This document shows positions 1-35,474 of a DNA stretch of 35,474 nucleotides, one piece after another. Numbering within the stretch: the first letter of the stretch is position 1; each line of letters begins with the position of its first letter. The notes under the pieces were generated by a model that made no database searches, had not been told where the DNA came from, and saw only the letters and a list, made by a program, of their open reading frames with translations. Source of the stretch: Prosthecobacter sp. (GTDB lineage: Bacteria > Verrucomicrobiota > Verrucomicrobiia > Verrucomicrobiales > Verrucomicrobiaceae); the NCBI GenBank assembly GCA_030827515.1, contig JAUREI010000019.1, forward strand, positions 1 through 35,474. The letters run 5' to 3'. Both the position numbers and the translations under genes were made by a program.

Positions 1-1
1 G

Positions 2-817
2 CCGGACGCCGTGGTGCAGTTGCCGGCACCGATTGCCATCAAGGCGGAGGGCACCATGCCCTGATAGTTAGTCACCGTGCTGACCGACTTCGCCGAGGAC
101 CGTTGGGTGAACGCCTACGAGATTCAGCCGACCGACCGCAGTGTGGTCCATCACGTCATCGTTCAGGTGCATGAAAAGGGGGCGCGGGTGCGCGAGCGTG
201 GCGAGGGGTCGGAAGGGTATTGGGCTGCCTACGTGCCGGGCAACACCCATCACGCCTATCCGACCGGCTTCGCCAAGAAACTGCCCGCCGGTGCCACGGT
301 CAGCTTCCAAATTCACTACACGCCGAATGGACGCGCCACCCGCGACCAGCTGCGGCTAGGCCTGCATTTTGCCAGGGAGGCGCCGCGCTATATCGTGCAC
401 ACCGCCGCCGTTGCGCATCCTCGCCTCAACATACCGCCGCATGAGGCCCGCCACGTCGAGGTCAAGGAGCAGACCGTGCCCTTCGGCATGAATGTCACGG
501 GGTTGATGGCGCACATGCATGTGCGCGGTCGGGCCTTCAAATTCGAGGTTGTGCAGCCCGGTGGCGGGACCGAGGTGCTGCTCGACATTCCGCGCTATGA
601 CTTCAACTGGCAGCTGCGCTACGATTACACCCAGCCGAAATTTCTGCCCGCCGGCAGCCGCGTGCGCCTGACGGCGGTGTTCGACAACAGTGCCGGCAAT
701 CCGGCCAACCCGAATCCGGACAAGTCCGTGCGCTGGGGGCCGCAGACGCATGACGAGATGATGATCGGCTATTTCGAGTACTTCACGCCGCGCAAGGATG
801 ATGTGGCGATGGAGTGA
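2..817 (+). pseudogene. Copper type II ascorbate-dependent monooxygenase-like protein, 3' part, interrupted by tandem in-frame stops
   Basis: The open part (77-817, 246 residues) resembles the two copper-binding domains of the PHM/Cu2_monooxygenase family, found in Planctomycetota and Verrucomicrobiota as the C-terminus of secreted cytochrome/redoxin proteins. Likely copper ligands are visible in family order: the HH pair in VVHHVIV, the His of QIHYTPNG, HMH in AHMHVRG, and a Met near DEMMIGYFEYF. Reading the same frame upstream from base 2 gives PDAVVQLPAPIAIKAEGTMP, which matches the segment that normally precedes this domain. It is followed by TGA TAG at 62-67, then LVTVLTDFAEDRW in the same frame. 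No frameshift is needed, so the gene appears broken by two consecutive nonsense codons. A fragment restarting at GTG 77 could still be translated but would lack the N-terminus. The true 5' end is outside the window. The gene converges on recG with an 11-bp gap. Confidence 0.75.
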
Positions 818-828
818 GTTCCGGCTGC

Positions 829-2901
829 TCACTGCATGACCGCACTCGGGGCGTCATCGCCAAAGACAAAGCCGCGCACGCCGGCGAAGCGCGGCTCGTT
901 CAACTGCGGATCCTCGTCGAGGGCCTTTTCCGCCAGCCGCCGCGCGAGGCGGACCAGGCGGGTGTCGGCGAGCATTTCAGCGAATTGCAACGGCGCCTGC
1001 CCGCTCTGGGCGCGGCCGAGCAGGTCCCCCGGACCGCGCCGACGCAGGTCCTCCTCGGAGATGCGGAAGCCATCGTCGGTCTGCTCAAGAATGGCCAGTC
1101 TCTCCCGCGCCTCGTCATCGCCGTCCTTGACGAAAAGCACGCAGTAGGACGCGTGCGGGCCGCGGCCGACGCGGCCGCGCAGCTGGTGCAGCTGGGCCAG
1201 GCCAAAGCGTTCGGCGTGATGAATGAACATGACGCTGGCGTTGGGCACGTCGACGCCGACTTCAATGACCGTGGTGGAAACGAGCACCTCGATGCGGCCT
1301 GCGCGGAAGTCGCGCATGACCTGCTCCTTTTCCTCGGCACCCAGGCGGCCGTGCAGCAGTCCGGTCCGGAAATGGGGCAGCCGTTTCGACCATTCCTCGC
1401 AGCCCTTGGTGACTGCGGTGACTTCGAGTTTTTCCGACTCCTCGATGAGCGGGTAGACCAGATAGGCCTGTCGGCCCTGTTCGAGCTGCTCGAGCAAAAA
1501 TTTCGCCGCCTCGTCCTGCTTTGCGGCCGGGCGCACTCGAGTGACGATTTTGCCTCGCGCACGCGGCCGCTCGTCGATCGTTGAGACATCGAGATCGCCG
1601 TAGATGGTGAGCGTCAGCGTGCGCGGGATCGGTGTGGCGGTCATCACCAGCACGTCGGGGGTGTGGCCCTTCTGGATGAGGCGCGCCCGCTGGGCGACGC
1701 CGAACTTGTGCTGCTCGTCGATCACCACCAGGCCGAGATTGTGCAACAGTTCCTCGTCGTGCAGCAGCGCATGAGTGCCGATGACGATATCGGCACGGCG
1801 GTCCGTGAAGAAGCCGGTCCCGTCGTCGGAGCGGGCGGCGGTGCGCAGGGCGACACCGAGGCCAAGCGGTTCCAGCCAGGCGCTGGCGGTGTGAAAGTGC
1901 TGCTCGGCGAGGATTTGGGTCGGCGCCATGAGCGCCGCCTGCCTGCCGTTTTCCACGGCACCGAGCATGGCTGCCAGTGCCACCACGGTCTTGCCGCTGC
2001 CGACGTCGCCGTGCAGCAGGCGGTTCATCGGCGCGAGAGAGGCCATGTCGCGGCGGATTTCCTCCAGGCAGCGCCGCTGGGCGCCGGTGAGCGGGAAGGG
2101 AAGGGCGGACTCGAAGCGTGCCGCCAGCTCACCGGCCGGTTGGGCGTGGCCACCGGCAGCGGCAAGTGCACGACGTCGACGCACAACGCGCAATTGGTAC
2201 CCGTAAAACTCCTCCAGCGCCAGATAGCGGCGCGCCGTCGACAGTTCCTCGGGGCTGGAGGCGAAGTGCACGGTGCGCAGAGCAAGCGCACGATTCCAGC
2301 CGGTGAATTCACTGTCGCTCCGCGGGGTTGGCAGGAGGTCGGGAGTGAAATCCGGGGCGAGCGACTGGAACACATGCCAGGCGGCCGTGCGCAGGGCCTT
2401 TTGGTTGATGCCTGCCCGCAGGCGGTATACCGGGGTCAACCGGCCGGTGTGAATGCCCGGTTCGTCTTCGCCGCCGATCACCTCATATTCCGGATGATCC
2501 ATCGACAGGCGGCCCTTGTATTCCTTGATGCGGCCGTAAACGGCGAGTTCATGGCCTTCCGCGATGACGCGGCTCAGGAAGGCCATGTTCCACCAGCGCA
2601 GGGTCAGGGGGGGGCAGAGTGCGCCACCTTCCAGGGGTTCCACCTGCGCCTCGAAGACACCTGCGCCGCGGCGGCGTCCAAAGTAGCGGCTGCCCGCCTT
2701 CAGAACCCGCACCTGATGGCAGACCGGTTCCAGGCCGGGCTGAAAGACGGCGGCCCCGGCCTGGCGACGGTCCTCATGGCGGAAGGGCAGCCATTCGACG
2801 ACTTGGGCGGCGCGGTCGATGCCCTCCTTGGCGAGCGACTTCAGCACGCGCGTCGGCAGGCCGGGCACGGCGTCAAGCGGGGCATCCAGGGGGAGGGGCA
2901 T
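829..2901 (-). CDS. recG: ATP-dependent DNA helicase RecG
   Basis: RecG remodels stalled replication forks and Holliday junctions by double-strand translocation. The protein has an N-terminal wedge/OB region followed by an SF2 helicase core. Walker A is LHGDVGSGKT (about residue 300), the DEQH box is VVIDEQHKFG, motif III is MTATPIPRT, and the C-terminal helicase part contains QLRGRVGRG. From the chosen start it has 690 residues, normal for RecG. The track begins 13 codons earlier at 2940. I prefer the internal ATG at 2901 because it has a purine-rich AGGGAAAG upstream and begins the conserved MPLPLDAPLDAVPGL segment. It diverges from the histone deacetylase-like gene at 2970. The reading frame is intact across a run of eight G on the + strand at 2607-2614. 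Confidence 0.96.
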   Translation of the reverse strand: MPLPLDAPLDAVPGLPTRVLKSLAKEGIDRAAQVVEWLPFRHEDRRQAGAAVFQPGLEPVCHQVRVLKAGSRYFGRRRGAGVFEAQVEPLEGGALCPPLTLRWWNMAFLSRVIAEGHELAVYGRIKEYKGRLSMDHPEYEVIGGEDEPGIHTGRLTPVYRLRAGINQKALRTAAWHVFQSLAPDFTPDLLPTPRSDSEFTGWNRALALRTVHFASSPEELSTARRYLALEEFYGYQLRVVRRRRALAAAGGHAQPAGELAARFESALPFPLTGAQRRCLEEIRRDMASLAPMNRLLHGDVGSGKTVVALAAMLGAVENGRQAALMAPTQILAEQHFHTASAWLEPLGLGVALRTAARSDDGTGFFTDRRADIVIGTHALLHDEELLHNLGLVVIDEQHKFGVAQRARLIQKGHTPDVLVMTATPIPRTLTLTIYGDLDVSTIDERPRARGKIVTRVRPAAKQDEAAKFLLEQLEQGRQAYLVYPLIEESEKLEVTAVTKGCEEWSKRLPHFRTGLLHGRLGAEEKEQVMRDFRAGRIEVLVSTTVIEVGVDVPNASVMFIHHAERFGLAQLHQLRGRVGRGPHASYCVLFVKDGDDEARERLAILEQTDDGFRISEEDLRRRGPGDLLGRAQSGQAPLQFAEMLADTRLVRLARRLAEKALDEDPQLNEPRFAGVRGFVFGDDAPSAVMQ

Positions 2902-2969
2902 GGTGTGAAAAGTCTTTCCCTGAACCCCTCCTTCAGGCATCTTTAGGCTGCATTCAACGTCTTCTCCGC

Positions 2970-3911
2970 ATGACCACCGGCCTTTTTCAGGATCCCGTTT
3001 GCGCCCAGCACGACACCGGCCCCGGCCATCCGGAGAGTCCGGCGCGCCATGCCGCCGTCACGCGCGCCCTGGCAGACTCCGGTCTGACGGCGCGTCTGAC
3101 CGCGCTGCCGGTGCGGCCGGCCGAGTTGGCGGAAGTGGAACGCTGTCATCCCCGCCGCTACATCGAGCTCGTGCGCTCGGAGACCGCCGCCGGGCACGGC
3201 ACCCTGAGCACGGGAGACACCCAGTTTGGTCCGCACTCCTGGGTGGCCGCGCTGCACGCGGTCGGCGGGGTTGTCGGGGCCGTTGACGCCGTCATGGCTG
3301 GCGATCTGCGCCGGGCCTTCTGCGCCGTTCGCCCGCCCGGCCATCACGCCCGCGCCGAGCAGGGCATGGGGTTTTGCCTGTTCAACAACATCGCCCTTGG
3401 CGCCCGCCATGCACAGAGGCGGCACGGCGCGGACAAAATCGCCATTGTCGACTGGGATGTGCATCATGGGAATGGCACCCAGGACCTCTTCTATGAGGAC
3501 GGCAGTGTCTTGTTTTTCAGCACCCATCAATCGCCCTTGTATCCGTTCACCGGGCATGCCGGCGAAACAGGGGATGGCAGGGGGCGTGGCACGACGGTCA
3601 ACTGCCCGCTGCCCGCCGGTGCCGGAATCCTCGAGATCGGCTCGGCCTTTGAGGAGCAACTACTGCCTGCCCTGGAAGCCCACCGGCCGGACCTGATCCT
3701 GCTTTCGGCCGGCTTTGATTCGCGTGAAAACGACCCCCTGGGTCGCTTCCGGCTGACCGATGCCGACTTTGTTCGTCTGACCCGCTTGCTCAAGCAGGCC
3801 GCGGATTCCCTGTGTGAGGGGCGGTTGATTTCGGTTCTGGAAGGCGGGTACTCGCTTGAGGGCCTGGCCAAGGCCGTGACCGCCCACGTCGGCGAGTTGG
3901 CAGCCGAATAA
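2970..3911 (+). CDS. Histone deacetylase-family amidohydrolase (class II/acetylpolyamine-type)
   Basis: A zinc-dependent deacetylase of the arginase/HDAC fold, 313 residues and a complete single domain. Family hallmarks run in order: RPPGHHA (residues 121-127, general-base His pair), GFCLFNNIALGA (134-145), VDWDVHHGNGT (160-170, Zn ligands Asp163 and His165), LSAGFDSRENDP (245-256, Zn ligand Asp250) and LEGGYSLEG (290-298, with the transition-state Tyr294). Bacterial members act on acetylated small molecules such as acetoin, acetylpolyamines or other amides, and the substrate cannot be told from sequence. The track ORF starts far upstream inside antisense recG. ATG 2970 is chosen because MTTGLFQDPVCAQHDTGPGHPE is the usual N-terminus of the family. 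It lies 68 bp from the preferred divergent recG start. Confidence 0.93.
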   Translation: MTTGLFQDPVCAQHDTGPGHPESPARHAAVTRALADSGLTARLTALPVRPAELAEVERCHPRRYIELVRSETAAGHGTLSTGDTQFGPHSWVAALHAVGGVVGAVDAVMAGDLRRAFCAVRPPGHHARAEQGMGFCLFNNIALGARHAQRRHGADKIAIVDWDVHHGNGTQDLFYEDGSVLFFSTHQSPLYPFTGHAGETGDGRGRGTTVNCPLPAGAGILEIGSAFEEQLLPALEAHRPDLILLSAGFDSRENDPLGRFRLTDADFVRLTRLLKQAADSLCEGRLISVLEGGYSLEGLAKAVTAHVGELAAE

Positions 3912-4022
3912 AAGCGGGGTCCGCGCTGCCACGGGCATCACAAAATCCGCCGTTGTCTTCGCAACGGGGGTGGAGATTCGTCATCCGTATGGCCTAGTGT
4001 CGAGGGCGCTTGTGCGCGGTTC

Positions 4023-5444
4023 ATGAACAACCCGACCCTGACCACGCTTTCTACCATCAACGCCGATGGTTCGCGAAAGTTCGTGCATCCCGCCGATGTC
4101 CAGGGGCGCTTCACCCGCTGGCGCCGGCTATCGGCCCTGCTTCTGCTGGTCATCTACGCGGCCCTGCCATGGATCCCGGTGAAGGGTTTTCCCGCGGTCT
4201 TTCTGGACGTTCAGACCCGCCGTTTTCACTTTTTCGGCCTGACCCTGGCGGCGCAGGATCTGTGGGTGGGGTTTTTCCTCATCACGGGTTTGGCCTTTGC
4301 CCTGTTCTTCGTCACCTCCCTGTTCGGTCGCATCTGGTGTGGATGGACCTGTCCCTACACGGTCTTTCTGGAGCACGTGTATCGGCGCATCGAGCGTTGG
4401 ATTGACGGGGATGCTTCGGCTCGCCGCCGTTTGGAAAAGGCGCCGTGGACGGTGGACAAGATCACCCGGCGACTGGTCAAGCACGCCCTGTTCCTGCTGG
4501 TTTCGGCCCTGATCGCCCATCTGTTCCTCAGCTACTTCGTCTCGATCCGGGGGCTGTACGGCATGATGCAGCGCTCGCCGCAGGAGCATGCCCTGGCTTT
4601 TGGTGTCGTGGTCTTCCTCACCGGGGCCCTCTACTTTTCGTTCAGCTGGTTTCGCGAGCAGTTTTGCATCATCCTCTGCCCCTATGGTCGGCTGCAGTCG
4701 GCGCTGACCGACGATCATTCGGTGGTCATTGGCTATGACAAGCGGCGCGGCGAGCCTCGCGGCAAGGCCGGCGCGGCAACCGGGGACTGCATCGATTGTC
4801 GACGCTGTGTCCAAGTCTGCCCGACCGGTATCGACATTCGCAACGGCCTGCAACTCGAGTGCATCGGCTGCGCGGCTTGCGTCGACGCCTGTGACGACAG
4901 CATGATCAAGCTGAAGCGGCCGACCGGACTGGTGCGCTATGATTCGCATGCCGGCCTGCATGGCGGACACACGCGCCTGATCCGCCCGCGCACGATCTTT
5001 TATTCCTGCATCCTGCTTGCCGGCGCTGTCGCCTTCCTGTTTGCCGCATCACGCATTGAGCCGCTGCGCGCCAGTGTTGTGCGGATGGTGGGTGCGCCCT
5101 ATTACGTCGCTGACGGGGTGGTGCGGAATCAGTTTCTGGTGCGCGTGATCAACAAGCGCAACGAGGCCTCGAGCTACCGGCTGGAATTGGCGGGCGCGGT
5201 GCCTGCGGGTCTGCAGGTGGCCGGTGCCGATCGGGAACTGTATCTGGAGCCGATGGGCGAGGAGCAGAAGACCCTGGTTCTGTCCCTGCCCGAAGCCGCC
5301 TTCAAGGGGTCCTTCAAGCTGCAGGTCAAGGTCACTGAGATTGCCAGTGGCGCCAGCATGACGACACGTGTCATGGAGTTTCTGGGGCCCGACCCACGTC
5401 TGAAATCCGATGTTCCGCTCAATCCGAGAGATTTTGTCCAGTAA
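4023..5444 (+). CDS. ccoG: Cytochrome c oxidase accessory protein CcoG (FixG/RdxA family)
   Basis: A membrane iron-sulphur protein needed for copper delivery during assembly of cbb3-type cytochrome oxidase. At 473 residues it is the usual length. The N-terminal part has several membrane segments and the family motifs RIWCGWTCPYTVF and ILCPYGRLQ. Two 4Fe-4S clusters are marked by CIDCRRCVQVCP and CIGCAACVDACD (about residues 255-290). A further membrane helix at about 325-343 precedes the C-terminal Ig-like FixG_C domain. In many bacteria it follows ccoNOQP, but here it follows a deacetylase gene and no oxidase subunit genes are present, so the oxidase must be encoded elsewhere or just outside the window. 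Its 3' end overlaps a small membrane ORF. Confidence 0.95.
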   Translation: MNNPTLTTLSTINADGSRKFVHPADVQGRFTRWRRLSALLLLVIYAALPWIPVKGFPAVFLDVQTRRFHFFGLTLAAQDLWVGFFLITGLAFALFFVTSLFGRIWCGWTCPYTVFLEHVYRRIERWIDGDASARRRLEKAPWTVDKITRRLVKHALFLLVSALIAHLFLSYFVSIRGLYGMMQRSPQEHALAFGVVVFLTGALYFSFSWFREQFCIILCPYGRLQSALTDDHSVVIGYDKRRGEPRGKAGAATGDCIDCRRCVQVCPTGIDIRNGLQLECIGCAACVDACDDSMIKLKRPTGLVRYDSHAGLHGGHTRLIRPRTIFYSCILLAGAVAFLFAASRIEPLRASVVRMVGAPYYVADGVVRNQFLVRVINKRNEASSYRLELAGAVPAGLQVAGADRELYLEPMGEEQKTLVLSLPEAAFKGSFKLQVKVTEIASGASMTTRVMEFLGPDPRLKSDVPLNPRDFVQ

Positions 5445-5571
5445 GCCCTGGCTTCCGGTGGTGCTGCTAGTCGCGGTCTTTTTGACCGCGTGGTTCTGCT
5501 TCATTCGCATCGCCCTGGCCAACCAGCCACCGACCGTTCCCCTGGAGCCACCCTCCGCCGCTGTGCCATGA
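5410..5571 (+). CDS. Small single-pass membrane protein between ccoG and the SafE-like gene (possible reduced FixH/CcoH-like protein)
   Basis: This 53-residue ORF is below the length limit of the supplied track. It starts with ATG inside the last 35 bases of ccoG and ends in TGA at 5569-5571, overlapping the ATG of the next gene as ATGA, the usual sign of translational coupling. The protein has a short basic N-terminus (MFRSIREILSSKPW), one clear hydrophobic segment (LPVVLLVAVFLTAWFCFIRIALA) and a short Pro-rich tail. In cco clusters the slot between ccoG and the SafE-like gene is commonly filled by FixH/CcoH, a small membrane protein of oxidase assembly. Only the membrane anchor is present, so the assignment to that family is inference from position and topology. 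It could also be an unrelated small protein, but the junctions on both sides argue that it is translated. Confidence 0.62.
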   Translation: MFRSIREILSSKPWLPVVLLVAVFLTAWFCFIRIALANQPPTVPLEPPSAAVP

Positions 5572-6257
5572 TGCCGATCGACACCAGTGCCGCCGCCTTT
5601 CTCGCCGGTCTGGTGACCAGCGTGCATTGTGTTGGCATGTGCGGCCCGCTGTCCTGTTCCTGGGCGGTGAGTGCGACGCCTGGATCGGCGGTTTTTTTTC
5701 GGGACACCGGCTTGTACCACGGCGGCCGGCTGCTGGCTTACGGCCTGGTCGGTACCCTGGCCGGGGCCGTTGGAGTCGTGCCCCTGGGGTTTTTCCAGCA
5801 CGGGGCCGGCTTGGTCCTGCCCTGGCTGATGGTCCTGGCCTTTGCCCTGGTCGGTCTGGGGCTGGACGGCCGGCTGCCCAAGCCGGGATTCCTGGAGCGG
5901 CCGCTGCGCCGGTTGCAGGCGGCCGCGTTTCGCATGAAGAGCGGTCCGCGCTCCGGCCTGCTGGGCTTGGCGACCCCCCTGCTGCCCTGCGGGCCGCTGT
6001 ACATGATGTTCGCCCTGGCGCTGGCCAATGGCTCAGCAATGAAGGGTGCGGGTTTCACGGTGGCTTTCGGCCTGGGCACGCTGCCCTTGCTCTGGCTGGC
6101 CCAGACCGGCTTGCACCGGTTGGGAGGCACCCTCTCGCCGGCCGCCGTTGGGCGTTTGCAGCGGGGGCTTGCCCTGGGCACCGCGGTCCTGCTGGCCTGG
6201 CGCCTGCGCGACACCCTGGATTTCGGCAGTGTGGCGACGCCCAGTTGCTGCCACTAG
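5568..6257 (+). CDS. Sulfite exporter TauE/SafE-family (DsbD_2-like) membrane protein
   Basis: A 229-residue polytopic membrane protein of about six helices. It carries the family signatures HCVGMCGPLSC near the N-terminus and TPLLPCGPLY in the middle, each with a conserved cysteine in a Pro/Gly context typical of the DsbD transmembrane-like PF13386 group. A terminal CCH may bind metal. Members are routinely encoded beside ccoG/ccoI in cbb3 oxidase assembly clusters and are thought to move reducing equivalents or metal across the membrane; the precise role is unsettled. The track start at 5490 lies inside the preceding small ORF. I place the start at the ATG of the ATGA overlap (5568, or the next ATG at 5571). 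A run of eight T (5692-5699) lies in the coding sequence but the frame is intact. Confidence 0.88.
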   Translation: MMPIDTSAAAFLAGLVTSVHCVGMCGPLSCSWAVSATPGSAVFFRDTGLYHGGRLLAYGLVGTLAGAVGVVPLGFFQHGAGLVLPWLMVLAFALVGLGLDGRLPKPGFLERPLRRLQAAAFRMKSGPRSGLLGLATPLLPCGPLYMMFALALANGSAMKGAGFTVAFGLGTLPLLWLAQTGLHRLGGTLSPAAVGRLQRGLALGTAVLLAWRLRDTLDFGSVATPSCCH

Positions 6258-6262
6258 ACAAA

Positions 6263-6294
6263 GTTTTTTTGGGTGTGGATCACACACCAAAAAC
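6263..6294. terminator. Inverted repeat with T/A arms, probable intrinsic terminator
   Basis: The arms GGTGTG and CACACC enclose a GATCA loop. After one bulged G the pairing continues as TTTTT/AAAAA, giving a 32-base hairpin starting five bases after the SafE-like stop codon. It is AT-rich at its base and lacks a separate downstream U tract on the + strand, so termination of the ccoG cluster is likely but not certain. It could also be an operator for the following sigma factor gene, whose start lies 35 bases downstream of the hairpin. Confidence 0.5.
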
Positions 6295-6328
6295 AACGGT
6301 GGCGACGTTAAGGGGTTGAACTCCTGTC

Positions 6329-6901
6329 ATGGGCCCGGTCGTTGACATCTGGAAACACTGTTTTGAGCGCGTCGCGCCGCGCCTCCTGCTGTATGCCTGC
6401 CAGCTTTGTCCCACGCGGGCGGATGCCGAGGACGTCGTGCAGATGGCCTTCGTGCGCTGGTGGCGGCGTTTTCCGGATGGGGATGAGCGGCACATCCCGC
6501 TGCTTTATGCCGCGGTGCGCACCATCGCGCTCGACCAGCGCCGCAGCCAGCAGCGCAGGCTGGCGCGTGAGGCCGCCTCCGTGATGGCGCTGACACAGGG
6601 CGATGCCGCCGTCTTTGACCCGGCGCCCGAGCAGCGTGAGACCGCGGCGATCGTCCAAGAGGCGCTCGAGGACCTCCCTGAGCCGCAACGCGAGGTGGTG
6701 ACGCTCAAGCTCTGGGCCGGGCTGACTTTCGCGCAGATCGCCGAAACGACGGGCGAGTCCATCAACACCGTCTCAGGTCGCTACCGCTACGCCTTGCAGG
6801 CCTTGGAAAAGCGACTGGCTCCACGGCGCCACGAACTTGTGCTGGAGCCTTCAGCGCCGGCCCTGATTCCCTTTCCCCAACCCGCCAACCCCCTGCCATG
6901 A
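6329..6901 (+). CDS. RNA polymerase sigma factor, sigma-70/ECF family
   Basis: A 190-residue alternative sigma factor with the two-domain ECF layout. Region 2 spans about residues 10-75 (PTRADAEDVVQMAFVRWWRR, then a YAAVRTIALDQRRSQQRR recognition stretch). Region 4 spans about 112-165 (LPEPQREVVTLKLWAGLTFAQIAE, then the helix-turn-helix TGESINTVSGRYRYALQALEK). A linker of about 30 residues joins them. A purine-rich AAGGGG lies about 13 bases before the ATG. The next gene starts within the stop codon (ATGA overlap) and encodes a membrane-anchored protein, the arrangement expected for a sigma/anti-sigma pair. Verrucomicrobial sigma factors of this type often control envelope or surface genes, but the regulon cannot be read from the sequence. 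Confidence 0.92.
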   Translation: MGPVVDIWKHCFERVAPRLLLYACQLCPTRADAEDVVQMAFVRWWRRFPDGDERHIPLLYAAVRTIALDQRRSQQRRLAREAASVMALTQGDAAVFDPAPEQRETAAIVQEALEDLPEPQREVVTLKLWAGLTFAQIAETTGESINTVSGRYRYALQALEKRLAPRRHELVLEPSAPALIPFPQPANPLP

Positions 6902-7338
6902 ACGACATCGAAACCCTGCTCTCCGGACTGGCGCCCCGCGGACCCTCACAGACGCTCGGCCAGCGCGTCGCCCATGACCTCGACCTTGACCGGCAATGGC
7001 TGCAGGGTCGGCAGGTACGACGGCGTTGGCTGGCGCCGGTTGCCTGGGCAGTTGCCGGTGCCGCCGCCGCCCTGACGATGAGCGCTTTTCTCATTCCCCC
7101 GGCCCGTTCGACGACCATCGCCGCCAAGACCACCCTGCTGCCCGCGGGAACGATTCGCGAGGTGGTTCACACCGAGGACGAGGGCATTGCCTTCAATGAA
7201 GCCTCGCAAACCCACGAACATCGCCTGCGCCTCATCTCGGTGGAACGCCAGGATTGGATTGATCCGCGCGACGGCGCGCGCATCACCGTTGAGCAGCCGC
7301 GTGAGGAGCACCTCGTCCTGCCGGTCTCCTATCAGTGA
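6898..7338 (+). CDS. Putative anti-sigma factor, single-pass membrane protein
   Basis: 146 residues. The cytoplasmic N-terminus (about 45 residues) contains MNDIETLLSGLAPRGPSQTL, a motif typical of short anti-sigma-like proteins in this group. One membrane helix follows at about residues 45-65 (LAPVAWAVAGAAAALTMSAFL), then an exported C-terminal part of about 80 residues. There is no HxxxCxxC zinc anti-sigma motif, so it is not a classical ZAS protein. The anti-sigma role is inferred from the 4-bp ATGA overlap with the sigma gene and the topology. The C-terminal segment (IREVVHTEDEGIAFNEAS) resembles a small beta domain that may sense a periplasmic signal. The secreted PDZ protein follows after 46 bp, probably in the same transcript. 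Confidence 0.68.
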   Translation: MNDIETLLSGLAPRGPSQTLGQRVAHDLDLDRQWLQGRQVRRRWLAPVAWAVAGAAAALTMSAFLIPPARSTTIAAKTTLLPAGTIREVVHTEDEGIAFNEASQTHEHRLRLISVERQDWIDPRDGARITVEQPREEHLVLPVSYQ

Positions 7339-7384
7339 AATCCTGCATTCCCGATCAAGTCCCACCCCCAGCCTCAAACCCACC

Positions 7385-8692
7385 ATGAAACCCAACCGAC
7401 TGACCCATCTGCTCGCCCTCTGCGGTCTGCTGGCCACGATTCCACTCGCCGCCCAGGACACCCGCCCGCCTCCCGAACCAAAGCCACGCCCGGACGGGGC
7501 GCCTGAAGCCCGTCGCGATGCTCCGCCTCCGCGCGGGGAACCGGGGCCTGATCGCAGGGAAGGTCGCCCGCCGGAGCGCCCCGGATCGGACCAACCGCGT
7601 GGTGAAGGTCGCCCTGACGGGGCGCCTGAAGCCCGTCGTGATGCTCCGCCCCCGCGCGGGGAACCGGGGCCTGATCGCAGGGAAGGTCGCTCTGGACCGG
7701 ACCAACCGCGTGATGAAGGGCGCATGGACGGGCCGCCGCGGCGCGAGCCTGGAAGGCCCGGCGGGCCCGAACACGCCGAGCACGGTCATGCGGAACGCGG
7801 ACGAGAGGGGCATTCCAGAGGTCACGAGGGTCATGCCGGGGCGGAGATGCGCCGGGTGTCCTTTCTGGGCGTGTTGACGGCACCCGTCAGTGCCGAGATG
7901 CGCAGCCATCTTGGTCTGTCGGAAGGCTTTGGCCTGCGTGTCGTTGAGGTTCAGCGTGGCAGCCCGGCCCAGGTGGCGGGACTCAAGGAAAACGATGTGC
8001 TCATCCGGCTGGAAGACCAGCGACTGGCAAGCATGGAGCAGTTGCAGGCCTTGGTGCGTGAGCGCCGCAAGGGTGAGCGGGTGAATCTGCTGATTGTTTC
8101 CGGCGGCAAGGAGGCCATGATCAGCGTTGAACTGGGCGAGACGGCCCTGCCTTCGAGGCCCGGGCCAGGATCCCCGCCCCCCCATTTCGTCCCACCGGGC
8201 GGCCGTGAGTGGCCGCGTCTTCCGGAAACTCGCCTCGGAGAGATGCGCGAGCACCTGGAACAGTATCGCCGGTCGTTGCAGGAGTGGCAGGAGCGCATGC
8301 ACCTGTGGCGTCGAGAGCCGGGGCGTGGGGAAATGCCGCCGCCCCCGCCGGCGCCGGGCGGGGCGGATCGTGCCCCCGGTCGACCGTCCGGGGAACGAGC
8401 CACTCCGGAACCGCGCCGTGGCGAGAGTCATGGGGTGTCAACCGTGACTCGCAGTGATGACAGTGGGATCTACACCCTCAAGCGGGAAGGAGACCGTATC
8501 GTTTTCAGTGTCCAGCCGAAGGAGGGCGAGGCGCGCAGTTGGAATCTCAATCAGGAGCGGGACCGCATTCCCGAGCCCCTGCGCGAGAAACTGCGTCAGC
8601 TTGAAGAAATTCGCGGTGGCCGGGATGAAGGCCGTATCCGCCCACCGGCCGATGGTCGGATCCCTGAAAAGGGTCCACGAGACCGGAACTGA
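7385..8692 (+). CDS. Secreted PDZ-domain protein with Pro/Arg-rich tandem repeats
   Basis: 435 residues from ATG 7385. The track start 66 codons upstream lies in the anti-sigma gene. A signal peptide (MKPNRLTHLLALCGLLATIPLAAQ) is followed by a highly charged, disordered Pro/Arg/Glu/Gly-rich region (about residues 25-155) holding two 41-residue repeats containing PEARRDAPPPRGEPGPDRRE. A His-rich patch (EHAEHGHAERGREGHSRGHEGH) then leads into a PDZ domain at about 160-260 (FLGVLTAPVSAEMRSHLGL, GSPAQVAGLKENDVLIRLED). The C-terminal part is again Pro-rich with a short helical segment (EMREHLEQYRRSLQEWQERM). No protease catalytic domain is present, so this is a binding or scaffolding protein rather than a DegP-type enzyme. 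Its position after sigma and anti-sigma genes suggests it is part of, or a target of, that signalling unit. The His-rich patch may bind metal. Confidence 0.82.
   Translation: MKPNRLTHLLALCGLLATIPLAAQDTRPPPEPKPRPDGAPEARRDAPPPRGEPGPDRREGRPPERPGSDQPRGEGRPDGAPEARRDAPPPRGEPGPDRREGRSGPDQPRDEGRMDGPPRREPGRPGGPEHAEHGHAERGREGHSRGHEGHAGAEMRRVSFLGVLTAPVSAEMRSHLGLSEGFGLRVVEVQRGSPAQVAGLKENDVLIRLEDQRLASMEQLQALVRERRKGERVNLLIVSGGKEAMISVELGETALPSRPGPGSPPPHFVPPGGREWPRLPETRLGEMREHLEQYRRSLQEWQERMHLWRREPGRGEMPPPPPAPGGADRAPGRPSGERATPEPRRGESHGVSTVTRSDDSGIYTLKREGDRIVFSVQPKEGEARSWNLNQERDRIPEPLREKLRQLEEIRGGRDEGRIRPPADGRIPEKGPRDRN
7493..7720 (+). repeat. Tandem repeat, period 123 bp (41 codons), in frame within the PDZ protein gene
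   Basis: Copy 1 begins at 7493 and copy 2 at 7616, each opening GACGGGGCGCCTGAAGCCCG. About 75 bases are nearly identical, differing at only a few positions, all or mostly third-codon changes. The downstream halves then diverge: copy 1 has an extra PPERPGS-coding stretch, while copy 2 continues directly to the shared GGACCAACCGCGTG(G/A)TGAAGG. The near identity at DNA level suggests a recent in-frame duplication. Confidence 0.9.
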
Positions 8693-8711
8693 TTTTGCAT
8701 CCAACCCCCGC

Positions 8712-8766
8712 AACCAAGGCGCAGGGGCGCGTGTGTCGGGAGCCGCGCGTCCCTGCCTTCCTGGTT
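8712..8766. terminator. Long imperfect hairpin between convergent genes, possible bidirectional terminator
   Basis: AACCAAGGCGCAGGGGCGCG on the left pairs imperfectly with CGCGCGTCCCTGCCTTCCTGGTT on the right, a stem of about 20 bp with small bulges. It lies between the convergent PDZ gene (stop 8692) and the isomerase gene (stop 8829). No U tract follows on either strand, so it is not a canonical intrinsic terminator. Confidence 0.4.
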
Positions 8767-8828
8767 GAACGGTGAAAGTCAGGCCGCCAGGCCTTCCAGG
8801 TATGGAGCTGCGGACACTCCCGGTCGTT

Positions 8829-9806
8829 TCACCAGCCGTATTTCTTGATGACGGCTTTTTTGCGCAGGCCGGCCATCCACTGGTCGATGATCGCCTTCGA
8901 CTTTTCCGAGGAAATGGCCCGTTCGATTTCCTCGCGCACTTCGGAGAGTGGCTTGGCCGTTCCTGGTCGGATGTCATCGCAGCCGATGATGATGTAGGCG
9001 GCCTCGTCGTCGAGGACCGGGCTGATCTCACCAGCCTTCATGCCGAAGGCAACATTGGCGATGGAAGTCTTGAGTTGGTCACGGTTCATCCAGTCCCAGG
9101 TGCCGCCATCCTCGGCCTTGCTGTCCTGGGAATAGGTCTTTGCCATCGTCGTGAAGTCCGCTCCGTCCTTGATCCGGGTGCGAATTTCCTCGGCGAGCTT
9201 GCGCTGGCTCTCAAGAGTGGTGCCGGCCTCACCGCCAAACTTGGGCAGGGTGATCGTGCGAATCTTGACCGAGCCGCCGCTGCGCCAGGAGTCGAGGTTC
9301 TTCTTGTAGTAGTCTTCGACTTCCTTGGGCGTGGCAGGGGGTTGCTCGGAAGCCTGCTTGCCGCGCATGGCCTGAACGATCATCATCTTTTCGCGCATCT
9401 CGCGGAACTTTTTCAGGGTCATGCCCGTGCCGGTCAATTCGCGGATGAAGGCGTCGCGGTCGCCCTTGAAGCTTTCGCGGATGATGCCGTTGATGTCATC
9501 ATCCACCCACTGGGCCTTGATGCTGGCTCCGAGGCGCTTGAACTCGGCAAGCACGAGTTCGCGATCCACCAGGCTGTCGAGGGCGTTGGTGCGCAGTTTG
9601 GCGAGTTCCGTCTGGAGCTGGTCGGGCTGCTCCTGAAGCTGGAACCGCAGGATCTGCTCCTGGGCGGTGACGGCGTCGCGAACCTCCGATTTCATGATGG
9701 GGTTGCCATTGACCACGGCGGCAATGCCGTTGCTGTAACTTTGGGCACCGGCGGCAACGGCCAGGCCGAGCACGGGGACGAGGGAAAGGAGGAGACGGGG
9801 GTTCAT
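8829..9806 (-). CDS. Periplasmic peptidyl-prolyl cis-trans isomerase, SurA/parvulin-like
   Basis: 325 residues from the preferred start. A signal peptide (MNPRLLLSLVPVLGLAVAAGAQ) is followed by a SurA_N-type chaperone region starting with IAAVVNGNPIMKSEV, and by a predicted parvulin (rotamase) domain at about residues 170-275 (VKIRTITLPKF, ADFTTMAKTYSQDSKAEDGGTWDW, GEISPVLDDEAAYIIIGCDD). It ends in a short helical C-terminus (VREEIERAISSEKSK) that packs with the N-terminal part in SurA. Such proteins help outer-membrane proteins fold in the periplasm. Only one PPIase domain is seen where enterobacterial SurA has two. The track start at 9860 is replaced by ATG 9806 because it gives a clean signal peptide; 9821 is an alternative. 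It lies 119 bp downstream of the rRNA methyltransferase gene on the same strand. Confidence 0.88.
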   Translation of the reverse strand: MNPRLLLSLVPVLGLAVAAGAQSYSNGIAAVVNGNPIMKSEVRDAVTAQEQILRFQLQEQPDQLQTELAKLRTNALDSLVDRELVLAEFKRLGASIKAQWVDDDINGIIRESFKGDRDAFIRELTGTGMTLKKFREMREKMMIVQAMRGKQASEQPPATPKEVEDYYKKNLDSWRSGGSVKIRTITLPKFGGEAGTTLESQRKLAEEIRTRIKDGADFTTMAKTYSQDSKAEDGGTWDWMNRDQLKTSIANVAFGMKAGEISPVLDDEAAYIIIGCDDIRPGTAKPLSEVREEIERAISSEKSKAIIDQWMAGLRKKAVIKKYGW

Positions 9807-9925
9807 GTCCAAGGCACGCATACCCAGCAATGCCCGGCCAGGCAAGGCCAAACCCGGCATTCAAGAATGGGTAAAGCATGGAGCCGCAGCGGCTTTTATT
9901 CCAAGCCCGGCCATTTTTCTAAGTT

Positions 9926-10921
9926 TCAATCCACCCGGCCGAAGGCGCTGACTTCGTTCTTGTTCGCGCACAGGCGGGTGAGACGAAAATCGGAACAGAA
10001 CCCGGGTGCCTGCCCCTTGAGTTGATCGAGCAGGCCATACTCGTCGCTGCCCTTGAACTTCACGGTGACCAGAAAGCGGCGCATGAGGCCGGCCCTGAGC
10101 CAGTCGAGCAGCAGGTCAATGCTCCGTTGGGGAGCGGCAATGATGTCACAGAGCAACCAGTCCACCGGCGTCTCCGGGCGGAATTTGAAGGCATCTCCCT
10201 GATGGAAGCGCAGCCGGGGGTTTCGCATGAGGTCCGATCGCAGTGGGCTGCGGTCGACGGCGGTGACTCGTGCGCCTCGTTGCAGGGCGACGTAGCTCCA
10301 GCTGCCGGGCGAAGCGCCAAGATCAACGCAGGATTGGCCGCCCTGCAGGCGTTCGCCCAGGCGCAACTCGGCCTCGACGACCTTTGCGAAGGCCCGGCTG
10401 GGCGCCTGCTTGTCGACGGCCGGCAAGATCTCACCGGCAGGAAAAGCGGAGAGGAGCGCGCGACGGGCGTGCGGACCCGGTGCAGCACAGACCGACAGCA
10501 GACCGGTGTCGGGGGCCGTGAGAGCGACCTGGACCAGCGAGGTCGCCGGCGTGAAGGGGGCCGTGCCGTCCTCGAGGGAGCGCAGCAGAGCGCGGCGGCG
10601 CTTCTTGAGACGCTCAGCGAGGGCGTTGCGAACCAATTCACATCGGTGCGCGCCGGCACGGCCCTCGCCGTAAGCCGGCCACAGGTGCAGACGCCAGGGT
10701 TGGTGATCGGGCAGCAGGCCGACAATGGCGCTCAGAATGGCATCGGCCCAGCCATTGATGGAGGCGGCATGAACCGATTGCGACTCCGGCAGGGCCTGGC
10801 GGGCAAACGCGGCGAATTCCGGCAGGGGATCGCAGGTCAACCAAGGGGAGGTGCCGGCAGGAACACCCAACTCCCGGGCCAGGGGTTCGATCAGCTCCGG
10901 GTCGGCCAGCAGGGTGTGCAT
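9926..10921 (-). CDS. rlmM: RlmM-like 23S rRNA 2'-O-methyltransferase (FtsJ-type domain)
   Basis: 331 residues. The C-terminal half is a Rossmann methyltransferase with SAM motif I CVDLGASPGSWSYVALQRGA (about residues 198-217), motif VTAVDRSPL and the acidic DWLLCDIIAAP. Candidates for the KDKE catalytic tetrad of FtsJ-type 2'-O-methyltransferases are Lys180 in SRAFAKVVEAE, the Asp of CDI, the first Lys of VKFKG and the Glu of CANKNEVSAF. The N-terminal half is divergent, as in RlmM, which methylates C2498 of 23S rRNA. Identification as RlmM rather than another FtsJ relative rests on domain order and length. The upstream neighbour on the same strand (41-bp gap) is an APH-like kinase. Confidence 0.75.
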   Translation of the reverse strand: MHTLLADPELIEPLARELGVPAGTSPWLTCDPLPEFAAFARQALPESQSVHAASINGWADAILSAIVGLLPDHQPWRLHLWPAYGEGRAGAHRCELVRNALAERLKKRRRALLRSLEDGTAPFTPATSLVQVALTAPDTGLLSVCAAPGPHARRALLSAFPAGEILPAVDKQAPSRAFAKVVEAELRLGERLQGGQSCVDLGASPGSWSYVALQRGARVTAVDRSPLRSDLMRNPRLRFHQGDAFKFRPETPVDWLLCDIIAAPQRSIDLLLDWLRAGLMRRFLVTVKFKGSDEYGLLDQLKGQAPGFCSDFRLTRLCANKNEVSAFGRVD

Positions 10922-10962
10922 GGGAGCGTTCGCAGGGGCGGGAGTCCGGCAGGAGAGCTGCC

Positions 10963-11946
10963 TCAGGTGAAGAGCAGGCGCAGCGGTGCCAGTTCGGGCA
11001 GTTCCGTGCAGACCGCAGCCAGATTGCGAACGCCGGCCGGGATGTGCTGTTCAAAGTGCAACTTGCCCTGGTTGCGGCTTAGGTTGGCATAGGCACCCAG
11101 AGCCTGCATCAGGCGTTGGGCTGCACATTGCATGACAACCTGACGCAGTTCCGGCAGGTCCAGCCCGCGCAGGCGAGCATAGAAACCCAGCAGATCCTCG
11201 CGCTCGCTCCAAAGCATATTCACATAGGGATCAAAGAGAAGGGACGCGACATCGTATTCGGCAAGGCCCGGTCGCAGGCCCTGGTAGTCGACCAGCCAGG
11301 CAGTGCCGTCCCTCAGCAGAATGTTCTGGCTCTGGAAATCCCGGTGAACCAGGCAGCGCGGTCTTTCGGCGAGGCTGCGGCGCAGGCTGGCAAGTGCCGC
11401 ATGGGCGGCTGCATGTTCATTGGCATTGGTTTCGCGACCGAGGTGACCGCGCACGAAATGTTCGAGAAAGTAGTTCTGCTCCCAGGCATACAAACCCTCG
11501 TCAAACTCCGGTTCCATGGCCGCAACTTCCTCCAGGTTGAGGCTGCCGGCGGACACGCCATGGATTTTGGCAGCTTCCGCCAAAGCGGCTTCATAGAGCG
11601 GCCGGCGCGCGGACCAGGAGGCGTCCCGGTGGGCGTGCAGGTCATCCTGCCCGAGATCCTCCAGCCAGACAAACAGTCGTTGATCATCGACCCCGAGGAT
11701 CGCGGGAACGCGCACACCGAGGGAGGCCAGCCGGCGCGTGGCAGGGACGAATTTCGGGTTGTCGCGCCGCGCCAGAGTGTAGATCATCAGGATCATCGGC
11801 GGCTGGGCAATGTCTGACCAGCGGAAGCGGTAGTAGTGACGATCCGAGCCGCCTTTCAGAATGGGCTCCACCTCGCAGGCGCAGGCCTGCAGCGCCGGAA
11901 AACGCTGGCGCGTCAGGATGAGCAGGGCCTCGTGTTCGGGTGGCAT
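10963..11946 (-). CDS. Aminoglycoside phosphotransferase-family kinase, AmgK (sugar-1-kinase)-like
   Basis: 327 residues from ATG 11946 (MPPEHEALLILTRQRFPAL). The track start 51 codons upstream adds sequence without family character. It has the APH kinase fold: an N-terminal lobe with GGSDRHYYRFRW, then the catalytic loop LVHRDFQSQNILL (HxDxxxxN) and the metal-binding Asp in WLVDYQGLRPG. The phrase HRDFQSQN followed by VDYQG is typical of the AmgK group, which phosphorylates N-acetylmuramate or N-acetylglucosamine at the anomeric position for peptidoglycan recycling. True aminoglycoside resistance is unlikely. The partner nucleotidyltransferase MurU is not in the window, so the substrate is uncertain. 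It diverges from the PQQ-type propeller gene across 134 bp. Confidence 0.75.
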   Translation of the reverse strand: MPPEHEALLILTRQRFPALQACACEVEPILKGGSDRHYYRFRWSDIAQPPMILMIYTLARRDNPKFVPATRRLASLGVRVPAILGVDDQRLFVWLEDLGQDDLHAHRDASWSARRPLYEAALAEAAKIHGVSAGSLNLEEVAAMEPEFDEGLYAWEQNYFLEHFVRGHLGRETNANEHAAAHAALASLRRSLAERPRCLVHRDFQSQNILLRDGTAWLVDYQGLRPGLAEYDVASLLFDPYVNMLWSEREDLLGFYARLRGLDLPELRQVVMQCAAQRLMQALGAYANLSRNQGKLHFEQHIPAGVRNLAAVCTELPELAPLRLLFT

Positions 11947-12080
11947 GCAAGGCCGATGTAATACCGTCCCGTGGTCACCGCAACCGCGAGCTGTGCCCAC
12001 TCGGGGGTGGGAAAAAATGCGGATGTCTGCCAGAAAGTCCCCGCTGGCGCCGCTTGTTACAACTGCACCCACCTCACCAC

Positions 12081-13331
12081 ATGCGCCTGCCCATCCCATT
12101 CTTGCTTCTTGCCCTTGCCACCAGCGCCAGCGCCGAGTGGCCCGAATTTCGAGGTCCGGATCGCCAGGGGCACAGTGAAACGGCGGATTTACCCGTTGAA
12201 TGGAGTCCGTCGGTTCGCCGGGGCATTCGCTGGAAGGCGCCGGTGGCCGGCGTTGGCTGGTCTTCGCCGGTCGTCGCCAATGGTCGAGTTTATCTGACGA
12301 CCGCCGTGCCGGAAGGAGGCGAAGACAAGCCCGGGGTGGCGCGCAGCCTGCGCGTTCTGTGTCTGCAGGCGGCCGATGGCCGGCCCGTCTGGGATCACGA
12401 GGTTTTTGTCCAACCGGCCGACGCCCCCGCGGTGCACAAGAAAAACAGCCACGCGAGTCCGACCCCGGTTCTCGAGGAGGGCCGGCTGTATGTGCATTTT
12501 GGCCACCAGGGCAGCGCCTGCCTGGAGGCGGTTGACGGCAGCGTGTTGTGGAGCACTCGTGAATTCAGTTATGCACCGGTGCATGGCAACGGGGGCAGCC
12601 CCGTGATCGAGGGCGACCTCTTCATTTTCAATGCCGACGCCGCGCAAGACCCGGCCGTGATCGCCCTCGACAAGGCCACCGGCAAGCAGCGCTGGCGGTT
12701 TTCCCGGAGCAGCGGCGCAAAAAACAAGTTTTCCTTCAGCACGCCGCTGGTGATTGACGTGAACGGGGTGCGTCAGCTCATCACGGCCGGCAGCGGCGTG
12801 GTCAACGCCCTCGATCCCGCCACGGGAGGCGAACTCTGGCAGGTTCAGTATGGCGATGGCTATTCGGTTGTGCCACGCCCGGTGCATGCCCACGGCATGA
12901 TTTATCTGAGCACCGGCTACAACAAGCCGGTGGCGCTGGCCATCCGTGTAAATGGCTCTGGAGACGTCACAAACACCCATGTAGCCTGGCGCATCGAGAA
13001 GTTTGTTCCACACAATCCCAGCATGATCGTCGTTGGCAACGAACTCTATTTTGTCGCAGACAACGGTGTGCTGACCTGTGCCGATGCCAAGACCGGCCAG
13101 GTGCATTACCAGGAGCGTTGCACCGGTCCGATCAGCGCCTCCATCCTGCATGCGGGCGGTCGGCTTTACCTGCAGGATGAAAAGGGCCTTGGGGTCGTCG
13201 TTCAGGCGGGCAAGACCTTTCGAGTCCTGCAAAAAAATGACTTGGGCGAGCGTTCGCTGGCCTCCTACGCCGTGGTCGATCAGGACCTGCTCATTCGCAC
13301 CGAGAACCATCTCTGGCGCATCGGGCGCTGA
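12081..13331 (+). CDS. Secreted PQQ-binding-like beta-propeller protein
   Basis: 416 residues with a signal peptide (MRLPIPFLLLALATSASA) followed at once by EWPEFRGPDRQGHS, the standard opening of planctomycete/verrucomicrobial PQQ-like propeller proteins. Repeated blades carry the pattern of a hydrophobic strand, ALD/CLQAADG and a Trp (VLCLQAADGRPVWDHEV, CLEAVDGSVLWSTREF, VIALDKATGKQRWRFSR, VNALDPATGGELWQVQY, VLTCADAKTGQVHYQER). This is the BamB/quinoprotein-like fold. No catalytic residues for a PQQ dehydrogenase are evident, and many relatives are structural or binding proteins. ATG 12081 is chosen over the track start at 11940 because it gives a complete signal peptide. It converges on the DHDPS-family gene. 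Confidence 0.88.
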   Translation: MRLPIPFLLLALATSASAEWPEFRGPDRQGHSETADLPVEWSPSVRRGIRWKAPVAGVGWSSPVVANGRVYLTTAVPEGGEDKPGVARSLRVLCLQAADGRPVWDHEVFVQPADAPAVHKKNSHASPTPVLEEGRLYVHFGHQGSACLEAVDGSVLWSTREFSYAPVHGNGGSPVIEGDLFIFNADAAQDPAVIALDKATGKQRWRFSRSSGAKNKFSFSTPLVIDVNGVRQLITAGSGVVNALDPATGGELWQVQYGDGYSVVPRPVHAHGMIYLSTGYNKPVALAIRVNGSGDVTNTHVAWRIEKFVPHNPSMIVVGNELYFVADNGVLTCADAKTGQVHYQERCTGPISASILHAGGRLYLQDEKGLGVVVQAGKTFRVLQKNDLGERSLASYAVVDQDLLIRTENHLWRIGR

Positions 13332-13358
13332 GGCTGGGTTTTCCCGCCAGAGTCCGGT

Positions 13359-14273
13359 TCAGAGGTTTTTGGAAAGCAGTTCCTTTGCCGCCGACTCGAT
13401 GGCTGGCAGCAGGCTCTCGGGCAGACGGGTCAGCAGAGGCAGGGTCGGGCCGGTTTCGGCGACTCCGGCAAGGGCGACCGCATGGTGGAGGACCAGAATG
13501 GGGCTGTGGGCGTTGCGGAGGTCCTCAAGGGGACGGAAGATCTCGCGCAGGGTCTCGGCCTTGGCAAAGTCGCCGGCCTGAATGGCATGCAGCAGGTCGG
13601 TGCTCGGCTGAGGGGCCACACAGACACAGCCGGCGGTGAAGCCGGCAAGGCGGAAATCACGCAGGTGGATGATGGCGGGTTGCTCGCCGATGCCGGACAC
13701 GATGAGATCGGGGTTAACCAGGGTGACCAGCTTGGCGAGGTAGGGATCCTGGGCGGGGTCTTCCTTGACGACAGCATACTTGATCCAGGAGATCAGGCCG
13801 TCGTTGACGAGGGAGGCGGCAAGTTCCGGGGTAATATAGGCTTCGTCCTTGATGTAAAGCACCGCCTGGAGGCCGGATTTGTCCACCCAGTGGCGGATGG
13901 CGGTGGCAACGCCCTCCGGCTTGGCCGGGAATAGGGTAGGCAGAAGCATGGCGGTCGGGAAACCCTGGTCGCGCAGCATGGTGGCCTGATCCATGGCCGT
14001 GCCATACATTGGCCCAACGCTCGGAACCATCCACAGGTCTTCGGGAGCCAGTTCGCGCAGCATTGTCAGCAGGGCGGGGTATTCCGACGGAGCCATGTGG
14101 TAAAGGTTGGCGTTACCGCCATACAGGAGGGTGCGGACGCCGCCGGCATGCAGGTGACGAATGAGACGCCCATTCTCCTCGCGGTTCAGGCTGAGATCCG
14201 CGCCGCGGCAGAGCGGCGGGACGGCGATGACGGAACTGCGGAGGTCAGCGGAGGTGACGGGCGTGGTCTTCAT
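13359..14273 (-). CDS. Dihydrodipicolinate synthase family protein (class I aldolase-like)
   Basis: 304 residues, the usual DapA-family length. The TIM-barrel layout is recognisable: GGVRTLLYGGNANLYHM in place of the GTTGE loop, a YIKDE tyrosine strand at about residue 140, and the probable Schiff-base lysine Lys165 in SWIKYAVVKEDP. The altered GTTGE loop and the WIKYAVVK context argue against true DapA. Such relatives handle pyruvate or keto-acid aldol chemistry such as sugar-acid or sialic-acid breakdown. It lies 52 bp downstream of the NIPSNAP gene on the same strand, so the two may be co-transcribed. Substrate cannot be assigned. Confidence 0.85.
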   Translation of the reverse strand: MKTTPVTSADLRSSVIAVPPLCRGADLSLNREENGRLIRHLHAGGVRTLLYGGNANLYHMAPSEYPALLTMLRELAPEDLWMVPSVGPMYGTAMDQATMLRDQGFPTAMLLPTLFPAKPEGVATAIRHWVDKSGLQAVLYIKDEAYITPELAASLVNDGLISWIKYAVVKEDPAQDPYLAKLVTLVNPDLIVSGIGEQPAIIHLRDFRLAGFTAGCVCVAPQPSTDLLHAIQAGDFAKAETLREIFRPLEDLRNAHSPILVLHHAVALAGVAETGPTLPLLTRLPESLLPAIESAAKELLSKNL

Positions 14274-14325
14274 GCGGGCGGCCAGTCAACCGCCGCGCCG
14301 CGCGCGGTCAACCGAAATCGCCGAT

Positions 14326-15096
14326 TCAGCGCAACGGCGAAAAGTCCGTGGCTCGCAGGTAGACGCTTTTGACACCCTCGGGTTGCGGGACGGTCAGGGA
14401 GCCGCCGTTGGCCGATTCCGAAGCGCTTTTGGCGGCAATCCAGGCCGGGTCGGCGCGGAAGGCAGCGAAGGATTCCAGACCGGCTTCCCTGCTGTTGTGA
14501 CCGAGCAGGTAGATCAGTTTCCCTCCGGCCCCCTTGTCGGCATCAAGCGGTGTCCAATAACCGATGTGGCGCATGCCATGCACGCTGAAAAGTGCCATGG
14601 TGTGGTCACGGAAGCGCGCGTGCAGGGCGTCGAGCTTGCCGGGAACGGTCGTGTAGGTGCGCAACTCGAAGACGCCACCGGGCGTGCCGGTCCGCACCGG
14701 CGGTGAATAGTCCGTCGCATCAAGAAAAACGGACTCCGGCTGCTGGGCGAGCAATTTGCCCCCCTCTTCGCTGGCCTTTCGCGCCGCTTGCCACTCCGGA
14801 TCCTTGCCGAAGGCGGCGAACGATGCCTTGGCCGCCTCCCGGCTCCGGTGGGCGAGCAGGTAAATCAGCGTGGTGTCGGCCCCATCTTCCTGGGCCAGAG
14901 GCACCCAGTAACCCACGTTTTCCATGCCGTGCTTTTCGAACAATCGGCAGGTGTGATCCCGAAAGCGCGCCAGAAGGGCCTCAAGTTTGCCTGGATTGGC
15001 CACGTACGTTCGAAGTTCATAAACCCGCTCGTCCGCAGCGAGAGGTGCGGACAGGCTGAATAGGGTGATGGAGGCGAGAAGCAGGGCGCGGATCAT
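14326..15096 (-). CDS. Secreted double-NIPSNAP-domain protein
   Basis: 256 residues from ATG 15096. A signal peptide (MIRALLLASITLFSLSAPLAA) is followed by two NIPSNAP domains (a dimeric alpha-beta-barrel fold). Domain 1 spans about residues 23-125 (VYELRTYVANPGKLEALLARF, HGMENVGYWVP) and domain 2 about 140-245 (VFELRTYTTVPGKLDALHARF, HGMRHIGYWTP). The near-parallel motifs show an internal duplication. The family is frequent in Verrucomicrobiota and Planctomycetota, often exported and of unknown activity. The track start at 15210 adds 38 codons of unlikely coding sequence. It precedes the DHDPS-family gene in the same direction. Confidence 0.9.
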   Translation of the reverse strand: MIRALLLASITLFSLSAPLAADERVYELRTYVANPGKLEALLARFRDHTCRLFEKHGMENVGYWVPLAQEDGADTTLIYLLAHRSREAAKASFAAFGKDPEWQAARKASEEGGKLLAQQPESVFLDATDYSPPVRTGTPGGVFELRTYTTVPGKLDALHARFRDHTMALFSVHGMRHIGYWTPLDADKGAGGKLIYLLGHNSREAGLESFAAFRADPAWIAAKSASESANGGSLTVPQPEGVKSVYLRATDFSPLR

Positions 15097-15392
15097 GATG
15101 GGATAGACGGGGGAGTCACGAGGTTTGTTGCACGAGACGACGCACTTCTGCGAGTCGGGCAGGTTTGATCTGGTGAGTGCGTCTGAGTCACAGCGCTCAT
15201 CACGATCCACGTGAGACGATGGGATCCATTGAAGCCATCAGGGCAGAAAGCCATGATGAAGAAAATCTAAATTTTTTATAATTATAGAAATTGTGGCTAT
15301 TTCGATTCTGCTCGGGCTCGGTGACTTTTTTTTCTTGCCAAATTTAGCACTTCTTCATTTGATCCCTAACAGATTATAATACCAAAAATAAA
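15097..15392. other. Divergent intergenic region with an AT-rich half
   Basis: This 296-base gap separates the divergent NIPSNAP and secreted-protein genes. The half next to the NIPSNAP gene has normal GC content. From about 15265 it becomes strongly AT-rich, with a perfect 10-base palindrome TATAATTATA (15277-15286) and an 8-T run near 15330. No ORF, tRNA or convincing hairpin is seen. It probably carries promoters for both flanking genes. Confidence 0.6.
15375..15380 (+). promoter_or_regulatory. Candidate -10 element (TATAAT) very close to the start codon
   Basis: A consensus TATAAT ends 12 bases before the ATG at 15393. No good -35 hexamer lies 17 bases upstream (TCTTCA is the best), and no Shine-Dalgarno sequence is visible in ACCAAAAATAAA before the ATG. 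If used, transcription would begin at or within a few bases of the start codon, giving a leaderless or nearly leaderless mRNA. Chance occurrence in AT-rich DNA is a real alternative. Confidence 0.3.
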
Positions 15393-16655
15393 ATGCAGAA
15401 CCGATTTACCTTCGCCCGCTGCCTTGCCTTCTCGGCATGTTTGCTCCCCGTCACCTTGCCGGCGGCGGTTCTGCAAAAGTTGTCTCCGCGTGTTTCCGTG
15501 CCGGTAGGCTTGGAGAAGGACTTTGCCGGCACCTCCCTTCAGGTGTCAAAGGGTATTGCCAACGTGGAGGCGCTGATACGAGATCCTGCCGGAGAAGCTC
15601 ATTTGGCGGCAGGAGCCAGCCAATTGATTTTCAAATTCTCGCGTCAAGCGGTTCTCAGCCAACTTTCCTTTGTCAATGATGGGATGGAAGGGGAATTACG
15701 TCTGTCTGCCAGTCCCGATGGCCGGCAGTGGGCTATCCTGAGCAGCGAACGTTTCGCGGCCGCGGATCGCCAGGTTTCGGTCAGCCCGGGATGCGCGCAG
15801 GGACGCTTCATGAAGCTTGAATTTGACTCGCTCAAGGGCGGTACGATCCGCTGTTTGCATTTGCAGGGTGGGGATAGCGATCTGAATTATCAGGTGGTTC
15901 AGGACGGAGATGGCCACAGCGTCAACTTCGCCTCAGGGTTGGGTGGAGGACGCATGATTTATGCCACACCAGCCGACAATGCGGATCAACTCATGGTCGT
16001 CTATGATTTGGGGCAGGCGCGAGAGCTCACTGAGTTTGCTTCGGTGCACAGTCGTCAGCCGGCGGATTTGAAGGTTTACGCCATGTCCTCCCTGCCTCAG
16101 AAGGAAGACTGGCGGGGGCGCTTGCAGGCTGATCCGGCTCAGATTGGTCAGCCGGGACAGTTCGTGGCCGAGGTGAGCGATACCTTCGGCAGTGGACACA
16201 TGCGCGTTCGTCTGACGCGTCCGGTGACCACTCGCTACCTTGCCATGGTCTGGCAGAGCCAGATTGGCCTTGCTGGTTTTAAGACCTATGACATTGTCGC
16301 TAGCGGCCCCGGCAGAGTGACTCAGGTGAATCTTTCCGAGGTTGTGGCGGAATTCGCCGAAGCAACCTTGCAGTCATCCACTGGTGCATCCGGTGCCGAT
16401 AAATCGCAATCTGCCCCTCTGCTTGACCAAGTGGTCTATCATCAGGAATCCGCCGGCACCATGGCTTATTTCAGCAATTCCTTTGGTGCGGGCGGCGTCT
16501 CCGCTGGTGTGGGTTCGATGGCGGCGAAAGTCAGCAATTCAAGTGCCCGGCGTCTCAGCAAGGCCTTGGACGACCCTCCCCCTGACGAGGAAATCCCGGA
16601 ATTTGCTGGGCCGGCTTTTGGCATCGAATGGTGTCTGTCGCCAAGTGCTCAATGA
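15393..16655 (+). CDS. Secreted protein of unknown function, discoidin-like beta region
   Basis: 420 residues with a signal peptide (MQNRFTFARCLAFSACLLPVTLPAA). The body is beta-rich with two successive segments suggestive of jelly-roll/discoidin modules: LIFKFSRQAVLSQLSFVNDGMEGELRLSAS with GRFMKLEF, and VVYDLGQARELTEFASVHS with TTRYLAMVW. No catalytic motif is evident. The C-terminal 100 residues are Ser/Gly/Ala-rich and end in GIEWCLSPSAQ. Base composition is lower in GC than flanking housekeeping genes. The stop codon overlaps the next gene's probable ATG (ATGA at 16652-16655), so the two secreted proteins are probably made together and may act as a surface pair. I do not recognise the family; the discoidin-like reading is tentative. 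Confidence 0.72.
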   Translation: MQNRFTFARCLAFSACLLPVTLPAAVLQKLSPRVSVPVGLEKDFAGTSLQVSKGIANVEALIRDPAGEAHLAAGASQLIFKFSRQAVLSQLSFVNDGMEGELRLSASPDGRQWAILSSERFAAADRQVSVSPGCAQGRFMKLEFDSLKGGTIRCLHLQGGDSDLNYQVVQDGDGHSVNFASGLGGGRMIYATPADNADQLMVVYDLGQARELTEFASVHSRQPADLKVYAMSSLPQKEDWRGRLQADPAQIGQPGQFVAEVSDTFGSGHMRVRLTRPVTTRYLAMVWQSQIGLAGFKTYDIVASGPGRVTQVNLSEVVAEFAEATLQSSTGASGADKSQSAPLLDQVVYHQESAGTMAYFSNSFGAGGVSAGVGSMAAKVSNSSARRLSKALDDPPPDEEIPEFAGPAFGIEWCLSPSAQ

Positions 16656-19600
16656 GATCCAGAGTAATGCATATGATGGCTGAATTTCCTCCCCATTTCC
16701 TTACCGTGAAACTCCACTTTCCCAAGCACCTTTGGACCACATGGTTGTTGGTCTCCCTGCTCGGCTCCACGGCTCTCTTCGCCAACACGGCGCCGGTGAT
16801 CGATCGTCAGCCCTATCGTGTTCTCTACGATACCAATCACGATCCCATCGGAGAGTGGCCGCCTATCGACATTGATCCGCCGCGCGTCGATGCCAGTTCA
16901 TTGGTCAACATAGGCTGCGCCATCGATCTGCGCATCGTTGCAAGCGGTCCTGACCTGAGCTATCAGTGGAAAAAAGACAATGCGAACATTCCGGGTGCGA
17001 ATGGTTCTCAGCTCTACATCAATGTCAATTCCCTCGCAGATGAAGGTGTCTATCGTTGTGTCGTGAGCAATCCCTATGGTACCCAGGTTAGCATGCCAGT
17101 ACGCATGGGTATTGTGGATGTCAGCTCCTCCAACTACTTTGTGGCCGCCGACAGTAGAGCGAAGGTCTCGCTGCAGGCAGTTGTCAAATTCCCTACGACT
17201 ATCGGCGGGTTTAAATACCGCTGGTATAAAATGCTGGACGCGAATCCCAACATCAACACCGATGAAATGCTCACGGATGGCGGGGGCTTTTCCGGTGCCA
17301 CCAAGTCGAAGCTGAGCGTCAATGTCACCAGCACGGATGTCGCCGGCAGCTACTACTGCGTCGTGACAGCCTACAACACCTACATGCTGGCAGGCCTGCA
17401 TCACCTCGCCGTGGTGCCCGCCCCAGAGCCGACCATGGTCCAGCTCGGTGCACCGATGAATTTTTCGGTGACGCCGATCGGCCCGGCCCACCTGCTTGGC
17501 GGACTGGAGTACCAGTGGCTCAAGGACGCTGCTGAAATCCCCGGCGAGACAAATGCCACTTACGTTGTCGCCAGTGCCGGGACCGGAGATGTCGGCCTGT
17601 ATTCAGTGTTCGTCACGCACCCCACCTTGGATGCCGTGACCACGCCGCAGGCGGCGGGCTTGGTGATTGACGAACCGGTCAGCCATGTGTTGGCGATTGC
17701 GACCGGCACCACCTCGCTGATGGCCCCAGCCCCTGTCAGCACCGCGCAGACCTTCCAGTGGTTCCGCAACGGCAATCCCGTCCTTGATGGTGACCGTTTC
17801 AGCGGCGCCACCAAGGCGAAGCTGGGAATCAAAGCCGTGGAACCTGCAGATGCAGGCGACTATGAGTGCCGTGGTACCCTCTATGGTGACACGGTCGTGG
17901 TCGCCCGCCCGGTGCTCATCGTTCTGCCGGCGCCACTCTCGCAAGTCGCCGCCCTTGGCGGTGGCTTTGAGCTGGAGGGCCTTCCCGAGTATGATTCCTC
18001 CCTGGCCGTGGATGCCGGTGACTTTGAATATCAATGGATCAAGGGAAGCGGGCGCAGCGCTGCGCCTGTCGATGGTGAGACGGCATCTGCATTCACGGTC
18101 GCCACCGCTTCCCTAACTGACGTCAGCAATTATTGCCTGCAGCTCAACTATCCGGGGGCGAATCCAGTGAAAAGTCTGCCGGCCGCCGTTGCTGTGGTCG
18201 ACACCATGCCAATCACGGTGAATGTCAACGCCGGCAGATCCACCAGTTTGAAGCCCGTTTATAGCGGCCGCGGGGTTGCATTCGAGTGGCGCCGCGGTGG
18301 CCTGCCTATTGAGGAGAGCCCGCACTATGTGGGTGTCAGCAAAAATGCCCTCTCGATTGTGGGCGCCTCGTTGGAGGATGCCGGAGATGATTACGAATGC
18401 ATCATCAGCTACCCTGGCGGCTCGTCGGTGGCGGCGCCCTTCGAAGTGGTGGTCTATTCTGCGCCGGAGATTCTTGACTTCGAACTGCCTGAAATGATAG
18501 TTGGCGGTGCGGTGAACTACGCCATCACCTGCAGCCCCGATCCGCTCTACGCTCCGCAATCTTTCGATGCCAAGGTAGTTCTCGAAAGCGGTCGCTTGTC
18601 AAATCTGCCAAAGGGCTTGGTCATTGACCGGTTGACTGGGAATATTACCGGATCTCCGACTGTGTCCGGCTCCTTCACCATTCGCGCGCTTGTCAAGAAT
18701 GCGGTTGGAACCACGACCGTTGACAGCCAGCTTGTGATTCATGCCTTGCCTGATTACCTGCTTGGCCGTTACACGGGGCCGTTGCCGCGCATGCCTGCCG
18801 GCGAATTCTGCGACCTTGGTGGACGTATCGACCTGACCGTCACCTCGACCGCGGCCGTCAGTGGCAAGTTGACCGTCGGAACTGTTGGCTACTCATTCAA
18901 GGGCGTGCTTTCACTCGACAGCACCGATCCTCTCACCGCAACGGGCAGCGCCGAAATCGTTTTGCCACGCACGGAAGGCAACTTGACACTGAATTTCGAT
19001 TTAGGATCAGACAATTATCTGAGCAATGGAGTCATCACAGGCGCAGAAAACACAGTCGCTTTCACGGGCTGGCGAGGTGTTTATTCCACTTCTAATCCGC
19101 CGGCTGAGTATGCTGGCCGATACAACGTTGCAATGTTCACAAATTCTTACGGGGAATTGGATAAACCCCAGGGTGTTAGCTACATCAGTTTAAATATTGA
19201 TGCATCTCCGAGCTCTGACTTTACAGCTGGCAACTACATCGCGGCGGGACAATTGGCCGATGGCCTGTCCAGAGTGACGACGGCATCAGTAATTGGTCCT
19301 GCAGGAGAATTCCTGATCTATCAGGTTCTTTACTCCACGGCTGAAAAGGGATCTTTGACAAGCCTGGGTATGGCGATCTATGAGGGTGGGGCTGTTACTG
19401 GTAACATGTATTGGAGTTGTCCGGCTAATGCATCGACTCGGCGTTATCCTGCCGGTTTTGATCCGTTGGATCTGGCGGTTTACGGGGGTCGTTATGTGGC
19501 CGGAGACCGTTTGCTTGGGGTAAATCAAGCGAGCTTATCGGCCTATGATGGCGGCATCGAGGAGGCCTCAATCAATCCTAACGCTCTGTTCGATATCGGC

Positions 19601-19918
19601 CTTGGAAATGTGCGTCCGGTGCGTAACGGGCCAAGCGCCGCTTTCACTGCGATCTCGAATTCGAACCTGAGCCTTGGGACCTTTGCAGGTAGCTTCAAGC
19701 TGGCGGATGACAATCCCGCGACACCAGCATTTAACCCAACGGAATACAAGCGGACTGTCAAATTTTACGGGTTGGCGGTGCCTATTCTAACTCAAGCACC
19801 AGTAGGATATGGCTACTTCGTGATGCCGCAAATTCCGACCCTCGATCCGCCAACCACCCCATTCACTTCTCCGGAACTCTCTGGTAATATCAGTTTCGAT
19901 CCCGTAGTCCCAGATTGA
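16652..19918 (+). CDS. Large secreted Ig-like repeat protein
   Basis: 1,088 residues from ATG 16652, chosen because it overlaps the previous stop as ATGA; ATG 16667 and the track start 16628 are alternatives. After an N-terminal export signal (LWTTWLLVSLLGSTALFA) come about six Ig-like domains, each with a core Trp (YQWKKD, YRWYKM, YQWLKD, FQWFRN, YQWIKG, FEWRRG), four of them with a typical D-x-G-x-Y-x-C end (DEGVYRCVV, VAGSYYCVV, DAGDYECRG, DAGDDYECII). A putative He_PIG-type Ig domain follows at about 620-700 (LPKGLVIDRLTGNITGSPT). The last 370 residues form two or three beta domains with GRYTG/AGRYNV/GGRYVAG motifs. Such proteins are typical of verrucomicrobial cell surfaces or matrices. 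No PEP-CTERM, LPXTG or T9SS tail is seen. Confidence 0.85.
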   Translation: MRSRVMHMMAEFPPHFLTVKLHFPKHLWTTWLLVSLLGSTALFANTAPVIDRQPYRVLYDTNHDPIGEWPPIDIDPPRVDASSLVNIGCAIDLRIVASGPDLSYQWKKDNANIPGANGSQLYINVNSLADEGVYRCVVSNPYGTQVSMPVRMGIVDVSSSNYFVAADSRAKVSLQAVVKFPTTIGGFKYRWYKMLDANPNINTDEMLTDGGGFSGATKSKLSVNVTSTDVAGSYYCVVTAYNTYMLAGLHHLAVVPAPEPTMVQLGAPMNFSVTPIGPAHLLGGLEYQWLKDAAEIPGETNATYVVASAGTGDVGLYSVFVTHPTLDAVTTPQAAGLVIDEPVSHVLAIATGTTSLMAPAPVSTAQTFQWFRNGNPVLDGDRFSGATKAKLGIKAVEPADAGDYECRGTLYGDTVVVARPVLIVLPAPLSQVAALGGGFELEGLPEYDSSLAVDAGDFEYQWIKGSGRSAAPVDGETASAFTVATASLTDVSNYCLQLNYPGANPVKSLPAAVAVVDTMPITVNVNAGRSTSLKPVYSGRGVAFEWRRGGLPIEESPHYVGVSKNALSIVGASLEDAGDDYECIISYPGGSSVAAPFEVVVYSAPEILDFELPEMIVGGAVNYAITCSPDPLYAPQSFDAKVVLESGRLSNLPKGLVIDRLTGNITGSPTVSGSFTIRALVKNAVGTTTVDSQLVIHALPDYLLGRYTGPLPRMPAGEFCDLGGRIDLTVTSTAAVSGKLTVGTVGYSFKGVLSLDSTDPLTATGSAEIVLPRTEGNLTLNFDLGSDNYLSNGVITGAENTVAFTGWRGVYSTSNPPAEYAGRYNVAMFTNSYGELDKPQGVSYISLNIDASPSSDFTAGNYIAAGQLADGLSRVTTASVIGPAGEFLIYQVLYSTAEKGSLTSLGMAIYEGGAVTGNMYWSCPANASTRRYPAGFDPLDLAVYGGRYVAGDRLLGVNQASLSAYDGGIEEASINPNALFDIGLGNVRPVRNGPSAAFTAISNSNLSLGTFAGSFKLADDNPATPAFNPTEYKRTVKFYGLAVPILTQAPVGYGYFVMPQIPTLDPPTTPFTSPELSGNISFDPVVPD

Positions 19919-20030
19919 TTCTGGATAATTGGACTTGGCTCACTACTGCGGCCCGGATTTGTGATCTGTTGGCTTATATTCAAGCGTCTTAGAAGCATGC
20001 TATTTGCGTGACGTGGTTTTTCCGTCTACA

Positions 20031-20054
20031 GCAGGTTCTGTGAGCAGAACCTGC
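20031..20054 (+). promoter_or_regulatory. Perfect 10-bp hairpin spanning the probable rlmN start codon
   Basis: GCAGGTTCTG and CAGAACCTGC are exact reverse complements separated by TGAG. The GTG start at 20040-20042 straddles the stem top and the loop, and the weak Shine-Dalgarno-like AGCAGG sits in the left arm. Folding would hide the initiation site. No U tract follows, so it is not a normal terminator for the upstream gene. Confidence 0.6.
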
Positions 20055-21173
20055 CTAAAAGACACCCACGTCTCGCTTCTGGGTTTGACCCAAGCTGAGT
20101 TGGCGGAACTCGTCGCCGAGGCGGGCCAGCCGGCCTTTCGGGCCGGTCAGCTGGCAGAATGGATGTTTCAGCGCCGAGCGCCCGATTTCGGCGCGATGTC
20201 CAACCTGCCTGCGGCCCTGCGCATGGCACTTGCGGAACGCTATGTCACCCGCAGCATGGAGATCGCTGCGGTGACCGGTTCCCGAGACACGACCCGGAAG
20301 TTCCTGCTGCGCCTTCAGGATGGACGCTATGTGGAGACCGTGCTGATACCGGCCAACCCCGCCTTGTACGGGGGGAGAGCGGACCGGCGCACCCTTTGTG
20401 TCTCGAGTCAGGTGGGATGTGCATATGACTGCAAGTTTTGTGCCAGTGGACTGGCCGGCTTCACCCGCAACCTTACCGCGGCGGAAATCGTCGAGCAGGT
20501 GGTTCAGGTTGAGCAGAACACCGGTGAGCGGGTCGACAATCTGGTGTTCATGGGCATGGGCGAGCCGCTGGCGAATTTCAGCAACGTCACCCGTGCCATC
20601 GAAATCCTCAATGCGCCCTGGGGCCTCGGCATCGGGGCGCGGCACATGACGTTGAGCACCAGCGGATTGGCACCGCAGATCCGCAAGCTGGCCGACTTTC
20701 CCCTGCAAATTCGCCTGGCGATCTCCCTCCACGGGGCCACCGACCCGGTGCGCGACCGCATCATGCCGGTGAACCGCAAGTATCCGCTGGTCGAACTGTT
20801 TGCCGCCCTTGAGGTCTGGCACCAGAAGCGCAAGCAGCATCTTACCTTCGAATACATCCTCATCGAGGGTGTAAACGACGATCTTGAGCAGGCGCGCGTG
20901 CTTTCCGGCAGGGCGCGGGCCCTGGAGGCCAAGGTCAATCTCATCCCCTACAACACCGTTGAAGGACTGCCGTGGAAGCGGCCATCGGTCGAGCGTCAGG
21001 AGGCCTTTCGGGACATCCTGTTGCGTGCCGGTGTCAAGGCCACCCTGCGCCTGGAAAAAGGCCATGACATCGCCGCCGCGTGCGGTCAGCTTCGCCTCAA
21101 GCAGGAGACGGCCGAGGGCATCATTGAATCGCCGGTGCCAGAGCGCCGTATCACGATTGGTGCAGGGGCTTGA
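20040..21173 (+). CDS. rlmN: Dual-specificity 23S rRNA/tRNA adenine-C2 methyltransferase RlmN (radical SAM)
   Basis: 377 residues from GTG 20040. The track uses TTG 20004, which adds 12 residues; both are in frame and the conserved part begins near SLLGLTQAELAEL. RlmN methylates A2503 of 23S rRNA and A37 of some tRNAs. The radical SAM cluster motif CAYDCKFCAS is at residues 127-136 (C127, C131, C134), followed by FMGMGEPLANF and STSGLAPQIRKLA. The second catalytic Cys, needed for the methylated-Cys mechanism, is C348 in GHDIAAACGQLR. Length and motifs match a complete enzyme. The start region is covered by a perfect hairpin, which may affect translation. It converges on prfA. Confidence 0.95.
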   Translation: MSRTCLKDTHVSLLGLTQAELAELVAEAGQPAFRAGQLAEWMFQRRAPDFGAMSNLPAALRMALAERYVTRSMEIAAVTGSRDTTRKFLLRLQDGRYVETVLIPANPALYGGRADRRTLCVSSQVGCAYDCKFCASGLAGFTRNLTAAEIVEQVVQVEQNTGERVDNLVFMGMGEPLANFSNVTRAIEILNAPWGLGIGARHMTLSTSGLAPQIRKLADFPLQIRLAISLHGATDPVRDRIMPVNRKYPLVELFAALEVWHQKRKQHLTFEYILIEGVNDDLEQARVLSGRARALEAKVNLIPYNTVEGLPWKRPSVERQEAFRDILLRAGVKATLRLEKGHDIAAACGQLRLKQETAEGIIESPVPERRITIGAGA

Positions 21174-21237
21174 CTGAAGGGACGGGATTCGTCCGTCCGC
21201 CACACCCGAGACCGCATTCGGCCTGGTCTTCCGGACC

Positions 21238-22314
21238 TCATCTCAGCCCCGCTTCAGCCAGGCGTTCCTCAAGGTCGCTGGCGAGCAGCGCCTGTGTCAT
21301 CGCTTCAAGTCGGCCCTCCATGACCCGGTCGAGATCATACAGGGTCAGGTCGATGCGGTGATCGGTGACGCGATTTTGCGGATAGTTGTAGGTGCGGATC
21401 TTCTCCTCTCGACCCCCTGAGCCGATGAGGCTGCGCCGGTGCGCGGAGTACTTCTCGGCCTCCTCCTGCTGCTTGCGCTCCAGCAGGCGGGAACGCAGGA
21501 TGGTCAGTGCCTTTTCTTTGTTCTTGATCTGGCTGCGGCCGTCCTGGCAGCGAACGATGAGCCCGGTCGGCAGGTGCATGACCTGCACTGCGGAATCGGT
21601 GGTGTTGACCCCCTGGCCACCGGCACCGGAGGACCGGCAGACTTCAATGCGCACCTCCTCAGGCCGGATATCCAGGTCCACCTCGTCGGCTTCGGGCAGC
21701 ACCGCGACGGTGGCGGCGGAAGTGTGGATGCGGCCCTGGGCCTCGGTTGCCGGAACGCGTTGGACGCGGTGCACGCCACTCTCATACTTGAGAATGCGGA
21801 AGACATCTTCGCCGCTGATCTTGAGCACAATCTCCTTGTAGCCGCCGACGTCGGAGGGGCTTGCCTCGAGGGTTTCGACGCGCCAGCCACGGGCTTCGGC
21901 GAAGCGCGTGTAGAGTCGCGCCAGGTCGGCGGCGAACAAAGAGGCCTCGTCGCCGCCGGTGCCGGCGCGGATTTCCATTAGGGCGTCGCGGCCTTCCAGA
22001 GGATCGGGCGGCAGGATGGCGAATTGCACCGCCTTTTCGAGTTCGGTGACCCGGGCTTCGAGGTCAGGGAGTTCCGCACGCGCCAGTTCTGCCATTTCGG
22101 CGTCCTCTCCGTGTGCCAGGTCTCGGCTGGCCGCGAGTTCATCGAGCTGGCGCTGGTAGTCCTCCCAGTTCTTCAGGATGCCGTCGAGCTGGCGGTGCTC
22201 TCGAGTGAGGTCGCCCGCCTTTTTCGGGTCATCAAAAAAGCCCGACTGCCCCATCAACTCCTCAAGGAGGCGGTAGCGGGTGCGTTTGGCATCAATGATG
22301 GCGCGGTAATCCAT
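21238..22314 (-). CDS. prfA: Peptide chain release factor 1
   Basis: 358 residues, the usual RF1 length. RF1 terminates translation at UAA and UAG. The GGQ motif of peptide release is in SSGAGGQGVNTTDSAVQ, and the codon-recognition tripeptide is PAT in RVQRVPATEAQGRIHTS, which identifies RF1 rather than RF2 (SPF). The N-terminal helical domain (about 1-105) and the REEKIRTYNYPQNRVTDHRI segment are also present. It follows rpmE on the same strand, a widespread order, but an intrinsic terminator lies between them, so prfA needs its own promoter or read-through. Confidence 0.97.
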   Translation of the reverse strand: MDYRAIIDAKRTRYRLLEELMGQSGFFDDPKKAGDLTREHRQLDGILKNWEDYQRQLDELAASRDLAHGEDAEMAELARAELPDLEARVTELEKAVQFAILPPDPLEGRDALMEIRAGTGGDEASLFAADLARLYTRFAEARGWRVETLEASPSDVGGYKEIVLKISGEDVFRILKYESGVHRVQRVPATEAQGRIHTSAATVAVLPEADEVDLDIRPEEVRIEVCRSSGAGGQGVNTTDSAVQVMHLPTGLIVRCQDGRSQIKNKEKALTILRSRLLERKQQEEAEKYSAHRRSLIGSGGREEKIRTYNYPQNRVTDHRIDLTLYDLDRVMEGRLEAMTQALLASDLEERLAEAGLR

Positions 22315-22330
22315 GGGGCCGGGCTTTCAG

Positions 22331-22370
22331 GCAAACAAAAACGGTGTCCGGCGCGAGGCGCGGACACCGT
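22331..22370 (-). terminator. Intrinsic terminator downstream of rpmE
   Basis: ACGGTGTCCG (22341-22350) and CGGACACCGT (22361-22370) form a perfect 10-bp stem with a 10-base loop. On the minus strand the stem is followed by TTTTTGTTTG. It lies 23 bases after the rpmE stop and 27 bases before the prfA start, so it should end most rpmE transcripts before prfA. Confidence 0.9.
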
Positions 22371-22392
22371 CTTCAAGAAGGGAAGGGGACGA

Positions 22393-22638
22393 CTAGGAGG
22401 CGCTTGCGTCGCTGAGCTTCGGCGACGAGCGCCGGGCGCGGGTGCTGCCGTAGCGCTGGGCGAACTTGTCGACGCGGCCCGCGGTGTCAATGAAACGCTG
22501 TTCGCCGGTGAAGAAGGGGTGGCAGGCGGCGCAGATGCCGATGCGGAGATTCTGAACCGTCGAGATCGTCTGATAGACCGCTCCGCAGGTGCAGGTGATG
22601 GTGGTTTCGTAAACCGTGGGGTGTCCTAGTTCTTTCAT
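22393..22638 (-). CDS. rpmE: 50S ribosomal protein L31
   Basis: 81 residues from ATG 22638 (MKELGHPTVYETT). The track ORF extends 87 codons upstream into the promoter region and is not used. It carries the L31 signatures TCTCGAVYQT, then CAACHPFFTGEQRFIDTAGRVDKF. The cysteines in TCTCG and CAAC indicate the zinc-binding (C+) form, expressed under zinc sufficiency in organisms that also have a C- paralogue. The Ser/Ala-rich tail after YGSTRARR extends slightly past the common length. It diverges from the histidine kinase gene across 182 bp. Confidence 0.95.
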   Translation of the reverse strand: MKELGHPTVYETTITCTCGAVYQTISTVQNLRIGICAACHPFFTGEQRFIDTAGRVDKFAQRYGSTRARRSSPKLSDASAS

Positions 22639-22820
22639 GAGCTGTAAGTCACGGGAAGCCGGCGAGGGGCGGGGGCCGCTTTCACCGGGGCGTGGGAGGT
22701 GGATACTTGCACAGGAGTGCCCTTCGTCAACGACTTTCTGGGCCGCCCAAGGGCGCTGTGACGCCATCGCGCCATTCTTCGGCACTGGCGGGCGCAGGTG
22801 AAAGCTGTCAAAGTGCCCTG

Positions 22821-24767
22821 ATGCCGGTCCGTGCTGTCTTCCTCCTGTTGCTTGCCTGTCTGCCGCTTTTGCCGGCCGGCTGTGGGGGGCTTGACCCACT
22901 GTTTGCAGACGGGGAGTTGCAGAGACTGACGGAAGAAATCGCCGCCACCGAAGCTAGGCTGGTTACCCTGCCGGAGCTGCGGGTTGCGGCTCAGACACAC
23001 CAACGCCTTGGTTTTCATGGTCGCAGCGCCGAGCCCGCCTGGATGGAAATCGATTTGGCAAGGGCGGCGGTGCTCGACGAGATCGTGCTTTTTCCAGCCC
23101 GGACGACAGAACCCGCCAACGGTGAAGCCGCCAGCGGGTTCCCGCCGGAACTGCGCGTGCTCGGCGCAGCAGCCGATGAGGCTCTGCAACCCCTGGCCGA
23201 GTGGCGTCAGCCGGAGGGCACGGCGGCGTTTGATCCGCCTTTCCTGCGCCTGCCGCTGCCGGGTTCGCTGCTGCGCCGGTTGCGTTTGGAAGTCCGCGGC
23301 GGCCAGGCGCGTGGTCGCGTCCGGTTTTTTGCGCTGGGCGAGGTGGTTCTGCTAGCCGGGGGCGCCAACCTCGCGCTTGGCGCGCCGGTTCGCGCCAGCG
23401 AAGGCATTGTCAACCCGCCGCGTTGGCAGCCGGCAAACCTGACCGACGGCTTCCTCTGGTTCGGCAACCTGCAGGGCCAGGGCATTGCTCGTGCAAACGG
23501 CTTCCACAGCCGCATCGAGTCGTCGCCGGAAGCCGTGCCCAAGTGGGTGGAAGTGGATCTCGGCAGCGAGGCCGCGATTGATGAGGTGAGGCTGGTACCC
23601 GCGCGCCCCATCGATTTCGCCGATGTCGCCGGCTTTGGCTTTCCGCCGCGCTACCGGGTCGAGTTGCTGCCGGAAAGCGGCCCGGGACTCACCCTTGACG
23701 CCAATCCGGAGGCTTCGCCCAACCCTGGCGATGCTGCCGTCTGCCTGCCGGCGGGAGGGCGTTCCGCCCGGCGGGTGCGGGTCATCGCTGAGCGGCTCTG
23801 GCAGCGCAGCGACGACTACATTTTTGCGCTCGGCGAACTGCAGGTTTGGGCCGGTGGTCGCAATCTGGCACTCGGTGGACATGTGGTTAGTTCGGACCAC
23901 GTGGTGGCTGCCTCCTGGCCATCGCAGGCCCTGGTGGACGGCCATGATAGCCGCCGGGAATTGTTGTCATGGGTGGATTGGCTCGAGCAGGTCAGCCTGC
24001 GCGCGACACTGACCCGCTCGCTGGAAGCCGCGCGCCAGAGGCTCGCAGTTGTCGAGCGCAGCCGTCAGCGCGCGGTTGTGCGAACGGTCCTCCTTGGCGG
24101 TGGTTTGCTGCTGGTCGCCTTGGTCGCCTTGCTGAGCTGGATGCACTATCGGCAGAAGCTGGCCCGCCAGCGCCTGCGCGAGCGATTGGCCCGCGATCTG
24201 CACGACGAGATCGGCTCGCAACTCAGTCACCTGTCCCTGCTGGCCGGCCAGGGTGAGGCCGCTGCCCTGCCTAGGATTGCCGCCGGGGCTCGTGAGTTGC
24301 AGCAGGTCATGCGCGACCTGGTCTGGCTGCTGGCCCCCGGCGGCGGCGATGCCCGCGATTTCACGGCCCGATTGCGGGCGACTGCAAGGCAGTGGCTTGA
24401 GCCAGTGGTCACCGAGGTGCAGGTCGAGGCGAACGGATCGCCACCTCCGGGTCATTTGCCGCTCGACTGGGCGCGCGAGGTGATGCTGTTTGTCCGCGAG
24501 GCCCTGACCAATGCCGCCCGCCACAGCCGTGCCCAGCGTGTGTCGGTCCTGCAAGAATGGCGGCCAGATGCCTTTGCATGGATTCTTGAAGACGACGGCG
24601 TTGGATTCGACGAGCAGGCCTCCGGGTTTGCCGCCGGTTCGGGTCTGGGCAATCTTCGCCATAGGGCCGGCGTTTTGCAGGGAAAACTCGTCATCAACGC
24701 CCGCCCCGGCAGCGGCACCCGCATCGAACTGACCTGCCCGCTCCCTCATGAATCTCTGGCTAATTGA
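22821..24767 (+). CDS. Membrane sensor histidine kinase (HisKA_3 type) with periplasmic discoidin-like modules
   Basis: 648 residues from ATG 22821. The N-terminal hydrophobic segment (MPVRAVFLLLLACLPLLPAGC) is a signal or anchor ending in a lipobox-like LPAGC, though Pro at -3 is unusual. The periplasmic part (about 30-410) holds two discoidin-like modules. The first contains AWMEIDLARAAVLDEIVLFPAR and FFALGEVVLLAGGANLALG. The second contains RWQPANLTDGFLWF, KWVEVDLGSEAAIDEVRLVPAR and RSDDYIFALGELQ. The start of a third (NLALGGHVVSSD) follows. A membrane helix lies at about 417-440. The NarL-type kinase core has His461 in RDLHDEIGSQLSHLS, the N box EALTNAARH and EDDGVGFDEQ. It overlaps the response regulator gene by 20 bp. 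Discoidin modules commonly bind sugars, so glycan sensing is a reasonable inference. Confidence 0.85.
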   Translation: MPVRAVFLLLLACLPLLPAGCGGLDPLFADGELQRLTEEIAATEARLVTLPELRVAAQTHQRLGFHGRSAEPAWMEIDLARAAVLDEIVLFPARTTEPANGEAASGFPPELRVLGAAADEALQPLAEWRQPEGTAAFDPPFLRLPLPGSLLRRLRLEVRGGQARGRVRFFALGEVVLLAGGANLALGAPVRASEGIVNPPRWQPANLTDGFLWFGNLQGQGIARANGFHSRIESSPEAVPKWVEVDLGSEAAIDEVRLVPARPIDFADVAGFGFPPRYRVELLPESGPGLTLDANPEASPNPGDAAVCLPAGGRSARRVRVIAERLWQRSDDYIFALGELQVWAGGRNLALGGHVVSSDHVVAASWPSQALVDGHDSRRELLSWVDWLEQVSLRATLTRSLEAARQRLAVVERSRQRAVVRTVLLGGGLLLVALVALLSWMHYRQKLARQRLRERLARDLHDEIGSQLSHLSLLAGQGEAAALPRIAAGARELQQVMRDLVWLLAPGGGDARDFTARLRATARQWLEPVVTEVQVEANGSPPPGHLPLDWAREVMLFVREALTNAARHSRAQRVSVLQEWRPDAFAWILEDDGVGFDEQASGFAAGSGLGNLRHRAGVLQGKLVINARPGSGTRIELTCPLPHESLAN

Positions 24768-25374
24768 AGACCACCGCGCCCTGCGTGAATCGCTTGTGCT
24801 CGCTCTCCGTCAGGCCCGGCCGGACTGGAGCCTGCAATCCTTTGCCTGCGCCGAGGACGCGCTCGCTGCCGCGGCGGCTGGGGTGGTGACCGACGTGCTC
24901 CTGCTCGATCTTGGTCTGCCCGGCCTCGGTGGTCTGGAGGCTTTGCCGTTGTTGAAGGCGGCGCTGCCCACGGCCGAGGTGGTGGTCTTCACGGTCTTCG
25001 ACGATGCCGACAAGATCTATGCGGCGGTCTGTGCCGGTGCTTCGGGTTACCTGCTCAAGTCGGAGCCGGTCGAGACCGTTGTACGTGCGGTTGAGGAAGT
25101 TCGCGAGGGCGGGTCGCCCATGCATCCGCAAGTGGCGCGCAAGGTGCTTGACCGCCTCAGCGGGCGACGGCAGGCACCGGAATCAATCCTGTCAGAACGC
25201 GAGCGCGCAGTGCTCCAGGCCATGGCCGAGGGGTTGACGAAAAAGGAGATTGCCGCCCGGCTCGACCTCAGCGTGCACACGGTCGACAACTACCTGCGCC
25301 GCATCTATCGCAAGCTGCATGTCAACACCCTCCAGGGTGCGGTGGCGAAGGCGCTCAAGGACGGCCTCCTGTGA
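24748..25374 (+). CDS. NarL/FixJ-family response regulator
   Basis: 208 residues. The receiver domain (1-118) has the acidic pair ED (7-8), phospho-acceptor Asp54 in LLLDLGLPGLGG and the conserved Lys in GYLLKSEP. The C-terminal LuxR-type helix-turn-helix (about 143-205) contains LSERERAVLQAMAEGLTKKEIAARLDLSVHTVDNYLRRIYRKL. It starts inside the 3' end of the kinase gene, so it is its cognate partner. The next gene is a DUF1549 protein 48 bp downstream in the same direction, the most obvious candidate target along with DUF1501. Confidence 0.95.
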   Translation: MNLWLIEDHRALRESLVLALRQARPDWSLQSFACAEDALAAAAAGVVTDVLLLDLGLPGLGGLEALPLLKAALPTAEVVVFTVFDDADKIYAAVCAGASGYLLKSEPVETVVRAVEEVREGGSPMHPQVARKVLDRLSGRRQAPESILSERERAVLQAMAEGLTKKEIAARLDLSVHTVDNYLRRIYRKLHVNTLQGAVAKALKDGLL

Positions 25375-25422
25375 CGCGATGCCGTGGCAGGAAAAGCACC
25401 GTGCTACACCGTATTCCTTGGT

Positions 25423-28359
25423 ATGATACTTCGCACCGTTTTCCTGCTGGTGGTCGCCACCTTCGCGGCCGCAGCGCCCGATTTTGAGCGCGAGGTGGCG
25501 CCGATTCTTGAGTCGCGCTGTCTGTCTTGCCATGCGGCCGGCAGTGCCAAGGGCGATGTCCGTCTCGACACCCGTGCCGGGGCGCTGGAACACCTGGTTG
25601 CCGGCCGGCCCGACGCCAGTTCCCTGATCGAGCAGGTCAGTGGCCCTGAACCTGACATGCCCAAAAAGGAGAAGCCCCTGACCGCCGCGCAGGTGGACAT
25701 CCTGCGTCGGTGGGTGCAGGACGGAGCGCCCTGGCCGGAGTCGCGCGTGCTAGTCGACCGCCCGGCGCGTGATTTGGAATGGTGGAGTCTCCGGGAGATC
25801 CGCAGCCCGGCCCTTCAGGGACAGCAGGCCAATCCGGTGGACTACCTGCTGGAGGCGAGGCTGGCCGAACGGGGTCTCAGGCCGGTGGCTGAAGCCGACG
25901 CGGTCACCCTGATTCGCCGGCTGAGCTACGACCTCACGGGCCTGCCGCCCTCGCCCGAACAGGTGGCAGCGTTTGCCGCCGATTACAGCCGCCACGCAGG
26001 GCCTGCGGTCGATGCGGCAGCCAGGCGTCTGATGGCCTCTCCGGCGTTCGGGGAAAAATGGGGCCAGCACTGGCTCGACCTCGTCCGCTACGCCGAGACG
26101 CACGGCTACGACAAGGACAAGCCGCGCTCCAACGCCTGGCCGTACCGGGATTATGTCATCCGGAGCCTCAACGGCGACAAACCCTATGACCGCTTCGTGC
26201 AGGAGCAGATTGCCGGTGACGCCTTGTATTCCGGCGATCCCGACGGCGTGCTGGGTCTCGGCTTTCTCGCCGCCGGTCCCTGGGATTTCATCGGTCACAC
26301 GGAGGTCGGCGAGGGCAAGGTCGACGGCCGCATCGCCAAGCATCTCGACCGTGATGAAATGATCTCCGCCGTCTTCAACGTCTTCACCAGCACGACGGTT
26401 CAGTGCGCCCAGTGCCATCACCACAAGTTCGATCCGGTGACGATGCAGGACTACTACCGCCTGCACGCCGTCTTTGCCGCCGTCGACCGTGCCGAACGGG
26501 TGTACACCGGATTGCCGCCCGACCAGGAACGGCGGCGCAACGCGCTGCTCGCGAAGGTCAATACCCTGAAGGCTGAACGGAGTCGTCTGCAAAGCGAGGC
26601 CAAACGCGAACTCGGAGCGCGCACCTCGGGGATTGAGCGACGCCTGGATGAACTCAAGTTGAAGCATGGCTCGCCCCTTCGCCCGCAGTATGGCTGGCAC
26701 AGCCAGATCTCCAAAGTTCAGGAGACGGTCAAGTGGGTGCAGCTTGATCTCGGCAAGCCGCAGGGGGTCGAACAGATCCGGCTCATTCCAGCGTACGACA
26801 CCTACAACGGCATCGGCGCCGGTTTTGGATTTCCAGTTCGCTATCAGGTCGAGGTAGGCAACGACGCCGAGTTTAAGCAGGGCGTGCGACGGGTTCGCGA
26901 TGCCACCGCCACCGACCAAGCCAATCCCCGTCATGGCGAGATCCTGATCGACGTCGGTGGTGAGGCCGTGCGCTATCTGCGTGTCACCGCCACCCGTCTC
27001 GCGCTGCGCCAGGATGACTACATCTTTGCTCTCGGTGAGTTGCAGGCGATCGGTGGTGAGAACCATGACAATCTTGCCCTGGGGGCCGCGGTGCATTCCC
27101 TCGACAGTATTGAGGCGGCGCCACGATGGGGTCGGGCCAATCTCACGGATGGCATCTGGCATCGCGAAGTGGGTGATCCCGGCGTTCTCGCCGAACTGCG
27201 TGAACTGGAGGCACAAAAGGAGGCCATCGAGAAGGAGTTGACCGATCCTGCCCGCGAAACGCGCCTGCAGGCCATCGCCGCGGAGCTCGCCGTGTTGAAT
27301 CCCGAACTCGCAGCCTTTCCCAAGGGGGAGGTGGTGTATGCCGCAGCCACCGACTTCAATGCGCAGGGCCGATTCCTCCCGACCGGCGGCCGGGCGCGCG
27401 AGATTCGCCTGCTGCAACGCGGTGACATTCGCTCACCCGGCGACCTCATGCGTCCAGGCCTCCCACCGCTTTGGCCCGGAGCGCCGGAGCAGTTCGATGT
27501 GAAAGCGGACACCCCCGAAGCCGACGCCCGCGCCGAACTCGCCCGGGCAATCACGGCGGGCGGGAACCCGCTGTTCTGGCGCAGCATCGTCAACCGGCTC
27601 TGGCTGTGGACCTTCGGGCAGGGGCTTGTTGCCAGCCCCAATGATTTCGGGCGCATGGGTCAGCCGCCGAGCCACCCCGAACTGCTGGAGTTCCTCGCCG
27701 CCCGGCTGCGCGACGATCCGCGTCACTCGCTCAAGGACATTGTCAGGCTGCTGGTCACCAGTCGCGCCTATCGCCGGGCCACGGTGCACGACGAGGGTAA
27801 CGCCCGCATTGACGCCAACAATGAGCTTCTCTGGCGAGCCAATCGCCGACGCCTGACCGCCGAGGAATTTCGCGACAGCCTCTTGCAGGTGGCCGGTGTC
27901 CTGCGACTTGAACCGCGCGGTGGATCGAGTTTTCAGGATTTTGTCATCGAGAAGCCCCAGCACTCGCCGCATTACCAGTATCATCTCCATGATCCGAACG
28001 ATCCGGCAGGCCACCGCCGCAGTGTCTATCGCTTCATCGTGCGCAGCCAGCCGCAGCCCTTCCTGACCAGCCTCGACTGCGCCGACCCTTCGCAAAGCGT
28101 GCCCCAGCGCGATGAATCCACCACGGCGCTGCAGGCACTTGCCCAGTGGAACAACCGCCTGGTTGAGGCCATGTCCATCCAGTTTGGCAAGCGTCTGGCC
28201 AAGGAGGCCGATCCCGTGACTGCGGCCTGCCTCGCTGCCCTGGGACGCCCGCCGACGAACGCGGAGCAGGTCGCCCTGGGTGGGCACCTCAAGGAACATG
28301 GCACCACCGCCCTGGCGCGGGTGATGTTCAACCTGAACGCCTTCGTTTACCTCGACTGA
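25423..28359 (+). CDS. Exported cytochrome-c/DUF1549/DUF1553 protein with inserted discoidin-like module
   Basis: 978 residues from ATG 25423, which gives a signal peptide (MILRTVFLLVVATFAAAA). Domains in order: planctomycete-type cytochrome c (PSC1) with heme motif CLSCH at 33-37; DUF1549 at about 110-330, ending near a second CxxCH (CAQCHHHKFDP, Cys328); a coiled segment (RNALLAKVNTLKAERSRLQSE); a discoidin-like insertion at about 415-580 (VKWVQLDLGKPQGVEQIRLIPAY, RQDDYIFALGELQ, RWGRANLTDGIW); another helical stretch; and DUF1553 at about 690-960. The family is abundant in Planctomycetota and Verrucomicrobiota, usually paired with DUF1501 and associated with polysaccharide use, but its biochemistry is unproven. 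The insertion closely resembles the sensor region of the histidine kinase two genes upstream. Confidence 0.9.
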   Translation: MILRTVFLLVVATFAAAAPDFEREVAPILESRCLSCHAAGSAKGDVRLDTRAGALEHLVAGRPDASSLIEQVSGPEPDMPKKEKPLTAAQVDILRRWVQDGAPWPESRVLVDRPARDLEWWSLREIRSPALQGQQANPVDYLLEARLAERGLRPVAEADAVTLIRRLSYDLTGLPPSPEQVAAFAADYSRHAGPAVDAAARRLMASPAFGEKWGQHWLDLVRYAETHGYDKDKPRSNAWPYRDYVIRSLNGDKPYDRFVQEQIAGDALYSGDPDGVLGLGFLAAGPWDFIGHTEVGEGKVDGRIAKHLDRDEMISAVFNVFTSTTVQCAQCHHHKFDPVTMQDYYRLHAVFAAVDRAERVYTGLPPDQERRRNALLAKVNTLKAERSRLQSEAKRELGARTSGIERRLDELKLKHGSPLRPQYGWHSQISKVQETVKWVQLDLGKPQGVEQIRLIPAYDTYNGIGAGFGFPVRYQVEVGNDAEFKQGVRRVRDATATDQANPRHGEILIDVGGEAVRYLRVTATRLALRQDDYIFALGELQAIGGENHDNLALGAAVHSLDSIEAAPRWGRANLTDGIWHREVGDPGVLAELRELEAQKEAIEKELTDPARETRLQAIAAELAVLNPELAAFPKGEVVYAAATDFNAQGRFLPTGGRAREIRLLQRGDIRSPGDLMRPGLPPLWPGAPEQFDVKADTPEADARAELARAITAGGNPLFWRSIVNRLWLWTFGQGLVASPNDFGRMGQPPSHPELLEFLAARLRDDPRHSLKDIVRLLVTSRAYRRATVHDEGNARIDANNELLWRANRRRLTAEEFRDSLLQVAGVLRLEPRGGSSFQDFVIEKPQHSPHYQYHLHDPNDPAGHRRSVYRFIVRSQPQPFLTSLDCADPSQSVPQRDESTTALQALAQWNNRLVEAMSIQFGKRLAKEADPVTAACLAALGRPPTNAEQVALGGHLKEHGTTALARVMFNLNAFVYLD

Positions 28360-28363
28360 TGTC

Positions 28364-29794
28364 ATGAACCGCCGACACCTGCTCTCCTCCCTGCCTGGTC
28401 TCGCCCTGGCCGACCTATTGCTGCGCGATGGCGCTCTTGCCGCCTCCGGCGTGCTGAATGCCGGCCTGCATCATCCACCCCGTGCCAAGCGGGTCGTGCA
28501 GCTTTTCATGGCTGGCGCCGCCAGCCATCTCGATCTCCGGGATCACAAGCCGCTGCTGAAGCAGAAAGACGGGCAGCCTTGGGACCCCGGTGAGAAGGTG
28601 GAACTCTTCCAGAGCACGCCCGGTGCCTGCTTTGCCAGTCCCTGGTCCTTCCGGGCCCACGGTGAGTCGGGCAAGATGTTGAGCGACATTGTCGCGCCAC
28701 TGGGTGATGTGGTGGATGACATTGCCTTCGTCCACAACGTCGTCGGCAAGACCGGTGTGCACAGCCAGGGCACGCTTCTGCAGACGACGGGCTTCCAGTT
28801 GCCCGGATTCCCCAGCGCGGGCTCGTGGGTCAGCCACGCTCTCGGCAGCGAGAGCGACAACCTGCCGTCTTTTGTCGTTTTGCCCGACCATCGTGGACTG
28901 GCCTCCAATGGTGCCAAGAACTGGGCCAGCGCTTTTTTGCCCGCCCAGCATCAGGGGACCGTCATCCGCCCTGGAAGTGAGGCACCCGTGGCTGACCTGC
29001 TGCCACCCGCCTCCGTCGCCCCCGCCGCCGATCGCGCCGGACTTGATGTCCTTGCTCGGCTGAATGCCGCCCACGCGCGGGAACGTACCGGTGACGACCG
29101 CCTGCAGGCGCGGGTGCGAAGCTACCAGCTCGCCGCCGCCATGCAGCTCAGTGCCACCGATGCGCTCGACGTTGATGGCGAGCCGCGGCATATCCGGGAG
29201 ATGTATGGCCTGGCCTCGGAAGGCCCCGGTGTCGAGGATACCACGATCAACGTCAAGGCCGAGACGGAATTCTTTGGGCGCAAGTGCCTCGTCGCGCGCC
29301 GCCTGCTCGAGCGTGGCGTCCGTTTCGTGCAGATCTGGAGCGGCAACGACAACGGCTTTCCGCGCCGGAACTGGGACAGCCACGAGGACGTCAAGCGTGA
29401 CCATGAACCGCTCGCCCTTGGCATGGCGCGCGGAGCGGCGGCTCTCATCAAGGACCTCAGGCAGCGCGGCATGCTGGACGACACGATCCTCCTCTGGACC
29501 ACCGAATTCGGTCGCATGCCTTGCTCCCAGGGCAGCCGTGGCCGTGACCACAACCCCTTCGTTTTCACCAACTGGCTCTGCGGGGGCGGGGTCAAGGGCG
29601 GCACCTACGGTGAAAGCGATGCCTGGGGATTCCGCCCGGCCGATCCAGGTCGAGCCACCACGGTCTATGACATCCATGCCACTGTGATGCACCTGCTTGG
29701 CATCGATCATGAGCGCCTGACCGTTCGCCACAATAGCATTGACCGCCGATTGACGGATGTTCACGGCCATGTCTTGACCGACCTGCTGGCCTGA
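28364..29794 (+). CDS. DUF1501 family protein (sulfatase/alkaline phosphatase-like fold)
   Basis: 476 residues. The N-terminus (MNRRHLLSSLPGLALADLLL) is a Tat-like signal of the form usual in this family. The body has the DUF1501 hallmarks VVQLFMAGAASHLDLRDHKP, VHNVVGKTGVHSQG, SHEDVKRDHEPLALGMARG and TTEFGRMPCSQGSRGRDHNPFVFTNWL, related to metal-binding loops of the alkaline phosphatase/sulfatase superfamily. The classical sulfatase C/S-x-P-x-R formylglycine site is not seen. It starts 4 bp after the DUF1549 gene, so the two are surely co-transcribed. Paired DUF1549/DUF1501 genes are a recurrent planctomycete/verrucomicrobial module with no settled function. Confidence 0.93.
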   Translation: MNRRHLLSSLPGLALADLLLRDGALAASGVLNAGLHHPPRAKRVVQLFMAGAASHLDLRDHKPLLKQKDGQPWDPGEKVELFQSTPGACFASPWSFRAHGESGKMLSDIVAPLGDVVDDIAFVHNVVGKTGVHSQGTLLQTTGFQLPGFPSAGSWVSHALGSESDNLPSFVVLPDHRGLASNGAKNWASAFLPAQHQGTVIRPGSEAPVADLLPPASVAPAADRAGLDVLARLNAAHARERTGDDRLQARVRSYQLAAAMQLSATDALDVDGEPRHIREMYGLASEGPGVEDTTINVKAETEFFGRKCLVARRLLERGVRFVQIWSGNDNGFPRRNWDSHEDVKRDHEPLALGMARGAAALIKDLRQRGMLDDTILLWTTEFGRMPCSQGSRGRDHNPFVFTNWLCGGGVKGGTYGESDAWGFRPADPGRATTVYDIHATVMHLLGIDHERLTVRHNSIDRRLTDVHGHVLTDLLA

Positions 29795-29864
29795 GGACGC
29801 ACGATCACCCACGGCAAGGATAAAGAAGCGATGGAAGCATCCGTCTCCCACGTTACCATGGGGC

Positions 29865-30506
29865 ATGCCAGCCAAAGTCCTGACCATCCTGCTCACCGAC
29901 GACCATGCCGTTGTCCGCAACGGCTTTCGTCACATCCTCGCGGCGGAATGGGACATGGAGGTGGTGGGCGAGGCTTCCAATGGCCGTGAGGCGGTTGAAA
30001 TGGCTGACCGGCTCAAGCCCGATGTGGTCGTCATGGATGTGACCATGCCGGAACTCAACGGAATTGAGGCCGCCCGCCGGATCTGCAAGGCCTGTCCGCG
30101 CACCCGTATCCTGGCCCTGTCGATGCACAAGGATGCGGTCTATGTGCGCGAAATCCTGAGGGCCGGTGCGCACGGATACCTCCTCAAGGACTCGAGTCAG
30201 GCCGATTTCCTCTCGGCGGTGCGGGCTGTCGCCGTTGGCAAGGGCTGGCTCAGTCCCGAGGTTTCCGACGCGGTGCTGGATGACTACCGGCGCCACGTCA
30301 GCAATCCGGTTGACCTGCTTTCCACGCGCGAGCGTGAGGTGCTGCAACTCATTGCGGAAAGCAAAACCAACAAGGAGATTGCCTCGGCCCTGCATCTCAG
30401 CGTGTACACCGTCGAGGCGCATCGTTCGCGCATCATGGAAAAGCTGAACCTGCACTCGATCGGAGAATTGGTTCGTTTTGCCATGCGCAACGGACTCATC
30501 GACTGA
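29865..30506 (+). CDS. NarL/FixJ-family response regulator (second system)
   Basis: 213 residues. The receiver domain has DDH at 12-14, phospho-acceptor Asp58 in VVVMDVTMPELNG and Lys in GYLLKDSS. The LuxR-type helix-turn-helix at the C-terminus reads LSTREREVLQLIAESKTNKEIASALHLSVYTVEAHRSRIMEKL. It is more typical of the family than the first regulator. The kinase gene follows after 9 bp, reversing the kinase-regulator order of the first system. It lies 70 bp downstream of the DUF1501 gene, so it may belong to the same transcript or have its own promoter in that gap. Confidence 0.95.
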   Translation: MPAKVLTILLTDDHAVVRNGFRHILAAEWDMEVVGEASNGREAVEMADRLKPDVVVMDVTMPELNGIEAARRICKACPRTRILALSMHKDAVYVREILRAGAHGYLLKDSSQADFLSAVRAVAVGKGWLSPEVSDAVLDDYRRHVSNPVDLLSTREREVLQLIAESKTNKEIASALHLSVYTVEAHRSRIMEKLNLHSIGELVRFAMRNGLID

Positions 30507-30515
30507 GGGATTTTC

Positions 30516-31838
30516 ATGCCGGACCAATGGCTCATTCTCGGGAGGCGGGTGAACGAGCGCACCGTCCTGCGTGGTCTGATTGCTGGATTCGGCACGGTCA
30601 TGCTGCTGCTCGGGGCGGCTGGCTGGCTGGCAGTGCACGAAGGACGGTCCATCCGTCTGAATGCCGAGGAACTGATGCGCGAGCAGGTGCTTGTCACCCG
30701 TCTGCTGCATGAGGCGCAAGTTGAGGAAGATGCACTTGCGCTGGCACTGCACCGGTTGACGAGTTCGGCGGAACTGGCGGAGCGCGCGGAACGCGTTCAC
30801 GAACTGGAAGAGGCCGATCGCGCCATCGCACGCCTGGCCGCTCAGGCGAGCATGACGGCGCAGGCGGAGCCCTGGCGGCACCTGGCGGCGGCGACCCGGC
30901 TTTTTTCCGAGGGAGTGCGCCAGGCCTTCGAGGTCCAGGGCAATGTCCCCCGTGAAAGCATGGAGCGTCTGTTCTCCGCTCATGATGAGGTTGTGCGCCT
31001 GATTCACGGCCTGATTCTGGAGAGCACGGACCATCTGGAGACGCTGGATCTGCGCCTCTCCGGCCACCTGCGCACCCTGGCCGGGAAGTCCGCGCTGCTG
31101 CTGGGATCGGCAGTTCTGTTGTCCTGTGCCTGCGCGGCGGGTACCATTGGTTACGTGCGGGCCAGTATCCGGCACATTGAGGCGCAGGCGGATGAACTTC
31201 ATCGTGTGTCGTGGCACATGCTGCAAGGCCAGGAGGAGGCGGCTCGGCGCTTCAGTCATGAACTCCATGATGAACTGGGCCAGTCGCTCGCCGCGGTTCG
31301 CGCCAACCTCGTTGCGCGTTCCGGACCCGACGAGGCGCACCGCCGGGCCGACTGCCTGCAGTTGGTCGATTCGGCGATCGCCAACGTGCGCGAACTTTCC
31401 CAGCTGCTGAGGCCTGTGATCCTCGATGACTTTGGTCTGGATGCCGGCCTGCGCTGGCTGACCGAGGGATTTGCACAGCGGACGCGGCTGCAGGTGGATT
31501 ACGAGTCCGATCTTGCCGAGCGTCTGCACAGTGATCTCGAAACGCACCTATTCCGCATTGGACAGGAGGCACTCACCAACGTCGCCCGGCATTCCGGGGC
31601 GACGCGGGTCTCCCTGCACCTGCGCACCGAAGACGGCCGCGTGCGACTGGACATTGAGGACAACGGCAGGGGGCTGCCGGCGGACATGACTTCCACGCGT
31701 CCGGGCCTGGGGTTGACCGGCATGCGCGCACGTGCCCGTCAATGTGGAGGCATTTTGGAAATTGAACCCGTGTCACCACACGGGCTCGCTCTGCGTGTCG
31801 ATGTGCCCCTGCGGCCAGCCGAACCCGAGCGGGCTTAG
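30516..31838 (+). CDS. Membrane sensor histidine kinase (HisKA_3 type), second system
   Basis: 440 residues. Two membrane helices (about 20-40 and 192-213) flank an exported helical region of about 150 residues rich in Glu, Ala and Leu, resembling a four-helix-bundle sensor such as CHASE3 or MCP-type ligand domains. The cytoplasmic part has His251 in SHELHDELGQSLAAVRANL, the N box EALTNVARHSGATRV, the G1 box DIEDNGRGLPAD and the G2 box GLGLTGMRARA. Unlike the first kinase it has no discoidin modules, so it senses a different cue. It is the partner of the regulator immediately upstream. Confidence 0.93.
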   Translation: MPDQWLILGRRVNERTVLRGLIAGFGTVMLLLGAAGWLAVHEGRSIRLNAEELMREQVLVTRLLHEAQVEEDALALALHRLTSSAELAERAERVHELEEADRAIARLAAQASMTAQAEPWRHLAAATRLFSEGVRQAFEVQGNVPRESMERLFSAHDEVVRLIHGLILESTDHLETLDLRLSGHLRTLAGKSALLLGSAVLLSCACAAGTIGYVRASIRHIEAQADELHRVSWHMLQGQEEAARRFSHELHDELGQSLAAVRANLVARSGPDEAHRRADCLQLVDSAIANVRELSQLLRPVILDDFGLDAGLRWLTEGFAQRTRLQVDYESDLAERLHSDLETHLFRIGQEALTNVARHSGATRVSLHLRTEDGRVRLDIEDNGRGLPADMTSTRPGLGLTGMRARARQCGGILEIEPVSPHGLALRVDVPLRPAEPERA

Positions 31839-31869
31839 GCGTCCGCTTGCATTCCGCGCAAGCCCGCCG

Positions 31870-32775
31870 ATGCATGGGCGCTTGAGCGCTTCCGCCACGC
31901 CAGCCGCCGCCGCAGCCTTCGACTTTCGCCGGGGTGCCTCCTGGATGTTGCTGTCGCTGGCGGGTTTCACCGGCATGGCCCTGCTGGTCCGCCACTTGGG
32001 AGCGGTGCGCGGCATCAGTGCCTGGTGGGCGCTCTTCTTCCGTGCGACAGCGGGCATGGCGGTTGTCTGGCTGGTGTTTGCCCCCGGCGGGCGGGTCAGT
32101 TTCCGGCGCGCGCTGTGCGGTCGCCTGCTGGTGACGCGCGGCGTCATTGGCGCACTTGGCACCGCTGCCTATTACGTGACGCTGCCGTTGCTGGGAGCCG
32201 GCAAGGCGACGCTCATTGGCAATACCTGGGCGGTATGGGCCGCCCTGCTGGCGACGTTTCTTCTGGGTGAGCGACTCGGACTGCGGCGTCTCGCCGGCAT
32301 ACTGTGCGCCGTGGCCGGGGTGGCCTGCCTGACCGGCCTGCATGGCGGTGACTTCACCCGGGTCGGCCTCGCCGAAGGCATCGCCCTGGGAGGAGCCTTT
32401 GCCGCGGCGCTGGTGGTCGTTGTCATCCGCCAACTCACCCTGACCGAAACCAGCGGCACCATCTTTGCCTCGCAGTGTCTCTATGCCGGAGTGCTGGCGC
32501 TGCCCTTTCTGTTCACCCTGCCGCTGCCGGGCGCCCTGGACGCCGGACTGCTGACCGCCGCGGCCCTTCTGGCGGCCCTGGGGCAACTGGCGATGACCGA
32601 GGGGTTTCGTTACCTGCCGGTCAGCACCGGCGGCGCTTTTCAAATTCTGCTACCGCTCGTGCTCACCTTGGCCGGGGTGCTGTTTTTTGACGAGCCGTTC
32701 ACCCTGGCGCAGGCTGCCGGTGCCGCTCTGATTCTGGCCGGCTGCCACCTGACGGTCGCGGCACGCCGGGCGTGA
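31870..32775 (+). CDS. EamA/DMT-superfamily transporter
   Basis: 301 residues with about ten hydrophobic helices in two EamA repeats. The first contains FRATAGMAVVWLVF, GALGTAAYYVTLPLLGAGKATLIGNTWAVWAALLATFLLGERL. The second contains EGFRYLPVSTGGAFQILLPLVLTLAGVLFFDEPFTLAQAAGAALILAG. The phrases AALLATFLLGERL and LFFDEPFTLAQAAGA are typical of the drug/metabolite transporter superfamily. Substrate is unknown; relatives export amino acids or other metabolites. The start is ATG 31870 (MHGRLSAS), because the track start lies inside the upstream kinase gene. It converges on the ThuA gene with a 6-bp gap. Confidence 0.92.
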   Translation: MHGRLSASATPAAAAAFDFRRGASWMLLSLAGFTGMALLVRHLGAVRGISAWWALFFRATAGMAVVWLVFAPGGRVSFRRALCGRLLVTRGVIGALGTAAYYVTLPLLGAGKATLIGNTWAVWAALLATFLLGERLGLRRLAGILCAVAGVACLTGLHGGDFTRVGLAEGIALGGAFAAALVVVVIRQLTLTETSGTIFASQCLYAGVLALPFLFTLPLPGALDAGLLTAAALLAALGQLAMTEGFRYLPVSTGGAFQILLPLVLTLAGVLFFDEPFTLAQAAGAALILAGCHLTVAARRA

Positions 32776-32781
32776 GACAAT

Positions 32782-33726
32782 TCACGGTTTTTTCTTCGCC
32801 TTTTCGGGCAGTCCCTGGCCGGGCTTGAGGTCCAGGTTGGCCTTTAGGTCGGCTTCGCTGATGCTGGAGACCACCCCGGCGGCCGGCACTTCCGCCTGGG
32901 CCGTCCAGAGGATGGCGTTGAGCACGAGCTTGCGCTGGTCATCACTGGCCCAACCCTGGTGAAAATGACCACCGGTAAAACCGAAACCGCGTCCGCCTCC
33001 GGCATTCTCCGAGGCCCAGGCAACGTGCTGCTGGTCACCGCGCGCGACCGATGCCCGCACCGCCGGATTGCCACTGTGATGGCCGTCGGGACGGCTCATC
33101 GTCGATTCCGGGGCGACATCGCTGAGGATGGGGGTGACACCCTTCATGCCCTCGCGAAAGCGCATGTGGAAATACCATTCGTCGAGCGAACCGAAGGGTT
33201 GGACTCCGTTGGCGACCGGGTGGGACGGCAGGGTTTTAAAGTTGGCCTGCCAGTGCGGATTGACACTCCAGTCGACCTCGAAGCAACCGCCCATCCAGTC
33301 GAGGAACTCCTTCTGGCCCTTTTCCAGGGTCGGCTCGACGGCGTAATGGATCGTCACAAAACCGCAGCCGCGCTTCATCTCCCGGTCAAGCTGCGCCAGT
33401 CGATCCTCTTGAAGGGCCGGATGGCGCGGACCGCCGTCGGCATACATGACGACCGTGTCCGCCGAGGCGAGTTCCTCGGCCGACGGCCACTCGCCATTGA
33501 GGTGGTGCAGGATTTCCACACGGTCGGCCGCGCCCTGTTCCAGGCACTTTTTGAAGAGCAGGATGCCGGCGTTATGCTCGTGCTGGCCGGGGCCATGCGA
33601 GGGGCTGCCGGCGATCAGGACGACGCGTTTTTTCCCCGCCGGTGCCGCGCCGGCCGTTTCCGGTGAGCACTGGGACTGCAGCAGGACGAGGCCGAGGACG
33701 GCGAGGGCGGGAAGGAGGAATTTCAT
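32782..33726 (-). CDS. Secreted ThuA-domain protein
   Basis: 314 residues from ATG 33726. A signal peptide (MKFLLPALAVLGLVLLQSQC) may act as a lipoprotein signal, though the lipobox is poor. The body is a ThuA-like (trehalose utilisation, glutamine amidotransferase-like) domain: RVVLIAGSPSHGPGQHEHNAG, ADTVVMYADGGPRHP, GCGFVTIHYAVEP, FTGGHFHQGWASDDQRKLVLNAILW. The family is abundant in Verrucomicrobiota and Planctomycetota, where it often sits in carbohydrate clusters; its activity is unresolved. The Lys-rich C-terminus (LPEKAKKKP) is a short tail. It starts 7 bp after the YndJ-like gene, so it probably ends a three-gene operon. Confidence 0.9.
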   Translation of the reverse strand: MKFLLPALAVLGLVLLQSQCSPETAGAAPAGKKRVVLIAGSPSHGPGQHEHNAGILLFKKCLEQGAADRVEILHHLNGEWPSAEELASADTVVMYADGGPRHPALQEDRLAQLDREMKRGCGFVTIHYAVEPTLEKGQKEFLDWMGGCFEVDWSVNPHWQANFKTLPSHPVANGVQPFGSLDEWYFHMRFREGMKGVTPILSDVAPESTMSRPDGHHSGNPAVRASVARGDQQHVAWASENAGGGRGFGFTGGHFHQGWASDDQRKLVLNAILWTAQAEVPAAGVVSSISEADLKANLDLKPGQGLPEKAKKKP

Positions 33727-33733
33727 GCGGGGC

Positions 33734-34777
33734 TCAGGGGAACGCAGCCGGGGGGGCGGCCTTTTCAAGCGGTTGCTGCAGCAGTGTGGCTTGCCAGCCG
33801 AGCAGGCCGAACAAACCGAAGCCGAAGGCATTCAGGCTGCCGTGGATTTGCCACATGCGCGCCAGAGGCAGAGCCAGTTCGGGAAGCAGGGAACGCAGGC
33901 CGAATCCCAAAGCCAGCAGCATGGCCACGAGCAGCGAGGCGCCGGAGAGGAGAAATCCGAGGCTGGGCCACCGGCCCGCAGGGCGGCGGAGGCCGCAGAC
34001 CAGTTGCACCAACGCCACACCGAGTGCGCCCAACACCAGGACAGCCACGGCCAGATGTTCCAGGTGTGGCAGCATTCCGAAATGTGTGCAGGTGATGCCG
34101 GCGGCGACCAGCGGCACGCCGGCCAGGATGGCGAGACAGGTGCCCCGCGTAAGCTGGCCGGGATGGGCACGCGCCTGAAGGCCGGCGATCAGCGGCAGGG
34201 TGAAGCCGGCATGATGAAAATGCGCCGCCGTCAGCAGGACGATGAGCGGGTTGAACTGCCATGGGGTCAAGCCGGCCCGGTGGGCGACCAGCCAGGCCGC
34301 ACCGATGGCGGGGAAAACCTGAGCCAGGTCGAGAGTCAGGCCCGCCAGGCCGGGAGGCCCTGTGGTCAACCAGCGCTCCAGCAACCGGTGGACACGATGC
34401 AGCCGAATCCCCAACCAGGGCAGGGACAGCAGGAAGGCTGTAGGCACGAGATGACCGGCCGCGGCGTCGAAGAATGCCGTCGGCGGTGCGGGCACCGTCA
34501 ACAGAGAGAGGCCCGCCAGGCAGGCCGCGGTGTCTTCGACAAGGTTGTGCCATCCAGCCTTGGCCCCGGGCAGCAGGCCGCGCCCGAGCGGCATCAGCAC
34601 GAGCAGGGAAAAGAGCAGCAGGGCAAGGATCCAGAAGTCACCCGGCGCCACGTGCAGTCGAATAGAGGCTGGCTCCTTCAACGGCAGGCCACAGTCGCCT
34701 GCAGGAAAAGCCTTCATCACCCAGGCCAGCAGGGCGAGCATGGCGACCCAGACAAGCAGTGAAGTCACGAGTTTCAT
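33734..34777 (-). CDS. YndJ-like polytopic membrane protein
   Basis: 347 residues with about ten hydrophobic helices. It shows features I associate with the YndJ family: a conserved NLVEDTAACLAGLSLLTVPAPP segment, AAHFHHAGFTLPLIAG in the middle and MWQIHGSLNAFGFGLFGLLGW near the end. The His-rich motifs HFHH and IHG could bind metal or be catalytic. Function is unknown. The start is ATG 34777, whose ATG overlaps the stop of the DUF1990 gene (TCAT on the + strand). DUF1990 and YndJ are found together in several bacteria, so the coupling supports a shared role. Confidence 0.78.
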   Translation of the reverse strand: MKLVTSLLVWVAMLALLAWVMKAFPAGDCGLPLKEPASIRLHVAPGDFWILALLLFSLLVLMPLGRGLLPGAKAGWHNLVEDTAACLAGLSLLTVPAPPTAFFDAAAGHLVPTAFLLSLPWLGIRLHRVHRLLERWLTTGPPGLAGLTLDLAQVFPAIGAAWLVAHRAGLTPWQFNPLIVLLTAAHFHHAGFTLPLIAGLQARAHPGQLTRGTCLAILAGVPLVAAGITCTHFGMLPHLEHLAVAVLVLGALGVALVQLVCGLRRPAGRWPSLGFLLSGASLLVAMLLALGFGLRSLLPELALPLARMWQIHGSLNAFGFGLFGLLGWQATLLQQPLEKAAPPAAFP

Positions 34778-35334
34778 GCCGTCGCCTCGACCATGCGTTG
34801 CTGGGAATCCCGGACGAAACGCAACTGCCACCAACGGGCGACCGGAAAGCCGATCCAGGCGAGCGGATGGCGTGGTTTGGAAAAGGCATGGATGACATAC
34901 CAGACGCTGTTGTCCCCGCGGTGTTCGACAACAAAGGCCTCCTCGCCACACTCGGCATGCTCGGGCAGCGTGCCATAGACAAAACCATGCGAGGCCGGAG
35001 AGTCCAAGCGCTGGAGAATCCGGCAGGGATTGACCCACCAAAGGCCGGCCAGGCGGACCACCATCGCGACAATATCGCCCGGGGCCTGGCCGGTGGAGCG
35101 TGTGCGCGCGACACTGGCCCAGTGCGGAAACATTCGCCAGGCATCCAGGGCATCCGCGGCTCGCTGATACGCCTCGCTTCCCGATCCCAGGCGAATTTCA
35201 TGGCGATCCACCAAAAAGCCCTGGGCCGGCGGGTGTGCCACGCCGCCCGCGTGGCGATAGGACAGGGGAGCCTCTGCCCAGGCAGCAAGGCAGGGGTCGA
35301 GCCTGTCCGGCGTGGGTGACTGCAGGCAGGTCAT
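34774..35334 (-). CDS. DUF1990 family protein
   Basis: 186 residues from ATG 35334 (MTCLQSPTPDRLDPCLAAWAEAPLSY). The track start at 35439 would add 35 residues that are not needed. It contains DUF1990 hallmarks: an aromatic Trp-rich centre (MFPHWASVARTRS, GLWWVNPCRIL), GFVYGTLPEHAECGEEAFVVE and VIHAFSKPRHPLAWIGFPVAR near the C-terminus. The domain is predicted to bind a hydrophobic ligand (START-like fold), but no function is established. It overlaps the YndJ-like gene by 4 bp, and the DUF1990-YndJ-ThuA genes form a compact run. A divergent gene begins at 35449. Confidence 0.85.
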   Translation of the reverse strand: MTCLQSPTPDRLDPCLAAWAEAPLSYRHAGGVAHPPAQGFLVDRHEIRLGSGSEAYQRAADALDAWRMFPHWASVARTRSTGQAPGDIVAMVVRLAGLWWVNPCRILQRLDSPASHGFVYGTLPEHAECGEEAFVVEHRGDNSVWYVIHAFSKPRHPLAWIGFPVARWWQLRFVRDSQQRMVEATA

Positions 35335-35448
35335 GCGCCAGCCAACATGGGTCAGGCCGCGACGGGGAGGAAGCGGAAAAGGCGGATTTTTTTCATGCTG
35401 GCCTACACAACTTTTTGATTCTTGCCGGCCTGAGTGCATCGGTCTGTC

Positions 35449-35474
35449 ATGCCCCTGCGCGCAGTCATCTTCGA
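35449..35474 (+). CDS. 5' fragment of a gene, possibly a HAD-type hydrolase
   Basis: Only eight full codons are visible: MPLRAVIF, with the next codon beginning GA (Asp or Glu). The pattern M-x-L-R-A-V-I-F-D is the usual opening of HAD-superfamily hydrolases such as beta-phosphoglucomutase or phosphoglycolate phosphatase, where the Asp is the nucleophile. The window ends before any other motif, so the assignment rests on these few residues. It diverges from the DUF1990 gene across 114 bp. Confidence 0.4.

Follow-up and report, generated by a model that had tools for sequence, protein, structure and literature searches.

Several small proteins accompany the cbb3-type oxidases. CcoS (PF03597) is a protein of about 50-60 residues that acts in cbb3 assembly and, like the cbb3-linked CcoQ/FixQ proteins (PF05545; about 50 residues), has one helix. 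CcoM of the Pseudomonas cbb3 oxidases is a single-helix accessory subunit, C. jejuni requires CcoH for cbb3 oxidase activity, and CcoH has been reported to bind via its transmembrane domain (PMC8267372). In R. capsulatus, the N-terminal helix of CcoH was placed on TMH9 of CcoN by co-evolution and cryo-EM, where only residues 1-35 were modelled (PMC7876108). CcoG, from the ccoGHIS cluster, is a cupric reductase (PMC7558416). A short or truncated CcoH was not described in the literature that we searched, most subscription journals being outside that search.

Here, we analysed a stretch of 35,474 nucleotides from Prosthecobacter sp. (the window), which is contig C258 of a fragmented 4.05-Mb assembly of 315 contigs. 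The features that concern us are the following:

4023..5444, + strand: ccoG (fixG/rdxA), TIGR02745 E 5e-131; the last 35 bp are shared with the small ORF
5410..5571, + strand: putative helix-only FixH/CcoH-like protein, 53 aa; translation, family conservation, pN/pS, AlphaFold2
5452..5520, + strand: predicted transmembrane helix of the small ORF, residues 15-37; AlphaFold2; conserved stripe W14 (just N-terminal of the helix), F21 (V in the window), W28, I32, A35
5568..6257, + strand: SafE/DsbD_2-like membrane protein gene, PF13386 E 1e-36; ATGA coupling at 5568-5571

The 53 codons at 5410-5571 (+) specify MFRSIREILSSKPWLPVVLLVAVFLTAWFCFIRIALANQPPTVPLEPPSAAVP*. A sequence-only reading had proposed that this ORF overlaps ccoG by 35 bp, is joined to the SafE-like gene by ATGA, and encodes one clear membrane helix. 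Indeed, the overlap with ccoG, whose TIGR02745 match of 437.6 bits is above the cut-off of 316.7, spans 5410-5444, and the SafE-like gene starts with the ATG at 5568 within the ATGA that contains the stop codon of the small ORF. Such a -4 bp stop/start overlap is the commonest junction between the two genes in the order (23/67 slots). AlphaFold2 likewise predicted a single helix of membrane length at residues 15-37 (block pLDDT 90-98).

To look for the ORF at the same position in related genomes, we relied on ccoG, which was present in 71 of the 96 relatives searched. The stretch following ccoG was read in 63 members of the order and in another 53 genomes of the phylum, and as six of these were read twice this amounted to 122 slots in approximately 116 genomes. 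With an iterated profile, a homologous short one-helix ORF was recovered in 119 of these 122 verrucomicrobial slots. Among the remaining three genomes, G196 and G213 have a short member on another contig, whereas in G370 the contig ends and a full-length FixH is located on another contig. The short helix ORFs of G213 (L241:2023-2268) and G196 (L242:2003-2215) lie in stretches without ccoG, among apparently unrelated neighbours. A synonymous bias was likewise evident: over 22 independent closest pairs, with the ccoG overlap left out, pS was 0.345 and pN 0.103, giving a pooled pN/pS of 0.30 (chi-square P 4e-54). No close relative was seen in which the frame had been lost while ccoG and the SafE-like gene remained, and genomes in which ccoG directly abuts the SafE-like gene were encountered in other phyla only. 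The small ORF is a genuine conserved coding gene under purifying selection.

The sequence-only reading had also placed the ORF in the slot of FixH/CcoH while noting that it is far shorter, and both statements held. A phylum-wide search retrieved FixH above the PF05751 cut-off in 18 genomes, all except one outside the class of the window, and in 17 of these 18 the gene directly follows ccoG. In these other Verrucomicrobiota the protein after ccoG measures 145-192 aa, as compared to 53 aa here. Among named records, full-length FixH loci occur in Bacteroidota, Ignavibacteriota, Calditrichota, Planctomycetota, Fidelibacterota, SAR324 and a few Myxococcota, so that full-length FixH holds this same slot in other phyla as well. 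By contrast, 12 of the 13 named records with a verrucomicrobial-type CcoG (Prosthecobacter, Opitutaceae, Akkermansiaceae, Chthoniobacter) carry the short ORF in the slot. In the thirteenth, L261 (Chthoniobacter), a UspA-like gene at bases about 4950-5430 separates ccoG from the short ORF, which still adjoins the SafE-like gene. In G550, a gene for a metal P-type ATPase directly follows the short ORF, resulting in a ccoG-H-I order, and by eye the arrangement in G577 and G208 resembles that of G550. The short ORF is therefore positioned as FixH is, namely after ccoG and before either ccoI, the P-type ATPase gene, or a SafE-like gene.

In one Myxococcota clade and in Bdellovibrionota, ccoG runs straight into the SafE-like gene with no FixH in between. 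Loci of these two phyla in which the SafE-like gene adjoins or overlaps ccoG are L268, L271, L272, L274, L275, L279, L281, L283, L289, L293, L294 and L301. In a PF05751 search of 12 such genomes the sole hit was a partial and borderline one in Polyangium, and cbb3 assembly in these Myxococcota and Bdellovibrionota may proceed without CcoH.

The distribution of the slot states was compared with a CcoG tree of 51 rows, in which the CcoG of the window is nearest to that of a Prosthecobacter record. All rows with the short state formed one clade (support 99/97), which indicates a single origin, and its sister (99/96) was a clade made up mainly of Myxococcota, in which the slot has no FixH. The CcoG of a member of the Limisphaerales (L314) groups with those of Calditrichota and Bacteroidota, and its slot contains a full-length FixH. 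The state of the slot thus goes with the lineage of CcoG and not with that of the species. Since the verrucomicrobial CcoG proteins group with myxococcal ones whose slot lacks FixH, a descent of the short protein from full-length FixH is proposed by parsimony; the simplest history would comprise one truncation and separate full losses elsewhere, and the order of these events is likewise inferred.

Searches of Pfam, NCBIfam and the PDB with the window sequence or the short-family profile gave nothing usable, the window sequence itself having no match in Pfam and NCBIfam. Nonetheless, when 26 short members were scanned against Pfam, PF05751 FixH was named first and was matched weakly by nine of them, the best at E 9e-4, and the curated cut-off of 23 bits was not reached. 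A direct comparison was more informative. By hhalign, the short-family profile aligned with that of 45 full-length FixH sequences with a probability of 87.8% (E 3.3e-6), over the N-terminal helix only; an earlier alignment with a FixH set of 17 had given 71% (E 3.7e-5). In this alignment the invariant W of the short family is in register with that of FixH, and V43 of the short proteins falls at or beside the invariant V38 of FixH. Ten transmembrane slices from CcoG and SafE that served as controls scored at most 16.1, compared with 32.7 for the short family and FixH, and none of 300 hydropathy-preserving column shuffles matched the latter score. Among structures, the FixH/CcoH chains 9g6b_C and 6xkw_h match the full-length FixH profile, although 6xkw_h does so only at E 0.94. 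The case for homology thus consists of about 35 columns of hydrophobic helix together with synteny, and because the aligned segment is short and hydrophobic we regard the support as good but not final. At this level, it is well supported that the short protein is homologous to the transmembrane helix of FixH/CcoH and lacks the periplasmic domain.

The helix of the short family has features of its own. Its conservation peaks, W14, F21, W28 and A35, are spaced exactly seven residues apart and form a heptad stripe on one helix face (the window has V at position 21), with a conservation moment that reaches its maximum close to 104 degrees per residue (permutation p 0.0004). This W-F-W-A stripe is not shared as such by FixH/CcoH. 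What the two have in common, apart from the slot, is the invariant W that starts the N-terminal helix, a conserved V about 30 residues further on and a predicted cytoplasmic N-terminus, which for the short family follows from K+R being more abundant before the helix (2.84) than after it (1.70). The short family has a tail that begins with a P-x-x-V-P-L-like motif, and a median of 19 residues follows the helix core, compared to 118 in full-length FixH. The V..(D/N)YY motif and the periplasmic domain of approximately 100 residues that characterize FixH are absent; this includes the YY pair, which has Y in 44/45 and 42/45 of the full-length sequences. As the short protein stays below the PF05751 cut-off and lacks the periplasmic domain, we do not file it under PF05751, and we refer to it as a helix-only FixH/CcoH-like protein, which matches CcoH in slot and helix. 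The sequence-only reading had left open whether the product is a reduced or a distinct assembly factor. The first option is favoured by the presence of full-length FixH in the same slot elsewhere and by the alignment with the N-terminal FixH helix, and the second is disfavoured accordingly.

The principal challenge to this view is that FixH gave way, in the ccoG-SafE operon, to an unrelated small membrane protein specific to this lineage, with CcoG or the SafE-like transporter as its partner instead of the oxidase. We consider this unlikely, albeit a reading to be taken seriously. The YY motif that follows the helix is the strongest FixH hallmark, and its absence speaks for an unrelated protein, as do the lack of a database match for the window sequence and the absence of FixH from the nearest CcoG clade. 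However, an unrelated protein would not readily explain why the profiles align in register at two invariant landmarks and far above the controls, nor why the gene occupies precisely the FixH slot. As for the partner, the L261 arrangement, where the short ORF stays next to the SafE-like gene though parted from ccoG, speaks for the transporter, whereas the G550 arrangement, with a metal P-type ATPase gene as the neighbour instead, speaks against it.

The cbb3 oxidase itself is encoded elsewhere in the genome. Contig C11 carries a cbb3 cluster with a ccoNO fusion (1151 bits), a FixQ-like gene and ccoP. The FixQ-like ORF (52 aa) lies between ccoNO and ccoP, and upstream of ccoNO there is a second small one-helix ORF that is CcoS-like by eye, without a PF03597 match; both small ORFs match FixQ only below its cut-off. 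A relocated CcoQ/FixQ, CcoS or CcoM would agree with our small protein in its similar length and one helix, CcoM being likened to it by description and not by sequence. That the ORF is such a known component is nevertheless highly improbable, since the genome already possesses the FixQ-like ORF and the CcoS-like ORF, and since the Pfam match of the short family is to FixH, neither FixQ nor CcoS being among its matches. We accordingly rejected an identity as CcoQ/FixQ or CcoS, given that there is no profile match and that the ORF is located outside the oxidase structural operon. Least probable of all is a spurious ORF or a functionless, decaying FixH remnant, as the short length, the overlap with ccoG and the poor family matches might suggest. 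For the family this reading is refuted by its conservation and selection, and we rejected a spurious ORF, because the family occupies nearly every slot across the class (119/122), shows one-sided helix conservation and purifying selection (pN/pS 0.30), and has a single old origin.

A genome-wide search for PF05751 found no FixH in the genome of the window, and we therefore rejected the idea that FixH is encoded elsewhere in it. A second, divergent oxidase cluster lies on contig C313 (L064:8030-14329). It comprises an aa3-type CtaD, a ccoP-like cytochrome, and CcoN-like and CcoO-like genes that are well under the TIGR00780/TIGR00781 cut-offs (126 bits versus 583). As the small ORF and ccoNO-Q-P are on different contigs of this fragmented assembly, and as this second cluster exists, the cbb3 oxidase of contig C11 is the presumed partner.

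We conclude, with a probability of roughly 0.72, that the small ORF encodes a FixH/CcoH of which only the N-terminal membrane anchor is left, and which would pack on the cbb3 core to support assembly. The presence of cbb3 and absence of FixH, together with the published CcoH helix site on CcoN, the requirement for CcoH and the reductase activity of CcoG, lead us to infer a helix-only CcoH that is bound to the oxidase core and probably serves as a cbb3 assembly factor. Its N-terminus would reside in the cytoplasm and its helix would span the membrane, with the conserved W/F/W/A face packing against the cbb3 core at the CcoN helix-9 site that CcoH uses in Rhodobacter. There, beside the CcoG copper reductase, the helix could stabilize the CcoN and CcoP sub-complexes during assembly without any periplasmic domain.

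Thus, a conserved small protein of the Verrucomicrobiota that current family models miss has been identified. A natural helix-only CcoH/FixH across a bacterial class sets one half of the protein apart from the other, and the retention of the helix-only version predicts that contact between helix and oxidase core is essential while the periplasmic domain is not. The helix may therefore suffice by itself for the essential function of CcoH. More tentatively, the membrane helix might even be the whole functional unit of CcoH, in which case a large lineage would make its cbb3 oxidase with a 23-residue, heptad-faced helix that serves as a small subunit or assists assembly, the periplasmic domain being dispensable.

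Follow-up and report, generated by a model that had tools for sequence, protein, structure and literature searches.

A discoidin module common to a sensor kinase and the adjacent DUF1549 enzyme suggests a dedicated sense-and-act circuit in Verrucomicrobiales

In the stretch of Prosthecobacter sp. DNA analysed here (35,474 nucleotides, hereafter the window), a sensor histidine kinase and the adjacent diheme DUF1549/DUF1553 protein carry the same type of discoidin module, and most of the relatives examined also have matching upstream sites. Taken together, these findings suggest a dedicated sense-and-act circuit in the Verrucomicrobiales. The favoured reading, to which a probability of roughly 0.6 is given, is that of a glycan-responsive circuit in which the kinase senses a glycan and a NarL-type regulator switches on the module-bearing enzyme. 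In such a scheme, the two discoidin modules of the kinase, both apparently permuted, would sense a carbohydrate, or else a complex of enzyme and ligand, on the outer side of the inner membrane. The kinase would phosphorylate the NarL-type regulator encoded beside it, and the regulator would bind copies of an inverted repeat, TGTSACG-N6-CGTSACA, that lie ahead of two operons, its own and the DUF1549-DUF1501 one. Binding would turn on the diheme periplasmic enzyme, whose single copy of the module would hold the same class of substrate as that sensed.

The kinase, the regulator, the enzyme and a DUF1501 protein are encoded by four genes placed head to tail (Table 1), the 5' end of the regulator gene overlapping the 3' end of the kinase gene by 20 bases and the DUF1501 gene beginning 4 bases past the stop codon of the enzyme. 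Start codons were inferred, the likely ones being ATG 22821 for the kinase and ATG 25423, not GTG 25384, for the enzyme. The kinase is composed of an N-terminal hydrophobic segment, two discoidin modules, one transmembrane helix and a HisKA_3 plus HATPase_c core of the DesK/NarX type, in which H461, within DLHDEIG, is invariant; with a regulator that joins a receiver to a LuxR-type helix-turn-helix, these are the parts of a NarL/DesK-type two-component system. The enzyme bears a signal peptide and two CxxCH haem motifs (residues 33 and 328) and, by its PSCyt1, PSCyt2 and PSD1 domains as well as its DUF1501 partner, belongs to the PSCyt2-PSD1 proteins. DUF1549/DUF1553 and DUF1501 proteins number about 50 per genome in these bacteria and are without a known substrate (He et al. 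2017, PMC5615132). Directly downstream of the DUF1501 gene lies a second pair of NarL-type regulator and HisKA_3 kinase (29862-31838), this kinase being devoid of discoidin units; of just four HisKA_3 kinases in the whole genome, two are encoded in the window. Further upstream, a 1096-aa protein with several immunoglobulin-like domains is encoded at 16628-19918.

Table 1. Position of the annotated features within the window, with the basis of each assignment.
Feature	Position	Strand	Basis
Candidate operator of the kinase gene, TGTGACG ccatcg CGCCATT	22757..22776	+	3 mismatches to TGTSACG-N6-CGTSACA
Sensor histidine kinase, 648 aa	22821..24767	+	Pfam; AlphaFold2 (pLDDT 90.6); Foldseek to DesK/VraS
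Kinase discoidin unit 1 (core plus NLALG..ANLTDG tail)	22989..23456	+	Profile match
Kinase discoidin unit 2, with DDYIFALGELQ at 23811-23843	23475..23954	+	Profile match; 43% identity with the enzyme insert
Kinase catalytic core, phospho-acceptor His in LARDLHDEIG	24165..24743	+	HisKA_3 and HATPase_c (Pfam)
NarL/LuxR-type response regulator	24748..25374	+	Response_reg and GerE (Pfam)
Candidate operator of the enzyme gene, TGTGACG cgatgc CGTGGCA	25370..25389	+	Exact match unique in the genome; conserved in relatives
PSCyt1-PSCyt2(DUF1549)-discoidin-PSD1(DUF1553) protein, 978 aa	25423..28359	+	Pfam; AlphaFold2 (pLDDT 81.6)
Discoidin insert of the enzyme (apparently permuted), between two long helices	26662..27177	+	Profile match; AlphaFold2; Foldseek; DDYIFALGELQ at 27013-27045
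Tail of the enzyme insert (NLALG..ANLTDG), equivalent to the N-terminal part of an ordinary discoidin domain	27070..27162	+	Pfam re-ordering test
DUF1501 protein	28364..29794	+	Pfam (E=8e-129)

The existence of a common module had been proposed in a first-pass annotation on the basis of short strings, and it was borne out at full length, since blastp aligned kinase and enzyme with 66 of 155 residues identical (43%, E=1e-25). This similarity, also recovered by profile, Foldseek and Pfam comparisons, lies far beyond chance and beyond the strings themselves. The enzyme contains one copy and the kinase two, module 2 being the closer to the enzyme (E=1e-25, compared with 5e-12 for module 1). As for the strings, DDYIFALGELQ is exactly repeated in both proteins, although written with different codons; RW-xx-ANLTDG was located at 23421-23450 in the kinase and 27124-27153 in the enzyme, KWV-x-[VL]DLG at 23541-23564 and 26731-26754, respectively, and GFGFP-x-RY-x-VE in both. 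The remaining string, I-x-x-[VI]RL, is similar in the two proteins but not in its first residue, which is I in the kinase and V in the enzyme (IDEVRLVPA and VEQIRLIPA). The loop preceding GFGFP is conserved within each class, reading PAHPxD in the kinases and PCYDDFGGIG in the enzymes, a difference that speaks against a common ligand. In the enzyme, RW..ANLTDG follows the core, but in the kinase it separates the two cores, because each unit is made of a core and a tail, as in a permuted discoidin domain.

The module is of the F5/8 type C (discoidin) class and CBM32-like. A profile built from 63 modules retrieved from the PDB the neuropilin b domains, the CBM32 of a GH31 enzyme, lectinolysin and a fucolectin-related protein. 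In the AlphaFold2 model of the enzyme, the insert has pLDDT values mostly between 85 and 97 and lies at the tip of a helical hairpin, and Foldseek matched this model with a probability of 1.00 to CBM32 modules binding chitosan, galactose and fucose (E around 1e-3), as well as to neuropilin b1 and factor VIII C2, the TM-score by target ranging from 0.40 to 0.62 overall and from 0.5 to 0.6 for these CBM32 modules. The same search with the kinase model returned kinase cores only and gave no information on the sensor part; for the DUF1549 part, no solved structure similar by sequence was found. The Pfam cut-off for F5_F8_type_C (28.2 bits) is passed by the isolated enzyme module (29.7 bits), whereas the whole kinase and the whole enzyme fall below it and the kinase unit alone scores 17.6 bits. 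The strand order is not the usual one, in which NLA..DG precedes the core, since the enzyme unit begins with the core and ends with NLALG..DG. When the tail was placed first, the score increased in the three proteins assayed, the enzyme and two relatives (from 29.7 to 32.9, from 32.6 to 36.8 and from 31.7 to 40.3 bits) and the match extended towards the start of the profile. The single enzyme unit and both kinase units therefore appear to be circularly permuted.

The first-pass annotation had named a general occurrence of the insert in DUF1549 proteins as the finding that would speak against it. Over four genomes, the module was found in 4 of 216 PSCyt2 genes (50 genes in the Prosthecobacter genome and 48, 51 and 67 in the other three), exactly one per genome, and a general feature of the family is thereby ruled out. 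It had also been suggested that other kinases with this module should be sought next to DUF1549 genes, and among the 60 best-matching tandem-module kinases, picked by similarity and blind to their neighbours, 33 have a module-bearing DUF1549 gene within 7 kb, while the chance expectation is about 0.2; only 8 DUF1549 genes without the module lie within that distance. Matching modules are present in 196 of the 289 genomes of the order, where kinases with two units are common and usually followed by a NarL-type regulator. With an alignment as the query, the kinase family was also detected in Akkermansiaceae, Opitutus, Pelagicoccus, Haloferula and Pontiellaceae; the same scan with the window kinase alone gave no matches. 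Tandem-discoidin kinases are strongly expanded in some genomes of the Verrucomicrobiota (G432, G490, G505 and G445, with at least 10 modules). In three loci (L053, L056 and L059), the kinase is preceded by an ECF sigma factor gene and a gene for a 324-aa protein lacking any Pfam match.

Relatives of the kinase also occur far from any module-bearing DUF1549 gene. Their neighbours comprise GH106 and GH78 rhamnosidases, GH116, GH127, sulfatases, TonB receptors and DUF1592/DUF1552 sets, which point to glycan sensing; together with the fold, this is the basis on which the module would be expected to bind carbohydrate. Conversely, in three genomes (G011, G171 and G188) a module-bearing enzyme was found and no module-bearing kinase, so that a strict dependence of the enzyme on the kinase is ruled out, many of the genomes being fragmented metagenome assemblies.

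Aligning the regions upstream of closely related kinases first brought to light a conserved block, the 7-6-7 inverted repeat TGTSACG-N6-CGTSACA, which precedes the module-bearing DUF1549 genes and, less uniformly, the kinase genes. The site of the enzyme gene in the window overlaps the regulator stop codon, 34 bases before the enzyme ATG, and is the only exact match in the 4.05 Mb genome both to TGTSMCG-N6-CGKGRCW and to TGTSACG-N6-CGTSRCA; in G056 and G088 the exact degenerate pattern also occurs once per genome, before the module-bearing DUF1549 gene. With up to 2 mismatches, the repeat was found upstream of 31 of 50 enzyme genes and 14 of 85 kinase genes, compared with 7 of 903 control upstreams. 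With up to 3 mismatches, a spacer of 6 gave 34 of 50 and most other spacers 0 to 5. A spacer of 11 gave 31, a count explained by a second, CATGAAA-like half after the site. Of 32 upstreams, scrambled half-sites matched 0.1 on average and never more than 2, compared with 30 observed. The kinase site of the window shares its left half-site with that of the enzyme but is weak when taken alone, since sites with no more than 3 mismatches occur in 5.4% of the 903 control upstreams; its support comes from four relatives (L040, L039, L043 and L047). Just after the enzyme site, a TGAAA .. CGTAT pair is seen in the window (25390-25423) and in relatives, some 10 bases before the ATG, and might be a promoter of the ECF type that gives a nearly leaderless transcript.

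The kinases could be sorted into type A, which includes that of the window, type B and others, and the presence of the enzyme site depends on these types. The site was found in 36 of 36 enzyme genes where the genome holds a kinase of either type A or type B, and in 2 of 20 where it holds neither (Fisher 9e-13), a figure to be read with the motif and the kinase types having been set post hoc from partly related sequences; independent contrasts gave 5 for and 0 against (median sign test, p around 0.06). The kinase side is less regular: the commonest site of type B has 4 mismatches, no good site was found upstream of three type A kinases (L041, L046 and L049), and in one family (f4) the gene pair stands side by side and the operator is absent. 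The enzyme site persists where the two genes are unlinked. In G137, with the pair on separate contigs, there are six near-perfect sites in 6 Mb, of which two precede exactly these two genes, and in G004, also unlinked, the variant CGTGACG is present at both; in several genomes the half-site variants of kinase and enzyme agree. That the shared repeat would tie kinase and enzyme into one circuit, even when unlinked, is thus well supported by the genomic comparison.

The repeat might nevertheless be read not by the adjacent regulator but by some other factor, be it a different response regulator or an ECF sigma factor. G011 would fit this: no kinase of this kind and no close regulator were found there, yet its module-bearing DUF1549 gene (L105) keeps a near-perfect operator. 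The ECF sigma genes ahead of some kinases and the promoter-like pair after the site would fit it too. We regard this as unlikely, given that the site tracks the type A/B kinase, that its dyad form suits a dimeric LuxR-type regulator and that the half-site variants go together at the two genes.

Quick trees were used to follow the history of the module. The second units of the kinases group together in one clade, with the enzyme units as its sister clade, and the module-bearing DUF1549 proteins are themselves a single clade; on these trees, the module was gained once in DUF1549. In two DUF1549 proteins with two modules (L101:8256-11765 and L106:7857-11132), the first groups with the enzyme modules and the second with the kinase second units. 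This history bears on the proposal that sensor and enzyme acquired the module independently and use it for different ligands, the linkage reflecting locus clustering; the module would then be an accessory domain common among the glycan loci of Verrucomicrobia. The kinase family is indeed widespread and often away from DUF1549, and F5/8C domains are already known in PSCyt proteins (He et al. 2017, PMC5615132), but the sister relationship, the single gain, the shared operator and the predominance beside these kinases of a module that so few DUF1549 genes possess make independent acquisition improbable.

A further alternative keeps the same regulatory circuit and takes the module as a protein-protein contact: the enzyme module would pair with those of the kinase, so that the enzyme, free or substrate-bound, would itself be the signal and serve as a feedback co-sensor. 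He et al. 2017 (PMC5615132) place F5_F8_type_C in PSCyt genes under protein-protein interaction, the predicted position at the hairpin tip would be compatible with a contact, and a single-copy module enzyme is paired one-to-one with the kinase. However, the modules of linked kinases and enzymes are no more alike than shuffled ones (identity 0.379 vs 0.384), most of the nearest solved structures are CBM32 domains that bind sugars, and there are the kinase relatives distant from any module-bearing DUF1549; the chances of this alternative are accordingly judged low. The same identities, with the module tree, deprive the identical 11-mer of any special meaning: it is a conserved family motif that coincides here by chance. 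Although the match is exact over 11 residues in the window, the deep split between kinase and enzyme modules and the linked and shuffled identities, besides the different codons, rule out that one gene recently copied or converted the other.

Returning to the glycan-responsive circuit, a wider proposal is put forward tentatively, at somewhat less than even odds: tandem permuted-discoidin kinases would be glycan sensors throughout the Verrucomicrobiota, where they would be the equivalent of the hybrid systems of Bacteroides, and the present branch would be nearly a one-target regulon, in which the sensor and the diheme DUF1549 enzyme recognise one glycan by means of sister modules. Were one glycan recognised by both, the ligand of the sensor would therefore reveal the substrate of this DUF1549 protein. 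What makes the case useful is that one DUF1549 protein can be linked both to an apparently nearly single-target operator and to a sensor whose module is related to its own, so that the ligand of the kinase modules would give a first substrate hypothesis for a DUF1549 enzyme. Moreover, the kinase modules are small and expressible, the 20-base operator offers a simple reporter for the inducing condition, and a large family of candidate glycan sensors is named in the Verrucomicrobiota.

As regards known systems, the PSCyt2-PSD1 proteins of He et al. 2017 (PMC5615132) are like the one described here in their architecture, their F5_F8_type_C insert and a conserved adjoining gene of unknown function; F5/8 and carbohydrate-binding inserts are reported there in PSCyt genes and a role in carbohydrate metabolism is suggested. 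No kinase with the same module, no operator and no permutation are reported in the available part of that paper. Compared with that part, the first-pass view of an undescribed design holds for the sharing of the module with a kinase, but not for the presence of F5/8 type C domains in PSCyt genes. In the literature covered, which mostly excluded subscription papers, no kinase and DUF1549 enzyme with a common module and operator were found, nor anything on the three DUFs together or on a discoidin histidine kinase in Verrucomicrobia.

The closest system in principle appears to be that of RsgI1-6 and the SigI regulons of Clostridium thermocellum, where the outward carbohydrate-binding module of a membrane regulator is of a kind also present in the cellulosomal components under its control, with autoregulation (PMC4711584). 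RsgI is, in contrast, an anti-sigma factor of a Gram-positive organism acting on known cellulosomal glycoside hydrolases, while a histidine kinase and a diheme DUF1549 protein are found here, and the RsgI N-terminal anti-sigma domain is absent from the kinase, in which Pfam detects kinase domains only. The circuit would thus work like the RsgI biomass sensors and not be a member of them. The hybrid sensors of Bacteroides carry a periplasmic propeller. The hybrid two-component systems of Bacteroides polysaccharide loci also sense glycans beside the genes that they control (PMC10766802), but in a single protein, whereas here the HisKA_3 kinase and the NarL-type regulator are encoded by separate genes (Table 1) and the modules are apparently permuted discoidins. 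In Pontiella, HisKA_3 (PF07730) kinases and regulators likewise lie near GH and sulfatase genes, although neither the sensor domain nor the target site is described in that report (PMC10880615); the Pontiellaceae, as stated above, contain relatives of the window kinase. The known kind to which the system would belong is, in short, glycan-responsive two-component regulation, and what is new here is the inverted repeat common to the upstream regions of the kinase and of the module-bearing DUF1549 gene.
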